Positions 1 to 64,000 of a stretch of 64,000 nt of DNA are shown here, in pieces. The position numbers and the translations under genes are program-made. Source of the DNA: Paracoccaceae bacterium (GTDB taxonomy: Bacteria; Pseudomonadota; Alphaproteobacteria; Rhodobacterales; Rhodobacteraceae). The notes beneath the pieces were generated by a model that saw only the letters and a program-made list of their open reading frames with translations, was not told the origin of the DNA and searched no databases. The first letter of the stretch is position 1. Each line of letters begins with the position of its first letter. The DNA is taken from NCBI GenBank assembly GCA_028285485.1, contig JANQPC010000054.1, positions 1 to 64,000 of the forward strand. The letters run 5' to 3'.

Positions 1-34
1 CTTCCTCGCCGAGTTGCCGTTTGCCGCGGGCCAT
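1..34 (-). CDS. Start of a gene cut by the left edge (possible Smr-domain protein)
   Basis: An ATG on the minus strand at position 34 opens a frame reading MARGKRQLGEE before the window ends. It starts 3 bases after the mltA stop, so it would be the next gene of the same minus-strand run. In related Rhodobacterales an Smr/MutS-family gene often follows mltA and starts with a similar basic stretch. Only 11 codons are visible, so the product is a guess from position. Confidence 0.35.
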   Translation of the reverse strand, partial: MARGKRQLGEE

Positions 35-37
35 GGG

Positions 38-1063
38 CTAGCCATCTGGCGCAAGCGCAAAGGCCCGCTCTATCGGAAGCAGCACGATCATGCGGCCCGG
101 ATCGCGCACAACGCCCGCCGCCTCGCCCGCCTCTGCCCCGGTGCCGTAGAACACATCTGCGCGCTGCGCGCCTTTGATTGCCGATCCGGTATCTTGCGCG
201 ATCATCAGCCGGCGCAAAGGCGCAACCCCTTCCTTTTCCACCCAGACCGGCGCGCCCAGCGGCGTGAATTCTGGATCAACCGCAAGGCTTCTGAGCGCGG
301 TGATCGACCGGTTCATGGCGCCAAGCGGCCCGGCATCGGATGGCACATCCGAAACCTCGCGGAAGAAGATGAACGAGGGATTGTGCTGCAGGAGCGCCGC
401 GCCCGCATCGGGGTTCTGGCGCACATAGTTACGGATCACCGATGCCGAAACCTGGTGCGGCTCGTAGACACCGCGGCGCACAAGCTCGGTGCCGACGGAT
501 CGGTATTCATGCCCGTTCCGCCCACCATAGCCCACGCGAATCTTGCCGCCGCCTTCCAGCTTCACGCGGCCAGAGCCCTGGATCTGCAGGAAAAACACAT
601 CTACCGGATCATCGATCCACGCGATCTCAAGGCCGCGGTTGGCCAGAACACGGGATTTCTCAATCTCTTCCCGCGTGAGCCAGATCTCGCCGGGCCGCAC
701 TTCGGGGGGTCTGCGGTAAAGCGGATAGCGGTATTCCTCGGTGCGGCGGAGCGAGCCGGAGAGCTCCGGCTCATAGTAGCCGGTGAAGAGCGCAGGATTG
801 CCGTCTTCAATCAGAACCGGGCGAAAGAACAGCTCAAAGAAGCTGCGCGCCTCGGGCCCGGATTGGCCCACGGCGCAGAGCGCCTGCCATTCGCGATCTT
901 CCAGATCGGGGCAGGTTTCCATGAATGCGGCAAGGGCGGCGGTATGATCATCCTCCGCCCAGCCCTCAAGATCTGAGAACGAAAGCTGTGTATAGCGGGG
1001 CTCTGCCATTGCCGCGGGCGCCATCGCCGCCGCCAGCAGAAGCCCGGCGCAAACGGCGCGCAT
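38..1063 (-). CDS. mltA: Membrane-bound lytic murein transglycosylase A
   Basis: A lytic transglycosylase that cleaves the MurNAc-GlcNAc bond of peptidoglycan and leaves 1,6-anhydro ends, acting in the periplasm. The 341-residue protein starts with a signal peptide (MRAVCAGLLLAAAMA, cleavage near AMA-EP). The MltA core contains FTGYYEPEL, and the C-terminal 3D domain contains AQDTGSAIKG and ADVFYGTG with the expected catalytic Asp. I chose the ATG at 1063 rather than the one at 1090 because it gives a clean signal peptide and overlaps the upstream stop by one base (TGATG), which suggests translational coupling with the Tim44-like gene. Length is normal for the family. Confidence 0.93.
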   Translation of the reverse strand: MRAVCAGLLLAAAMAPAAMAEPRYTQLSFSDLEGWAEDDHTAALAAFMETCPDLEDREWQALCAVGQSGPEARSFFELFFRPVLIEDGNPALFTGYYEPELSGSLRRTEEYRYPLYRRPPEVRPGEIWLTREEIEKSRVLANRGLEIAWIDDPVDVFFLQIQGSGRVKLEGGGKIRVGYGGRNGHEYRSVGTELVRRGVYEPHQVSASVIRNYVRQNPDAGAALLQHNPSFIFFREVSDVPSDAGPLGAMNRSITALRSLAVDPEFTPLGAPVWVEKEGVAPLRRLMIAQDTGSAIKGAQRADVFYGTGAEAGEAAGVVRDPGRMIVLLPIERAFALAPDG

Positions 1064-1731
1064 CACTCTCCGGTGGCGACCAAGATCCAATTGGGATCCT
1101 TCGCGCCCATTTCGCGCGAGAACGTCCAGACATCTTTCTGCCGCTTGATCTCGGTGGCATTGCCTTCCACGATATCGCCCTCGGCATTGCGCACCACCGA
1201 AGTCAGTTCGCCCACAAAGCGCACCGTCACCTCGCCTTCGCTTCTCTCGCGATCAAAGGCGGCATCCGCGAGGGTAATCTCGCGCACCCCCACGAAATTG
1301 GCCTCAATCGTCAGCCCTTCCGCTTCGCGATGGGCGATCACGGTATCGAAGGCTTCGGCCACTTCCGGCGAAAGAAAATCGCGCACATCCGAGATATCGC
1401 CGCTTTCGAAGGCCATGAGGATCATCTCATAGGCCCCGCGGGCGCCATCGAGGAATTCGGTCACGTTATAGCCGGGTTCGGCCATCTTCATCGCGGCAAG
1501 CGCCTTGGCGGCATCCGAGCCGTCTTCCACATGATCGGTGATATCGCGATCGGGGCCGCCCTCGATCACATCAAATTCGGGCCGGCCGCGGCGGCGGGTT
1601 TCATCGGCGCCCGGCGGCTGGATCGGCGGCTTTTCGAAGCCATCGCGCGTTCCAAGCACACTTCGCAGGCGCAGGATGAGAAACACCGCAATGCCGGCAA
1701 GAACCAGCAGTTGAATAATGGCAGAACTCAT
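1063..1731 (-). CDS. Tim44-like domain protein (TimA type)
   Basis: A 222-residue protein with an N-terminal membrane segment (about residues 3-20, SSAIIQLLVLAGIAVFLIL). A polar linker follows, then a C-terminal Tim44-like domain (about 95-222) ending in the family-typical WTFSREMGAKDPNWILV. Bacterial Tim44-like proteins sit at the inner membrane in alphaproteobacteria and are thought to help assembly or scaffolding; the mitochondrial relative tethers Hsp70 to the import channel. Start at 1731 is chosen because the membrane helix begins at once; an ATG at 1764 would add 11 residues. It is translationally coupled to mltA and divergent from fxsA. Confidence 0.85.
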   Translation of the reverse strand: MSSAIIQLLVLAGIAVFLILRLRSVLGTRDGFEKPPIQPPGADETRRRGRPEFDVIEGGPDRDITDHVEDGSDAAKALAAMKMAEPGYNVTEFLDGARGAYEMILMAFESGDISDVRDFLSPEVAEAFDTVIAHREAEGLTIEANFVGVREITLADAAFDRERSEGEVTVRFVGELTSVVRNAEGDIVEGNATEIKRQKDVWTFSREMGAKDPNWILVATGE

Positions 1732-1836
1732 CGAAACCCTCTTGGTGACAGTCTGGAATGGCAAGTTGCACAGTCCGCACTTATGTAGGTCACCGGTGCT
1801 GGCAAGTCTACCGCGCCACCAATTCGTGAGGTCTCC

Positions 1837-2325
1837 ATGTGGCTCTTTGCTCTCTTTCTTGCCGTTCCGCTGATCGAGATCGCGCTTTTCATTCAGATCG
1901 GCGGGTGGATCGGGCTGTTTCCAACGCTGGGCGTGGTTGTTCTAACCGCCATTCTGGGCACCTTTCTGGTGCGCAGCCAGGGCGCGCAGGCGTTAAACGG
2001 GTTGCGCGGCGCAATGGCGGATCTGCGCGATCCGACCGATGCGCTGGCCCATGGTGCGATGATTCTCTTTTCCGGGGCGTTACTGTTAACCCCGGGGTTC
2101 TTCACCGATGCCGTGGGCTTTGCGCTGCTGATCCCGGGCGTGCGGCAGGCGATCATCCGACGGGTACGGGCCCGGATCACGGTGGCGGAGTTTGAATACA
2201 ACACCACGCGCGCTGCGCCCCATGGTGCCCATCCGGGCAGAAATGATGTGATCGATGGCGATTTCGAAGATGTCACGCCCCGGCCCCGGGGCGATGGCAA
2301 ACCCTCTGGCTGGACGCAGCATTGA
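1837..2325 (+). CDS. fxsA: FxsA family membrane protein
   Basis: A 162-residue inner-membrane protein of the FxsA family, named for suppression of F-exclusion of phage T7 in Escherichia coli when overproduced; its cellular role is not known. The first 20 residues form a helix (MWLFALFLAVPLIEIALFI), followed by the GGWIGLFPTL turn, a second helix, and a third near LTPGFFTDAVGFALLIPG. The C-terminal 50 residues are polar. GTGAGGT just upstream serves as ribosome site. It is divergent from the Tim44-like gene and followed by secB on the same strand after 61 bases. Confidence 0.88.
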   Translation: MWLFALFLAVPLIEIALFIQIGGWIGLFPTLGVVVLTAILGTFLVRSQGAQALNGLRGAMADLRDPTDALAHGAMILFSGALLLTPGFFTDAVGFALLIPGVRQAIIRRVRARITVAEFEYNTTRAAPHGAHPGRNDVIDGDFEDVTPRPRGDGKPSGWTQH

Positions 2326-2386
2326 GGGCCCCGGGCCCCTCTGTTAGAGACATCGCGACTTAATCGAATGCCCGAAGAGGAACCAG

Positions 2387-2920
2387 ATGGCCGACGCAGA
2401 GAACGGGGCAAAGGAAAACGGTGCCGCCAGTGCCGCCCAAGCACAGATCAAGATGCAGATCGTCGGGCAGTATATCCGCGACCTGTCGTTTGAAAACAAC
2501 GTGGTGCAGCAGGGCATCAGCGGCGAAGTGAACCCCGATATCCAGGTTCAGGTGAGCATCGATGCCAAGAAGCGGCAGGTGGAGAACCAGTACGAGGTTG
2601 TCTCGAAGTTCATCATCACCTCGAAAAACAAGGGCTCGGATCAGACGCTGTTTCTTATGGAGCTCGATTACGGCGGGATCTTCATGATCGAGAACGTGCC
2701 GGACGAGCAGATGCACCCGTTTCTCTTCATCGAATGCCCACGGATGCTGTTCCCCTATGCGCGCCGGATCGTCAGTGACGTAACGCGCGATGGCGGGTTC
2801 CCGCAGCTGAACCTTGAGAACATCGATTTCGTGGCGCTTTACCGCCAAACGCTGCTTCAGCGGCAGGCGGCGCAGAAAGCCGCCGCCGAGGCGGCAGAAA
2901 AGGATGAACCGGCCAGCTAG
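2387..2920 (+). CDS. secB: Protein-export chaperone SecB
   Basis: A cytoplasmic tetrameric chaperone that holds preproteins unfolded and passes them to SecA. The 177-residue sequence has the SecB core from QYIRDLSFEN (about 29) through GGIFMIENVPDEQ to CPRMLFPYARRIVSDVTRDGG, with a short acidic and alanine-rich tail. An N-terminal extension of about 20 polar residues is common in alphaproteobacteria. SecB beside dnaQ, coaE, aroE and maf is the usual arrangement next to the replication origin in this group. It converges on dnaQ with a 10-base gap. Confidence 0.97.
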   Translation: MADAENGAKENGAASAAQAQIKMQIVGQYIRDLSFENNVVQQGISGEVNPDIQVQVSIDAKKRQVENQYEVVSKFIITSKNKGSDQTLFLMELDYGGIFMIENVPDEQMHPFLFIECPRMLFPYARRIVSDVTRDGGFPQLNLENIDFVALYRQTLLQRQAAQKAAAEAAEKDEPAS

Positions 2921-2930
2921 GCCGGGGCCC

Positions 2931-3620
2931 CTACGCCTGCGATTTCCAGATCGGCTGATCGCCCAATGTGGCGATGAATGCCTCATGGCGCGCCGCTTCC
3001 GCCTCGGTGATCCGGGGCGGGAGGGCTTTGGGCCGCGGGGCCGGGCGCCAGGCGGCGGTTTCCGCCGTATCGCCCCGCGACGATGCCGTTGTGAGCGCGA
3101 AATCCGGCTGACGGCCGCCAATCAGCTCCAAATACACCTCGGCGAGGATCTCGCTATCAAGAAGCGCGCCATGCAGCGTGCGGGCCGAGTTATCGATCGA
3201 AAACCTGCGGCAGAGCGCATCGAGCGAGGCGGGTGAGCCCGGAAACTTCTTGCGGGCGATCGCAAGCGTATCGATCGCCTGATCCCAGGGGAGGGCGGGG
3301 CGTTTGAGCCACCCGAGCTCTGCATTGATGAACTTCATGTCAAAGGCCGCGTTGTGGATGACGAGCTTTGCATCGCCCACAAAAGCGAGAAACTCGTCGA
3401 CGATGGCGCGGAACGGCGGCTTATCCCGCAAAAACGCATCGTCGAGCCCGTGAACCGCCTGCGCCTCTTCCGACATAGCGCGCTCGGGATTGATATACTG
3501 GTGATACACATTGCCGGTGGGGACGTGGCCCAGAAGCTCAACCCCGCCGATTTCGACGATGCGGTCGCCCGCTTCGGGATCAAGCCCCGTCGTCTCCGTA
3601 TCCAGCACGATTTCCCGCAT
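2931..3620 (-). CDS. dnaQ: DNA polymerase III epsilon subunit, 3'-5' exonuclease
   Basis: The proofreading exonuclease of the replicative polymerase. The 229-residue protein shows the DEDDh pattern: [11 protein letters not shown] at the start (Asp and Glu), [11 protein letters not shown] in the middle, and [17 protein letters not shown] with the catalytic His and last Asp. The exonuclease domain covers about residues 1-170; the rest is a linker and a short C-terminal segment that should bind the polymerase subunit. The start overlaps the 3' end of coaE by 41 bases, fitting a single maf-aroE-coaE-dnaQ transcript. Confidence 0.96.
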
Positions 3621-4212
3621 CTGCCCGCCCCGCCCCTATGGTTTTAACGATGTCTGCCACGGCGCGGCGCGCGCCCTCAAGGGATTTCGTGGGGATCACG
3701 TGATCGGCGCGAGCACGCTTTTCGGCATCGCTCATCTGGTTGGCACGGAGCCGTTCGAAATGCTCAACCGTCATTCCCGGGCGCGCCAGAACGCGGTGGC
3801 GTTGAACGGCGGCGGGGGCCGAGACAACCGCAACGCTGTCAAAGCCACCTTCGCTTCCCGTTTCAAACAGCAGCGGGATGTCGCAGACAACAAGTTCTGC
3901 CGTTGATGTTGCGATGAAGGCCGCCCGGTCTGCCGCCACCAGTGGGTGCACAACCGATTCGATTTGTGCCAGCGCCGTGGGATCCTTCGAGATCCACGCC
4001 TTCAGACGCGCGCGATCAACCGCGCCGTTCACAATGGCATCCGGGCGAAGCGCGGCCAGAGGCGCCACCGCGGCCCCGCCTTCGGCATAGATCCGGTGCA
4101 CAGCGGCATCGGCATCCCAGATATCTGCGCCATGCTCGGCAAACATCGCCGCCGTTGTCGATTTGCCCATCCCGATGGAGCCGGTGAGACCAAGCAGGTA
4201 AGGGCGGCTCAT
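3580..4212 (-). CDS. coaE: Dephospho-CoA kinase
   Basis: Last step of coenzyme A synthesis: phosphorylation of the 3'-hydroxyl of dephospho-CoA with ATP. The 210-residue protein opens with the P-loop [12 protein letters not shown] (residues 8-19), then WDADAAVH and the CoaE-typical HPLV, plus [12 protein letters not shown] (Walker B region). Its start overlaps the aroE stop by four bases (ATGA). The C-terminal 41 bases run into dnaQ, so the last residues ([11 protein letters not shown]) are probably not functionally important. Confidence 0.95.
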
Positions 4213-5045
4213 GGCGCCAGCACGGCCGCGCGCGCCTCGGCATCCACCACGGGGCGGAAGCCGAACCAGCGCTCAAATCCCGGAACGGCCTGGTGCAGGA
4301 GCATGCCGAGCCCATCCACCACCGTTGCGCCACGTTCCCGCGCAAGCCGCAAAAGCGGGGTATCGAGCGGGGTGTAGACGAGATCGGTGACAACCATGGA
4401 GTCATCAATCGCATCGAGCGGGATGCGAAGCTCCGGCGCGCCGGTCATGCCCAGTGAGGTTGTGTTGACCACCAGGGCAGCGCCATCGATGGCATTGCCG
4501 GCCTGCACCCATTCAATCACTTCAATCCGCGCCCCGAAGGCATCGCGCAGCGCATCGCTGCGCGCACGGGTGCGGTTTGTGAGCCGGATCTGCGGCACGC
4601 CGGCATCGAGCAGGGCCCAGATCACCGCCCGCGCCGCGCCGCCTGCGCCAATCACCGCTGCCGGGCCAACTGCCGGATCCCATCCCGGCGCACCGCTGCG
4701 CAGGTTTTCCATGAAGCCGTAGCCATCCGTGTTATCGGCATGTACCTTGCCATTGGATTGAAACACGATGGTGTTGGCCGCGCCCATGATCGCCGCACGA
4801 TCGGAGACGACATCGGCAAAGTTCAGAACCGCTTCTTTATGCGGGATGGTGACATTGGCCCCGACAAAGCCGAGTTTCGGCAGCGTCGCGAAGGCCGTTT
4901 CAAGATCCGCCGAGGCAACTTCCAACGGAATGTAGTGGCCCGCGATCCCGTTTTTGGCGAGCCAGTAGCCGTGAAGCCGCGGTGATCGCGAATGGGCGAC
5001 CGGCGCGCCGATAACCCCCGCGAGCGGTATCCTGTTTCCCTTCAT
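4209..5045 (-). CDS. aroE: Shikimate dehydrogenase
   Basis: Reduces 3-dehydroshikimate to shikimate with NADPH in the aromatic amino acid pathway. The 278-residue protein has the substrate-binding start (GVIGAPVAHSRSPRLH), NVTIPHKEAV with the catalytic Lys, the NTDGYGF motif, the Rossmann glycine motif GAGGAARAV, and VNTTSLGM. The ATG at 5045 is chosen because it overlaps the maf stop by four bases (ATGA) and gives the normal family length; longer upstream frames only reread maf. Confidence 0.96.
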   Translation of the reverse strand: MKGNRIPLAGVIGAPVAHSRSPRLHGYWLAKNGIAGHYIPLEVASADLETAFATLPKLGFVGANVTIPHKEAVLNFADVVSDRAAIMGAANTIVFQSNGKVHADNTDGYGFMENLRSGAPGWDPAVGPAAVIGAGGAARAVIWALLDAGVPQIRLTNRTRARSDALRDAFGARIEVIEWVQAGNAIDGAALVVNTTSLGMTGAPELRIPLDAIDDSMVVTDLVYTPLDTPLLRLARERGATVVDGLGMLLHQAVPGFERWFGFRPVVDAEARAAVLAP

Positions 5046-5641
5046 CCCTCGATCACCCCCCGCAACCGGAGATACGCCAGAAGCTCCAAAAGCGGGAGCC
5101 CCAGAATGGCAAAATGCGATCCCTCGATGCGCTGAAAGAGGCATACACCCTCTTCCTCGATCTTGTAGCCGCCCACACTGTGGCGAATGCTCTCCCAGTT
5201 CCGATCCACGTAAGCCTCGATATACGCGGCGGACAGGGCGTGCATCTGCAGCCGCACCGTGGAGACATGGCGCCAAACGGGGCGGCCCTCTTCAAAGATC
5301 ACGGCGGCGGAGTGAAGCGCGTGGCGCGTGCCGGAGAGAGCACCAAGAAGCGCGCAGGCTTCCTCTGGCGAGGCTGATTTGCCAATGGTTCGGCCCTCGT
5401 GATCGAGCACCTGATCGGAGCCCAGAACAAGCGCGCCGCTGCCCGCATCGGCCACGCGGCTTGCCTTGAGCTCGGCCAGGGCATCGGCGATATCGCGGGG
5501 CGGGGCACCTTCGGCGGTGAGGCTTTCGCGGATCGTGGCCTCGTCCACGCGGGGTGCAGCGACCTCAAATTCCAGGCCGGCGGCCCGTAGCATCGCAGCC
5601 CGGGTTACGGAGCCAGAGGCGAGGATGAGCGATGTTCTCAT
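5042..5641 (-). CDS. maf: Maf family nucleotide pyrophosphatase
   Basis: Maf proteins hydrolyse non-canonical or modified nucleoside triphosphates to monophosphates and have been linked to septum formation. The 199-residue protein starts with LILASGSVTRAAML, close to the family LASxSPRR pattern but with Val-Thr in place of Pro-Arg, and carries LGSDQVL and GKSASPEEA. The closest named subtype (YceF or YhdE) cannot be settled by eye. It is the first gene of the leftward run from the presumed origin, followed by aroE with a 4-base overlap. Confidence 0.93.
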   Translation of the reverse strand: MRTSLILASGSVTRAAMLRAAGLEFEVAAPRVDEATIRESLTAEGAPPRDIADALAELKASRVADAGSGALVLGSDQVLDHEGRTIGKSASPEEACALLGALSGTRHALHSAAVIFEEGRPVWRHVSTVRLQMHALSAAYIEAYVDRNWESIRHSVGGYKIEEEGVCLFQRIEGSHFAILGLPLLELLAYLRLRGVIEG

Positions 5642-6024
5642 TATGATCTTGTGGAAATCAGTGTGAACGGCGCGCGCGCGGCTGAGTATGGGTTACCCAA
5701 ACCCCCGGCGGCGAGGATCATCTGCCCTATCCCAAGAAGATACTCAAGAATTCATGCGCTGTGCGTATTGGATCACCGCGCATGTCCATAACTCCGCCGC
5801 TGCGTGGCGCACGGGCGGTTCCGGCCGCCCCGAAGAAATACAAAACCCTGGAAAATATGGATAATATAGCCTGTATGCATCCCGGATGCAGGCCAGTCGG
5901 GCGCCTGATCCGGTGGAAAACTCTGTGGGCATTCAAACAATCCCCATCATCCACAGGCCCAACAAACACATCATCTTTTTCTTTCTAAGATTCTTATTTT
6001 AAGGAGGGCCGGGCGGGAGATCAC
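5642..6024. other. oriC: Putative chromosomal replication origin (oriC)
   Basis: This 383-base gap lies between maf (leftward) and hemJ (rightward). I see no gene in it. Four 9-mers are one mismatch from the DnaA box TTWTNCACA: 5650-5658 (minus, ATTTCCACA), 5856-5864 (minus, TTATCCATA), 5912-5920 (minus, TTTTCCACC) and 5947-5955 (plus, TCATCCACA). The last 40 bases (about 5962-6003) are AT-rich, unlike the surroundings, and contain a GANTC methylation site (5989-5993). In Caulobacter and relatives the origin lies in this gene neighbourhood, and gene direction flips here. The call is an inference; no start-site data exist in the sequence. Confidence 0.65.
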
Positions 6025-6477
6025 ATGACCGAGATACTGATCAGCGTTTACCCCTGGGCCAAGTCGCTTCACGTGATCTCCGTGATCGCATGGATGGCCG
6101 GGCTCTTCTATCTACCGCGTCTCTACGTGTATCACACAGAGGCGGTCAGTGACGGCAGCGAAACCGATACGCTTTTTCAAACCATGGAACGTCGGCTTCT
6201 TCGGGCCATCATGAACCCGGCCATGATTGCCTCATGGGCTTTCGGGCTGACCCTTGTCGCAACCCCGGGCATTGTGGATTGGGGCGCGCTATGGCCCTGG
6301 CTGAAACTGGCCGCGATCCTTGGGATGACATGGTTCCACATGTGGTGCGCGGCGCGGCGGAAAGAGTTTGCGGCGGGCCGGAACACACGCAGCGGCCGCC
6401 ACTATCGGATGATGAATGAGGTGCCAACGGTGCTTCTGATCGTGATCGTTATCTCTGTTATCGCGCGGCCGTTCTGA
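6025..6477 (+). CDS. hemJ: Protoporphyrinogen oxidase HemJ
   Basis: Oxidises protoporphyrinogen IX to protoporphyrin IX in heme synthesis; HemJ is the form used by most alphaproteobacteria that lack HemG and HemY. The 150-residue protein has about four membrane helices. The N-terminal block WAKSLHVISVIAWMAGLFYL, with the conserved His, is the family signature, followed by LPRLYVYH. Good ribosome sites (AAGGAGG at 6001-6007 and GGGAG before the ATG) support the start. It is the first rightward gene after the presumed origin; hemE, often nearby in other alphaproteobacteria, is not in the window. Confidence 0.93.
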   Translation: MTEILISVYPWAKSLHVISVIAWMAGLFYLPRLYVYHTEAVSDGSETDTLFQTMERRLLRAIMNPAMIASWAFGLTLVATPGIVDWGALWPWLKLAAILGMTWFHMWCAARRKEFAAGRNTRSGRHYRMMNEVPTVLLIVIVISVIARPF

Positions 6478-6485
6478 GGGGTTGA

Positions 6486-6514
6486 TTGACTTTCGGGGCC
6501 GCGCTGCCTATCTA
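6486..6514 (+). promoter_or_regulatory. Likely sigma-70-type promoter for rho
   Basis: TTGACT (6486-6491), a 17-base spacer and TATCTA (6509-6514) lie in the hemJ-rho gap, 80 bases before the rho start. The -35 is one base from consensus and the -10 has two differences. The roughly 75-base leader could be the target of Rho autoregulation, which is known in other bacteria but is not shown by this sequence. Confidence 0.5.
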
Positions 6515-6594
6515 CGCCGCGTCGCGCCGTCCGGCGCAGATTTTTCCTAGACCCGTATGACAGGCGCCCGATCTGCGCGCCCCCCGGAATTTCC

Positions 6595-7866
6595 ATGAGC
6601 CAAGACCGCCAGAACCTCTCTGCGCTCAAAGCGCAAAGCCCCAAAGACCTTCTTGCCCTCGCCGAGGAGCTGGAGATCGAAAACGCCTCGACCATGCGGA
6701 AGGGCGACATGATGTTCGCCATCCTCAAGGAGCGGGCGGAAGACGATTGGGTGATCGGCGGCGATGGCGTTCTGGAGGTGCTTCAGGACGGGTTCGGGTT
6801 TCTCCGTTCGCCCGAAGCGAACTATCTGCCAGGCCCCGATGATATCTATGTCTCGCCCGAGATGATCCGCCAGTTCGCCCTGCGCACGGGCGATACGGTT
6901 GAAGGCGTGATCCGGGCGCCGGCGGACAATGAGCGCTACTTTGCGCTGACCAAGGTAGAGAGCATCAATTTTGAGGAGCCGGAGAAGGCGCGCCACAAGG
7001 TGGCCTTCGATAACCTCACGCCGCTTTACCCCGATGAGCGGCTGAAGATGGAAATCGAGGATCCGACGATCAAGGATCGCTCCGCCCGCATCATCGATCT
7101 TGTCGCCCCGATCGGGAAGGGCCAGCGTTCGCTCATCGTGGCGCCGCCGCGCACGGGTAAAACGGTTCTGTTGCAGAACATCGCCCATTCCATCGAGGCC
7201 AATCATCCCGAGTGCTATCTCATCGTGCTTCTGATCGACGAGCGGCCGGAAGAAGTGACGGATATGCAGCGCTCGGTGAAGGGCGAGGTGATTTCTTCCA
7301 CCTTCGATGAACCGGCCACCCGGCACGTTGCGGTTTCCGAGATGGTGATCGAGAAGGCCAAGCGGCTTGTGGAGCATAAGCGGGACGTTGTGATTCTGCT
7401 CGATTCGATCACGCGCCTGGGCCGGGCGTTCAACACGGTCGTGCCATCTTCGGGCAAGGTTCTGACGGGCGGTGTGGATGCCAACGCGCTCCAGCGCCCC
7501 AAGCGGTTCTTCGGCGCGGCGCGAAACATCGAAGAGGGCGGTTCGCTGACGATCATCGCAACCGCCCTGATCGATACCGGCAGCCGGATGGACGAGGTGA
7601 TCTTCGAAGAATTCAAGGGCACCGGTAACTCGGAAATTGTGCTGGACCGGAAGGTGGCCGACAAGCGCGTGTTCCCGGCGATGGATATCCTCAAATCCGG
7701 CACCCGGAAGGAAGATCTGCTGGTCGACAAGATCGATCTTCAGAAGACCTTCGTGCTGCGGCGGATCCTGAATCCGATGGGCACAACCGACGCCATCGAG
7801 TTCCTGATCTCCAAGCTGAAGCAAACCAAGACGAATTCCGAATTCTTCGATTCGATGAACACCTAA
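6595..7866 (+). CDS. rho: Transcription termination factor Rho
   Basis: A hexameric RNA helicase that binds nascent RNA and ends transcription. The 423-residue protein has an N-terminal Rho domain (about 5-45), a cold-shock-like RNA-binding domain (about 50-120, [13 protein letters not shown]), the Walker [14 protein letters not shown] (about 183), Walker [14 protein letters not shown] and the Q/R-loop region NEGGSLTI-like stretch ([13 protein letters not shown]). Length and order are canonical. Rho next to mnmE at the origin is usual in Rhodobacterales. Confidence 0.98.
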
Positions 7867-7893
7867 CTTATTGAAATATTTGGAGAAGAGCGG

Positions 7894-9186
7894 ATGGATA
7901 CGATCTACGCTCTCTCAACGGCCCGCGGGAAGGCGGGTGTGGCGATCATTCGAGTCTCGGGGCCCGGCGCCGAATTTGCCCTTGAACAGATTGCGGGCGA
8001 AGTTCCGCCCCCACGCAGAGCCGCGTTGCGTGTGCTTCGTGGCCGGAGCGGGGCGGTGATCGACAGGGCTCTCGTGCTTTTCTTTCCGGATCAGGCGAGC
8101 TTTACCGGCGAACCCGTGGCCGAGTTCCATGTGCATGGAGGGGTGGCCACGGTAGCCGCGCTGCTCGAAGCGCTTTCGCAGATTGGCGGGCTGCGGGCCG
8201 CGGATGCGGGCGAATTCACCCGCCGGGCGCTGGAAAATGATCGGTTGGATCTGGCCCAGGTGGAGGGGTTGGCGGATCTTATCGAGGCCGAAACCACCGC
8301 GCAGCACACCCAGGCGATGCGGCTCTTCGAAGGGGCGCTTGGGGAACTGGCGGATCGGTGGCGCGGCAAGCTTCTCCGTGCGGTTTCGCTTGTGGAGGCC
8401 ACAATTGATTTCGCCGATGAAGAAGTGCCCGTGGATGTGGGGCCGGAAGTTTCGGGGCTGGTTGCGGAGGTGCGGGAGGAGATCACGCGCGAGATCGCAG
8501 GCACACGGATCGCGGAGCGCATTCGCGATGGGTTTGAAGTTGCGATCGTGGGGCCGCCGAACGTTGGCAAGTCCACCCTGCTGAACCGGCTGGCAGGGCG
8601 AGAGGCGGCCATCACGTCAGAGATCGCGGGCACCACGCGCGATGTGATTGAGGTGCGGATGGATCTGGCGGGGCTTCCCGTAACGATTCTCGATACCGCG
8701 GGGCTGCGCGAGGCCGCCGATACGATTGAGGGCCTGGGCATTGACCGTGCGCGCGCCCGTGCTGGTGCGGCGGATCTGCGGGTGATCTTGCTTGAGGCTC
8801 CGGGGGCGGCACCGGCGGTGGAACCGCAGCCGGGCGATATCGTTGCACTCTCAAAATCAGATCGCCACGGTGCTGGAGGGCCCATGCCGTTCTCTGCCCA
8901 AACCGGGGAAGGCGTTGATGATCTGGTGACGGCCATTGCGTCTGTGCTGGAGGAGGGCGCGGCGGGTTCCGGCACCGCAGTGAATGCCCGCCACCGGGAG
9001 GCCTTGAAGGCGGGCGCGGAGGCTTTGCGCGCGGCGGAGCCCGCCATCGCGCGCGGGCCGGAGGCTGCAGAGCTTGCGGCCCATGAGCTTCGCGCGGCGC
9101 TTCGCGCGCTCGATGCCCTTGTCGGGCGTGTGGATGTGGAGCATATGCTGGGCGAGATCTTCGCCAGCTTCTGTATCGGCAAGTAG
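7894..9186 (+). CDS. mnmE: tRNA modification GTPase MnmE
   Basis: With MnmG it forms the complex that installs the carboxymethylaminomethyl group on U34 of certain tRNAs, using tetrahydrofolate and GTP. The 430-residue protein has the N-terminal folate-binding domain (start [20 protein letters not shown]), the central helical domain, a G domain with [16 protein letters not shown] and IEGLGI, and the invariant C-terminal CIGK tail (FCIGK). The G4 motif is read as LSKSD instead of NKxD, a change seen in other alphaproteobacterial MnmE proteins. It is followed after two bases by mnmG. Confidence 0.97.
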
Positions 9187-9188
9187 GA

Positions 9189-11063
9189 GTGTTTCACGTG
9201 AAACATCCCAGCTTTGATGTTTTGGTCATCGGCGGCGGCCATGCCGGCTGCGAAGCCGCGCATGCTGCTGCGCGCCGGGGCGCCGACGTGGCGCTTGTCA
9301 CGCTTTCGCGCGACGGCATTGGCGTGATGTCCTGCAACCCCGCGATCGGGGGCCTCGGCAAAGGCCATCTCGTGCGCGAGATCGATGCGCTTGACGGGGT
9401 GATGGGCCACGTGGCGGATGAAGCCGGGATTCAGTTTCGCTTGCTCAACCGCCGAAAAGGCCCCGCCGTACAGGGGCCCCGTGCCCAAGCCGACCGGGCG
9501 CTGTACCGCGCCGCAATGCTGCGCGAGATGGCGGATCACCCGCGGATCGCGATTGTAGAAGGCGAGGTTGCGGATTTCATCCTCACCGGCGGCGCGGTTC
9601 GCGGTGTCACCCTGGCCGATGGCACAGAGCTCGCAGCGCAAACGGTGATCCTCACCACCGGAACTTTCCTGCGCGGTGTCATCCATATTGGTGACCGTCA
9701 GATCGCCGGGGGCCGGATGGGCGAGCGCCCCTCGGTGCGCCTGGCGGAGCGGATCGATGGCTTCGGGCTTCCCATGGGCCGCCTGAAAACCGGCACGCCG
9801 CCACGGATTGACGGAAAAACCATCGATTGGGCGCGGCTTGAGGCGCAGCCGGGCGATGACGATCCCGCGATGTTTTCCTTCCTGTCCACGGCACCGTCGG
9901 CCCGGCAGGTGCCCTGCGGGATCGCACATACCAATGCCCGCACCCATGAGATTATCCGCGAAAACCTTGGCCGTTCGGCGATGTATGGCGGGCAGATCGC
10001 GGGTACGGGGCCGCGCTACTGCCCTTCGATTGAAGACAAAATCGTGCGGTTCGCAGAGAAAGAATCCCACCAGGTGTTTCTGGAGCCTGAGGGGCTCACC
10101 ACCGATACGGTATATCCGAACGGCATTTCCACCTCGCTCCCCGAAGATGTTCAGGTGGCCTATGTGCGAACGATTGCAGGGCTGGAGCAGGCTGAGATCA
10201 CGCAGCCGGGCTATGCGATTGAGTATGACTATCTCGATCCCCGCGCGCTGCGCGATACGCTGGAAATGCGCGATGTGCCCGGGCTGTACCTTGCGGGCCA
10301 GATCAATGGCACCACGGGGTATGAGGAAGCCGCGGCGCAGGGGCTTGTGGCGGGGCTCAATGCGGCCGGCGTGGCGCTGGGCCTCGATGCAGTCACCTTC
10401 TCCCGCCGAACATCGTATATTGGGGTTCTCGTGGACGATCTGATCACGCGCGGGGTGTCAGAGCCCTATCGCATGTTCACCTCGCGGGCGGAGTTTCGGC
10501 TTTCGCTTCGCGCCGACAATGCCGACCAGCGTTTGACCCCATTGGGGCTGGCGGCCGGTTGCGTTGGCGATCGCCGGCGCGTGGCGTTTTCCCGGAAGAT
10601 GGAGGCGCTCGAAGCCGGGCGCTCGGCGCTCGGTTCCACCGCCTATTCTCCGCAAGAGGTTGCGCCAGCTGGCATTACCCTTTCGAATGACGGCTCCCGC
10701 CGCACCGCGTTTGAACTGCTGTCTGTGCCCGGTGTTACGCTGGAACAGGTGGTTGCGCTCGATCCGGGGCTCTCTGCTCATCCGCCCGGAATACTTGAGC
10801 AACTGGCGCGTGACGCGCTCTATGCCAATTACATCGAGCGGCAGGAGCGGGATGCAGAGGCGCTGCGCCGCGATGAGGGCCATGCGATTCCGGAAGGGTT
10901 CGACTATGGCGCGCTTTCGGGCCTGTCTTCGGAGCTCAAGCTGAAACTCACCGCTGCCCAGCCCGCAACCCTTGCACAGGCAGGCCGGATCGAGGGGATG
11001 ACGCCCGCGGCGCTTACGCTTCTGCTGTCGAAGATTCGCAGCGCTGAGCGCCGCAGCGCCTAG
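9189..11063 (+). CDS. mnmG: tRNA uridine-5-carboxymethylaminomethyl modification enzyme MnmG (GidA)
   Basis: The FAD-dependent partner of MnmE in U34 modification. The 624-residue protein has the FAD-binding [10 protein letters not shown] (about 14-23), the [21 protein letters not shown] block, TTGTFLRGV, the second nucleotide motif, and the [10 protein letters not shown] signature. The frame opens at GTG 9189 inside the parS palindrome (reading MFHVKHPS); an in-frame GTG at 9198 is an alternative giving MKHPS. The same MFHVKH start is common in related genomes, where parS is embedded too. It abuts rsmG without a gap. Confidence 0.97.
9190..9205. promoter_or_regulatory. parS: parS centromere site 1
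   Basis: TGTTTCACGTGAAACA is a perfect 16-bp palindrome and matches the chromosomal parS consensus exactly. ParB loads here as a CTP-dependent clamp and, with ParA, moves the origin region apart after replication. It overlaps the mnmG start and encodes the FHVKH residues of that protein. It lies about 3.2 kb from the presumed origin and 3.3 kb before parB. Confidence 0.95.
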
Positions 11064-11675
11064 ATGCCGTCGCATGCTATCGGGCTGGATGTTTCACGTG
11101 AAACATCGGAGCGGTTGGAAATCTACGCCGCGCTCCTGAAGAAGTGGAATCCTCGGATCAATCTGGTGGCACCGGCGACGCTTCCGGAGCTGTGGCACCG
11201 CCATTTCGCGGATTCGGCGCAGCTCTGGGCGCTGGCGCCGGATTTCCAGCATTGGGCGGACCTCGGTGCAGGCGGCGGGTTTCCGGGCGCGGTAGTTGCG
11301 ATTCTTGCGCAGGAGCGGCGGCCTGACGCGCGGATCACCCTCGTGGAAAGCGATCGCCGGAAAGCCACCTTCCTCAGAACCGTTGCGCGCGAGACGGGCG
11401 CGGCGTTTTCTGTTGCCGATCAACGCATCGAGTCGCTCAGGCCCCTCTCGGCCGAGGTGGTCAGCGCCCGCGCCCTGGCGCCCTTGCCGGGCCTTCTGCC
11501 GCTAATAGCCCGCCATCTTTCCCCCGGCGGCACCGCGCTTTTGCCCAAGGGCCGCCGGTCTGATGCCGAGATCGAGAAGGCGCTTGAAACGTGGCGATTT
11601 GATTGCCAGAAGACCGCGAGCATGACCGATCCCTCGGGGGTGATCTTGAAATTGACGGAGATTGAACGTGCCTGA
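11064..11675 (+). CDS. rsmG: 16S rRNA (guanine-527-N7)-methyltransferase RsmG (GidB)
   Basis: Methylates N7 of G527 in 16S rRNA using S-adenosylmethionine. The 203-residue protein has the typical N-terminal helix and KKWNPRINLVAP, then the SAM-binding WADLGAGGGFPG and LVESDRRKATFL, and SARALAPL further on. The N-terminal segment GLDVSRETS is encoded by parS site 2, so its sequence is set in part by ParB binding. It is flush with mnmG and overlaps the start of parA. Confidence 0.96.
   Translation: MPSHAIGLDVSRETSERLEIYAALLKKWNPRINLVAPATLPELWHRHFADSAQLWALAPDFQHWADLGAGGGFPGAVVAILAQERRPDARITLVESDRRKATFLRTVARETGAAFSVADQRIESLRPLSAEVVSARALAPLPGLLPLIARHLSPGGTALLPKGRRSDAEIEKALETWRFDCQKTASMTDPSGVILKLTEIERA
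11090..11105. promoter_or_regulatory. parS: parS centromere site 2
   Basis: A second perfect TGTTTCACGTGAAACA palindrome, 1.9 kb from the first. It lies inside rsmG and is read there as VSRET (residues about 10-14). With site 1 it forms the centromere region just upstream of parA and parB. Confidence 0.95.
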
Positions 11676-12471
11676 CGTCCTGGATGGGCCCGGGCCGCGG
11701 ATCATCGCGATTGCCAACCAAAAGGGCGGCGTTGGCAAAACGACGACGGCGATCAACCTGGGCGCGGCTCTTGCGGAGCTTGGGCATAGGACGCTGCTTG
11801 TTGATCTCGATCCGCAGGGCAATGCCTCCACCGGGCTCGGGATCGATCTCGCGCGCCGCGAGGTTTCAACCTACGATCTGCTGATCGAAGACGCCCCGCT
11901 TGAGAGCGTGTTGCAGCAAACGGAAACGGAGGATCTGTGGATCGCCCCGGCCACAACGGATCTGAGTTCCGCGGATATCGAACTTGTTGCCAATGAAAAC
12001 CGCAGCCACCTCCTTCACAAGGCACTTCGCCAGGAGGCCGCGCGTCGTTTTTCGTTCATCCTGATCGATTGCCCGCCCTCGCTGAGCCTTCTGACGGTCA
12101 ACGCGATGGTGGCCGCGCATTCCATCCTGGTGCCGCTTCAAAGCGAGTTTTTCGCGCTGGAAGGCCTGTCCCAGCTCATGCTAACCATGCGGGAAGTGCG
12201 GCAGACAGCGAATCCCGATCTGCGCATCGAAGGTGTGGTGCTGACCATGTTCGATGCCCGCAACAATCTAAGCAAGCTCGTGGAAGACGACGCGCGCGAA
12301 ACCCTGGGCGAGATGGTGTTTGACACCATTGTGCCGCGCAATGTGCGGCTGAGCGAGGCGCCCTCCTTCGCGATGCCGGTGCTGGCCTATGATGATCTGT
12401 CGAAAGGCAGCCTTGCCTATCGCGCGCTTGCACAAGAGATGGTAGAACGGCACGAAGAGGCCGCAATATAA
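11668..12471 (+). CDS. parA: Chromosome-partitioning ATPase ParA
   Basis: A deviant Walker ATPase that drives segregation of ParB-parS complexes along the nucleoid. The P-loop is NQKGGVGKTTTAINL (about residues 14-28), followed by VDLDPQGNASTGLG and LIDCPPSLSLL. Two starts are possible: TTG at 11662 and GTG at 11668. I prefer GTG because GGAG at 11657-11660 is well placed for it. The start lies inside the last codons of rsmG, so the two are probably coupled. parB follows after seven bases. Confidence 0.97.
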   Translation: MPDVLDGPGPRIIAIANQKGGVGKTTTAINLGAALAELGHRTLLVDLDPQGNASTGLGIDLARREVSTYDLLIEDAPLESVLQQTETEDLWIAPATTDLSSADIELVANENRSHLLHKALRQEAARRFSFILIDCPPSLSLLTVNAMVAAHSILVPLQSEFFALEGLSQLMLTMREVRQTANPDLRIEGVVLTMFDARNNLSKLVEDDARETLGEMVFDTIVPRNVRLSEAPSFAMPVLAYDDLSKGSLAYRALAQEMVERHEEAAI

Positions 12472-12478
12472 GGGTCTA

Positions 12479-13378
12479 GTGAAAATGGCGGACCGAAAAG
12501 AGAAGCGTGGGCTTGGGCGCGGGTTATCGGCCTTGATGGCGGATGTGGCGCCTGCTCCGGGTGTCGCCGAGGCCGCGCCGCGCGAGGATACCACGCAGAT
12601 CTCGATCGACCGTATTCTGCCGAACCCCGATCAGCCGCGCCGTAGTTTCGATGACACTGCCCTGAAAGAGCTTGCGCAATCGATCCGCCAGCACGGGGTG
12701 ATCCAGCCGCTGATCCTGCGCCCGGTGGGCGAGGGGTATCAGATCGTGGCCGGGGAACGCCGATGGCGCGCAGCGCAGATCGCCCAGCTTCACGATGTGC
12801 CCGCCCTGGTGCGCGATCTCAGCGATACCGATGTGCTTGAGATCGCGATCATCGAAAACGTGCAGCGCGCCGATCTCAACCCGATGGATGAGGCGCTGGG
12901 CTACGATCAGCTGATCACCCGGTTCAACTACACCCAGGCGCAGCTTGCCGAGGCGCTTGGAAAAAGCCGCAGCCATATCGCGAATATGCTGCGGCTCATC
13001 GGCCTGCCGGGGGATGTGCAGGCGCTTCTGGTGGAGGGCGCGCTTTCGGCGGGCCATGGGCGGGCGCTTCTAATGGCAGGCGATCCCTCGCAACTGGCCG
13101 CAGAGGTGGTGCGGCGCGGGCTTTCGGTGCGGCAGACCGAGGCGCTGGTTAAGGCCGATCAGCGCCGAACTGCGGCGCCCGCCCGGCCCACCGCGCAGGC
13201 CAAAGAGGCTGATACCCAGGCATTGGAGAATGATCTCTCCGCCGCGCTTTCGATGCGCGTTGTGATCGATCATCCGCCTGGCCAGGAAGCAGGCAAGCTT
13301 ACAGTGCGCTACGCCTCGCTTGATCAGTTGGATGATCTTTGCCGCAGGCTTTCAGTCAGCCAGCCGGCAGAGCTTTAG
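12479..13378 (+). CDS. parB: Chromosome-partitioning protein ParB
   Basis: Binds parS and spreads as a CTP-fuelled sliding clamp. The 299-residue protein has the N-terminal ParA-stimulating segment (KRGLGRGLSALM), the NPDQPRRSF box, the CTP-binding GERRWRAAQ and ENVQRADLNPMDEA, a helix-turn-helix (LAEALGKSRSHIANMLRL), and a C-terminal dimer domain after a linker near residue 235. It starts with GTG at 12479 or ATG at 12485. It converges on hemW with a four-base overlap. Confidence 0.97.
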   Translation: MKMADRKEKRGLGRGLSALMADVAPAPGVAEAAPREDTTQISIDRILPNPDQPRRSFDDTALKELAQSIRQHGVIQPLILRPVGEGYQIVAGERRWRAAQIAQLHDVPALVRDLSDTDVLEIAIIENVQRADLNPMDEALGYDQLITRFNYTQAQLAEALGKSRSHIANMLRLIGLPGDVQALLVEGALSAGHGRALLMAGDPSQLAAEVVRRGLSVRQTEALVKADQRRTAAPARPTAQAKEADTQALENDLSAALSMRVVIDHPPGQEAGKLTVRYASLDQLDDLCRRLSVSQPAEL

Positions 13379-14517
13379 GCGAGAAGCGCGCGCAACACGG
13401 CATTCAGCACCGGGCGGCCTTCCGGCGTGAGGGCAAGCTTGCCGCTTTGCTGCCGAAGCAAGCCTAGTTCCTCTAAGCTACTGATTCTATTGTATAGATC
13501 TGGCTCCAAGGCGCCCAAAGCCACGCCTTCTACCTCCCGCAGCCCCATCATGAGCCGTTCCGCAAGGTCATCGGCGGCGCCAATGACGCGCCATGGCCCC
13601 TCGCCGGACCCGCTGCGCTCAACCCGCTGCAGCCAGTCCCCCGGCGCCAAGGGCGTTTCGGTTGCGTATCGCGTGCCCCCAATCGTCAGCCGCCCATGCG
13701 CGCCGGGCCCAATCCCGGCATAATCGCCAGAGCGCCAGTAGATCAGGTTGTGCCGCGATTGCTGGCCGGGCGCGGCGTGGTTCGAAATCTCGTAGCCCGG
13801 CAGCCCTGCCTCGGCACACATATCCTGCGTGAGCGCATAAAGATCGGCCCCCAGATCTTCGTCGGGCAGCCCCGGCAACCGCCCCGCAGCGTGGCGGCGC
13901 CCGAAGACGGTGCCGTCTTCGATTGTCAGCTGGTAAAGCGAGATATGCCCTTCGGCCCGGGCAAGCGCGCGCCCAAGCTCGTCGCGCCAATCCGCGATCC
14001 CCTGGTTCTGGCGTGCATAGATCAGATCGAAGCTCACCCGATCGAAGACCGATTTCGCGATCTCAAGGGCTGCGAGCCCTTCCTCGGCGCTGTGCTGGCG
14101 GCCAAGTGCCCGCAACGCGCGATCGTCCAGTGCCTGGAGGCCGAGCGACACGCGGTTCACGCCACCCGCGCGATAGCCTTCGAAGCGGGCGGCCTCTACC
14201 GAAGTGGGGTTGGCCTCAAGCGTGATCTCGATGTCATTTGCCCAGATCCATGCCTCGGCAACCGCTTCGAGAACGGCGCCCACAAGCGCGGGTGACATCA
14301 GGCTCGGCGTGCCGCCCCCGAAGAAGATGGATCGCAGAACGCGGCCCGGAAGTTCCTCCGCCAAACGGCGTATCTCGCTGGAATAGGCACTGATCCAGCG
14401 TGCTTCATCGATCCTGTCGGCGACATGGCTGTTGAAATCGCAATAGGGGCATTTCGCGGCGCAGAAGGGCCAGTGGATGTAAAGCCCGAAGCCTGCCTCT
14501 TGCCAGCGCTCAGCCAA
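13375..14517 (-). CDS. hemW: Radical SAM heme chaperone HemW
   Basis: A relative of coproporphyrinogen dehydrogenase HemN that handles heme insertion rather than coproporphyrinogen oxidation. The 380-residue protein has the HemW-type start [10 protein letters not shown] and the radical-SAM cluster motif CAAKCPYC, then [15 protein letters not shown], and [14 protein letters not shown]. The HemN-specific N-terminal extension is missing, which favours HemW. The start overlaps rdgB by eight bases; rph, rdgB and hemW form a three-gene unit. Confidence 0.93.
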
Positions 14518-15121
14518 AACACGCGGCGGTCAGTTGGGCGAATGCATCGGCCCGGTGCGACATACCGTGTTTGCGCGCGGGATCCATTTCTCCAAACGTC
14601 TCCGCCTCGCCTTCGGGTAGGAACATCGGATCAAAGCCAAATCCGCGGGTGCCCCGGGGCGGCCAGACCAGCGCGCCCTCTGCGCGGCCCACAAAAACAA
14701 CGTCCTCCCCATCGGGCCAGGCCAGGCACAAAACGCAGTTGAAGGCCGCCGTGTGAGGCGCGGCGTGGCCGCCCGCCTGCAGCTTCTGCCAGACCTTTTC
14801 CATCGCCATTGCGAAATCGCGGCCCGAGGGTGTTTCTGCCCAATCCGCAGTGTAAACACCCGGTGCGCCATCCAGCGCATCCACGCTTAGCCCGCTGTCA
14901 TCTGACAGGGCGGGCAGCCCCGAAGCCGCCGCCGCGGCATGCGCCTTGATCCGGGCATTCCCTTCGAAACTCGTCTCTGTTTCTGCGGGTTCCGGCAATC
15001 CCAGCGCACCGGCAGAGACAACTTCGATCCCCCGCGGGCGCATCAAATCGCCGATCTCGCGCAGCTTGCCGGCATTATGCGTGGCAATCACGATCTTCTT
15101 TTCGGTGAGCTTGCGCGTCAT
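14510..15121 (-). CDS. rdgB: RdgB/HAM1 family dITP/XTP pyrophosphatase
   Basis: Removes deaminated purine nucleotides (dITP, XTP) from the pool by hydrolysis to monophosphates. The 203-residue protein has [10 protein letters not shown] near the start, the [10 protein letters not shown] helix, [17 protein letters not shown] with the conserved acidic residues, [10 protein letters not shown], and SHRADAF near the end. It overlaps rph by four bases (ATGA). Confidence 0.96.
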
Positions 15122-15828
15122 GCCACCGCGGCATTCTGAGCGGAGACGAGCGCTTCGACCCCGGCCTCTGCCAGTGCGACGAGATCGCCCATCTGCGCCT
15201 TGGAGAATGTGGCCCCTTCCGCCGACATCTGAATTTCGATCATCTGGCCCGTGCCTGTCATCACGAAATTCCCGTCAACGCCCGCTTCGCTGTCTTCGGG
15301 GTAATCAAGGTCCAGCACCGGCTGGCCCGCATAGATCCCGCAGGAGACGGCCGCCACGTTATCGGTGATGGCATCGGTCGTAATCTCGCCGGCCTTCATC
15401 AGCTGATTCACGGCCAAGCGCAGTGCCACCCAGCCGCCGGTGATCGAGGCGCAGCGGGTGCCGCCATCGGCCTGAATCACATCGCAATCCACGGTGATCT
15501 GCCGCTCACCCAGCGCCACGCGATCCACCCCGGCCCGCAGCGCGCGCCCGATCAGGCGCTGGATTTCCTGGGTGCGGCCCGATTGGCCATTCTTCGCCTC
15601 GCGCCGCATCCGCGTATGGGTGGCGCGGGGCAGCATGCCGTATTCCGCCGTGACCCAGCCAAGGCCCGAGTTCTTCAGAAACGGCGGCACGCGTTCATCG
15701 ATGCTTGCCGTGCACAGCACGTGGGTATCGCCGCATTTGATCAGGCACGATCCCTCGGCATGCCGCGTCACCCCCGTTTCGATTGAGATGGTGCGAAGTT
15801 CGTTCAACTGCCGTCCCGAAGGGCGCAT
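15118..15828 (-). CDS. rph: Ribonuclease PH
   Basis: A phosphate-dependent 3'-5' exoribonuclease that trims tRNA precursors. The 236-residue protein begins [12 protein letters not shown], the usual RNase PH start (hence ATG at 15828, not the longer frame to 15978). It carries [37 protein letters not shown], and [18 protein letters not shown] with the phosphate-site residues. It is divergent from hrcA, whose promoter lies in the 115-base gap. Confidence 0.96.
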
Positions 15829-15891
15829 GGGCGTATCCTTGTTCTGATCGCCCGCCTGATATCTGTGGGGCGAGATCCGATGCAAGCCTTG

Positions 15892-15920
15892 TTGACCTTT
15901 CGGGCATCCGGTTTTTATGT
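15892..15920 (+). promoter_or_regulatory. Likely promoter for hrcA-grpE
   Basis: TTGACC (15892-15897), a 17-base spacer and TTATGT (15915-15920) lie between rph and hrcA. An ATG at 15917 falls inside this -10 element, which argues that translation starts further on. I see no CIRCE inverted repeat (TTAGCACTC-N9-GAGTGCTAA) in the gap, so this operon itself may not be controlled by HrcA. Confidence 0.5.
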
Positions 15921-15943
15921 GTTTCGCGCTTCGTGGAATGGTG

Positions 15944-17008
15944 ATGACAGACGGCAGCCCCATGATTGAAGAGCTCAACGATCGCAGCCGGGAGGTGTTT
16001 CGGCGCGTGGTTGAAGGCTACCTGCTGTCCGGCGATCCGGTGGGATCGCGCACGTTGACGCGCAGCATGTCGGAACAGGTGAGCGCCGCGACGATCCGGA
16101 ACGTCATGCAGGATCTGGAATTTCTGGGCTTGCTCGACAGCCCGCATACCTCTGCCGGGCGCATGCCCACCGAGCTTGGCCTGCGCATTTTCGTGGATGG
16201 TTTTCTGGAGCTGGGCGAACTTACCGCGGATGAAAAATCAAAGCTCGATGCCAGCCTGGGCGCCAATGATCAGGATGTGCCGGGCCTGTTGGATCACGTG
16301 GGCTCTGCCCTTTCGGGGCTGACCCAGGGCGCAAGCCTCGTTCTGGCGCCGAAACAAGAAGCCCCGATCAAGCATATCGAATTTGTGAGCCTCGCGCCCG
16401 ATCGCGCGCTCGTCGTGCTGGTCTTCGCCAATGGCCATGTGGAGAACCGGGTCTTTCGCCCGCCACTGGGCCAGACGCCCGCCTCGATGCGAGAAGCCGC
16501 GAATTTTCTTAGCGCATTGGCGGAAGGCCGCACGCTTTCAGAGCTGAGCGGCGTGATGGAGCGTGAGATCGCCGCGCGCCGGCAGGAAATCGACGGGCTC
16601 GCCCGCGCGCTTGTGGAAAGCGGCGTGGCGGTTTGGGAAAACGAAGGCGAACGGCACGAACGGTTGATCGTGCGCGGCCGCTCGAACCTCCTGGATGCGA
16701 CCGAAACGGAAGATGATCTCGAACGCATCCGCACGCTCTTCGATGACCTTGAGCGCAAGCGGGATATTGCGGATTTTTTGGAACTTGCTGAACAGGGCGA
16801 TGGCGTGCGCATCTTTATCGGTTCGGAGAACAAGCTTTTCTCACTTTCGGGTTCCTCTTTGGTCGTGTCTCCTTATATGAACGCGGATCGTAAGATTGTG
16901 GGCGCGGTGGGTGTGATCGGGCCGACCCGCCTAAATTATGGGCGCGTGGTACCGATCGTGGATTACACGGCGCAGCTTGTTGGCAGGCTTCTGTCAGACA
17001 GAGGGTGA
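15944..17008 (+). CDS. hrcA: Heat-inducible transcription repressor HrcA
   Basis: A repressor of chaperone genes (groESL in most alphaproteobacteria) that binds CIRCE elements and is kept active by GroEL. The protein has the N-terminal winged helix ([20 protein letters not shown], then [17 protein letters not shown]), the [16 protein letters not shown] wing, and the long HrcA core ending with [21 protein letters not shown] chose ATG 15944 (354 residues) because earlier in-frame ATGs at 15917 and 15938 lie in or just after the promoter. grpE follows after nine bases. Confidence 0.93.
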
Positions 17009-17017
17009 GCAGGAACG

Positions 17018-17611
17018 ATGGCGAAGGCAAAACCGCAGGACGATCAGATTGAAGAACCGGAGGGCCTGGCCGAGGCAGAGGCCGAGGCGCTGGATCCGTT
17101 AGAGGAAACTCTGATCAACATCGATGCAGAGATCGCGGAAGACGATGCGATGGAGGCGCTGCGGGCGGAACGCGATGAGTTGCGCGACCGCTTCATGCGC
17201 GCCCTGGCCGATGCCGAAAACACCCGCAAGCGTGGCGAGCGCGATCGGCGCGAGGCAGAGCAGTTTGGCGGGCTGAAGCTCGCCCGCGATATTCTGCCGG
17301 TTTACGATAACCTCTCCCGCGCGCTCGACGCCGCCAAGGATAGCGGCGAAAGCACAGAAAAGGCGCTTGTTGAGGGTGTGGAGCTCACGCTGCGCGAGCT
17401 TCTGAACGTGTTCAAGAAGCATGGAATAGAGCCTGTTCAACCGGAAATCGGCGATGCGTTCGATCCGCAGTTGCATCAGGCGATGTTCGAAGCGCCGGTG
17501 CCGGGCACCACGGCGGGTGAGATCATTCAGGTGGCCGCGGCGGGCTTCATGATTCACGATCGGCTCTTGCGTCCGGCGCAGGTGGGCGTGAGTTCCACGC
17601 CCAAGGCCTAG
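17018..17611 (+). CDS. grpE: Nucleotide exchange factor GrpE
   Basis: Releases ADP from DnaK. The 197-residue protein has an acidic N-terminus, a long coiled coil (about 45-110, with RDRFMRALADAENTRKRGERDR), and the C-terminal beta domain with FDPQLHQAMFEAPVPG and RLLRPAQVGVS. hrcA-grpE pairing is common; dnaK and dnaJ are not in this window. Confidence 0.96.
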   Translation: MAKAKPQDDQIEEPEGLAEAEAEALDPLEETLINIDAEIAEDDAMEALRAERDELRDRFMRALADAENTRKRGERDRREAEQFGGLKLARDILPVYDNLSRALDAAKDSGESTEKALVEGVELTLRELLNVFKKHGIEPVQPEIGDAFDPQLHQAMFEAPVPGTTAGEIIQVAAAGFMIHDRLLRPAQVGVSSTPKA

Positions 17612-17613
17612 CC

Positions 17614-17643
17614 GCGCGCGAGAAAAGCTTTAAATACGCGCGC
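17614..17643 (+). terminator. Hairpin after grpE, possible terminator
   Basis: GCGCGCG (17614-17620) and CGCGCGC (17637-17643) form a 7-bp GC stem with an A/T-rich 16-base loop, starting two bases after the grpE stop. No T-run follows, so if it ends transcription it is not a classic Rho-independent terminator. Confidence 0.35.
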
Positions 17644-17747
17644 GAAGCGGGCTAATATGCCCGCCAAGACTAAGAAGAACGACGCCTGACGACGAAACGC
17701 GGGACAAAGCGGCATTCGCAGGCGAAACGTGAGGCAGTTGGAGACTG

Positions 17748-18329
17748 GTGGCAGTTATGGCAGGACGATCACTTTTTGCGGGCATGGCAGCTTTGGCCAT
17801 GCTCGGCACGGCGGCATTCGCCCAGGAACAGGAATCGACGAACCGGGTTGCGGCGATCACCGATTGGTCGGTCTTCGCAGAAAGCTATGCCAGCGATGGC
17901 AGCACCACCGAGGCATCGGCAGAGGGTGCAATCATGGAATGCTGGGCGGTTTCGGCGCCCAAGGAATCGGTCAATACCCGCGATGGGCGCGTGGTGGCCG
18001 TGCGGCGTGGCGATATTTTGCTGTTTGCAACCTTCCGCCCCTCGGCCGATGTGAGCGGCGAAATCGCCTTCACCGGCGGCTACCCCTTCGCGGAAGGTTC
18101 CACCGTTTCGCTTGAGATCGATGATGCGAGCTTCGAGTTGTTCACGGAAGGCGAATGGGCCTGGCCCGCTTCGGCCTCCGATGACATCAAGATCGCCACG
18201 GCGATGAAGCGCGGCACCCTGGCCATTCTCACCGGGCGCTCGTCTCGCGGCACTGTCACGAAGGATTCCTTCTCGCTTCTGGGCTTCACCGCGGCGCTTG
18301 AAAATGCCGAGGAACGCTGCGCGAGCTAA
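17748..18329 (+). CDS. Invasion-associated locus B (IalB) family secreted protein
   Basis: A 193-residue protein with a signal peptide (about residues 1-25, cleavage near AFA-QEQ) and an IalB domain. Typical elements are WSVFAES, ECWAVSAPKES near the Cys, RGDILLFATFRP and GEIAFTGGYPF. IalB was first linked to erythrocyte invasion by Bartonella, but homologues are widespread in free-living Rhodobacterales, where the role is unknown. The paired cysteines (one near ECWAV, one near the C-terminal ERCAS) could make a disulfide. The start is GTG 17748, with ATG 17757 possible. Confidence 0.82.
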   Translation: MAVMAGRSLFAGMAALAMLGTAAFAQEQESTNRVAAITDWSVFAESYASDGSTTEASAEGAIMECWAVSAPKESVNTRDGRVVAVRRGDILLFATFRPSADVSGEIAFTGGYPFAEGSTVSLEIDDASFELFTEGEWAWPASASDDIKIATAMKRGTLAILTGRSSRGTVTKDSFSLLGFTAALENAEERCAS

Positions 18330-18361
18330 GGGGCGCCCCTTTTCCTCTACGGTTAAGTTCT

Positions 18362-18382
18362 ATATCAGCCACAGGCTGATAT
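18362..18382. promoter_or_regulatory. Perfect 9-bp inverted repeat upstream of rlmN
   Basis: ATATCAGCC, the 3-base loop ACA, and GGCTGATAT form a perfect hairpin 12 bases before the rlmN ATG and 32 after the IalB-like stop. No T-run follows. It could be an operator, a terminator for the upstream gene, or an RNA structure near the rlmN ribosome site. Confidence 0.45.
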
Positions 18383-18394
18383 TCCGGGGGGCCC

Positions 18395-19576
18395 ATGGCG
18401 CCGACAGCACCGATCACGCAAGACGTTCTCACCATCCCCCGGGCCGCGCCCGAGGGGCCAGTGAACCTTATCGGCCTCACGCGTGAGCAGCTGGCCGAGG
18501 CGCTGCGCGGGATCGGCACGCCGGAGAAGCAGATCCGCATGCGCACGGGCCAGATCTGGCAGTGGCTCTACCAGAAGGGTGTGCGCAGCTTCGATGCGAT
18601 GACGAACCTCGCAAAGCCCTATCGCGAAACGCTGAGCCAGAACTTCACCATCGCTGTGCCCGAGATCGTTTCGCGCCAGGTATCGGAGGATGGCACGCGG
18701 AAATACCTTGTGCGGATCGCCGGCGGGCATGAGGTGGAAACCGTCTATATCCCGGAGGAAAGCCGCGGCACGCTTTGCATCTCATCGCAGGTGGGCTGTA
18801 CGTTGACCTGTTCTTTCTGCCACACAGGCACGCAGAAGCTGGTTCGCAATCTCACCTCGGCGGAGATCATCGGCCAGGTGATGATCGCCCGCGATGATCT
18901 GGGTGAGTGGCCGGAGCCGGGCCGCGCACCCAAGGATGAAACGCGGCTTCTTTCAAACATCGTTTTGATGGGGATGGGCGAGCCGCTTTACAATTTCGAG
19001 GCGGTGCGCGACGCGATGAAGATCGCGATGGATGGCGAAGGGATCAGCCTCAGCCGCCGCCGCATCACCCTTTCCACTTCCGGCGTTGTGCCGGAGATCG
19101 CGCGCACGGCGGAAGAGATCGGCTGTTTGCTTGCGGTCTCGTTCCACGGCACCACCGATGCGGTCCGTGACAGGCTGGTGCCGATCAACAAGAAGTGGAA
19201 CATCGAAACGCTGCTTGAGGCGCTCCGCGCCTATCCGAAGCTTTCGAACTCCGAACGCATTACCTTCGAATACGTGATGCTGAAAGGTGTGAATGACAGC
19301 GATGAAGATGCGCGGCGGCTGGTGAAGCTGATCCGGGGCATTCCCGCAAAGATCAACCTGATCCCGTTCAACGAATGGCCGGGCGCGCCCTACGAACGTT
19401 CCGATTGGGCGCGGATCGAGGCTTTTGCGGATATCGTTCACAAGGCCGGTTACGCCTCGCCGATCCGAACGCCGCGGGGGGAAGATATCATGGCTGCCTG
19501 CGGGCAGCTCAAATCTGCCACCGAGCGCGGGCGCAGATCGCGCGCTGCGATTGCCGCCGACCTGGGCAATGGTTAA
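18395..19576 (+). CDS. rlmN: Dual-specificity 23S rRNA/tRNA adenine C2-methyltransferase RlmN
   Basis: A radical-SAM enzyme that methylates A2503 of 23S rRNA and A37 of some tRNAs. The 393-residue protein has the N-terminal [13 protein letters not shown] domain with [15 protein letters not shown], the cluster motif CTLTCSFC inside [25 protein letters not shown], the [10 protein letters not shown] stretch, and the C-terminal region with the methyl-carrying Cys (ACGQL). Length is slightly above the usual 370 because of a longer N-terminus. Confidence 0.96.
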
Positions 19577-19577
19577 T

Positions 19578-19610
19578 CGTATCTACAAAATAGATTTAAT
19601 TGTATCTACA
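19578..19610. repeat. Direct repeat GTATCTACA x2 upstream of the BrnA-like gene
   Basis: GTATCTACA occurs at 19579-19587 and again at 19602-19610, 23 bases apart; the second copy sits in the imperfect palindrome TGTATCTACA. TAGAT at 19591-19595 can pair with ATCTA in either copy. The site lies in an AT-rich 126-base gap before a predicted ribbon-helix-helix antitoxin, so an autoregulatory operator is plausible. Confidence 0.4.
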
Positions 19611-19702
19611 GTTTTGCTGGAAATTCTGACGCCCCGGCCCTAGCTTGTTCTCACGGAAGGCGGACGGCAGAGCCGCCTCGGCAAATTTAGAGCAGGTTTG
19701 AT

Positions 19703-20035
19703 ATGGATGACTCCGGTAGATCGCGGGAAGCGATCCGTGCCGCATTTGCAGAACTCGTGGAACGCGCCCGCCGCCCGAAGGCCGCGCCCGGCCCCCTTGA
19801 TCGCGGCGGCCCCCGGCCCGGGCGCCAGGAGCCGGCGCCCTTTGATGGCGCGCGGCGCGGGCGCGGCCCGCAGAAGGAACCCACCAAGGTTCAGATCAGC
19901 ATCCGGCTTGATCACGATCTGGTTGAGGCGCTTCGAAACGGCGGGCGCGGCTGGCAATCCCGTGCCAACAGCCTGTTGCGCGAGGCGGTGGGGCTGGACC
20001 GGGCGGGCAGAAAAGCCTCTAGCGGCCCGGAATAG
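19703..20035 (+). CDS. BrnA-like antitoxin family protein (orphan)
   Basis: A 110-residue protein whose first 55 residues are basic, proline-rich and disordered-looking. The C-terminal part (about 58-98) matches the BrnA antitoxin pattern: KVQISIRLDHDLVEALR, then GRGWQSRANSLLREAV, a ribbon-helix-helix-like DNA-binding fold. BrnA normally pairs with the RNase toxin BrnT encoded just upstream; here the upstream gene is rlmN and no BrnT-like frame is visible. It may be a free-standing regulator. Its 3' end overlaps the LOG gene on the other strand by 17 bases. Confidence 0.72.
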   Translation: MDDSGRSREAIRAAFAELVERARRPKAAPGPLDRGGPRPGRQEPAPFDGARRGRGPQKEPTKVQISIRLDHDLVEALRNGGRGWQSRANSLLREAVGLDRAGRKASSGPE

Positions 20036-20864
20036 AGCCGCGTTTGGTGCCCGCATCCTCCCAGCCATCGATTGCCGCAATGGCATCCTGCGCGGTTTCG
20101 ACGAACTGGAAGAGCTGCAGATCTTCGTCGGAGATCGTGCCGGCCTCTGCCAGTGCCCCCCAATCGATGATTTTGCGCCAGAAGCTTTCGCCGAAGAGCA
20201 GGATCGGCACCCGCGCCATGCGGCCCGTCTGGATCAGTGTGAGGGATTCAAACAGCTCATCAAGGGTTCCGAACCCGCCGGGAAAGACAGCCACGGCCTC
20301 GGCCCGCATCAGGAAATGCATCTTCCGCAGCCCGAAATAGTGAAAGTTGAAGCATAGCTCCGGCGTGACATAGGCGTTTGGCGCCTGTTCGTGCGGCAGC
20401 ACGATGTTGAGGCCGATGGAAACGCCGCCCGCCTCCATCGCGCCGCGATTGCCGGCCTCCATGACGCCTGGGCCCCCGCCGGTAACGATCACGCCGCGGG
20501 TGTTGCCGGTGGCGACCGACCGCTCGGTCATCAGCCGCGCAAATTCGCGCGCCTGATCGTAATAGGTGGAGAGTTCGGCAAGCGTTTCCGTACGTGCCGC
20601 GGCTTTCTTCGCAGGCTCGGGAATACGGGCGCCGCCGAACAGAACGATGGTGGTTTCAACACCATATTCGCTCATCAGCAGTTCGGGCTTCAGCAGTTCC
20701 AGCTGAAGCCGCACCGGGCGCAGCTCATCCCGGCAAAGGAAATCGGGGTCATCAAAGGCCAGCCGATAGGCCGGGGATCGGGTTTGCGCGGTATCCGGCG
20801 CCACATGGGCGGTTTCGATATCGCTATGCGCATCGCGGAATGGGCGGTTGCGATCGTCTTTCAT
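20019..20864 (-). CDS. LOG family protein (TIGR00730-type)
   Basis: A 281-residue Rossmann-fold protein of the lysine-decarboxylase-like LOG family, whose characterised members release cytokinin bases from nucleoside 5'-monophosphates or act as nucleotide phosphoribohydrolases. It shows the family motifs [14 protein letters not shown] and [12 protein letters not shown]. The N-terminal 70 residues are an extension found in the longer bacterial group. The substrate in this organism cannot be told from sequence. It is divergent from dapD. Confidence 0.86.
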
Positions 20865-20958
20865 AGGCTCTGTCTCCGGCGCTTTGATTGCGCGGCTGTG
20901 GATCAGGCCTTATAGCCTCGCGCAGCCTGAGGCCACTAACGAATTTGAAGGAACGCGC

Positions 20959-21786
20959 ATGTCTTCCCAAGCTCTTGAAGCCGCCATCGAACGCGCCTGG
21001 GAGGCGCGCGATACGATAACGCCCGCCACAACGGGCGAAACGCGCGAAGCTATCGAAGATACGCTGAATGCGCTCGATAGCGGCACGTTGCGCGTGGCCG
21101 AGCGGCAGGAAGACGGCCGCTGGCACGTGAACCAGTGGGCCAAGAAGGCCGTTCTTCTGGGCTTCCGCCTGAAGGATATGGAGCGCCAGGAGGGCAGCGC
21201 CCAGGGTGGCGCCTGGTGGGATAAGGTGGATAGCAAGTGGAAGGATTGGGGCGATAACCAGTGGCGCGCCGCGGGGTTCCGCGCAGTGCCGAACTGCGTG
21301 GTGCGCAAATCGGCCTATGTGGCGCCCGGTGTTGTGCTGATGCCCTCCTTCGTGAACCTCGGCGCCTATGTCGATAGCGGCACGATGGTGGATACCTGGG
21401 CCACCGTGGGATCCTGCGCGCAGATCGGCAAGAACGTGCATCTTTCGGGCGGCGTGGGCATCGGCGGGGTGCTAGAGCCGATGCAGGCGGGCCCCACGAT
21501 CATCGAGGACAATTGCTTTATCGGCGCACGTTCCGAAGTTGTTGAGGGTGTGATCGTGCGCGAGGGCAGCGTGCTTGGCATGGGCGTGTTCATCGGCCAA
21601 TCCACGAAAATCGTCGATCGCGAAACCGGGGAGCATAGCTATGGCGAAGTGCCTCCCTATTCGGTTGTCGTGGCCGGTTCGATGCCCTCGAAGAACGGCG
21701 TTAGCCTTTATTGCGCCGTAATTGTGAAGCGGGTGGATGAGCGCACGCGCTCGAAAACCGGGATTAACGAGCTTCTGCGCGATTAA
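20959..21786 (+). CDS. dapD: 2,3,4,5-tetrahydropyridine-2,6-dicarboxylate N-succinyltransferase
   Basis: Transfers succinyl from succinyl-CoA to tetrahydrodipicolinate in lysine and diaminopimelate synthesis. The 275-residue protein has an N-terminal helical domain and a C-terminal left-handed beta-helix of hexapeptide repeats ([50 protein letters not shown]). ATG 20959 gives the normal length; GAAGGAA precedes it. It lies with dapE about 1.2 kb further on, with two unknown genes between. Confidence 0.97.
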
Positions 21787-21869
21787 CCGAAACTTAGTGT
21801 TTCCGGCTCCTGCCTAATCGGCCCCAACTATAACCACGTTTGGCCGGATTGCCCGGGCATTCCGGCATC

Positions 21870-22622
21870 ATGGGAACGAGTGATCAGGTAACGGTGGATT
21901 TCGCCACGCATCAGGCGATTGCCGATCTTGTGGCGCTGGCCCGTGCGGCGCGGCCCGATGTGGTGCATCGCGTGGCGGCGGGTGCGCCGGATGGCGTGGG
22001 GCCAAATACTCTGGAAACACTGCTTCGGCACCGCGGGTGCCGCATGTCAAACGCGGAGGAACGCGCGCTGTCGCGTTCGCTTGTTCTGGCCGCCGCGCTC
22101 CCGAACGACGATCCCGAACGCTTCTACTTCGCCACCGCCGTGCTTCTGGCCGACCGTTTGCAACATGGCGGCGTGGAGGATGATCTTTATTGGCACTGGG
22201 ATGCGTTTCGCGGCGAGTATGCGGCCGCGCCTGCGCCCATGCGGGCGGCGATCATGCAAGGCTTCTACCGTGCGGAGAAGAACGCGCGCGTGCAGCTTGA
22301 CGAGGCGCCAACGCAGGCTGAGCGCGCCACCCTTCCGGCAGAGATGGTGGCGACCGCGCTCCGCAACGCAAGCCCGGCGGATGCGGGCCTGACCGAACCG
22401 CTGCTTCTGGCGGTTCTGGGAACGGACGGCGCCGGCGCGCTTGCCGGGCATTGGGCGGATCAGGGCGCGGATATCCTGGCGCTTGAGCCGGTGCGCCGCG
22501 CCCCGCTTCTCGCGGGCTTCCGGCATCTCTATGAAACCTCCGATGCCTTCCGCCCGTTTGATGGGGAGCGTTTTCCCCTTGGCGCCAAGCTGCCCCAGCT
22601 TCCAGCCTCTGCCACCGCGTGA
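21870..22622 (+). CDS. Conserved-looking protein of unknown function between dapD and dapE
   Basis: I do not recognise a family. The 250-residue product is predicted cytoplasmic, without signal peptide, membrane segment or cysteine-rich site, and is rich in Ala and charged residues. Codon use (strong G/C at third positions) matches the neighbours, so it looks like a real gene. The start is uncertain: a TTG at 21840 would add ten residues, and no clear ribosome site precedes either. Its place between dapD and dapE suggests it travels with the lysine pathway, but this does not show a role. Confidence 0.7.
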   Translation: MGTSDQVTVDFATHQAIADLVALARAARPDVVHRVAAGAPDGVGPNTLETLLRHRGCRMSNAEERALSRSLVLAAALPNDDPERFYFATAVLLADRLQHGGVEDDLYWHWDAFRGEYAAAPAPMRAAIMQGFYRAEKNARVQLDEAPTQAERATLPAEMVATALRNASPADAGLTEPLLLAVLGTDGAGALAGHWADQGADILALEPVRRAPLLAGFRHLYETSDAFRPFDGERFPLGAKLPQLPASATA

Positions 22623-22659
22623 GCCTTGCCGCGCCCCGGCGCATCTGCGAGGAGGCGCC

Positions 22660-22986
22660 ATGGCAAAACGCAGCCTTGAGACTTCGGTATTCACCCTGCT
22701 CGTGGAAGTGGGCCGCAAGGCGGGCGACGGCCTGCCCGATGGCGCCACAGGCGCTGCGCTTCTGTGCTACTGTGCGGCGAAGGATGCCGATGAAGCGGTG
22801 CGCGAAACCGTGGCGATCCTGAAGCAGGCCGATCTCGCGCCGCTCGATGTTACAAGCTACGGCGCGCTTGCGGAGCGGCTGGCCGAGGGCCACGAGGTGC
22901 CCGAAGAAGAGCGGGCGCTGATGGCGCGGGCGCTGGACGAAAATTCAGTCGTCGTTGCGGAAACGCGGGTTTTGACCGGCGACTGA
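22660..22986 (+). CDS. Small protein of unknown function between dapD and dapE
   Basis: A 108-residue protein with a strong ribosome site (GAGGAGG) before ATG 22660. It has no signal peptide or membrane helix. Residues 40-70 look amphipathic ([20 protein letters not shown]), and a conserved-looking [14 protein letters not shown] closes the protein. I do not recognise a family. It lies 37 bases after the previous unknown gene and 44 before dapE, so co-transcription with dapE is likely. Confidence 0.72.
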
Positions 22987-23030
22987 TACGCGCGATTGCA
23001 GCCGCGCGCGGCGCCCGCTACCAAACGCGC

Positions 23031-24182
23031 ATGACGTTTTCCCCTATCGATCCCGTGCGCCTGACGGCCAGCCTTGTGCGCTGCCCCAGCGTAACGCCAG
23101 CCGAGGCGGGCGCCATCGCGCTGCTTGAAGAGGCGCTTACGGCGGCGGGATTCACCTGCAGCCGCGCCGATCGCGGCGATGTGGCCAACCTGTTCGCGCG
23201 CTGGGGGCCGAAGGGCCATGCGCGCAGTTTCGGGTTCAACGGGCATACCGATGTGGTGCCGCCGGGCGATCCGGGCGATTGGCGCTTCGATCCGTTTTCG
23301 GCGGTTGAGGCCGAGGGGCGGCTCTGGGGCCGGGGGGCAGCCGATATGAAATCGGGCGTGGCCGCCTTTGTGGCCGCCGCCATCGATCTTGTTCGGCAAA
23401 GCCCGCCGGAGGGCGCGATACTCATTGCGATTACCGGGGATGAAGAAGGGCCGGCCCGGGATGGCACCCGCGCGCTGCTCGATTTCATGGCCGCCGAAGG
23501 CGAGGCGATGACGGCCTGCCTTGTGGGCGAGCCCACCTGCCCCGAGGAAATGGGCGAAATGATCAAGATCGGGCGGCGCGGTTCGCAAAGCGTGGCGATC
23601 ACCGCCACTGGCGTGCAGGGCCACGCCGCCTATCCCCACCGCGCGAAGAACCCGGTTTCCGCCATGGCGCGGCTCGCGGCGGCGCTGGTGGCTGAACCGC
23701 TGGATGCGGGCACCGAACATTTCGATCCCTCGACCCTGGCGATCACCACGATCGATACGGGCAACCCCGCCACGAATGTGATCCCTGCGAGTTGCGCGAT
23801 GACGGTGAATGTGCGCTTCAACGATCTCCATAGCGGCGAAAGCGTTGTGGCCCATTTGCGGGAGATGGCGGCGCCGATTGCGCAGGACACGGGCGTGACA
23901 TTCGCCTTCGATCCCGGCCCCACATCGCCTGCGTTTCTGACGCCGCCGGGGCCGCTTTCCGATCTTGTCGCCGCGGCGGTGGAGGCGGAAACGGGGCGCA
24001 CTCCGGTGCTTTCCACCTTCGGCGGCACGTCGGATGCGCGGTTCATCAAGGATCATTGCCCGGTGGTGGAGTTCGGGCTGGTGGGCCAGACCATGCATCA
24101 GGTGGATGAGAACGTGGAGACCGCGCATATCCACCAGCTCAAGGCGATCTATGCGCGCATCCTCCAAGCCTATTTCGCCTAA
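23031..24182 (+). CDS. dapE: Succinyl-diaminopimelate desuccinylase
   Basis: A zinc metallohydrolase that removes succinate from N-succinyl-LL-diaminopimelate. The 383-residue M20-family protein shows the metal ligands in [22 protein letters not shown] and [12 protein letters not shown], then [23 protein letters not shown] in the dimerisation domain, and [10 protein letters not shown] with [13 protein letters not shown] near the C-terminus. The last 32 bases overlap the next gene. Confidence 0.96.
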
Positions 24183-24792
24183 GGCGCGGCCCCGCCTGAT
24201 CGTGATGGTGAAGGCGCCGCAGGCGGGCCGGGTGAAAACCCGTTTGGGGCGGGGGATCGGAATGGCGGCGGCGGCCATATGGTATCGCCACCAGCTTCGC
24301 CGCCTCTTTCGTACGCTGCGCGATCCGCGCTGGGAGGTGGTGCTGGCGGTTTCGCCGGACAGGGCGATGCATGCGCGGCGCTGGCCTGCCGGTTTCGCGC
24401 GCGTGCCGCAAGGCGGGGGCGATCTGGGCGCGCGCATGGCACGGCTTCTGCGATCCGCGCCGCCCGGCCCCGCGATCGTGATCGGCAGCGATATCCCTGG
24501 CATCACGCGGGCGCATATTGCGCGCGGCTTCAGGGCGCTTGGGCGGCACGACGCCGTATTTGGCCCTGCGCCTGATGGCGGCTACTGGCTGATCGGGCTG
24601 GCCCGTCGGGGCCGCGTGCCCCCGGGCATTCTGAAAGATGTACGCTGGAGCGGGCCGCACGCGCTGGCCGATAGCGAGAGAAGCCTATCGGGCCTGTCCA
24701 TCGCGCATGTTGATCTGCTCGCGGATGTGGATGAGGCTGCCGATCTCACGCGCCCCCGCTTTCGGCATGACGGGCCGGGGCGGACGTGCTAG
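24151..24792 (+). CDS. DUF2064 / TIGR04282-type nucleotidyl or glycosyl transferase
   Basis: A 213-residue protein of the DUF2064 family, which has a GT-A-like nucleotide-diphospho-sugar transferase fold. Visible motifs are [16 protein letters not shown] at the start, [10 protein letters not shown], and [12 protein letters not shown]. Some members lie in arsenosugar synthesis loci, but the neighbours here (dapE, rnr) give no such hint. The start at 24151 overlaps dapE by 32 bases; a GTG/ATG further in would cut into the first strand. Confidence 0.8.
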
Positions 24793-24801
24793 CCCCGCCC
24801 C

Positions 24802-27048
<2,247 letters not shown>

Positions 27049-27149
27049 CGATCCTTTGCCATCTGCTGCTATGTGAGGCTTTGTTGCGGCCCCTCGTTGC
27101 GCTATTCTGAGGGGGAGCAGGCAATAAGAACGATGCGACAGGTGATTTC

Positions 27150-28409
27150 ATGCACAGAACCGCAATTTTCGCGGCTGTTGCCGGGTTTGCGATGGTGCAG
27201 ACGGCTGCGGCCCTGGCGCCGGAGCGTTCGCCCCGGCCCGAGATTCGCACCCTCGCGGCGGTGCAGACAAACGTGAGCACGGCGGCCTCGAATCGCGCCT
27301 TTGAACGGTGGATCGACGGGTTTCGCCGCCGCGCTCTTTCCCAGGGTATCCGCCCGCAGGTGTTCGACGCCGCCTTTCGCGGCGTGCGCTACCAGACGGA
27401 TGTGATTCAGCGCGATCGCAATCAGGCCGAGTTCACCAAGCAGATCTGGGAATATCTTGAAAGTGCGGTGTCCGAGACACGGGTGCGCAATGGCAAGGCG
27501 GCCTTGCGCGAGCATCGCCGCGTTCTTTCCGAGATCGAGGCGCGCTATGGGGTAGAGGCCGAGGTTGTTGTGGCCGTCTGGGGCCTTGAAAGCGCCTATG
27601 GCGCGTTTCGTGGCGATACCCCGGTGATCCCGGCCTTGGCCACCCTGGCGTTTGATGGCCGCCGCGGGCGGTTTTTCGAAGAACAGCTGATTGCGGCGCT
27701 TCAGATCCTGCAATCGGGCGATGTAAGCCCGCGGGAGATGACCGGAAGCTGGGCGGGAGCGATGGGCCACACCCAGTTCATCCCCACCTCGTACCTCGCC
27801 TATGCGCAGGATTTCCGGGGCGACGGGCAGCGCGATATCTGGTCGGACGACCCGACCGATGCGCTGGCCTCCACAGCCGCCTATCTCGCCCGCTTTGGGT
27901 GGACGAAGGGGCAACCCTGGGGCCTTGAAGTGCGCCTGCCGCGCGGGTTCGATTACGCGCAGTCGGGCGATCGGGTGAAGCGCTCGGTTGGCCAATGGAT
28001 GCAGGCCGGTGTGCGGGATATGGAGGGCGGGCTCATTCCCGAACACGGCCAGGCCTCGATCCTTCTGCCCGCCGGTGCCCAGGGCGCGGCCTTCATGATT
28101 TTTGACAATTTCCGCGTGATCGAGCGTTACAACGCCGCCGATGCCTATGTGATCGGGGTTGGCCACCTGTCAGACCGGATCGGGGGCGGCCCGCCGATTC
28201 GCGCGAACTGGCCTGAAGGGGACCGTTCGTTGCGCTTCTCCGAACGGCAGGAAATGCAGCGCCGGCTTACCCGCGCAGGGTTCGATACCTCTGGGGTGGA
28301 CGGGATCATCGGGCCGAACACGATCGCGGCGATCCGCGCCTTCCAGAAATCGGTGGGGATGACGCCGGACGGCTACGCCTCGTACGAGATCCTGCGCAGG
28401 CTCAGGTAG
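27150..28409 (+). CDS. Lytic murein transglycosylase, MltB family, with peptidoglycan-binding domain
   Basis: A 419-residue exported protein. A signal peptide spans about 1-23 (cleavage near ALA-PERS). The SLT_2/MltB domain (about 50-335) has the catalytic Glu in WGLESAYGAF and the typical GSWAGAMGHTQFIPTSYL. A PG_binding_1 domain closes the protein (about 350-418, GVDGIIGPNTIAAIRAFQ). It should cut glycan strands in the periplasm. The 3' end overlaps tag on the other strand by eight bases. Confidence 0.92.
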   Translation: MHRTAIFAAVAGFAMVQTAAALAPERSPRPEIRTLAAVQTNVSTAASNRAFERWIDGFRRRALSQGIRPQVFDAAFRGVRYQTDVIQRDRNQAEFTKQIWEYLESAVSETRVRNGKAALREHRRVLSEIEARYGVEAEVVVAVWGLESAYGAFRGDTPVIPALATLAFDGRRGRFFEEQLIAALQILQSGDVSPREMTGSWAGAMGHTQFIPTSYLAYAQDFRGDGQRDIWSDDPTDALASTAAYLARFGWTKGQPWGLEVRLPRGFDYAQSGDRVKRSVGQWMQAGVRDMEGGLIPEHGQASILLPAGAQGAAFMIFDNFRVIERYNAADAYVIGVGHLSDRIGGGPPIRANWPEGDRSLRFSERQEMQRRLTRAGFDTSGVDGIIGPNTIAAIRAFQKSVGMTPDGYASYEILRRLR

Positions 28410-28971
28410 GCGTGTAGCGCCAGCAGGTTTGGGCGTGGTCGTTCACCACGCCCACCGCCTGCATATAGGCGTAGATGATGGTGGAGCCTACAAAGCTCAT
28501 CCCGCGTTTCTTGAGATCCTTTGAAAGCGCATCGCTCAGCGGCGTTTTTGCGGGCACATCCGCGGGCGTGGGCCAATCGCCCTTGATCGGCCTGCCCTCC
28601 ACCCAACCCCAGAGATAGGTGGAAAAAGAGCCGAACTCGCCCTGAATCGCCTGATAGACCTGTGCGTTCTTGCGGGTGGAGGCCACCTTCTGGCGGTGCC
28701 GTACGATACGCGCATCCTGAACCGCCAGGGCAAGCTCATCGTCGCTCATCCCCGCAACGCGCGCCACGTCAAAGCCGTGGAACACCTCGCGGTAGCCTTC
28801 GCGCTTGCGCAACACCGTTTCCCAACTGAGCCCGGCATGGGCGCCTTCAAGGATCAGCATCTCAAAAAGCAGCCGGTCATCCTGCACCGGCACGCCCCAT
28901 TCGGTATCGTGGTAATCGGCGTAAAGCTTTGTGTGAGAGCCGAAGCAGCGGGGTTTGTCATCAATCGCCAT
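28402..28971 (-). CDS. tag: DNA-3-methyladenine glycosylase I
   Basis: Removes 3-methyladenine from alkylated DNA. The 189-residue protein begins with the Tag pattern RCFGSHTKLYADYHDTEWG (zinc-ligand Cys), includes GLSWETVLRKREGY with the base-pocket residues, MSFVGSTIIYAYMQA, and VNDHAQTCWRY with the second zinc site. It lies 58 bases after dnaE2 on the same strand, so both DNA-damage genes may share a transcript from the SOS-type box at 31954. Confidence 0.93.
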   Translation of the reverse strand: MAIDDKPRCFGSHTKLYADYHDTEWGVPVQDDRLLFEMLILEGAHAGLSWETVLRKREGYREVFHGFDVARVAGMSDDELALAVQDARIVRHRQKVASTRKNAQVYQAIQGEFGSFSTYLWGWVEGRPIKGDWPTPADVPAKTPLSDALSKDLKKRGMSFVGSTIIYAYMQAVGVVNDHAQTCWRYTPT

Positions 28972-29028
28972 GGGGCTTGCTTAGCGGCTTCCCATGGCCC
29001 GGTCACCTCCCGCTGCTGACACGGTCTG

Positions 29029-31941
29029 TCAGGAGGCTGCGCGGGGCGGGGCCAGAACAGGCTCTGTTCCAGCGGAACCGGGCGTCAGCCTGGCCCGGAG
29101 AAACGCCATCGGATGTTTGCGCAGCGTGAGCCGCATTGCGACGAAATCCTCGATCACCTCTTCGCCTTCCGTCATCGCCGGCAGGTGGGCGGCGGGTTCC
29201 ACGATCCCCTCGCCATCAAGATCGCCTGCAAAGAGCGGCAGGGGTTTGGCACCGCCGATGGCGCGGGCCTCCCAAAGCGCCTCGCGCCGCGCCAGGCCGA
29301 GGGCGGCGAAGGCATCGGCCTCGGCCAGCCGCCGCAGCGCGCGCGGATCGGTTCCCGCCCGGCGCCACACATCCTCCACCCCCTGATAGCCGTTTCCGCG
29401 CGCCGCGGTGATCCAGGTTGCCTCTTCCTCGCGCATCGCCTTGATCTGGCGGAAGCCCAGGCGCAGGGCGAGGCCGCCCTTTCCATCGGGTTCCATCACA
29501 TTATCCCAGAACGAGGCGTTGATGCAGACGGGGCGGATTTTCACCCCATGTTCCCGCGCATCGCGCACGATCTGGGCGGGGGCGTAAAAGCCCATGGGCT
29601 GCGCATTCAGAAGCGCGCAGGCGAAGATGCCGGGATGGTGCCGCTTCAGCCAGGAGGAGGCGTAGACAAGCAGCGCGAAACTGGCCGCATGGCTTTCGGG
29701 AAAGCCGTAGGAGCCGAAGCCTTCGATCTGAGAAAAGCAGCGCTCGGCAAAATCGGGCTCATAGCCATTGGCCGCCATGCCCTTCAGAAACCGGCTGCGA
29801 AATTCGCTGACATTGCCGTGTTTCTTGAAGGTGGCCAGCGCGCGGCGCAGCCTGTCGGCCTCTTCCGGCGTAAAGCCCGCGCCCACGATGGCGATCTGCA
29901 TCGCCTGTTCCTGAAAGAGCGGCACGCCCAGCGTTTTGCTCAACACCTTGCCCAGTTCATCGGAGGGGAAGCTGACCTCTTCCTCCCCGTTCCGGCGCCT
30001 CAGATAGGGGTGCACCATATCGCCCTGGATCGGGCCGGGGCGGATGATCGCGACCTCGATCACCAGATCGTAGAAGCAGCGGGGGCGCATCCGGGGCAGG
30101 AAGTTCATCTGCGCCCGGCTTTCCACCTGAAACACCCCAAGCGAATCCGCCTTGCAGAGCATATCGTAAACGGCGGGATCTTCAGGCGGCAGGCTGGCCA
30201 GCGTGTAATCGATCTGGTGGTGCCGGTTGATCAGATCGAAGGCTTTGCGGATGCAGGTCAGCATCCCCAGCGCCAGCACATCCACCTTCAGAATGCCGAG
30301 GCTATCGATATCGTCCTTATCCCAGGGGATGACGGTGCGATCTTCCATTGTGGCGTTTTCCACCGGCACCAGGTCATCGAGCCGCCCCTCTGTCATGATA
30401 AACCCGCCGACGTGTTGGGAGAGGTGGCGGGGGAAGCCCTGGATCTCGTAGATCAGCTCCATCGTCTGGGCGAGGCGGCGATCTTCGGGATCAAGCCCGA
30501 TCTCGCGCAGCCGCTCATCCTCCAGCCCATTGGTGGAGAAAAAGCCCCAGAGTTGCGAGGATATCGCCGAAATAGTGTCTTCCGTCAGCCCCATGGCCTT
30601 GCCCACCTCGCGGATCGCGCGCTTGCCGCGATAGTGGATCACGGTGGCGCAAAGCCCCGCGCGGTGGCGCCCGTAGCGTTCGTAGATATGCTGGATCACC
30701 TCCTCGCGGCGCTCATGTTCGAAATCCACATCGATATCGGGCGGCTCGTCGCGCGCTTCCGAGACGAAGCGTTCGAACACCATGGTGCCGATTTCGGGGG
30801 AAACGGAGGTGACGCCGAGGCAGTAGCACACCACCGAATTGGCGGCCGAGCCCCGGCCCTGGCAGAGGATGTTGCGCGATCGGGCGAAGGCGACCACATC
30901 GTGAACGGTAAGAAAATAGGGCTCATATCTCAGCTTCGCGATGAGCGTGAGCTCGTGTTCGAGCATGTTTTTAACGGTCTCCGGCGCCCCGGACGGGTAG
31001 CGCCATTTGAGCCCGGCGTGGGACAGGCGGCGCAGGCGATCCTCGGGGCTTTCGCCCGCAGCAATCTCTGAAGGGTATTCATAGCGCAACTCATCGAGCG
31101 AGAAGGTGAGGCGCGCGGCCAGATCGCCGGCGCGATCCACCGCCGCGGCATGGGGGCCGAGGATGCGGCGCATCTGATCTTCGGCCCTCAGCCGCTGCTC
31201 GCCATTGGCCAGCGCCGCGCGCCCCAGCTCATCCACCCGCAGCCCTTCGCGGATCGCGGTGAGCACATCGGTCAGCTTTCGGCGGCGGCCATGATGCATC
31301 ACGGGGGCGGCGGCGGCAATCGTGTCTATTCCAAGCCGATCCGCGCAATTTGCCAGCCAATCGAAGCGTTCGGGATCCTGCCCATCGTAGCGCGGGCTCA
31401 GCATCAGGTGGCAGGCGGGGCCGAAGGCGCGCACCACGCGATCCACCTCCTTGAGCCAGGCCTGCATCCGCCCGGCGCCGGGGATCAGCAGAAGCTCCAT
31501 GCCTGCGCCCCACTCCAGCAGATCGGCCAGGCGCAGCTGGCAGGTGCCCTTTTCGGCCCGCAGCCGCCCGGTGCTGATCAACCGGCAGAGCCGGCCCCAG
31601 GCGGCGCGATCGCGGGGCAGGGCGACGGCGGCAAAACCGGTATCGAGCACGATGCGCGCGGCGGGGATCAGGCGCGGGGCGTTGAGGATCGCCGCGCTTT
31701 CGGGGCGCGGCAGATGGGCGGGCGCGGGCGGGCCGAGCGGCTCGGCCCCTTTTGCCAGCCGCACCGCGCGCGCGATCTCGCGCGCCTCGGTATGCGCGCG
31801 CACGATCCCGGCCACCGAATTTTCATCCGCAATCGCCACCGCCGAGAGGCCCAGCAGCGCCCCGCGGCGCATGTATTCCTCGGGATGCGAGCCCCCGGTG
31901 AGGAAGGTGAAGTTCGATGTGGCGTTCAGCTCGGCAAACAT
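29029..31941 (-). CDS. dnaE2: Error-prone DNA polymerase DnaE2 (ImuC), C-terminally short
   Basis: A C-family polymerase used in SOS mutagenesis with ImuA and ImuB. The protein (970 residues from ATG 31941) has the PHP domain at the start (MFAELNATSNFTFLTGGSHP), the palm with PDIDVDFEHERREEV and IRPGPIQGDMVHPY, the fingers, and the helix-hairpin-helix region near 820. It stops soon after RKHPMAFLRARL, where family members of about 1,080 residues continue into an OB-fold domain; that part is absent. imuA and imuB are not adjacent. A GTG at 31959 would add six residues but lies inside the LexA-like box. Confidence 0.9.
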   Translation of the reverse strand: MFAELNATSNFTFLTGGSHPEEYMRRGALLGLSAVAIADENSVAGIVRAHTEAREIARAVRLAKGAEPLGPPAPAHLPRPESAAILNAPRLIPAARIVLDTGFAAVALPRDRAAWGRLCRLISTGRLRAEKGTCQLRLADLLEWGAGMELLLIPGAGRMQAWLKEVDRVVRAFGPACHLMLSPRYDGQDPERFDWLANCADRLGIDTIAAAAPVMHHGRRRKLTDVLTAIREGLRVDELGRAALANGEQRLRAEDQMRRILGPHAAAVDRAGDLAARLTFSLDELRYEYPSEIAAGESPEDRLRRLSHAGLKWRYPSGAPETVKNMLEHELTLIAKLRYEPYFLTVHDVVAFARSRNILCQGRGSAANSVVCYCLGVTSVSPEIGTMVFERFVSEARDEPPDIDVDFEHERREEVIQHIYERYGRHRAGLCATVIHYRGKRAIREVGKAMGLTEDTISAISSQLWGFFSTNGLEDERLREIGLDPEDRRLAQTMELIYEIQGFPRHLSQHVGGFIMTEGRLDDLVPVENATMEDRTVIPWDKDDIDSLGILKVDVLALGMLTCIRKAFDLINRHHQIDYTLASLPPEDPAVYDMLCKADSLGVFQVESRAQMNFLPRMRPRCFYDLVIEVAIIRPGPIQGDMVHPYLRRRNGEEEVSFPSDELGKVLSKTLGVPLFQEQAMQIAIVGAGFTPEEADRLRRALATFKKHGNVSEFRSRFLKGMAANGYEPDFAERCFSQIEGFGSYGFPESHAASFALLVYASSWLKRHHPGIFACALLNAQPMGFYAPAQIVRDAREHGVKIRPVCINASFWDNVMEPDGKGGLALRLGFRQIKAMREEEATWITAARGNGYQGVEDVWRRAGTDPRALRRLAEADAFAALGLARREALWEARAIGGAKPLPLFAGDLDGEGIVEPAAHLPAMTEGEEVIEDFVAMRLTLRKHPMAFLRARLTPGSAGTEPVLAPPRAAS

Positions 31942-31953
31942 GAGTGGTATTAT

Positions 31954-31968
31954 ATTCACGTTTTGTTC
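31954..31968 (-). promoter_or_regulatory. LexA/SOS-type box upstream of dnaE2
   Basis: On the minus strand the sequence reads GAAC-AAAACGT-GAAT, one base from the alphaproteobacterial LexA operator GAAC-N7-GAAC. It ends 12 bases before the dnaE2 ATG. DnaE2 genes in this class are commonly LexA-controlled, so a real operator is likely. Confidence 0.6.
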
Positions 31969-32157
31969 TCATGTGGAGTCCCGCCTCCAAGCTGGAGTCT
32001 GTTCCGCCCCGCAATGGACAAGGTAAGGGGGTTATGCGCAGCTGAGCTGCCTTTGATTGCATTCGAACGGAGAGAGATTTCTACGGGCAGCGCCCGATTG
32101 ACTTGGCCCGTTCGCGCCCATACCGCTTGGCGAGACCTAGGGACGTAAGCTCGGAAC

Positions 32158-32700
32158 ATGGCAGAAATTCTAGTGCGATTGGCCCATGACGAAGCGGATA
32201 TCGAAGCGGCCCGCAAACTCTGCTGGGAATGGTATGATTGGCACTGGGAAAACTACCCTGCCGACTGGCCGCGGAAGGGGGGCGCAGATTGGCTGACCGA
32301 GGTGAAACACCCCTTGGATTCTGACGTGTTCAGGGAGGTCGTAGACAATCTGCCGAACCTGCATAAGCGCCCAAATGGAGGCATACTTGTCGCCTATCTG
32401 GATGGCGCACCTGCGGGCGTTGTGATGTATAACGAGGCCGGCCCGGCCGCCGCAGAATTCCATCGCATGTTCGTAACTGTCGCGGCCCGGGGCCACCGGC
32501 TTGGCCAAAGGCTTCTGGAAGCCATGTTCGAGCAAATGGTGGCTGACGGGTACGAGCGGGTATTTTTCTCGTCAGCGGCGTTTTTGAAGCACGCCCGCGC
32601 CATGTATCGGAATGCCGGGTTCACAGACATGCCCCACCCCGAGGATTTTCCCGAGGCATGGCGAGATAGAGTCTATTTCATGGAGCGCGCGCTGCGGTAG
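32158..32700 (+). CDS. GNAT family N-acetyltransferase
   Basis: A 180-residue GNAT-fold protein. The acetyl-CoA-binding region is around FVTVAARGHRLGQRLLEAM (the R/Q-x-x-G-x-G/A pattern), followed by the last strand FFSSAAFLKHARAMYRNAGF. The N-terminal half has an unusual Trp-rich run (WEWYDWHWENYPADW). The substrate is not evident. It stands alone, divergent from dnaE2, with a 190-base gap. Confidence 0.85.
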   Translation: MAEILVRLAHDEADIEAARKLCWEWYDWHWENYPADWPRKGGADWLTEVKHPLDSDVFREVVDNLPNLHKRPNGGILVAYLDGAPAGVVMYNEAGPAAAEFHRMFVTVAARGHRLGQRLLEAMFEQMVADGYERVFFSSAAFLKHARAMYRNAGFTDMPHPEDFPEAWRDRVYFMERALR

Positions 32701-32833
32701 CCTGCCCCCGCCAACGGCTCTAAGCCGCCCCTCAACTCAGCGCTGTGGCCATGTGTGATGGCATGGCGGACTGGCAGGGCCGGCGCAGTGCAGGTATCGG
32801 CTAGCGGCCCTGTGCCGCGCGATGCCACGGCCC

Positions 32834-33685
32834 CTATCCCGGCGGCCGCAGCTTCAGCATCAGGTAATGGTTGTTGGCGATGAAGCTCTCGGCGGTGCGG
32901 CGGTTTTCGTTCAGCCGTGCGGCAAGCTTGTCGCGCCGTTTGGACGAAACGGTGAGGCGGTAGGCCCGGTCCAGAAGCCAACGGGCGGTAGGCCGTTTTT
33001 CCTGCAACTCGCCATCGATGCGGGCCGCTGCGAAGCCGAATACGTGGAAGAGCGATTGCTCAAGATCGATCGAGGGGGCGACCGAGGCGGTGATCTCCTC
33101 GTCACGCAAAACCTCAAGGCCGCTTTCGGCCAGAACCTTGCGGAAGCGCTTGATCGGGTGGCCGCCGCCCGGCACGCGCGAGCCACCGCCGGAAAACGCT
33201 TCCGCGCGAAAGCAATCGGCGATCAGGATCAGGCCGCCAGGGTTCAAAAACCCCGCGGCCTTTTCCATCCCGACATCCAGCGCAATGTATTGGAAGCTTT
33301 CGGAAAACAGGCACACATCGAAGCGCGCTTCGCTTTGGAACGCCTCGAACACCGTTTGGTGCACCACCGCCTCAGGGGCGTTTTCGCGGCAGCGTTCGGC
33401 CAGGTAGGGGGCGGGCACCACGATTTCCACCTTATGGCCCAGCGCGAGAAGCTTGCGCGCGGTTTCCCCCGCACCGCCGCCGATATCCAGGATCTTCAGC
33501 TTGCCCGGGGGCAGAAGGCCGAAAAGCTTTTCGGTATAGCGATCCTGCGCGGCCCGCAGGTTGGCCGGAACCACTTCAAGCCCGTCCCACACCCCGTAGT
33601 GAAGGTTTTCGGCGCCGGTGAGCCACTTCGTGAACGCCAGCCCGATATCGAGCCCAAGCGCCTTGCTATCGATCTTTCCACCCAT
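32834..33685 (-). CDS. Class I SAM-dependent methyltransferase
   Basis: A 283-residue protein with a Rossmann methyltransferase core: ILDIGGGAGETARKLLALG is motif I (about 70-88), and LNPGGLILIADCF resembles post-motif II. The N-terminal part (LTGAENLHYGVWDG) resembles methyltransferases acting on small molecules or lipids, such as gamma-tocopherol or sarcosine types. The substrate is unknown. It is the last gene of the gpmI-envC-ctpA-rppH run, 54 bases after rppH. Confidence 0.82.
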   Translation of the reverse strand: MGGKIDSKALGLDIGLAFTKWLTGAENLHYGVWDGLEVVPANLRAAQDRYTEKLFGLLPPGKLKILDIGGGAGETARKLLALGHKVEIVVPAPYLAERCRENAPEAVVHQTVFEAFQSEARFDVCLFSESFQYIALDVGMEKAAGFLNPGGLILIADCFRAEAFSGGGSRVPGGGHPIKRFRKVLAESGLEVLRDEEITASVAPSIDLEQSLFHVFGFAAARIDGELQEKRPTARWLLDRAYRLTVSSKRRDKLAARLNENRRTAESFIANNHYLMLKLRPPG

Positions 33686-33739
33686 GCCCCCCCATAGCGA
33701 AGGGGCCGGCGCACGAAAAGATGCGATCAGATCGGGGCG

Positions 33740-34207
33740 TCAGATCCGGGGGCCGAAGAGCGCAAGCACCTGGGCATAGACCTCGCGCTTGAAGGGCACG
33801 ATGTGATCAAGCACGTCGGCGGGATCGAGCCATTGCCAGGCGGAAAACTCCGGATGCGCGGTGAGGATATCGATATCGGCATCGCTGCCGTTGAAGCGCA
33901 TGAGCGCCCATTTCTGCTCCTGCCCGCGAAACCGGCCCTTCCAGAGCTTGCCGCGCAGATCTTCGGGCAGATCGTAGCGAAGCCACTCCTCGCTTACCGC
34001 CTCCACGGTCACGACGGAGGCGGTGATCCCGGTTTCCTCCCACAATTCGCGCAGGGCGGCGTCAACGGGGCTTTCGCCGGGGTCAATCCCGCCCTGAGGC
34101 ATTTGCCAGGCGCCGGGGGTATCGATCCGCTCGCCCACAAAGACTTCGCCCGCCTGGTTGGCGAGCATCACGCCCACGCAGGGGCGGTAGGGCAGGTCAT
34201 TCGTCAT
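33740..34207 (-). CDS. rppH: RNA pyrophosphohydrolase RppH
   Basis: A Nudix enzyme that converts 5'-triphosphate ends of mRNA to monophosphate and starts RNase E-dependent decay. The 155-residue protein starts [11 protein letters not shown] and has the Nudix box from [14 protein letters not shown] to LWEETGI, then KWALMRFNG and FSAWQWLDP. It lies 44 bases downstream of ctpA, an order common in alphaproteobacteria. Confidence 0.94.
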
Positions 34208-34251
34208 CGGCAGGGGAAAGCGGCGGGCCGCAGCGGGCCCGCCTGCACCGA

Positions 34252-35583
34252 TCAGTCTTCGCCCGGGCCCAGCGCCGACAGACCCTTGAGAATGTCGATC
34301 GCATAGGCGAGCTGATAATCTTCGTTGCGCAGGTCTGCGGCCGCCTGGGCCTTGGCGCGATCTGCCTCGATCTGGCGGCGCTGATCTTCTGTCAGGCTGT
34401 CATTATCGAGGCTGCCGCGCAGATCGGCTTCCGAACGGCCCGAGGCGCCTTCGCCCTCTTCAGCATCCGGCAGGCGCGGCGGCTGTTCCACCACGATATC
34501 GGGCGAGATGCCCAGTGCCTGGATCGAGCGGCCCGAGGGCGTGTAGTAGCGCGCCGTGGTCAGCCGCATCGCACCGTCCTGGCGCAGCGGCATCACCGTT
34601 TGCACCGATCCCTTACCGAAGCTCTTTGTGCCGATCACGATGGCGCGGCGGTGATCCTGCAACGCGCCCGCCACAATTTCGGAGGCCGAGGCAGAGCCGC
34701 CGTTGATCAGCACAACGATGGGCTTGCCATCGATCAGATCGCCTTCGGTGGCATTGAAGCGATCGCCATCCTGCGGATCGCGCCCGCGGGTGGAAACGAT
34801 TTCGCCGGCATCCAGGAAGGCGTCAGATACCCGGATGGATTGCGTGAGAAGCCCGCCGGGATTGTTGCGCAGATCGATGACAACGCCATTGATGTTGTCG
34901 AGCCCGCCGGCGGTTTCGATCTCTTCTTCGAGCCCCGCCTTGAGGTTTTCATAGGTCTGATCGTTGAAGGTGGTCACCCGCAGCACAACGGTATCGCCTT
35001 CGGTGCGGGTGCGCACGGCGGTGAGCTTGATCGTGTCACGAATGATCGAGATGTCGAAGGGTTCATCCACCCCGTCGCGCACCACGGTGATGATGATTTC
35101 CGAACCCACGGGGCCGCGCATCATATCCACCGCATCGTCGAGCGTGAGCCCAAGCACGCTTTCGCCATCCACATGGGTGATGTAATCGCCCGCTTCCACG
35201 CCCGCATCATCGGCCGGGGTGCCATCCATGGGCGCCACAACTTTCACGAAGCCCTCTTCCTGGGTCACCTCGATGCCGAGCCCGCCAAATTCGCCCCGGG
35301 TCTGGATGCGCATGGCGGCGGCATCGTTGGGCGAAAGATAGCTAGAATGCGGATCAAGCGAGGTGAGCATGCCGTTGATCGCGGCTTCGATCAGCTCTTC
35401 CTCATCCACCTGTTCCACATACTGGGCGCGGATCCGTTCGAAGATATCGCCGAAAAGATCGAGTTGTTCGTAGACAGAGGCCTTGCGTTCGGCCTCCTGC
35501 GCCACGAGCGGGCCGGCAATCTGCGTGGTAACAATCACACCCGCGAGGGTGCCGCCCGCAGCCGCCAGAAGAAACTTTTTCAT
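34252..35583 (-). CDS. ctpA: C-terminal processing peptidase, S41 family
   Basis: A periplasmic serine protease with Ser-Lys dyad. The 443-residue protein has a signal sequence or anchor ([18 protein letters not shown]), an N-terminal helical region with [13 protein letters not shown], a PDZ domain (about 95-175, [14 protein letters not shown]), and the catalytic core with [18 protein letters not shown] (Ser) and [12 protein letters not shown] (Lys). The C-terminal 70 residues are low-complexity and charged. The upstream EnvC-like gene fits a cell-wall hydrolase control role: CtpA in other bacteria degrades cell-wall hydrolases. Confidence 0.94.
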
Positions 35584-35608
35584 CCTGCGTTCCCTATTCT
35601 GTTGGCTC

Positions 35609-36730
35609 CTATTCGGTAGGAGCAGCGAACCACTCTGCCGGATCGACAGGGTTTGGCCCGCGTCGCAGCTCTATATAGACCGTTTCGGCGCGATCTTGAC
35701 GGGCGCCTTGCCGCGTGTCGATCAAAATCTGGTCAGGATCCGGCAGAGCGCCCCTGACGAAGCCGAGAGGCGCGCCAGCCTCAATGATCTCACCCGTAGC
35801 GCCGAATGTTTCCGAAAGCCCCGCAATCACCAGCAGAAACCCCGCTGCCGGTTCCACGATCACCACATCGCCATCGTCCAGAAACGGGCCGCGGTAGCGA
35901 AGCGTTGCGGGCCAGGGGTTGCGCACAAGCGCGCCGGGAAGCGTGGCGATGGTTAGCCCCGGGCGGCGCAGCCCGTCTGCGGCGACCGTGTTAAAGGCAT
36001 TCACCAGCGTGCCCTCTACCGGAAGCGGCAGGTTGCCCTTGGCGCGGGTGAAGGCGCTTTCGCCCGCCTCGGGCGCGGTTGCGGTGAGCGATGTGGCAAA
36101 GCCCTGAAGGGTATCGGCGCTGTTGAGAAGGGCCTGCAGCGTGGCGGCATCGGTGCTGCTGAGATCCTGCGCGGGGCCGCGGCCCGACATTGCGCGCCCC
36201 AGCGCCGCGCGCGAGGCCACCGCACCGTCAAGTGCGGTCTGCAACGTGGAAATGGCGTTTTCCTGAAGCGCCCGCAGGGTGCTGAGCTCGTCCACCTGCG
36301 CGCGAAGCCTGGTGGCTTCATCTTCGAGCGCGGGTGCAACGGCCCCGGCGAGGATCGCGGCGCGGGCCGCTGCGGCGGGCCCATCGGGGTGCAGCAGCAC
36401 CGTGGCCGCCGGCGCCGATTGATAGGATTGCAGCGCGCCCAGCGTGCGCGACAAAGCGCCGGAGGTGCGCTGGAACTCGGCCAGAAGCGCCGCTTCGCGC
36501 TGGGCGGCGCCCCGCAGCCCGTCTCGCAGCGCCGTAAGGCCGGTATCGTAGGCATCGATGGTGGCGGACAGGGCCGCAACCTTGTCATCCGCCGTTTCCG
36601 CCTCGGCCAGAAGCATCGCGGCCTCGCTCAGCGCGGCCTCGGCGGCATTGGCAAGATCCACCGCGCGGGTATCCGCCCCGGCGGGGGCCGCGGAGAGCCA
36701 GAGCGCGGCGGCAAGAAGCGGCGCGCGCAT
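35609..36730 (-). CDS. EnvC-like murein hydrolase activator with degenerate LytM (M23) domain
   Basis: A 373-residue periplasmic protein: signal peptide (about 1-19), a coiled-coil region (about 25-215), and a C-terminal LytM-like domain. The M23 metal ligands are gone: the usual HxGxDI site reads RPGLTIAT and the final HxH strand reads TVYIELRRG. Such domains do not cut peptidoglycan but activate amidases during cell division. It overlaps the gpmI stop by one base (TGATG) and lies 25 bases before ctpA. Confidence 0.87.
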   Translation of the reverse strand: MRAPLLAAALWLSAAPAGADTRAVDLANAAEAALSEAAMLLAEAETADDKVAALSATIDAYDTGLTALRDGLRGAAQREAALLAEFQRTSGALSRTLGALQSYQSAPAATVLLHPDGPAAAARAAILAGAVAPALEDEATRLRAQVDELSTLRALQENAISTLQTALDGAVASRAALGRAMSGRGPAQDLSSTDAATLQALLNSADTLQGFATSLTATAPEAGESAFTRAKGNLPLPVEGTLVNAFNTVAADGLRRPGLTIATLPGALVRNPWPATLRYRGPFLDDGDVVIVEPAAGFLLVIAGLSETFGATGEIIEAGAPLGFVRGALPDPDQILIDTRQGARQDRAETVYIELRRGPNPVDPAEWFAAPTE

Positions 36731-38253
36731 CAGGCGATCAGGCTCCGCCCCGTCATCTCTGCCGGCTGCGGCAGGTTCATCAGGGCCAGAAGCGTGGGGG
36801 CAAGATCGGCGAGCCGCCCGTTGGTAAGCCGCGTGCCTTCAGGTGCGCCGAACACCAGCACGGGCACCGGATTGGTTGTATGGGCCGTGTGGGGCTGCCC
36901 GGTCTCAGGGTCCACCATGGTTTCGCAATTGCCGTGATCGGCGGTGACGATCATCGCGCCGCCTGCGGCCTCAAGCGCCGCCACCACACGGCCCAGCCCG
37001 CGATCCACCGCCTCGCAGGCTTTGATCGCGGCCTGAAGATCGCCCGTATGGCCTACCATATCGGGATTGGCGAAATTGGTGACGATCAGGTCATAGCCCG
37101 CCTCGATGGCCTCAACGAATTTCTCGGCCACTTCGGGGGCCGACATTTCGGGCTGCAGATCGTAGGTGGCCACTTTCGGCGAGGGCGGCATGAAACGATC
37201 CTCGCCCGCCTCAGGCTCTTCCTTCCCGCCATTGAGGAAGAAGGTCACGTGGGGGTACTTCTCCGTTTCCGCCAGCCGAAACTGGCGCAGCCCGTGCTTG
37301 GCCACCCAGGCGCCCAGCGTGTTTTCGATCTTCTGCTTGGGAAAGACCGTTTCCATGAACGCATTGTGTTTCTGGGAGTAATCGACCATCCCCAGAAGGG
37401 CGGCAAGCGAGGGGCGGCCAGAGATATCGAAAGCGTCAAACCCCGGATCGCCGATTGCGAATAGGATTTCGCGCGCCCGGTCGGCCCGGAAGTTGATGAA
37501 GAAAACGCCATCGCCCTCCTTCACCCCGGCGTAATCGCCGATCACCGTGGCGGGGAGGAATTCGTCCGTCAGGTCGTCGGCATAGTAGCTTTTCACGATA
37601 TCGGGCGCCGCCGCATCGCTTTGCCGTTCGCTCGTGCCCTCGATCATCGCGCGATAGGCTTTTTCAACGCGTTCCCACCGGTTATCGCGGTCCATCGCGT
37701 AGTAGCGGCCCGTGATGGTGACAATCTGCGCGCCCTCGGGCAGATCGGCCTCCAGCGTGGCCAGCTGATCGGCCGCGGAGCGCGGCGGCACATCGCGCCC
37801 ATCGGTGATCGCATGCACGGAAACGGGCACCCCGGCAGCAGCGATCACCTTCGCGGCATGGGCGATATGGTTCTGGTGGCAATGCACCCCGCCGGGTGAG
37901 GCAAGGCCCATCAGATGCGCCGTGCCGCCGCTTTCCTTCAGGGCGGCGATGAAGGCCAGAAGCGCCTTTTGGGCATCAAAGCTGCCGTCTTCGATGGCCA
38001 GATCGATCTGGCCCAGATCCATCGCCACCACACGGCCTGCGCCGATATTGGTATGGCCCACTTCGGAATTGCCCATCTGCCCGCTGGGCAGGCCCACATC
38101 GGGCCCATGGGTAACAAGCTGCGCGCTGGGGCAGGTGGCCATCAGCCTGTCAAACGTGGGCGTTTCCGCAAGAAGCGGCGCGTTGTTCGCCCGCTCCGCC
38201 CGGAGGCCCCAGCCATCGAGTATGCACAGCGCAACGGGTTTCGGCGTGGTCAT
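36730..38253 (-). CDS. gpmI: 2,3-bisphosphoglycerate-independent phosphoglycerate mutase
   Basis: Interconverts 3- and 2-phosphoglycerate in glycolysis and gluconeogenesis, using two manganese ions. The 507-residue protein has ALCILDGWGLR near the start, the catalytic Ser in QMGNSEVGHTNIGAGRVV, VSVHAITDGRD, and the metal-binding TNFANPDMVGHTG and VTADHGNCE. It heads a five-gene minus-strand run (gpmI, envC-like, ctpA, rppH, methyltransferase). Confidence 0.97.
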   Translation of the reverse strand: MTTPKPVALCILDGWGLRAERANNAPLLAETPTFDRLMATCPSAQLVTHGPDVGLPSGQMGNSEVGHTNIGAGRVVAMDLGQIDLAIEDGSFDAQKALLAFIAALKESGGTAHLMGLASPGGVHCHQNHIAHAAKVIAAAGVPVSVHAITDGRDVPPRSAADQLATLEADLPEGAQIVTITGRYYAMDRDNRWERVEKAYRAMIEGTSERQSDAAAPDIVKSYYADDLTDEFLPATVIGDYAGVKEGDGVFFINFRADRAREILFAIGDPGFDAFDISGRPSLAALLGMVDYSQKHNAFMETVFPKQKIENTLGAWVAKHGLRQFRLAETEKYPHVTFFLNGGKEEPEAGEDRFMPPSPKVATYDLQPEMSAPEVAEKFVEAIEAGYDLIVTNFANPDMVGHTGDLQAAIKACEAVDRGLGRVVAALEAAGGAMIVTADHGNCETMVDPETGQPHTAHTTNPVPVLVFGAPEGTRLTNGRLADLAPTLLALMNLPQPAEMTGRSLIA

Positions 38254-38352
38254 AGAAGCTGCTCCGGGTGGTTTTGGAGCGTTTTAGCGGGATGGGTGAG
38301 AGAGCGGAAGTGCGCGATGGCCAGTTGCCCTAAGCCCAACCTTGTGGCGGGC

Positions 38353-38721
38353 CTACTCGGCGCCCGCGCGTTTCGTTGTGTACGCCTTCAGAGTGATGAT
38401 CATTGCTGCCACAAACAGCAGGCCGATCACCAGAAAGGTGGCAATCCCGCGCTCTGCCTGCGGGCCATCCGGGAAGGCCATTCTTGCGAGCCCGGCCAGA
38501 AGGGACATCCAGCCAAGCAGCGTTACCAGAACCCGCCAGTCTTTCGTCCACAAATTGTGGAACCAGACAACCGCGAGCCCGCCCATCAACCAGACAATGC
38601 CGTTGTTGAACACGGTCGTTGGATGGATGTCTGCCCAGATGTGAAAGTTCAGGGTCTCCAGGCTTGTTGCGGCCATGATCGTTGGCCCCATGATCGCTGC
38701 GATGTTTCGGGATGTTTCCAT
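38353..38721 (-). CDS. Small integral membrane protein, unknown function
   Basis: A 122-residue protein with three or four hydrophobic helices (about 7-20, 42-58, 63-82 and 92-110) and a basic C-terminus. GAGGAGG precedes ATG 38721, which makes the start convincing. I do not recognise a named family. It lies between gpmI and ccrM, apparently in its own unit, and upstream of it the ccrM terminator closes the previous transcript. Confidence 0.7.
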   Translation of the reverse strand: METSRNIAAIMGPTIMAATSLETLNFHIWADIHPTTVFNNGIVWLMGGLAVVWFHNLWTKDWRVLVTLLGWMSLLAGLARMAFPDGPQAERGIATFLVIGLLFVAAMIITLKAYTTKRAGAE

Positions 38722-38821
38722 GACTGAGACCTCCTCTGCGCAATAGGTCGGGATGATCTATTGGGCATGCAAGGGCCCCATGCGGGGGAACCGCGCCGCC
38801 GTGGCGCCCGTCGTGGGCGTG

Positions 38822-38855
38822 AAAAAAAGCCCCGCCGAAGGGCGTTCGGCGGGGC
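38822..38855 (-). terminator. Rho-independent terminator after ccrM
   Basis: On the minus strand GCCCCGCCGAA, a 5-base loop and TTCGGCGGGGC form an 11-bp GC-rich stem, followed directly by seven T. It starts about 50 bases after the ccrM stop. This is the clearest intrinsic terminator in the window. Confidence 0.93.
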
Positions 38856-38904
38856 AAGTCGTCGTGCCGTGGACTGGCCACAGGCACGGGCGGTATACTG
38901 AAGG

Positions 38905-40090
<1,186 letters not shown>

Positions 40091-40092
<2 letters not shown>

Positions 40093-40723
40093 AAGAGTTT
40101 ATGGATTTCGCTTGGCACAATATCTTGTGTACCGGGGCGAAGCTACGCCTATGGTGTGGGGTCACACCGTGGCATTCCAGCGCCGCAAGATGCGCCTTGG
40201 TGGGGTAGCCTGCATTCTGCGCCCACCCGTAGGCGGGAAACTGTTGCGCCAAATCCACCATGATCCGATCGCGCGTTTGCTTGGCGATGATCGAGGCTGC
40301 GGCGATAGACACCGCGCGCCCGTCGCCCTTCACCAGCGCGGTGCAGGGCAGGGGCGCATCGCGCGGGATCAGGTTGCCATCGATCAGCGCGTGATCGGGT
40401 GGTTCGGGCAGGTCGGCAATCGCGCGAAGCATCGCAAGATGGGAGGCGCGCAGGATGTTGAGCGCATCGATCTCTGCCACGCTCGCGATCCCCACCCCCA
40501 CCTGGCCGGTGGCGCGGATCTCGGCCTCAAGCGCGGCGCGGGCCTTTGCCGTGAGCTTTTTGGAATCGTTCAGCCCTGCGGGCCGCTCCCCCGGAAAGGT
40601 GACGGCGGCGGCCACAACGGGCCCGGCCAGCGGGCCCCGCCCGGCCTCATCCACCCCTGCCACGCGGGCCGCACCTCCCGCGATCAGGGCCGCTTCGGTG
40701 CTGAAATCCGGGCCATTTGCCAT
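40091..40723 (-). CDS. rnhB: Ribonuclease HII
   Basis: Cuts RNA in RNA-DNA hybrids, including single ribonucleotides in DNA. The 210-residue protein has the RNase HII motifs: VAGVDEAGRGPLAGPVVAAAV with the catalytic Asp-Glu, LNDSKKLTAKAR, LIDGN, and SIIAKQTRDRIM. ATG 40723 is chosen because MANGPDFSTE leads directly into the core; longer frames upstream are basic and proline-rich. It lies 88 bases before ccrM. Confidence 0.95.
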
Positions 40724-40768
40724 GGGGCGCAGGAAAGCCCGCGCGCTGCCGGGCCGCAAGGGCAATCG

Positions 40769-40797
40769 GGGCCGGAAGGGCGGCGCCCCTCCGGCCC
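40769..40797. repeat. GC-rich hairpin between two minus-strand genes
   Basis: GGGCCGGA (40769-40776) and TCCGGCCC (40790-40797) form a perfect 8-bp stem that can extend inward. It lies between a small secreted protein and rnhB. No T-run is next to it, so it may be a weak terminator or an mRNA-stabilising structure. Confidence 0.4.
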
Positions 40798-40853
40798 GCC
40801 GGCGCGCGGGAGATGTGCGAAACGCGCGCCGGAAAGGCTGCTCATGCCCTTGC

Positions 40854-41327
40854 CTATCTTGAAAGCCTCCACCCATTGCTGAGCAGGCAATCGGGCCGGT
40901 AGCTCAGGTCGGCGCCACGGCGGTTTTGCGTGAGCACCGCGCAATGCCGTGGCAGGTGCGAGAGCCGGATGCCCGAACGTTCCAGGCATCCCGGGCTCAC
41001 GGCATGGCGGATGCCGCGGGCATGCTGCTGCACATAGAGGCACCGGGATGGCAGGATGCGCGCCCGGCCTGGCGTGGAAAAGCTGCGAAACGTGCTGTGC
41101 CCCCACTGGCGGTTGGATGACCCGCCGCCGGAGAGCCGCCGGTCGCGATGCGAAAAATGCTTATGGTCGCGATGGGTACGGGCCCCCTGCGCCCAGTGCC
41201 CGTCATGCGGCGTGAGAAACCCGGCGGGTGTGGCGCGCCCGCCCTCCGCCGCAATTGCGGGCAGGGCGGCCAGCGCGGCCAGTGCCATAACGGCGGCCAG
41301 GGTCAGCGCGAGGAAGCGTTTGAACAT
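40854..41327 (-). CDS. Small secreted protein, His/Arg-rich, unknown function
   Basis: A 157-residue protein with a clear signal peptide (MFKRFLALTLAAVMALAALAA, cleavage near AIA-AEG). The mature part starts with His-rich segments (THRDHKHFSHRDRRL) and ends with four cysteines spaced over about 60 residues (SRCLYV, SPGCLE, PRHCAV, RPDCLL), which suggests two disulfides or metal binding. I do not recognise a family. The reading frame is convincing because of the signal peptide. Confidence 0.6.
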   Translation of the reverse strand: MFKRFLALTLAAVMALAALAALPAIAAEGGRATPAGFLTPHDGHWAQGARTHRDHKHFSHRDRRLSGGGSSNRQWGHSTFRSFSTPGRARILPSRCLYVQQHARGIRHAVSPGCLERSGIRLSHLPRHCAVLTQNRRGADLSYRPDCLLSNGWRLSR

Positions 41328-41462
41328 GCCTGTCTCCTTTCCCCGCCAGTGGATGCCGGGATGGGCCGATCAGGCAATAACGCGTTGCCGCTATGCGATA
41401 GCGCCGCCCCAAGTTTTGCCGAGTTATTGAATATCCACCTTTGCGCGCCCATGCTCCGCGCC

Positions 41463-41768
41463 ATGAAACTGCACGCGATCCCACTTTCAGGCGCTCTGGC
41501 CACCGCGGCTCTGATCCTTGCGGCCACAGCGGCTCATGCGGCCTGTTATGCCGATTACAAGGCGAAACAGGATTCGCCCTTGCGCCTGCACTACGGTGTC
41601 ATCCAGATTTCGGATGGTGCCTGCGGATCCATCGATGCCGCGGAGGCCGAAGTTCGCGGCCGCCTTTCCGGGGCGGGATGGGAGCTTCTGAACGTGATGT
41701 CGGTCTTCGATGATGCCGGCCTCGATCAGAGGAAAGAGAGTGCTGCTGAGTTCTTCCTCCGCTTCTGA
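41463..41768 (+). CDS. Small secreted protein, unknown function
   Basis: A 101-residue protein with a signal peptide (about 1-23, cleavage near AHA-ACYADY). The mature domain of about 78 residues ends with a SAAEFFLRF motif, and a Cys pair (ACYADY and DGACGS) could be bonded. It resembles short conserved proteins seen in Rhodobacterales, but I can name no function. An ATG at 41451 would add four residues. The 3' end overlaps the next gene by 29 bases, so the two are probably coupled. Confidence 0.72.
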   Translation: MKLHAIPLSGALATAALILAATAAHAACYADYKAKQDSPLRLHYGVIQISDGACGSIDAAEAEVRGRLSGAGWELLNVMSVFDDAGLDQRKESAAEFFLRF

Positions 41769-42444
41769 CAGCCGCGCCGCGGCCACCCGCATCACCGTTT
41801 TCGGCACTATCGCGATTGTCGCGATCCTGGCGATCACGGCGATCCTGCTGTTCATCAACCTGCCGGACGCGAACGCGTTCAACGCGCGGGTCGAGCGCCT
41901 GTTCGTTGAAAACGACGATCTCACCAGCGGGGCGGAGATCAAGCTGCTTGAAATTCTCGCAGGCTCCGGCACCGCGTTCTCGGAAACGCTGGCAAGCTAC
42001 CGCGTGGTGATCTTCGTGCTTCTTGTCTTCGCAACGGCGATGCTTGTGGCCTCGCTGGTGCTTTTGGTGGCGATCGTGGCGCTGAACCGGCGGATGGGCG
42101 AGATCGAGCGGCAGGGCATACAGGTGTCCTCCCTTCTGATCAGCCGGGAAGATAACGCGGTGTATCTCAACGATATGGAGTTCAAGCTCACCGAGGCCGC
42201 GATGGAAACGCTTGCGGTGCTGGCCGAGGCGCGGATGGATGACGAGGTGCTTACGGGGGCCGAGCTGGAGGGCGTGATCTCGGGCCGCGATGCCTCGGAA
42301 TGCGATGAAGCGGCGGGCGCCACCCGCATCAAGCGGCTTCGCGATGCACTGGGCAACCAGATGGTGGCGGAGTTGCTTGTGAAAACAATCGCGCGCCGCG
42401 GTTACCGGCTTTCGATCGAAAAGGATGTGATCCGGATGGTGTAA
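41740..42444 (+). CDS. Membrane-anchored winged-helix (OmpR/PhoB-like) protein
   Basis: A 234-residue protein, started at GTG 41740 because AGAGGAAAGA lies right before it. It has two membrane helices (about 18-42 and 90-113) around a 45-residue loop that should be periplasmic. A cytoplasmic C-terminal part (about 135-234) resembles the OmpR/PhoB winged helix: MEFKLTEAAMETLAVLAEA, then TRIKRLRDALGN and LVKTIARRGYRLS. No receiver or kinase domain is present. It could be a one-component membrane sensor-regulator of the ToxR/CadC kind with reversed domain order. Its target is unknown. Confidence 0.72.
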   Translation: MLLSSSSASDSRAAATRITVFGTIAIVAILAITAILLFINLPDANAFNARVERLFVENDDLTSGAEIKLLEILAGSGTAFSETLASYRVVIFVLLVFATAMLVASLVLLVAIVALNRRMGEIERQGIQVSSLLISREDNAVYLNDMEFKLTEAAMETLAVLAEARMDDEVLTGAELEGVISGRDASECDEAAGATRIKRLRDALGNQMVAELLVKTIARRGYRLSIEKDVIRMV

Positions 42445-42464
42445 GGCCGGCGCCAGCCGGCTGC

Positions 42465-44270
42465 CTATACCTTGTGGATCACCGCCACCTGATCGCGGCC
42501 CGATTTCGCGTAACCTTCCTGAAACACGAAGCAGCCCGAGATATCGTTGGCGAGTGCCTCGAACTGGCGCTGTAGCGCGGGATCGTCGTGGCGGAATGCG
42601 CGCTCCACCTGAAAGCCCTGAAAAAGCGCGGCGGTTTTGGTGAAGCCCTCCCGCTCCATCCCCGGCGGCTGCCATCGCAGATCTTCGATGATGTATAGCC
42701 CCCCGGGCTTCACCCGTGGAAACAGCTCCAGAAACGCATGTTGCTGGTGATGGGATGCGTGGGAGGCATCGTCGATCACGATATCCAGCGCGGGGAGTTC
42801 GGCGGCGGTGCGGGAGATCTCGCTGCGGTTCTCCATATCGCACCGATGGAAGGTGAACCGCTCATGCTGCACCCACGAGAAATCCGATACATCCAACCCG
42901 AAGATCTGGGCTTTCGGGAAGAATTCGAGCCAAATTCTGATCGAGGGGCAATCGCGCGTTTCGCGATCCTTGCTTTTGCCGTGCTCCGGCCCGCCGATGA
43001 GAAGGCCCATCTCAAGAAACGTGATCTCGCGATCCGCGTAGGGCCGGAAGAGCATCTGGTAAAGTTCGCTATAGCGGTGCTTCTGCGGGCCCTTGTCAGA
43101 CCCGAACTTGACGGCCAGTTCGCTTAGGTTCGGCGGGCCCGGGCGCGCGCCCCGCTGAAGGCGCTGATTGATCTGCCGCGGGGTGATGAATTTCGGGCGA
43201 TCCCATCCAAGTTCTTCGCGAAACTCCGCGATGAAGGCGCGGGCAGCTGCTGCGCCGAGGGTTTCGATCATGGTCTCGATCGCCTCGTAGCCAAGCTGGG
43301 GGTTACGCCGGAAGATCGTTGCGAAATTGTGGTAATGCGCGATCGCGATCTCGCTGCCCGAGGGCGCCCCATGCGCCTGAACGTTGAAGTTCAGCGCCTG
43401 CCGGCCCATGGCCAGCCGTGCCCCGAGCCGTTTGATCGTTACCGGGTAAAGCGTTTGGTCGAGGCCCTCGCGTTCATCTTCAAACCCCTCGGCCCCGTCA
43501 ATCTCCAGGCAATCGCGCAGCCAGGCTTCGCCGAAGCGTTCCGGGCGCGCGCCAATCGGTGCCTCGCGGAAGATGGCGAAGCCGCCATTGAAGTAGGGCG
43601 GCAGTTTCAGCTTTCGCCCGGCCCGAAGCGTCACGCGATCTTCCGGGAGATCGAGCCCGAAATGCCCGTAAAGCTTGCGCCACGCATCGGGTGTGTCGAG
43701 CGGGCCGAAAACATAATCGGCCACGCAGGCCAGCACCTCTGCCTCGCCAAGTTCGGCGGCGAAATCGATGGGCGCGCGCAGCAGCATATCGGTATCGAGA
43801 TACACCGAAACATCGCAATCGCGCGGCTCGGCCTTGGCGAGAAGCTTGTTGCCCACCGGCCAATCGCGCGACCAGTGCGGGGGATCGCCCGGCCCCGTTC
43901 CGGCCAGCGGGCGCATCGCGATATCGCAGCGTTCGAGCAGGGTCTGCGTGAAATCCGAGATCCGGTAATCCTTGCGGTGGTAGGCGATCACCTCGGCGCG
44001 GCCCGCCAGATGCCGCTTGAGCGAGGCGGCCAGCATGCAAGCCTGTGCTTCAAGCTTGCGGCCATCGACAACGAAGAACACTGAGGTGCGCGGGGCGGTC
44101 AAGGGCGGCGTCTGGCGCTCAGCGCCGGGGGGCGCTTGCGCCGCGATCGGGGCCTGGCTGTCTTGTTCCACCCTGTTCTGCAACGCGCGCGCCCTTGCCG
44201 ATTTCCCAGTCAGCCGATACCGGAACGCCCAACAGGGCTCAAGCCGCGGGCGGGGTAACGGCCTCCGCAA
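42465..44270 (-). CDS. Fusion of a GT-A glycosyltransferase and a SAM methyltransferase
   Basis: The 601-residue frame has two domains. Residues about 62-360 look like a GT-A glycosyltransferase, with SVYLDTDMLL holding the DxD metal motif (159-161) and FNGGFAIFRE. Residues about 385-600 look like a class I methyltransferase of the type found with macrolide sugars and surface glycans: KFGSDKG, HRYSELYQ, ITFLEMG, and IVIDDASHASHHQQHAF. The first 60 residues are Pro/Arg-rich and may not be translated; a GTG at 44171 or another start is possible. The product could add and methylate a sugar on a surface glycan, but no glycan locus is adjacent. Confidence 0.78.
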   Translation of the reverse strand: MRRPLPRPRLEPCWAFRYRLTGKSARARALQNRVEQDSQAPIAAQAPPGAERQTPPLTAPRTSVFFVVDGRKLEAQACMLAASLKRHLAGRAEVIAYHRKDYRISDFTQTLLERCDIAMRPLAGTGPGDPPHWSRDWPVGNKLLAKAEPRDCDVSVYLDTDMLLRAPIDFAAELGEAEVLACVADYVFGPLDTPDAWRKLYGHFGLDLPEDRVTLRAGRKLKLPPYFNGGFAIFREAPIGARPERFGEAWLRDCLEIDGAEGFEDEREGLDQTLYPVTIKRLGARLAMGRQALNFNVQAHGAPSGSEIAIAHYHNFATIFRRNPQLGYEAIETMIETLGAAAARAFIAEFREELGWDRPKFITPRQINQRLQRGARPGPPNLSELAVKFGSDKGPQKHRYSELYQMLFRPYADREITFLEMGLLIGGPEHGKSKDRETRDCPSIRIWLEFFPKAQIFGLDVSDFSWVQHERFTFHRCDMENRSEISRTAAELPALDIVIDDASHASHHQQHAFLELFPRVKPGGLYIIEDLRWQPPGMEREGFTKTAALFQGFQVERAFRHDDPALQRQFEALANDISGCFVFQEGYAKSGRDQVAVIHKV

Positions 44271-44303
44271 GGCGATCCGCCCTCCGAAGAAAGGAGCGCC
44301 CCG

Positions 44304-44798
44304 ATGCCGCCCGCCACCCCAACGCTCTACATGATCTGCGGCAAGATCGCGTCCGGCAAATCAACGCTTGCGGGGCAGCTTGCGGGGCGCGAAGGCACGG
44401 TGATGATCAGCGAAGATGCCTGGCTGAAGGCGCTCTTTGCCGATCAGCTTGCCTCCACCGCCGATTACATGCGCTGCACGGCCCGGCTTCGGGCGATCCT
44501 GGGGCCCCATGTGGCGGCGCTGCTGAAGGCCGGCGTCTCGGTTGTTCTGGATTTCGCGGCCAACACCGTGGAGGTGCGGGATTGGATGCGCGGCATCATC
44601 GAGGCCTCGGGCGCATCGCATGAGCTGCATGTTCTGGAGGCGTCAGACGCCACCTGCCTTGCCCGCCTGCGCGCACGCAACGAAGGCGGCGCGCATGAGT
44701 TCGCGCCGACCGAGGCGCAGTTTCACATTGTCACCAAGCACTTCGCGCCGCCTTCCCCGGAGGAAGGGTTCACCCTTGTGCGGCACGAGGTGCGCTGA
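44304..44798 (+). CDS. P-loop ATP-binding protein (zeta-toxin/kinase-like)
   Basis: A 164-residue protein with Walker A GKIASGKST (about 13-21), ISEDAWLKALF, and VVLDFAANTVEVRDW, the pattern of small AAA_33-type kinases that phosphorylate small molecules or nucleotides. A lid-like LRARNEGG follows near residue 128. AAGGAG before ATG 44304 supports the start. It is divergent from the fusion gene and convergent with the agmatine-deiminase-family gene. The substrate is unknown. Confidence 0.75.
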   Translation: MPPATPTLYMICGKIASGKSTLAGQLAGREGTVMISEDAWLKALFADQLASTADYMRCTARLRAILGPHVAALLKAGVSVVLDFAANTVEVRDWMRGIIEASGASHELHVLEASDATCLARLRARNEGGAHEFAPTEAQFHIVTKHFAPPSPEEGFTLVRHEVR

Positions 44799-44812
44799 GC
44801 GCGCAGCGCGGC

Positions 44813-45898
44813 TCAAAGCGCGGGCTGCTGCTGCGTTGCGCAGTGAATGCCGCCGCCGACCCAACCCAGTGCATCCACGTTGAGCGGGATAACCTCGCGG
44901 CCCGGGTAGAGCGTGGAAAGCGCCACAAGCGCCGCCGCATCGGCCTCTACATCGCCAAACTCGGCTGCGATGACCGCGCCGTTGCAGACATAGTAGTTGG
45001 CATAGGACGCAAGGAAATCCGGATCTGTCACGCGCGGGGCGACGGGATCGTGGATTTCAACGATCTCGAACGGCGCGCCGCGGCTGTCGGTGGCCTGCCC
45101 CAGAATGCGGCGCGTCTCATGGGCGGTTGCGACCCAATCGTCACCCGCGCCGCCCGCCACCGGCATCTGGATCAGGATCTTGCCGGGCCCGGCAAACCGC
45201 GCGAGGGCATCGATATGGTAATCGGTGATGTCCTGGCCGCGCAGGCCCGGGGCCCAGATCATCCGTATTGCCCCATAGGCCTCAAGCAACAGGCGTTCGA
45301 TCTCTGCCCGGCTGCCTGCGTTCCGGTTTGGGTTCACCCAGGAGCTTTCGTGCGCCATGAGGGTTCCGGCACCATCCTGCTCCACCCCGCCCGGTTCGCC
45401 CACAAGCCCGTTATCGAGAATCGGAAGGCCAAGGCGCTCGGCCACCAGGGCGGCAACCCGGCCATCGGCGGGATGCGCCTGTTTGTTGCCCCAGCCGTTG
45501 AAGTTGAGGTGGCGCACTGCCAGCCCGCCGCCGCCGTTCACGCAGAAAAGCGGGCCGCTATCGCGGGCCCAGAGATCATCGGTGGGGATGCCCCAAAGCT
45601 CCACGGCCCCGGAAAGACGCGGGCGGAGGGCGGCGTGATGCGCCTCCGCCGCCAGCAGCACCACTGGTTCGAAAGCCGAGATGGTATTGGCGAGCCTCAC
45701 GATTGTTGATTGCACCTCTCGCAGAAACCAGCGTTCGGGGTACACCTCGGCTGCCACGGGCCATTGCAGGAACGTGCTTTCATGCGGGCCTTCTTCGGCG
45801 GGGACATACCAGCCAGCGGGGCTGTCTGCGAAACTCTCGGTCATCGAAGCGGTTGCCATCATACCGGAAAGCCCGGCGAGAAGCGTTCGTCTTTTCAT
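44813..45898 (-). CDS. Agmatine deiminase family protein, probably exported
   Basis: Agmatine deiminase converts agmatine to N-carbamoylputrescine. The protein (361 residues from ATG 45898) has the family motifs DDLWARDSGP, HLNFNGWGNK, DITDYHIDALARF, and the catalytic Cys in GGGIHCATQQQP. The N-terminus MKRRTLLAGLSGMM has twin arginines and a hydrophobic stretch to about residue 25, which suggests Tat export, unlike the cytoplasmic AguA. A peptidyl-arginine deiminase activity cannot be excluded by eye. Confidence 0.83.
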   Translation of the reverse strand: MKRRTLLAGLSGMMATASMTESFADSPAGWYVPAEEGPHESTFLQWPVAAEVYPERWFLREVQSTIVRLANTISAFEPVVLLAAEAHHAALRPRLSGAVELWGIPTDDLWARDSGPLFCVNGGGGLAVRHLNFNGWGNKQAHPADGRVAALVAERLGLPILDNGLVGEPGGVEQDGAGTLMAHESSWVNPNRNAGSRAEIERLLLEAYGAIRMIWAPGLRGQDITDYHIDALARFAGPGKILIQMPVAGGAGDDWVATAHETRRILGQATDSRGAPFEIVEIHDPVAPRVTDPDFLASYANYYVCNGAVIAAEFGDVEADAAALVALSTLYPGREVIPLNVDALGWVGGGIHCATQQQPAL

Positions 45899-45957
45899 AG
45901 CCGGAACCCAGCCATTGGTCCCTCCACCATCACCGCAATCGGCGCCCCGGCACCGCC

Positions 45958-46911
45958 TCACGATCCGTCGTTGCCAATGGGCGGGCGCCCGGGCGCCCCT
46001 ATGGCGCGTTCCATCGAACGATCCCAGGCGCCAGACTTTGCCGCCGCCTCATAGGTCGAGTGGAGAAATGACATCAGCGTTTCGGCGGGATCATCTGCGG
46101 TACGCACGGTTTCATACGGCAGCAGGAACTCCCCAAGCCCGTCGTGCCAGAACGCCGATTTGGGCTGCACAGGCTGGGCCGAGAACGCCTTTGGCACGGG
46201 ATAGGCGTAGGAATAGAACATGGGTTCGCCATATCCCTGGCCAGGCCAGAAGCCCGCAGACGAGACTTCGTGGCTATAAGCCTCGCGCGTGATCTCATCG
46301 GGCAGGTAGGGGATGCCGCCAGGATGCGGCGGGGCCGCGCGGCCGGAAAACCGGGTTACGGCAAGATCGAATGAGCCCCAGAAAAGATGGGCGGGTGAGA
46401 CCTTGCCGTGAAACCCCGTTCGAAACCGATCGAACACATCATGCACGCGCAGGAGCACCTGATGGAACCGCCGCACGGCCTCGGCATCGTATGCGCGCAT
46501 TGCGCTATCCTGAAGAAACGGCACCGGATCGGGCAGTTCATTCGGGCGCCCATGGATGTCGCAATTGCCGCCAACCTCTTCGACGGCGGCGCCGAAGAGT
46601 TCGCGAAACTCTGCGACACTCATCGGCGCCAGGGCAAACCCGGCAATCTGCCCACCCGCCGCCTCAACGACCACGCGGTCATCGCAGAAATCGAAATTCA
46701 CGGTGATGGGCATATCGGGGTCGGGAATCGGCCCCGTGGTGAGCCCGCGCGAGGTAACATAGAGCGTGGCGTGCCAGGAATGGTTGAGCCAGTAGGAATG
46801 CTTCAGGCGATATTTGCCAACGATCTGGCACCACAGATGCAGCGCCTCGCAGGTTTCGCGCCAGGGTTCATAGGGAATATCCGGCCAGGCCCCGTGCGTT
46901 CGTGCTTTCAT
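45958..46911 (-). CDS. DUF5996 family protein
   Basis: A 317-residue protein that matches the DUF5996 pattern: WPDIPYEPWRETCEALHLW, GKYRLKHSYWLNHSWHATLYV, TGFHGKVSPAHLFWGSFDLAVTRFSGR, and REAYSHEVSSAGFWPGQG. The function of the family is unknown. It is probably cytoplasmic, with no signal peptide. It has strong Trp and Pro content. It lies upstream of the agmatine-deiminase-family gene on the same strand with a 59-base gap, so a shared transcript is possible. Confidence 0.85.
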   Translation of the reverse strand: MKARTHGAWPDIPYEPWRETCEALHLWCQIVGKYRLKHSYWLNHSWHATLYVTSRGLTTGPIPDPDMPITVNFDFCDDRVVVEAAGGQIAGFALAPMSVAEFRELFGAAVEEVGGNCDIHGRPNELPDPVPFLQDSAMRAYDAEAVRRFHQVLLRVHDVFDRFRTGFHGKVSPAHLFWGSFDLAVTRFSGRAAPPHPGGIPYLPDEITREAYSHEVSSAGFWPGQGYGEPMFYSYAYPVPKAFSAQPVQPKSAFWHDGLGEFLLPYETVRTADDPAETLMSFLHSTYEAAAKSGAWDRSMERAIGAPGRPPIGNDGS

Positions 46912-47019
46912 CCGTGCCGGCCCACCCTGCGTTGCGGCTTTGGATCTATCTGGGTGCCGGACCAGGGCGGCGTCAATGGGTGCGCGCCATGCGCCTGCTT
47001 ACGAAAACGCGGTTGCCCC

Positions 47020-47139
47020 CTAGAACAGGGTGAGAGCGCGCGCCACGTAGTGGTTCGCGGCCTCGGCATGGAGGATGCAGAACACAACGATCAGGATGGC
47101 GCCAAGCGCAAGCATATCGGTCTTGTCAGGCATATCCAT
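47020..47139 (-). CDS. 39-residue single-helix membrane peptide
   Basis: A short frame from ATG 47139 to TAG at 47020-47022 encodes MDMPDKTDMLALGAILIVVF followed by a Cys and a short tail ending in ALTLF. GGGAG lies four bases before the ATG. Residues 10-24 form one membrane helix after a charged start, typical of small membrane proteins. It is alone on the minus strand between the DUF5996 gene and lysE. No function is known. Confidence 0.5.
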   Translation of the reverse strand: MDMPDKTDMLALGAILIVVFCILHAEAANHYVARALTLF

Positions 47140-47590
47140 CGCTCCCGGAGGGGGGCAAGGGACGGCGGGCTTTGCCGCCGGTCCCCTCGCCTCCTCGGGC
47201 CGCTTCTGCCGCGACGGGTGCGGCGTGTCGGCCCAAGGACTGTCGTACTCACTTACTCGCTACGCGCCGGGCGGCCAAAACACACAACCAAACCCGGCCC
47301 TTACGGCCTTTCGGCCAACACATTCGTTACTCACACTACACAGCCGATACGCGGCCTACTCGTTACTTCCGATCACGGTACACATCGTGTTCGATGACCC
47401 TTGTTTGCCGCCCCGGGCGATTCCAAACAATTCGTTAAATGTTTCACGTGATAGGGTGATAATTCACCCATCACGGTCGCGCGCATCTATGGCGTCGCGG
47501 GGCCGCCGGGCACGGCCGGTAATGGGCGCGTCTGCGGATGCTGGCGCAGCGGCCATCAATCTGGCATCGATGCGGGATCGGAGGCGGTAT
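47140..47590. other. 451-base gene-free region before lysE
   Basis: I see no convincing gene here. An open frame on plus joins in phase to lysE but has no gene-like composition. The stretch 47240-47390 is unusual: low in G on plus, with repeated TTACTC/TACTCG words and a GGCC-GAAA-GGCC hairpin on minus (47306-47317). The parS-like site and inverted repeat at 47440-47475 lie at its right side. Confidence 0.5.
47440..47475. promoter_or_regulatory. parS-like half site overlapping a bulged inverted repeat
   Basis: TGTTTCACGTGATAGG (47440-47455) matches 13 of 16 positions of parS: the left half is perfect and the right half decayed. Overlapping it, CGTGAT-A-GGGTGA (47447-47459) and TCACCC-ATCACG (47464-47475) form a 12-bp inverted repeat with one bulged base and a TAAT loop. 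It lies 115 bases before lysE. It could be a weak ParB site, an operator, or both. Confidence 0.45.
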
Positions 47591-48220
47591 ATGCCATTTG
47601 AGACCTGGATTCTTTACGTAGGGACGGTTCTTGCCCTGATGAGCACGCCGGGGCCGAGCCAGTTGCTGATGCTTTCAAACAGCGGCGCGCATGGGTTCCG
47701 GCGCGCGCTGGCAACCGCCGCGGGCGATCTTTCCGCCAATGCGCTGCAGATGCTGGCGGCCGGTCTCGGGCTCGCGGCGCTGATCGCGGCCTCGGGGGCG
47801 GCGCTGGGGCTGATCAAATGGGCAGGTGTTGCCTACCTGCTGTGGCTTGGGATCCGCATGATCCGGCGCGCCAGGGCGGACGATCCAGGGCTGGGCGTGG
47901 CGCGGCCTGCCGTACCGCTGCGGCACCTTTGGATGCAGGGTTTCTTTACCTCCGCGGCGAACCCAAAGGCGGTTGTGTTCTTTGCGGCTCTGTTCCCGCA
48001 ATTCATTTCCGCCGAAAGCGCGTTCTGGCCGCAATTTCTGATCCTGTCGGCCACCTATATCGCCATGGATGGCCTGTTTCTTTCAGCCTACGGGTTTAGC
48101 GCAAGCTGGATCGCGGCGCGGTTCAAGGGGGCGGCCCGGGTGTGGATCGAGCGGATCGGCGGCGGCTTCATGATCGGGGCCGCCGTTCTTCTGGGCCTGA
48201 AGAGCATCGCGCAGCGCTAG
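47591..48220 (+). CDS. LysE/RhtB family amino-acid exporter
   Basis: A 209-residue inner-membrane protein with about six helices. The start (MPFETWILYVGTVLALMSTPGPSQLLML) has the family STPGP signature, then GFRRALATAAGDL, KWAGVAYLLWLGIRM, and FFTSAANPKAVVFFAALFPQF. The substrate is probably an amino acid or a derivative such as homoserine or threonine, but this cannot be told from sequence. The ribosome site GGAGG sits before ATG 47591. Confidence 0.91.
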   Translation: MPFETWILYVGTVLALMSTPGPSQLLMLSNSGAHGFRRALATAAGDLSANALQMLAAGLGLAALIAASGAALGLIKWAGVAYLLWLGIRMIRRARADDPGLGVARPAVPLRHLWMQGFFTSAANPKAVVFFAALFPQFISAESAFWPQFLILSATYIAMDGLFLSAYGFSASWIAARFKGAARVWIERIGGGFMIGAAVLLGLKSIAQR

Positions 48221-48281
48221 CATCGCCGGGCCGGCGGGCTTGGGGTGCGGGCAGCCCCTGTGAGCGCTGCCCGCGCGGCAA

Positions 48282-48716
48282 TCAGAACGGGTGAATCCGC
48301 GGCCAGTTTTCATCGCCGGCCACGATATGCGCCGGGATATCCGCCTGCCACAGCTCCTTCGCCCGCGGATGCACCTGAACGTACAGCGTGCCATCGACGA
48401 TCTGCCATACATTGGGATCTCCGGGTGCCTTGTAGCCCTGGCTGGCGGCCCAGGAGCAGTATCCATCATAGGCGGGGGCATAGGCTTCCGGGTTGGCCGC
48501 AAACATGTCGCGGTTCTCTTCGGTCGCGAAATACCAGATCGCGCCATTCCAGAAATGGTTGAGCCGGGCTTCGCCGGGCACGGGCCCGTCTTTGTGATAG
48601 GAAACTGTATCGTAGCCGCCAATGGCGACGGCCAGTTGGTTGCCGGCCTGGGCCGGCAACGACGCCATCGCGAAGGCGAATACGGCGGCGAGGGTTGCAA
48701 TCAGTTTTTTGGTCAT
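48282..48716 (-). CDS. Secreted YHS domain protein
   Basis: A 144-residue protein with a signal peptide (MTKKLIATLAAVFAFAMASL, cleavage near AQA-GN) and a YHS-type domain, seen in GGYDTVSYHKDGPVPGEA, WYFATEENRDMFAANPEAYAP, YDGYCSWAASQG and a Trp-rich end. YHS domains may bind metal or heme-like groups; the role of this secreted kind is not known. The start at 48716 is preferred to 48758 because of the signal peptide. It converges on lysE with a 61-base gap. Confidence 0.84.
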   Translation of the reverse strand: MTKKLIATLAAVFAFAMASLPAQAGNQLAVAIGGYDTVSYHKDGPVPGEARLNHFWNGAIWYFATEENRDMFAANPEAYAPAYDGYCSWAASQGYKAPGDPNVWQIVDGTLYVQVHPRAKELWQADIPAHIVAGDENWPRIHPF

Positions 48717-48888
48717 CGGTGTCTCCGTTGGTACGCCCCGAACGGACAGGGCGCCCACGGGCTACACCGCCGGTTGCATCACGGGCCAATGACACCGCCA
48801 CGAGCGAGAAGTGATGCCGTTAACGCGCTTTTGGCTGGCCGGAGCGGCGCGGCGCCCTAAGCGGCACGCGCCGGTTCCTGCCCCTTCC

Positions 48889-49146
48889 TTACCGTTGGTT
48901 GAGTTGCGCGCGCACGGCCTCGATGCCCCGCCGCGATACGCGGTAGGGCTGGCCGTTTTGCGAGCGGATGAAGCGCCGCTTTCTCAGGCGCAGAAACACC
49001 GCAAGGGTACAGTCTGAAAGGACATGGCCCTCGCGCGTGTAACAGGTGACCGCGCGTATTTTGCCGCCCGCGCTTTTTTCGTGGTGGATTGCGCCACCCA
49101 GAGCGAGTTCATGCAAAACACGCTGTTCGTGCTTTGAGATGTTCAA
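48889..49146 (-). CDS. YjhX family toxin-like protein
   Basis: An 85-residue protein matching the YjhX (UPF0386) family over its whole length: NISKHEQRVLHELALGGAI, CYTREGHVLSDCTLAVFLRLRK, and NGQPYRVSRRGIEAVRAQ. In Escherichia coli YjhX is described as a toxin paired with YjhQ, a GNAT acetyltransferase; no GNAT gene lies next to it here. It seems to start with TTG 49146, since no ATG or GTG is in phase nearby. The core looks like a winged-helix DNA-binding fold. Confidence 0.82.
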   Translation of the reverse strand: MNISKHEQRVLHELALGGAIHHEKSAGGKIRAVTCYTREGHVLSDCTLAVFLRLRKRRFIRSQNGQPYRVSRRGIEAVRAQLNQR

Positions 49147-49221
49147 CGGAATGTCTCGATTTCATGAGAGTGCAGAAACGGGGCACTCAGCGTCGCGCGT
49201 GAGTGTCCACTTGGTTCCGAT

Positions 49222-49307
49222 GTTCCCGCAAGGCTGCGTTGGGAACGGGCTTATGCCCGGGGCTCTCGCATAAAATCTCCGCGATATGAGGCGCCTGCCT
49301 CACATAT
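49222..49307 (-). repeat. Three close hairpins upstream of the yjhX-like gene
   Basis: Within 86 bases lie GTTCCC/GGGAAC (49222-49246), CGGGC-TTAT-GCCCG (49246-49259) and ATATGAGGC/GCCTCACATAT with a two-base bulge (49284-49307). All fall in the gap between the 109-residue gene and yjhX. They may be an RNA leader, a small RNA, or regulator sites. No T-run follows them. Confidence 0.35.
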
Positions 49308-49377
49308 GCGGCCACCTACCCTCTCAATCGGTGAGGGGCAAGTGTTTCGTGACTTACAAGGCCGCTGCCGGTTTGGC

Positions 49378-49707
49378 TTAGGCTTCCGCCGGCGGCGGCC
49401 CTGCAAGACGCTTCTTGGTTGTGTGAGAGTAGTAGTCTTCGGCTAAAAATAACAGTTGGTCTAGATCGTCGGTGCTGATGTTCATGGCCATCTCGACAAG
49501 GCTGGAGATACGCGGGTTTCTGCGCCACGCGAGGAAGGATTTGGCGATCGACATATCGTTGGTATCCGATAGCTCTTCGGCAATTGCCGCCACCAATCCA
49601 AACTGAAGTTCACCGAGCTTGGTTATTGTTGTGATGAGGCCGCTCCGGTCCCCATCGCTAAGTCTGCCGCGATGCATTTTTTGCCTCATATCGTGTAGTT
49701 CCAGCAT
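49378..49707 (-). CDS. Small protein of unknown function
   Basis: A 109-residue, probably cytoplasmic protein with no signal peptide, membrane helix or Cys pair. It is mostly helical in appearance (LITTITKLGELQFGLVAAI, MAMNISTDDLDQLLFLAEDYY). A motif AKSFLAWRRNPRISSL lies in the middle. I do not recognise a family. The DNA is less GC-rich than its surroundings, which hints at transfer. It reads toward yjhX. Confidence 0.55.
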   Translation of the reverse strand: MLELHDMRQKMHRGRLSDGDRSGLITTITKLGELQFGLVAAIAEELSDTNDMSIAKSFLAWRRNPRISSLVEMAMNISTDDLDQLLFLAEDYYSHTTKKRLAGPPPAEA

Positions 49708-50021
49708 TCAGGTTCGCGCACAAAACCGTGGCGCAGACATAGGTTAACAACGGTTCGCATCGCCGTCGCGGCGCGAAATTGACTTCTCGCGCAATTGGCC
49801 GGGAACGGTTGATCACCCCGGCCAGAAGCCAGCGCGATGAAGCGATTGAGATCTGGTTTAACCGTTTTGTCCCACCCGTGTGCCAGCGGTGCCGAAGCAC
49901 CTCACACGCCAGCATGTGTTCTGTTCACGAACTCTTTCTTCCGCCCTCTTCTCCCCTAGATGACGTAAGGGAATGTTACGGATAAATTGCCCGGAATCAA
50001 TCGATCAGTAAGAAGTTAGTC
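49708..50021. other. 314-base gene-free region upstream of the LysR gene
   Basis: I see no supported gene here. Frames of about 60-70 codons exist on both strands but lack ribosome sites and gene-like composition. Base content is less GC-rich than average. The region should hold the promoters of the LysR gene (plus) and of the 109-residue gene (minus), but no strong promoter stands out. Confidence 0.5.
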
Positions 50022-50960
50022 ATGCAAAAAATTGATATATCCAGGATCGATGGGCACACGCTTAGGGTGTTTGCTTCAATTTGCGAGACACATTCGGTGA
50101 GCCGGACGGCGGCCCTGTTTTCAGTCAACCAATCTACGATCAGCCACACTTTGGATAAGCTGCGCTCTGCGGTTGGAGACCCGCTTTTCGTGAAATCCGG
50201 GCGCGGCATCACGCCCAGCGAAAAGGCGCTTTCGATCCTGCCTCGCGTGCAGAGCATTCTGGCAGATATCCAGGGGCTGGTGGCGCCGGAAGTCTATGAA
50301 GCTGGTGACGATATCCGGCCCTATGTGGTGGCGATTCCCGGCCCGGCGTTCCTGATGGAAATGAAGGCGCTCTACCTGAAACTTGCCGAGGTTGCGCCGA
50401 ATGCCCGGCTGGAACTGCGTCGCATGGCGCCGCGCAACCGGCTGCTCGATGTTCTTGCGCAGGACGAGGCGGAAGTGGCCATCGCGATTTCCGGCAAGAA
50501 GTACCCCGCGGTGCTTAATCACCAGCGCTACGGGGCGGATGAACTGGCCGTTTTCTACGATCCGCAATGCCGCGCCTCCGTTGACTCCATTGAGGACTAT
50601 GCCGCCTGCCGCCATGCCGTTGTGGATTTTGGCGGCAACGAAAAAAGCCACGTTGAACTCGCGCTTGGCCAGTGCGGGCTGGCGCGTTCGGTATCGATGG
50701 TTGCGCCCACCGCATCGATGCTGGGCGAGCTGATCAAGGGAACGGATCTTGTTGCCACGATGCCCCGCCGCCTTGTTCACGGGGCCTATCGCCAGCTGGC
50801 CTGCTGCCCCGTTCCCTTCGATCTGCCGGATATCAGCTATGATCTTGTCTGGCACCGGCGATATGAGCATTCGGGGCGGAATGCGTGGTTGCGGGAGCTG
50901 GTGCTCTCTTCCCGCGATCAGGTTGAGCCCTCGATTGCCGCGGTAGCTCCTGTGAACTGA
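50022..50960 (+). CDS. LysR family transcriptional regulator
   Basis: A 312-residue regulator. The N-terminal winged helix (about 8-68) reads LRVFASICETHSVSRTAALF and VNQSTISHTLDKLRSAVGDPLFVKSGRGITPSE, the LysR pattern. The remainder (about 95-300) is the LysR-substrate ligand-binding domain. It is the closest regulator upstream of the polyol locus but points toward it and is separated by the lacI-type promoter, so its target is uncertain; the divergent neighbours are the 109-residue gene and yjhX. Confidence 0.92.
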   Translation: MQKIDISRIDGHTLRVFASICETHSVSRTAALFSVNQSTISHTLDKLRSAVGDPLFVKSGRGITPSEKALSILPRVQSILADIQGLVAPEVYEAGDDIRPYVVAIPGPAFLMEMKALYLKLAEVAPNARLELRRMAPRNRLLDVLAQDEAEVAIAISGKKYPAVLNHQRYGADELAVFYDPQCRASVDSIEDYAACRHAVVDFGGNEKSHVELALGQCGLARSVSMVAPTASMLGELIKGTDLVATMPRRLVHGAYRQLACCPVPFDLPDISYDLVWHRRYEHSGRNAWLRELVLSSRDQVEPSIAAVAPVN

Positions 50961-51035
50961 CCCAATGCCGCGCCGTGCGGCCATAGGCCAGCGCGCAGCA
51001 TTGCAGCGCTGCGGCGGATCGCTCAGAGATGCCTG

Positions 51036-51064
51036 TTGAAAATTATCGCGCGATAAGAAACGAT
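51036..51064 (+). promoter_or_regulatory. Palindromic operator in the promoter of the LacI-type gene
   Basis: TTATCGCGCGATAA (51043-51056) is a perfect 14-bp palindrome with a central CG, the classic form of LacI-family operators. A -35-like TTGAAA (51036-51041) precedes it by one base, and AACGAT (51059-51064) could be the -10 after 17 bases, so the operator would fill the promoter spacer. This predicts negative autoregulation of the gene at 51124. Confidence 0.6.
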
Positions 51065-51123
51065 TACCGCACAGGGGATTGGGGCACTTGCACTGGGTGC
51101 CGCTTTCGATTGGACAGGATCCT

Positions 51124-52155
51124 ATGACGGATACCAAAGTTCGCAACATGGAAGAGTTCGCCGCGCTAAGCGGGATCTCGCGGCCCACGGTTTCGAAATA
51201 TTTTCAGGATCCTGAGAGCGTTCGGCCCTCAACGCGCTCGCGCATCGAGAAGGCGCTGGAACGCTACGATTACCGCCCGAACATCTACGCGGTGAACCAG
51301 AACCGCAGGCTGACGAAGAATGTCGGCATCGTGGTGCCGTATCTGACGGACCCTTTCTTTGCCGAGATTGCGCGCAAGATCGAAGAGCGGTTCTCCGAAG
51401 CGGGCTTCCGGCCCACAATGTACAGCCCCTATGGCCAGCCGGATGCCGAGAGCGAGATCCTTGATAGCCTGCGATCGCTCAAACCGGCCGGCGTGCTTTT
51501 CGCACCGCTCGGCCGGGCCTCAGACCGCGGCGCCCTGGAGAAATTCTGCGCCGATGTTCCCACGGTTCTGTTTGACAGCAATCTGGAAGGGATCGGCGAA
51601 GCCTTTGTGGGATCAGACAATTTCAGCTTCGTCTCGCAAACTGTTGAGTATCTTGTGCGCACCGGGGCGCCGCCCTGCTTCTTCGAGATGCGAACCCCCG
51701 CGAACCCCAATGCGAACAAGCGCAGGGCGGCCTATCTGGAGACGATGCAGGAATTCGGGCACGAGCCTCTGGTTCTGAAGATCGATGGCGAAGGCTGGGC
51801 GTTTGAAGAGATCGGGCGGGAAGGCGCGCGCCGGATTCTGGAAAGCGGCGGGTTCCCCAGAGACACCGTTCTGTGCAGCAATGACCGCCTTGCGATCGGC
51901 CTGCTTTCCGCCTGCTACGAAAAGGGCCTGCGGGTCGGGCGGGGCGAGGGATGCGCTTTGCGGGTGGCCTCGCATGACGATCACCCCTTCGCGAAGTTCA
52001 CCTGCCCCTCATTAACCACGGCGGCACATGACTATGATGCGGTCGCGATTCGTGCGGTATCAACGCTTCATGAGCTCATCGAAGCCGGCGGCAGCTTTGC
52101 GCGCCGGGATGAAACGCTCTTTCCCGCGAAACTCATTTTGAGATCATCGGCCTAG
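51124..52155 (+). CDS. LacI family repressor of the polyol operon
   Basis: A 343-residue regulator started at ATG 51124, since the N-terminal helix-turn-helix begins there: NMEEFAALSGISRPTVSKYF, then the hinge helix region RPSTRSRIEKALERYDYRPN. The remainder is a periplasmic-binding-protein-like sensor (about 60-340), starting VGIVVPYLTDPFFAEI. It lies directly before the smo-type operon on the same strand, and related operators precede both transcription units. It probably represses transport and oxidation of sorbitol and mannitol until a polyol binds; the inducer is inferred. Confidence 0.9.
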   Translation: MTDTKVRNMEEFAALSGISRPTVSKYFQDPESVRPSTRSRIEKALERYDYRPNIYAVNQNRRLTKNVGIVVPYLTDPFFAEIARKIEERFSEAGFRPTMYSPYGQPDAESEILDSLRSLKPAGVLFAPLGRASDRGALEKFCADVPTVLFDSNLEGIGEAFVGSDNFSFVSQTVEYLVRTGAPPCFFEMRTPANPNANKRRAAYLETMQEFGHEPLVLKIDGEGWAFEEIGREGARRILESGGFPRDTVLCSNDRLAIGLLSACYEKGLRVGRGEGCALRVASHDDHPFAKFTCPSLTTAAHDYDAVAIRAVSTLHELIEAGGSFARRDETLFPAKLILRSSA

Positions 52156-52164
52156 CTGAAATAT

Positions 52165-52215
52165 TTTACGCGCGATAAGTTTTGATTGACGCACGTAAAA
52201 CGATGTGCCTATGAT
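52165..52215 (+). promoter_or_regulatory. Promoter and two operators of the polyol operon
   Basis: TTGACG (52186-52191), an 18-base spacer and TATGAT (52210-52215) form a strong sigma-70-type promoter 32 bases before the binding-protein gene. TTTACGCGCGATAA (52165-52178) matches 12 of 14 bases of the repressor palindrome at 51043. TTGACGCACGTAAA (52186-52199) is a second, looser copy that overlaps the -35. The two centres are 21 bases apart, two helical turns, suiting cooperative binding on one face. Confidence 0.6.
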
Positions 52216-52246
52216 TTGTGCACATACGATCTAGGGAGGACATCGA

Positions 52247-53551
52247 ATGACTCTGAGGAACGCACTTTGTGCGGCGACTGCGCTTACGCTCGTCTCAGCC
52301 GCTGCTGCTCAGGCCCAAACCATTACCATCGCGACCGTAAATAACGGCGATATGATCCGGATGCAGGGTTACACGGATGTGTTTACCGAGCAGACCGGCA
52401 TCGAGGTTGAATGGGTCACGCTTGAAGAGAACGTGCTGCGCCAGCGGGTTACGACAGACATCACCACCGAAGGCGGCCAGTTCGATATCATGACCATCGG
52501 CATGTACGAGACGCCGATCTGGGGCGCCAATGACTGGCTTGTCCCGCTTGATGGCCTGTCGGCTGAATATGACGTGAACGATATTCTGCCCGCCATGCGC
52601 AACGGCCTGAGCCATGACGGCACCCTTTATGCGGCGCCTTTCTATGGCGAAAGCTCGATGGTCATGTACCGCACCGATCTGATGGAGCAGGCGGGGCTCG
52701 ACATGCCCGATGCGCCGACCTGGCAGTTCATCCGCGAGGCGGCGGCCGCGATGGACGACCCCGATAACGATATCAACGGCATCTGCCTGCGCGGCAAGGC
52801 CGGTTGGGGGGAAGGCGGCGCCTTCATCACGGTCACCGCAAACTCGTTCGGCGCGCGCTGGTTCGATGAGGACTGGAACGCCCAGTTCGATCAGCCCGCC
52901 TGGAAAGAGGCGTTGGAGTTCTATGTCGGCCTTATGAACGATTACGGCCCCGAGGGCTATGCAACCAACGGCTTCAACGAAAACCTTTCGCTGTTCCAAC
53001 AGGGCAAGTGCGGCATGTGGATCGACGCCACGGTTGCGGCATCCTTCGTGACGAACCCCAATGACTCGACTGTTGCCGATAGCGTTGGCTTTGCGCTGGC
53101 CCCCAACAGCGAGGGCGTTGAGAAGCGTTCGAACTGGCTCTGGGCCTGGGCGCTTGCGATCCCGGCCGGCACGCAGCAGGAAGACGCTGCGAAGCAGTTC
53201 ATCGAATGGGCAACTTCGAAAGCCTATATCGAGCTTGTCGCCGAGAACGAAGGCTGGGCCAACGTGCCCCCGGGCGCGCGCACCTCGCTTTACGAAACGC
53301 CGGAATACCAGGCGGTTCCGTTCGCGCAAAAAACGCTCGATTCGATCAACGCGGCCGATCCGACCAACCCAACCGTTGATCCGGTGCCCTATGTCGGCAT
53401 TCAGTTCGTGGCCATCCCTGAATTCGCGGGTATCGCGACAGAGGTGAGTCAGGAATTCTCTGCCGTCTATGCAGGCCAGCAGTCGATCGACGAAGCGCTT
53501 GAGAAGGCGCAGGCGCTCACGACCGACGCTATGGAAGCGGCGGGCTACTAA
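52247..53551 (+). CDS. smoE: ABC transporter substrate-binding protein for sorbitol/mannitol
   Basis: The periplasmic polyol-binding protein of a CUT1-type importer. The 434-residue protein has a signal peptide (about 1-24, cleavage near AQA-QT) and the family-1 binding fold, with DIMTIGMYETPIWGANDWLVPLD and PFYGESSMVMYRTDLM as typical stretches. GGGAGGA precedes ATG 52247. The assignment to sorbitol/mannitol rests on the operon, which matches smoEFGK-smoS-mtlK of Rhodobacter sphaeroides in gene order. Confidence 0.88.
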   Translation: MTLRNALCAATALTLVSAAAAQAQTITIATVNNGDMIRMQGYTDVFTEQTGIEVEWVTLEENVLRQRVTTDITTEGGQFDIMTIGMYETPIWGANDWLVPLDGLSAEYDVNDILPAMRNGLSHDGTLYAAPFYGESSMVMYRTDLMEQAGLDMPDAPTWQFIREAAAAMDDPDNDINGICLRGKAGWGEGGAFITVTANSFGARWFDEDWNAQFDQPAWKEALEFYVGLMNDYGPEGYATNGFNENLSLFQQGKCGMWIDATVAASFVTNPNDSTVADSVGFALAPNSEGVEKRSNWLWAWALAIPAGTQQEDAAKQFIEWATSKAYIELVAENEGWANVPPGARTSLYETPEYQAVPFAQKTLDSINAADPTNPTVDPVPYVGIQFVAIPEFAGIATEVSQEFSAVYAGQQSIDEALEKAQALTTDAMEAAGY

Positions 53552-53567
53552 GGCTCCTCCCACGCCG

Positions 53568-53591
53568 GGGGGCAGACACAGCGCTGCCCCC
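53568..53591 (+). repeat. Intergenic hairpin after the binding-protein gene
   Basis: GGGGGCAG (53568-53575) and CTGCCCCC (53584-53591) form an 8-bp GC stem with an 8-base loop, between the binding-protein and first permease genes. No T-run follows. Hairpins here in other ABC operons stop 3' decay and give excess binding protein over permease. Confidence 0.5.
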
Positions 53592-53669
53592 TGGCCCCTC
53601 GACCGAAGCCCCAAATTCGGCAGACTCGTCCCCGCGGCATCCCGCCCGCGAACAGAGGAGGCGTATCCC

Positions 53670-54548
53670 ATGGCCACACGGCATTCCCGATCCGCTGCAC
53701 GCCTGATGCTGGCGCCCGCCGTGATCCTGCTTCTGGGCTGGATGCTCGTGCCGCTGACGATGACGCTCTACTTCTCGTTCAAGCGCTACCTGCCGATGCG
53801 CGGCGACTCGCTGGAACGCGGGCTCGATTGGGTGGGCTTCGAGAATTACGCGCGGTTCCTCAGCTCAAGCTCCTTCTGGCCCAGCGTGCAGGCCACGCTG
53901 GTGATCGTGGGCGGCGTTCTTGTGATCACCGTGGTGCTTGGCGTGCTTCTGGCGATGCTTCTCGATCAACCCTTCTGGGGCCAGGGGATCGTGCGCATCC
54001 TTGTAATCGCGCCGTTCTTCGTGATGCCGACCGTTTCGGCGCTGGTCTGGAAGAACATGCTGATGGATCCGATCAACGGGATCCTTGCGCATCTGTGGCG
54101 CTTCTTCGGGGCCGAACCGGTCTCATGGCTGTCCGATGCTTCGGTTCAATCCATCATCCTAATCGTTTCCTGGCAGTGGCTGCCCTTCGCCACGCTGATC
54201 CTTCTGACAGCGATCCAATCGCTGGACAGTGAGCAGCTCGAGGCGGCGGAGATGGATGGTGCGAACCCGCTGGCGCGCTTTGGCTTCATCGTGTTGCCGC
54301 ATCTCAGCCGGGCGATCACCATCGTTATTCTGATCCAGACGATCTTTCTTCTGTCGATCTTTGCCGAGATCTTTGTCACCACAGGCGGTTCCTTCGGCAC
54401 CCGCACGCTAACCTACCTGATCTTCCAGCGCGTGATCGATAGCCAGAATATCGGGCTTGGCTCTGCCGGCGGCGTCTACGCCATCATCCTCGCAAACATC
54501 GTTGCCATCTTCCTGATGCGCATCGTTGGCAAGAACCTCGATCGATAG
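53670..54548 (+). CDS. smoF: ABC transporter permease (polyol importer)
   Basis: A 292-residue MalF-type inner-membrane subunit with six helices. The first is LMLAPAVILLLGWMLVPL. The EAA loop that meets the ATPase is seen at SEQLEAAEMDGANPLARFGFIVLPHL. Start at ATG 53670 after AGAGGAGG. It works with the next permease and the ATPase at 55400. Confidence 0.9.
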   Translation: MATRHSRSAARLMLAPAVILLLGWMLVPLTMTLYFSFKRYLPMRGDSLERGLDWVGFENYARFLSSSSFWPSVQATLVIVGGVLVITVVLGVLLAMLLDQPFWGQGIVRILVIAPFFVMPTVSALVWKNMLMDPINGILAHLWRFFGAEPVSWLSDASVQSIILIVSWQWLPFATLILLTAIQSLDSEQLEAAEMDGANPLARFGFIVLPHLSRAITIVILIQTIFLLSIFAEIFVTTGGSFGTRTLTYLIFQRVIDSQNIGLGSAGGVYAIILANIVAIFLMRIVGKNLDR

Positions 54549-54557
54549 GGGGCAGAT

Positions 54558-55388
54558 ATGGCACGCGCAGTTACAACACGCCGCAAGGTCATCACCACCG
54601 CCGCCGCCTGGGCGATCGGCCTACTGATCTTCTTCCCGATCTACTGGACGATCCTGACAAGCTTCAAAACCGAGGCACAGGCAATCAACGATCCGCCGCT
54701 GTTCTTCTTCTTTGACTGGACGCTTGAGAACTACGCGGTTGTGCAGGAGCGTTCGGATTACATGCGATTTTTGTGGAATTCCGTGATCATCGCGGGCGGC
54801 TCAACGGTGCTGGGCATTCTGATCGCGATCCCCGCGGCCTGGTCGATGGCCTTCGTGCCGTCACGCCGCACGAAAGACATCCTGCTTTGGATGCTGTCCA
54901 CAAAGATGCTTCCGGCAGTGGGCGTTCTCTACCCAATCTCGCTGATCTTCGTTGAGTTCAATCTGCTCGATACGCGCGGCGGGCTGATTGCCGTGCTGAT
55001 GCTGATCAACCTGCCGATCATCGTCTGGATGCTCTACACCTACTTCAAGGAAATCCCTGTGGATATTCTTGAAGCGGCGCGGATGGATGGCGCGGGGCTG
55101 CGTGAGGAAATCCTCTATGTGCTGACCCCGATGGCGATACCGGGCATCGCCTCCACGATCCTTCTGAACTTCATCCTGGCGTGGAACGAGGCGTTCTGGA
55201 CGCTGAATCTGACGGCGGCGCAGGCCGCGCCCCTGACGGCCTTCATCGCCAGCTATTCAAGCCCCGAGGGCCTGTTCTTCGCGAAACTCAGCGCGGCCTC
55301 GACCATGGCCATCGCCCCGATCCTCATTCTCGGCTGGTTCAGCCAGAAACAGCTCGTCCGCGGCCTGACGTTCGGCGCAGTCAAGTAA
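54558..55388 (+). CDS. smoG: ABC transporter permease (polyol importer)
   Basis: A 276-residue MalG-type subunit with six helices; the first lies at about 13-32 ([16 protein letters not shown]). The EAA loop is [18 protein letters not shown], followed by [11 protein letters not shown]. It follows the first permease by nine bases and ends 11 bases before the ATPase gene. Confidence 0.9.
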
Positions 55389-55399
55389 GGAATACTACC

Positions 55400-56404
55400 A
55401 TGGGACGCATCCAACTCGACCAGGTGAAGAAAACCTTTGGCGACGTCACCGTCATCCCGCCGCTCGATCTAGAAATCGAGGACGGAGAGTTTGTTGTTTT
55501 CGTTGGCCCCTCGGGTTGCGGCAAGTCCACCCTCCTGCGGCTGATCGCGGGGCTGGAGGATACGACCGACGGCACGATCATGATCGACGATCATGATGCC
55601 ACCCGCGTGCCCCCGGCAAAACGCGGCCTGGCGATGGTTTTCCAATCCTACGCGCTCTACCCGCATATGAGCGTGCGCAAGAACATCGCGTTTCCGCTGC
55701 GCATGGCGAAGCTCGATCAGGCCGAGATCGACAGGCGCGTGGATGGCGCCGCGGATGTTCTGAACCTGACGGATTACCTTGATCGGCGCCCGGGCCAATT
55801 GTCCGGAGGTCAGCGCCAGCGGGTGGCCATCGGCCGCGCGATCGTGCGCGAACCGGCGGCGTTCTTGTTTGACGAGCCGCTCTCAAACCTTGATGCGGCC
55901 CTGCGCGTTGGCATGCGGCTTGAAATCTCCGAACTGCACAAGCGCCTTGCCACGACCATGATCTACGTCACCCACGACCAGGTCGAAGCGATGACGATGG
56001 CCGACAAGATCGTTGTTCTGCAGGCAGGTGTGATCGAGCAGGTGGGAAGCCCGCTCGAACTTTACCGGCGGCCGCGCAACACTTTCGTGGCCGGTTTCAT
56101 CGGCTCGCCCAAGATGAACCTGATTGCCGGGGCGGAAGCGGCCAAGCACAGCGCGGCCACAATAGGCGTTCGGCCAGAGCATATCGAGATTTCGGAAACT
56201 GAAGGCGCATGGAAGGGCACGGTTGGGGTTTCAGAACATCTGGGCTCTGACACGTTCTTCCACGTTCAGTGCGAAGCCTCGCCCGAGCCGCTCACCGTGC
56301 GTGCTACCGGCGAAGTTTCCCTCAGCTACGGCGGTGAGGTCCATCTGACCCCGCGCCCGGAGCATATTCACCGCTTCGATGGCCAGGGGCTTCGGATCGA
56401 TTGA
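55400..56404 (+). CDS. smoK: ABC transporter ATP-binding protein (polyol importer)
   Basis: A 334-residue MalK-type ATPase. It has Walker [10 protein letters not shown] (about 36-44), the Q-loop [12 protein letters not shown], the ABC signature [15 protein letters not shown], Walker [13 protein letters not shown], and the switch His in [12 protein letters not shown]-terminal regulatory TOBE-like domain (about 235-334) contains [11 protein letters not shown]. The stop TGA overlaps the next ATG by one base. Confidence 0.92.
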
Positions 56405-57174
56405 TGCGGCTTTCCGGGAAAACGGCATTGATCACCGGGGCCGCGCGCGGCATCGGCCTGGCATTCGCCCGGGCGTATGTGGCCGAGGGCGCCCGGGTGG
56501 CGATCTCGGATATCGATGTCGCCCGGGCCGAAGCTGCAGCGTCCGACATCGGGAAGGCTGCCGTGGCCGTTGAGATGAACGTGGCCCAGCAAGACAGCAT
56601 CGAGGCAGGCGTTGCCGCTGCGGCAGAGGCTTTGGGCGGGATCGACATCCTGATCAACAACGCGGCGATCTTCACTGCGGCACCGATTACAGAGATCGCG
56701 CGCGCCGATTATGATCGTGTCTTTGCAATCAACGTGGCCGGAACGCTCTTTACCCTGCAGGCAGTGGCGCGCCACATGATCGAACGCGGGCGGGGCGGCA
56801 AGATCATCAACATGGCCAGCCAGGCGGGCCGCCGGGGCGAGGCGCTCGTTGGGGTCTACTGCGCATCGAAGGCCGCGGTGATCAGCCTCACGCAATCGGC
56901 GGGTCTCAACCTGATCGCGCACGGCATCAACGTGAATGCCATCGCACCCGGCGTTGTGGATGGAGAGCATTGGGACGGTGTGGATGCCTTCTTCGCCAAG
57001 TATGAAAATAAGCCGCTTGGGCAGAAGAAGGCGGAAGTTGGCGCGGCGGTTCCCTATGGCCGGATGGGCCGGGCGGAGGATCTCACGGGGATGGCAATCT
57101 TCCTTGCCAGCGATGAGGCCGACTACATCGTCGCCCAAACCTACAATGTCGATGGCGGCAACTGGATGAGTTGA
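56404..57174 (+). CDS. smoS: Sorbitol dehydrogenase (short-chain, polyol-type)
   Basis: Oxidises D-sorbitol (glucitol) to D-fructose with NAD. The 256-residue SDR protein has the glycine motif TGAARGIG, NNAA, the catalytic Ser in NMASQAGRRG, the Tyr-Lys pair in VYCASKAAV, and ends with TYNVDGGNWMS. The stretches GVYCASKAAVISLTQSAG and NAIAPGVVDGEHWDGVDA resemble closely what I recall of the characterised Rhodobacter sphaeroides enzyme. It is coupled to smoK and mtlK by one-base overlaps. Confidence 0.9.
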   Translation: MRLSGKTALITGAARGIGLAFARAYVAEGARVAISDIDVARAEAAASDIGKAAVAVEMNVAQQDSIEAGVAAAAEALGGIDILINNAAIFTAAPITEIARADYDRVFAINVAGTLFTLQAVARHMIERGRGGKIINMASQAGRRGEALVGVYCASKAAVISLTQSAGLNLIAHGINVNAIAPGVVDGEHWDGVDAFFAKYENKPLGQKKAEVGAAVPYGRMGRAEDLTGMAIFLASDEADYIVAQTYNVDGGNWMS

Positions 57175-58670
57175 TGGGCAACGTGGCCAGAGATGCGGAA
57201 CCGGTGAAGCTGAGCAATGCCACGCTGGCCCAGTTGCCCAAGGCCGTTGCGCGCCCGCATTACGATCGCGCGGCGCTGCGGCCCGGCATCGTGCATATCG
57301 GGGTTGGCAATTTTCACCGTGCCCACCAGGCCTGGTATCTGCATCGTCTGATGCAGAAAGGCGAGGCGTTGGATTGGGCGATCATCGGCGCAGGCGTGCG
57401 GCCAAACGATGCCGAGATGCGCAGGAAGCTTCTTGCGCAGGATTGCCTGACCACGCTGATCGAGCTTGATCCTTCGGGATCGGCCGCGGAGGTCAGCGGA
57501 TCGATGATCGGCTTCCTGCCGGTGGCAAGCGATAACGCCGCGCTTATCGCGCGGATGGCTGATCCGGCGATCCGCATCGTCGCGCTGACCGTGACGGAAG
57601 GCGGCTACTTCGTTGATGCGGCAACGAACGGGTTCGATGCCGTGCACCCCGATATCCGCCATGATGCGGAGCATCCCGAAACCCCGCGCACGGCCTTCGG
57701 CGCAATTGTTGCCGCATTGCGCCGCCGCCGCGATGCCGGGCACGGCCCCTTCACCGGGCTGAGCTGCGACAACCTGCTGGGAAATGGCCGGGTTCTGCGC
57801 CAGGCCGTGGTTTCGCTCGCCCGGCTCTCAGACCCTGCGCTGGCGGACTGGATTGATCGGACCTGCACATTCCCGAACTCGATGGTGGATTGCATCGTTC
57901 CCGCGACCGGCCCCAAAGAGCTGGCGCTTGCGCGCGCGTTTGGCCTCGCGGATCTGGCCCCCGTCACGCATGAGAATTTCCGCCAGTGGGTGATCGAAGA
58001 TGCGTTCTGCGCGGGCCGCCCGCGTTTGGAAGAGGTGGGCGCGACGTTTACGGACCGCGTGCATGATTACGAGGCGATGAAGCTGCGCCTTCTCAACGCG
58101 GGGCACCAGGTTCTGGCCAATGCGGGCGAGGTTCTTGGGGTTGAGACGATTTCGGGCTGCATGGCGCATCCTTTGATCGCGCCCTATTTCCGCAAGGTTC
58201 TGTCTGCAGAGATCGCGCCGCAGGTGGCCCCGGTTCCGGACATCACGCCTGCAGACTACATCGCGTTGATCGATGCGCGCTTCAGCAACACCGCCATTGT
58301 CGATACCACGCGCCGCGTGGCCTTCGATGGCTCTTCGCGGCACACGGGCTTCGTGCTTCCGGTTCTGCGCGATGCCCTTGCTGCCGGGATGCCCGTTGAA
58401 GGGCTGGCCTTGGTTGAGGCCTTCTGGGCGCGGATGTGCGAAGGCACCCGCGAGGATGGCAGCAAGATCGCCCCGAACGATCCGATCTGGGGCGCATTGG
58501 CGGAGGCGGCCAAAACGGCCCGCATGCGCCCCGAAACCTGGCTTGAGCAGCGCCAGCTTTACGGGCCGGAAGCTGGGGACGCCCGGTTTCGCGAGCCCTT
58601 TTGCCACTGGCTGGATCTGATCTGGGCCAAGGGTGCAGAGGCGGCGCTTCGGCAGTTTTTGTCGGCATAG
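57174..58670 (+). CDS. mtlK: Mannitol 2-dehydrogenase
   Basis: Oxidises D-mannitol to D-fructose with NAD; a long-chain polyol dehydrogenase. The 498-residue protein has the N-terminal NAD region with HIGVGNFHRAHQA, TVTEGGYFVD, SCDNLLGNG, NSMVDCIVPAT and the catalytic Lys-Asn-His set in MKLRLLNAGHQ. The start at ATG 57174 overlaps the smoS stop by one base. A fructokinase gene, expected for further use of fructose, does not follow. The 3' end is overlapped on minus by a hydrolase frame. Confidence 0.94.
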   Translation: MGNVARDAEPVKLSNATLAQLPKAVARPHYDRAALRPGIVHIGVGNFHRAHQAWYLHRLMQKGEALDWAIIGAGVRPNDAEMRRKLLAQDCLTTLIELDPSGSAAEVSGSMIGFLPVASDNAALIARMADPAIRIVALTVTEGGYFVDAATNGFDAVHPDIRHDAEHPETPRTAFGAIVAALRRRRDAGHGPFTGLSCDNLLGNGRVLRQAVVSLARLSDPALADWIDRTCTFPNSMVDCIVPATGPKELALARAFGLADLAPVTHENFRQWVIEDAFCAGRPRLEEVGATFTDRVHDYEAMKLRLLNAGHQVLANAGEVLGVETISGCMAHPLIAPYFRKVLSAEIAPQVAPVPDITPADYIALIDARFSNTAIVDTTRRVAFDGSSRHTGFVLPVLRDALAAGMPVEGLALVEAFWARMCEGTREDGSKIAPNDPIWGALAEAAKTARMRPETWLEQRQLYGPEAGDARFREPFCHWLDLIWAKGAEAALRQFLSA

Positions 58671-59566
58671 GCGCAGGCAGGCCCGGCCCCGAGTGTTGGG
58701 CAACCGGCGCCTGAGCGGCGTGCCGCGCAGGGATCGCGCCCCTGGCCCACTGATCGCCGCGCGCCGTCGCAGGTGTTTCTTCGGGCACATCCCGCCCGGC
58801 GCTGCCGCCCTTCCATGGTAGTTGTTCCATGGGGCGGCTCCGTGCCTTCCGCCAGTTGCGCCAAGAGCGCAGCAGCGATGGGTGTGGGCGACGAGAGCGG
58901 CGAGAAGTGGCCATGGCCGGCCAGCCAGATGTGCTGCACATGCGTGCAGGCCCGCGATAGCTGCACCGCCATATCTGCCGTTGCAGAGGGTGAGTCTTTG
59001 CCCCAGAGCGCTACCACCGGGCCGCCATAGGGCGCGCCGTGCGGGGCCCAGGCGCCGGCGGTAACTTCCCGGAAGTCGCGTTTCAGGGCCGGGATCTGCA
59101 AGACAAGGCGTTGCCGCTGCGCAGCCGTGAGGCGGGCCCACTGCCCCACGCCTCCCCAATATTCCAGGAAAGCGCGGGCCAGTGCGCTGGGCGCGCCCGT
59201 TCCATGCTCTCTCCAAACCGCCTCAAGCGCGCGGGGAAGGGCGCCGAGTTCCGCGATCAGCGGATCGTAGAGCGTCAGGCTTTTGACCGCCCGTGGCATC
59301 ACCTGGGCCAGCCGCACCGCAACCGCGCCACCGAAGGAGTGACCCACCACGTGAACCGGGCGGCGAAGGGCTGAGACCCGCGCGCAAAGCCAGGTTAGCC
59401 GATCTGACGTGAGGGCGGCGGATCTGCCGTAGCCCGGCAGGTCGGGCGCCACCACCTTTGCGGTGCCCGCAGTGGCCTCTGACAAGGAGCGCCACTGTCT
59501 GCCGGTGCTGGCTGACCCGTGCAGAGCCAGCACAACAGGGCTGTTCGCAGCAGATGCGGCTAGCAT
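58559..59566 (-). CDS. Alpha/beta hydrolase with unusual C-terminal extension
   Basis: A 335-residue frame. The first ~245 residues form a complete hydrolase fold: VVLALHGSASTG (oxyanion hole), APDLPGYGRS, the nucleophile elbow VGHSFGG, an acid in LWGKDSPSA, and the His in LAGHGHFSPLSS. After LLAQLAEG the sequence becomes Arg/Cys/Gly-rich without fold features and runs 112 bases into the 3' end of mtlK on the other strand. The tail is probably not part of the original protein: the native stop may have been lost or a frameshift may lie near 58830. The substrate is unknown. Confidence 0.72.
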   Translation of the reverse strand: MLAASAANSPVVLALHGSASTGRQWRSLSEATAGTAKVVAPDLPGYGRSAALTSDRLTWLCARVSALRRPVHVVGHSFGGAVAVRLAQVMPRAVKSLTLYDPLIAELGALPRALEAVWREHGTGAPSALARAFLEYWGGVGQWARLTAAQRQRLVLQIPALKRDFREVTAGAWAPHGAPYGGPVVALWGKDSPSATADMAVQLSRACTHVQHIWLAGHGHFSPLSSPTPIAAALLAQLAEGTEPPHGTTTMEGRQRRAGCARRNTCDGARRSVGQGRDPCAARRSGAGCPTLGAGPACAYADKNCRSAASAPLAQIRSSQWQKGSRNRASPASGP

Positions 59567-59606
59567 GCGCGTTTAGCTCCTTCCGAAAGGCGCTGCGCGC
59601 GGGGCG

Positions 59607-60362
59607 TCACGCAAGATCCTTAACCTGCGCCCGCGACAACGGGATCAGCCGGGGAATGAGCATCGGCACCTGGCGCTGGTAGACGCGATACACATCGCCA
59701 AACTCACGCAGGAGGGATCGTTCTTCGAACCAAAGCCCGATCATCACGTAAAGCGTCATCAGCCCGGCGAAGAGAAGGTGCCCTACCGTCATATGCGGGG
59801 TCGCAAAGAGCAGCAGGATCACACCAAGCTGCATCGGGTGGCGCACGAAACGATACAGACCGGGCGCCCGGAACCGGGGCTCGGGCATGGCCGTGTTCGC
59901 GTTGGCCGACCAGATCTGCCGAAGGCCAAAAAGCTCAAAGTGATCGATCAGGAAGGTTGCTAGCAGCACAAGCCCCAGGCCGAGGGCGAAGAGCGCGTAG
60001 GCGATTGCCGCGGCCATACCATCGACATGCCAGATCACGCCCGGCATCGGGCGCCATTGCCACATCGCGAAGCTGAGAAAGAGTGCCGATTGCAAAACAT
60101 AAGTGCTGCGCTCGGCATCGGCGGACACGATCGTGATCCACCATTTCTTGAAGCGCTGGCGGGCCATGAGGCTGTGAAAGAACCCGAACAGAAAGACGAG
60201 GCCGATATTGATGGCAATGGCCTGGCCCAGCGGCGTGGCAAACCCGTCATTGATCGCCTTCGGCACGAAGAGATCAAGCAGGAAGCCCGCGAGATAGAGG
60301 AAAGAGGCGTTGAAGAGGGCGTAGCAGGTGACCCCGTACACCAGCAGGAATGGGCGTTGCAT
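59607..60362 (-). CDS. mddA: NnrU/MddA-like membrane methyltransferase, possible methanethiol S-methyltransferase
   Basis: A 251-residue integral membrane protein with about five or six helices. It resembles MddA, which methylates methanethiol to dimethyl sulfide, more than generic isoprenylcysteine methyltransferases: LYLAGFLLDLFVPKAI, HSLMARQRFKKWW, ERSTYVLQSALFLSFAMWQW. The SAM-binding region carries YRFVRHPMQLGVIL and EERSLLREFGDVYRVYQ. ATG 60362 gives the usual length. It is divergent from a winged-helix/TPR regulator, with 167 bases between, so the two may be linked. A different small thiol acceptor is possible. Confidence 0.68.
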   Translation of the reverse strand: MQRPFLLVYGVTCYALFNASFLYLAGFLLDLFVPKAINDGFATPLGQAIAINIGLVFLFGFFHSLMARQRFKKWWITIVSADAERSTYVLQSALFLSFAMWQWRPMPGVIWHVDGMAAAIAYALFALGLGLVLLATFLIDHFELFGLRQIWSANANTAMPEPRFRAPGLYRFVRHPMQLGVILLLFATPHMTVGHLLFAGLMTLYVMIGLWFEERSLLREFGDVYRVYQRQVPMLIPRLIPLSRAQVKDLA

Positions 60363-60529
60363 GGTTTGCTCCGTTGAAATGATGCGTGCCGGACATTCCG
60401 GCTTGCGGCGGAGTAGGGCCATGCGGGCCGGGCTGCTTGAGGATTGCCTGAGCCTTTCCTGAGGATCGCCTTGGGTTGCCGCCTAGCCCTGCGGCTTCGC
60501 TCGCCCGGCCCTGCGTGCTATGGGAAGGG

Positions 60530-62083
60530 ATGATCTACGCGTTCGGCGAATATGTGCTGGACACGCTCCGGGTGGCGCTGCGCCAAGGGGAGCGCATCAT
60601 ACCGCTTGAGCCCAAAAGCTACGATCTGTTGTGCCTTCTGATCGAGAACCGCGATCGCGTGGTGTCGCGCGACGAGATCTTCGATCAGGTCTGGCCCGGA
60701 GTTTTTGTGACCGAGGCATCGCTCTCCACGGCGGTTTCGCAGATCCGGCGGGCCCTCGGCGATGATGGCAAGGAGCAGGGTGTTGTCAGAACCGTGCGGG
60801 GGCGCGGGTTTCAGTTCGTCGCCGAGGCGCGGGGGCTTGCTGCGCAGCCGGCGGAGGCGGCGGCTGGTGGCGGGGCAGGCGATGCCAGCCCGCGCCGCGG
60901 CCCGCCGGTGATCGCCGTTCTGCCGTTTGGGCTGATCGGTACGGATGATACGCACCGGGCCATTGCCGAGGCGGTGCCGACAGAGCTGATCGCCACGCTG
61001 GCCCGGCTGAAATCGCTCAAGGTTATCGCGCGCGGCTCTGCCTTTCGGTTCAACGGGGCAAATGCCGATCTTGATGAGATCCGCGCGAAACTGGGCGCGA
61101 CCTACGCGCTTTCGGGCTCGGTAGAGCTATCGGGCCGCCGCCTTTCGATCATGGCAGAGCTTGTTGATCTGAGGGATCACCAGATCGTCTGGTGCGAGTC
61201 GTTCACCGGCGGTCTTGACGATGTGTTCGATCTGCGCGGGCAGATTGCCCGCGAGGTGGCCGATGTTCTGGAGTTTCGGCTGGCAATGCATGAGTCAGAA
61301 TTGCTCCGCCATGTTCCGTCAGAGAACCTGGATGCCTGGGGCCATTATCACCGCGGCGTCCGGGCGATGTATCACTATAACGACGCCGATAATCGGGCGG
61401 CGGGCGCCCATTTCGCCCGCGCCGCCGCGCTTGATCCCGGATTCGCGCGGGCCCATGCAGGCTTGTCCTACACGGAATTCCAGAACTACTTTCAACGCTT
61501 CGGCACGGCCTTCGATCACCATAAGGATCTGGCGCTCGATCATGCCGAAACCGCGGTTCGGCTGGATCCGGTTGACCCCTATTGCAACCTGATGCTGGGG
61601 CGCGCGAAGTGGGTTTTTGGCGAGGTTGAAGACGGTCTGACCTGGGTTGACCGCTCGCTGAACCTATCGCCGAATTACTCCTTCGCCTTCTACAACAGCG
61701 CCCTCCTGAATACGGTGCTTTGTGACGGCGAGCGCGCCGAAGCGCACGTGGCGGCAGCGCTGGCACGCAGCCCGCTTGATCCGCATCTGCAAACGATGAT
61801 GGGTACGCGCGCGCTGGCCGCATTTGTGCGCGGCGACGAAAAGGCCGCCCTGCAGCATGCCGAGGAGGCGATCCGCAGACCGAACGCGCATCTGCACGTC
61901 TACCTGATCGCAGCGGGTCTTCAGGCCCTCTACGGCCGGGAGGCGACGGCCGAACGCGCGGTCGCCGAGATCAGGCGGCGCAATGTGCCGGCGGCCAAGA
62001 CCGGGTTCCTGCAGCATTTCGGATTGCGCGATGAGGCCCGGCGGCAAGAGCTGCTTTCCGCGCTGGAGCGGCTGGGGGTTTAG
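60530..62083 (+). CDS. Winged-helix regulator with TolB-like and TPR domains
   Basis: A 517-residue protein. An OmpR/CadC-type winged helix (about 1-95, with LLCLLIENRDRVVSRDEIFDQVWPG split around residues 33-57 and RTVRGRGFQFVAEA) is followed by a TolB-N-like domain (about 125-250, PVIAVLPFGLIG) and TPR repeats (about 265-470, e.g. HFARAAALDPGFARAHAGL). No membrane helix is visible, unlike CadC. GGGAAGGGA before ATG 60530 supports the start. It probably senses a protein or small molecule and may regulate the divergent methyltransferase gene. Confidence 0.82.
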   Translation: MIYAFGEYVLDTLRVALRQGERIIPLEPKSYDLLCLLIENRDRVVSRDEIFDQVWPGVFVTEASLSTAVSQIRRALGDDGKEQGVVRTVRGRGFQFVAEARGLAAQPAEAAAGGGAGDASPRRGPPVIAVLPFGLIGTDDTHRAIAEAVPTELIATLARLKSLKVIARGSAFRFNGANADLDEIRAKLGATYALSGSVELSGRRLSIMAELVDLRDHQIVWCESFTGGLDDVFDLRGQIAREVADVLEFRLAMHESELLRHVPSENLDAWGHYHRGVRAMYHYNDADNRAAGAHFARAAALDPGFARAHAGLSYTEFQNYFQRFGTAFDHHKDLALDHAETAVRLDPVDPYCNLMLGRAKWVFGEVEDGLTWVDRSLNLSPNYSFAFYNSALLNTVLCDGERAEAHVAAALARSPLDPHLQTMMGTRALAAFVRGDEKAALQHAEEAIRRPNAHLHVYLIAAGLQALYGREATAERAVAEIRRRNVPAAKTGFLQHFGLRDEARRQELLSALERLGV

Positions 62084-62167
62084 ATTTGCGCAGGCGCGGC
62101 CATGGCTTCGGGCTTGGATCCAGCCGTTCCGATCATCCACCGTCCCGATGGGCAGGTTCCGGCATCG

Positions 62168-63094
62168 TTACGTCTGCCCGGTCTTCGGGCCGCCATAGAG
62201 GCGGCGAAACAGGATCGGCGTCAGATACATCGGGATCTGGTAGCAGCCGATGAAGCCCAGCAGATCAAACGTGATGTCGGGTGGGAGCGCCACGAGGAAG
62301 AGCGCGATGTTGCGGTTACCGGCCACGATGCTGATCGCGGGGCGATCCTCGGGCGCGGTGGTTCGCGCCACTGTGCCGAAGGCGATGAGTTGCGCAGAGA
62401 AGTTCAGCCCCGCGGCAAAGGCCAGCCACAGCAGGAAGGCGATGGGCGCGGATGTCAGCATTGGGCCGACGGCGGACATCAGGCCGATGACCACGATGCC
62501 AAGCAGGATGGCAGAGGCGCCATCGAGGCTTTGTTCCTGGGCGGGAGTGAGGGCTTCCCATCGCCCGCGGCGCAATAGCAGCGCTGCCCCGCCTGCCAGC
62601 AGGATCACCGCCACAAGACGCCCCGCGGCGCCGAGCACGGCCCCGGTATCAAGTTCGGGCAGAAGGAACAGAACCGGCAGGACCGTAAGCGGAAAGAGGG
62701 CCGTGCCCACCATCAAGAGGCGCAAGGCCGCTTCCGGCCGCACATTCATGATGAGGGCGAAGTTCGGGCTCCCGGTTACGGAAGGGGCCGCGAACATCAA
62801 GGTCGCCGCCAGCGCCGCCGTGGTGCCTGCGGCACCGAGCAGGTGCGCGAGCGCGAAGACCAGAAGCGGCAGACCGATCTGATAGATCAGGATCAGGCGG
62901 ATCACGCCAAAATCGCCCCCGAGCCCCCGCCAGATTGCATCCGGCCCAACGCGGAACGCGGCCAGAAACAGGAGCGCCGCGATCATCAGGGGCAGATAGG
63001 GCCGCAGTGCCTCGGCCAGGCCCGGCATCGTTAGCCCGGCCAGGAGACCGGCAATCAGGCACCATCGGCCGTGGCGCGCAGCCAAGCGCAGCAT
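62168..63094 (-). CDS. BASS/SBF-type transporter
   Basis: A 308-residue membrane protein with nine or ten helices, similar to the bile acid:sodium symporter (BASS) family: AAPSVTGSPNFALIM, and SIVAGNRNIALFLVALP, where the GNRN motif is typical of the crossing-over helices. The natural substrate could be a small organic acid or other anion. It lies nine bases after the TRAP permease gene on the same strand. Confidence 0.8.
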   Translation of the reverse strand: MLRLAARHGRWCLIAGLLAGLTMPGLAEALRPYLPLMIAALLFLAAFRVGPDAIWRGLGGDFGVIRLILIYQIGLPLLVFALAHLLGAAGTTAALAATLMFAAPSVTGSPNFALIMNVRPEAALRLLMVGTALFPLTVLPVLFLLPELDTGAVLGAAGRLVAVILLAGGAALLLRRGRWEALTPAQEQSLDGASAILLGIVVIGLMSAVGPMLTSAPIAFLLWLAFAAGLNFSAQLIAFGTVARTTAPEDRPAISIVAGNRNIALFLVALPPDITFDLLGFIGCYQIPMYLTPILFRRLYGGPKTGQT

Positions 63095-63103
63095 CTGGGC
63101 AAT

Positions 63104-64000
63104 CTAGCCGGGGCCACCCCGCATCGTTTCGGGTAGCCAGAGCGCAAGTTCGGGCACCCAGATCAGGATGAAGCACATCAGAACCATGATCAGGAACATC
63201 GGCAGCGCGGCCCGCGTGATGTATCCCATTTCGTGATGCGTCATGCCTTGTAACACGAAGAGATTGAACCCGATGGGCGGCGTGATCTGCGCCATTTCAA
63301 CCACCACGACGACAAAGATGCCGAACCAGATCAGATCGATGCCGGCCTCGCGCACCATCGGTTCCACCACCGCCATGGTGAGCACCACGCTTGAGATGCC
63401 ATCGAGGAACATCCCCAGAATGATATAGAAAACCAGGAGCACCATGAGCAGTTCAAACCGCGAGAGCTCCATCGCAGCCACGCCTTCGGCCAGCGCCCGG
63501 GGCAGCCCGGTGAAGCCCATGGCAAGCTTGAGGAATGCTGCCCCGGCCAGAATAAGCGCGATCATCGCCGAGGTGCGCGTGGCGCCCATCAGGCTTTCGG
63601 TAAACGTGCCCCAGTTCAGCGAGCCCTGGCTGGCGGCCAGAACGAGCGCGCCGATCACCCCGATGGCCGCGGCCTCGGTTGCCGTGGCGTAGCCGCCATA
63701 CATCGATCCGATCACCACGAAGATCAGCAGCAGAACCGGGATCAGGTAGCGAGAGTTCGAAAGCTTGTCGGCCAGGCTCATCCCGGTTTCCTGCTTAGGG
63801 TTCCAGCCGCTGGAGAGCTTGGAGTAGATCGCCACATAGCCCATGAACATCAGGGCCAGGCAGAGGCCCGGCAGCACCCCGGCAAAGAACAGCTGGGTGA
63901 TGCTTTCGTTGACGGTTACCCCGTAGACGATCAGCGCCAGCGAGGGCGGGATCATCAGGCCCAGCGTCGCGGCCCCGGCCAATGTTCCGATCACCACACG
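63104..64000 (-). CDS. dctM: TRAP transporter large permease subunit (DctM type), cut by the right edge
   Basis: The 298 visible residues are the C-terminal two-thirds of a DctM subunit of a tripartite ATP-independent transporter, which takes up carboxylates or similar solutes from the periplasm with Na+. Several membrane helices are visible, with IPPSLALIVYGVTVNESITQLFFAGVLPG, GYATATEAAAIGVIGAL, and VVEMAQITPPIGFNLFVLQGMT as family signatures. The start and the small (DctQ) and binding (DctP) subunits lie beyond the window. The substrate is unknown. Confidence 0.93.
   Translation of the reverse strand, partial: RVVIGTLAGAATLGLMIPPSLALIVYGVTVNESITQLFFAGVLPGLCLALMFMGYVAIYSKLSSGWNPKQETGMSLADKLSNSRYLIPVLLLIFVVIGSMYGGYATATEAAAIGVIGALVLAASQGSLNWGTFTESLMGATRTSAMIALILAGAAFLKLAMGFTGLPRALAEGVAAMELSRFELLMVLLVFYIILGMFLDGISSVVLTMAVVEPMVREAGIDLIWFGIFVVVVVEMAQITPPIGFNLFVLQGMTHHEMGYITRAALPMFLIMVLMCFILIWVPELALWLPETMRGGPG

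Follow-up and report, generated by a model that had tools for sequence, protein, structure and literature searches.

In this Rhodobacteraceae bacterium, the 383-bp gap between the divergent genes maf (minus strand) and hemJ (plus strand) is very probably the replication origin (oriC) of the main chromosome, as judged from comparison of sequences. Support for the origin reading comes from synteny, the length of the gap, enrichment of DnaA boxes, profile homology, a single right-end module, similarity to the ppsR-hemE gaps of other alphaproteobacteria, and the skew minimum of relatives. The result is well supported but ordinary, and its location has already been published for Rhodobacteraceae. 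An oriC adjoining maf is conserved in this family according to DoriC, as reported in a 2016 genome paper in which the origin of Ketogulonicigenium vulgare was predicted with DnaA boxes at the same place (PMC4793288). The present sequence is one more instance, with no difference of substance. In a study of 101 Rhodobacteraceae genomes, origins were assigned from DnaA boxes, from GC disparity and from the nearness of parAB (PMC6699656). The location of the origin fixes base zero and the replichore direction of the present genome. Unless another contig or genome is named, the positions below are those of the window, the whole stretch of 64,000 nucleotides that was analyzed. The gap and its boundary genes are as follows:

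5042..5641, minus strand: maf, left boundary gene (Pfam PF02545)
5642..6024, no strand: maf–hemJ intergenic gap, the putative oriC (profile match 5643-6023 and synteny in 80/80 loci)
6025..6477, plus strand: hemJ (UPF0093), right boundary gene (Pfam PF03653)

The change of gene direction across 5642-6024 that the first-pass annotation had described was confirmed, both in its coordinates and in the divergence of maf and hemJ. The genes dnaQ-coaE-aroE-maf are located on the minus strand to the left of the gap, and hemJ-rho-mnmE-mnmG-rsmG-parA-parB on the plus strand to the right. The accompanying statement that nearly all essential genes lead away from the gap holds in its vicinity; further to the right the orientations are mixed, as the open reading frames at 13.4-16 kb that encode proteins of the HemN/HemW radical SAM type, the Ham1 family and the RNase PH family are on the minus strand. 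The AT content of the gap is 46%, compared with 37% in the window. The assembly consists of 116 contigs (3.79 Mb), and base 1 of the window is the first base of contig C41. Within positions 1-5641, the assembly break can thus be seen about 5.6 kb to the left of the putative origin, just beyond an mltA-like gene.

Conservation of this arrangement was examined in 80 Rhodobacterales loci obtained from a HemJ scan of species genomes; these are the closest HemJ matches, and the sample is therefore skewed to near relatives. In 80 of 80 of these closest Rhodobacteraceae loci, maf is directly to the left of hemJ, with rho and mnmE following hemJ. The gap of the relatives measures 347-458 bp (mean 408 bp), and hemE, ppsR and hemH were found in none of the 80 loci. 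When 20 relatives were searched with the nucleotide sequence of the gap itself, only one 30-bp match was obtained, and profiles were needed for this reason. The profile HMM (nhmmer) built from the 80 gaps of the relatives, with the window excluded, matches the window end to end (5643-6023, E=5.9e-26). It also matches the corresponding places in the complete relative G003, in the Maritimibacter chromosome G021, one of the training sequences under the name L035, and in a further family member, L185.

DnaA boxes were counted as mismatches to the consensus TTATCCACA. The gap contains six boxes at no more than two mismatches, two of them with one mismatch and four with two, and no perfect box:

5650..5658, minus strand: left-end DnaA box ATTTCCACA, 2 mismatches, aligned to the conserved CCCTGTGGANAA of relatives
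5693..5701, plus strand: weak DnaA-like box TTACCCAAA, 2 mismatches, outside the conserved column blocks
5783..5791, minus strand: DnaA-like box TTATGGACA, 2 mismatches, a degenerate counterpart of a box that relatives have at the aligned position
5856..5864, minus strand: DnaA box TTATCCATA, 1 mismatch, from the consensus scan
5912..5920, minus strand: DnaA box TTTTCCACC, 2 mismatches, conserved in its position, 35 bp to the left of the anchor
5947..5955, plus strand: anchor DnaA box TCATCCACA, 1 mismatch, best conserved of all the boxes and directed at the AT-rich element

It had been claimed at first that four boxes differ from the consensus by a single mismatch; only those at 5856 and 5947 are of this kind, and the other four carry two. 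Mononucleotide shuffles of the gap give an expectation of 0.07 for the two one-mismatch boxes (p=0.003) and of 0.86 for all six, a number reached in 0 of 3000 shuffles. Nowhere else within the window do two boxes at no more than one mismatch occur in one 375-bp stretch. The same enrichment appears in the 80 relatives, in which boxes at no more than one mismatch reach 7.05/kb in the gaps and 0.19/kb in the flanks (about 37-fold), and exact boxes reach 1.06/kb and 0.005/kb, respectively. The first-pass annotation had regarded imperfect boxes as unusual for a working origin. This does not apply to Rhodobacteraceae, in which imperfect boxes are the rule, because the gap is devoid of perfect boxes in 53 of the 80 relatives. 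The boxes of the present genome are weaker than the family consensus and weaker than those of many relatives, and according to the 101-genome study, searches for one-mismatch boxes miss some origins (PMC6699656). Exact distances between boxes recur at few positions in the relatives, chiefly the anchor box and the box 35 bp before it, which is found at exactly that position in 38 of 80 sequences; the others drift.

In the alignment of the relatives, conservation within the gap is highest in the anchor box together with the adjacent element. The element is the following:

5956..6003, plus strand: putative DNA unwinding element, with a GGCCC spacer, a trinucleotide-like stretch ending in ACATCATC and a T-rich tract, conserved in relatives

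The AT-rich end that had been noticed earlier is indeed present at the right end of the gap, where positions 5960-6003 are 75% AT; only 0.03% of 44-nt windows are that AT-rich. A strongly conserved TTATCCACAGGCCCTACAACANCATCATCTTTT with a three-base rhythm can be observed at 5947-6003 and upstream of hemJ in the loci of the relatives (L010-L089), the rest of the gap being fast-changing. A model of the right-end module, built from the sequences of 30 relatives with the window excluded, gave one match in the present genome (5924-6019, E=2.7e-16), and no second module was found there up to E=10. The GANTC site mentioned in the first-pass annotation does exist, at 5989, but it is uninformative, as 0.4 are expected per 383 bp and the motif is neither enriched in the gap nor conserved when the gaps of the relatives are compared.

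The parS sites that had been placed 3-5 kb from the gap proved to be perfect 16-mers, followed by the segregation operon:

9190..9205, no strand: parS TGTTTCACGTGAAACA, perfect 16-mer
11090..11105, no strand: parS TGTTTCACGTGAAACA, perfect 16-mer
11662..13378, plus strand: parA-parB segregation operon (Pfam AAA_31 and ParB_N/HTH_ParB/ParB_C)

A search for the 14-bp core with 0-1 mismatch allowed found no parS site other than these two in the 3.79-Mb genome. The cumulative GC skew of the window has its minimum near 5.3 kb, with a mean skew of -0.022 to the left and +0.026 to the right, the contig beginning at base 1, 5.6 kb left of the gap. In the 80 relatives, the mean skew likewise switches at the gap, being mostly negative to its left and mostly positive to its right. 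In the complete, single-contig relative G003, from which 15-kb samples were taken every 90 kb, the cumulative minimum of the samples falls at 3.42-3.47 Mb, and 3.4775 Mb is the position of the homologous gap. In G021, the second complete relative, the sampled minimum is at 1.645 Mb and the rise starts with the sample in which the gap (1.793 Mb) is contained; the turn is located between 1.645 and 1.78 Mb.

The absence of hemE and ppsR from the window, also remarked upon in the first-pass annotation, was verified: hemE of the present genome is found beside hemC on contig C28, and ppsR was not found in the assembly. It had been supposed from this absence that the flanks may be rearranged. The supposition is correct, but the rearrangement is a family-wide trait and not special to the present genome. 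In a class-wide sample of alphaproteobacteria, the genes are usually arranged as maf-ppsR-[gap]-hemE-hemH-hemJ-rho, with ppsR identified via Pfam, and maf is still on the left in 18 of 20 fetched loci. No ppsR was seen in L184, L201 and L202, in which hemE-hemH is kept, and the arrangement in L185, a member of the family, is maf-[gap]-hemJ as in the window. Several other alphaproteobacteria are matched by the Rhodobacteraceae gap profile in their ppsR-hemE or maf-hemE gap, with E values from 3e-5 to 2e-3 (L186, 3e-5; L202, 3e-4; L196, 5e-4; L197, 1e-3; L195, 2e-3). These matches imply that the origin stayed in place and that the flanking genes were lost. On this comparison of gap profiles, the maf–hemJ gap is the presumptive canonical alphaproteobacterial oriC after the departure of ppsR and hemE-hemH from its flanks. 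The alphaproteobacterial origin would thus have kept its place during the loss of these genes in Rhodobacteraceae.

A conserved gap between divergent genes, whose right end adjoins the start codon of hemJ, may be expected to contain promoter elements, and it could be argued that the region is merely a divergent promoter or leader of maf and hemJ in which the DnaA boxes are regulatory. Such an explanation is very improbable, as it does not agree with the degree of box enrichment in relatives, with the similarity to ppsR-hemE gaps that have different flanking genes, with the skew minimum at the gap in complete relatives, or with the proximity of parS. An Rfam search of the gap, moreover, gave no match.

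It is equally improbable that the active origin is located elsewhere, for example near hemE, near dnaA or at a pair of perfect boxes on contig C9. Several perfect boxes beside hemE or dnaA had been named in advance as evidence that would contradict the maf–hemJ location, and they were looked for: the hemE locus (L009, 4 kb) contains no box at one mismatch or fewer, and the dnaA locus (L090, 3.5 kb) contains a single one-mismatch box. In favor of another location is contig C9, on which a DEAD-box helicase gene is preceded by two perfect boxes with a distance of 300 bp between them. This pair was rejected as a second origin; the right-end model finds no second genomic site, and matches to the C9 gap occur in only 4 of 40 relatives and are short and partial. 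The two C9 boxes (3866-3874 and 4166-4174; L002:1201-1509) are in the same orientation, with a prfC-like gene ending on one side of them and the DEAD-box RNA helicase gene on the other, and perhaps represent a regulatory or titration site of DnaA.

If the maf–hemJ gap acts as the origin, DnaA would bind the box cluster (5650, 5783, 5856 and 5912) together with the anchor box at 5947, whose orientation is towards the AT-rich element 5956-6003. From the anchor box, DnaA-ATP may spread onto one strand of this element and cause its melting. Helicase loading would follow, and two forks would depart, one on the maf side and one on the hemJ side. The new origins would then be separated by ParB bound at the parS sites, which are 3-5 kb to the right.

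The experimentally mapped origin of Caulobacter crescentus (Cori) is located between hemE and COG1806, i.e. ppsR (PMC1914354). The neighborhood is common to both systems (in the class-wide sample, maf is found to one side and hemJ-rho to the other), and the window gap resembles the ppsR-hemE gaps of other alphaproteobacteria by profile. In contrast to Cori, ppsR and hemE-hemH are absent from the flanks in the window. The gap also differs from a Caulobacter-type origin controlled by CtrA, as no CtrA-like site TTAA-N7-TTAA was found in it at one mismatch or fewer.

Search rules for the basal unwinding system of DnaA box and DnaA-trio (PMC8287927, PMC6669920) comprise a DnaA box, a spacer of up to 16 bp and at least three NAN triplets (PMC8287927). 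The window has the one-mismatch box at 5947, a 14-bp spacer and six NTN triplets, a central T on the top strand being a central A on the other strand. This resemblance, scored irrespective of the strand polarity relative to B. subtilis, is only suggestive, as a T-rich tract satisfies such a rule easily. The right-end module, consisting of the anchor box, a GGCCC-type spacer, a CAN/ATC trinucleotide stretch and a T tract, might conceivably be a family-specific unwinding element whose trinucleotides are read by DnaA differently from the 3'-GAT-5' trios of Bacillus, although this seems rather unlikely.

Among 100 sampled genomes of the family, the right-end model found matches in 71, one in each. 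The family alignment provides a single-copy marker, which could help to locate origins in draft Rhodobacteraceae genomes.
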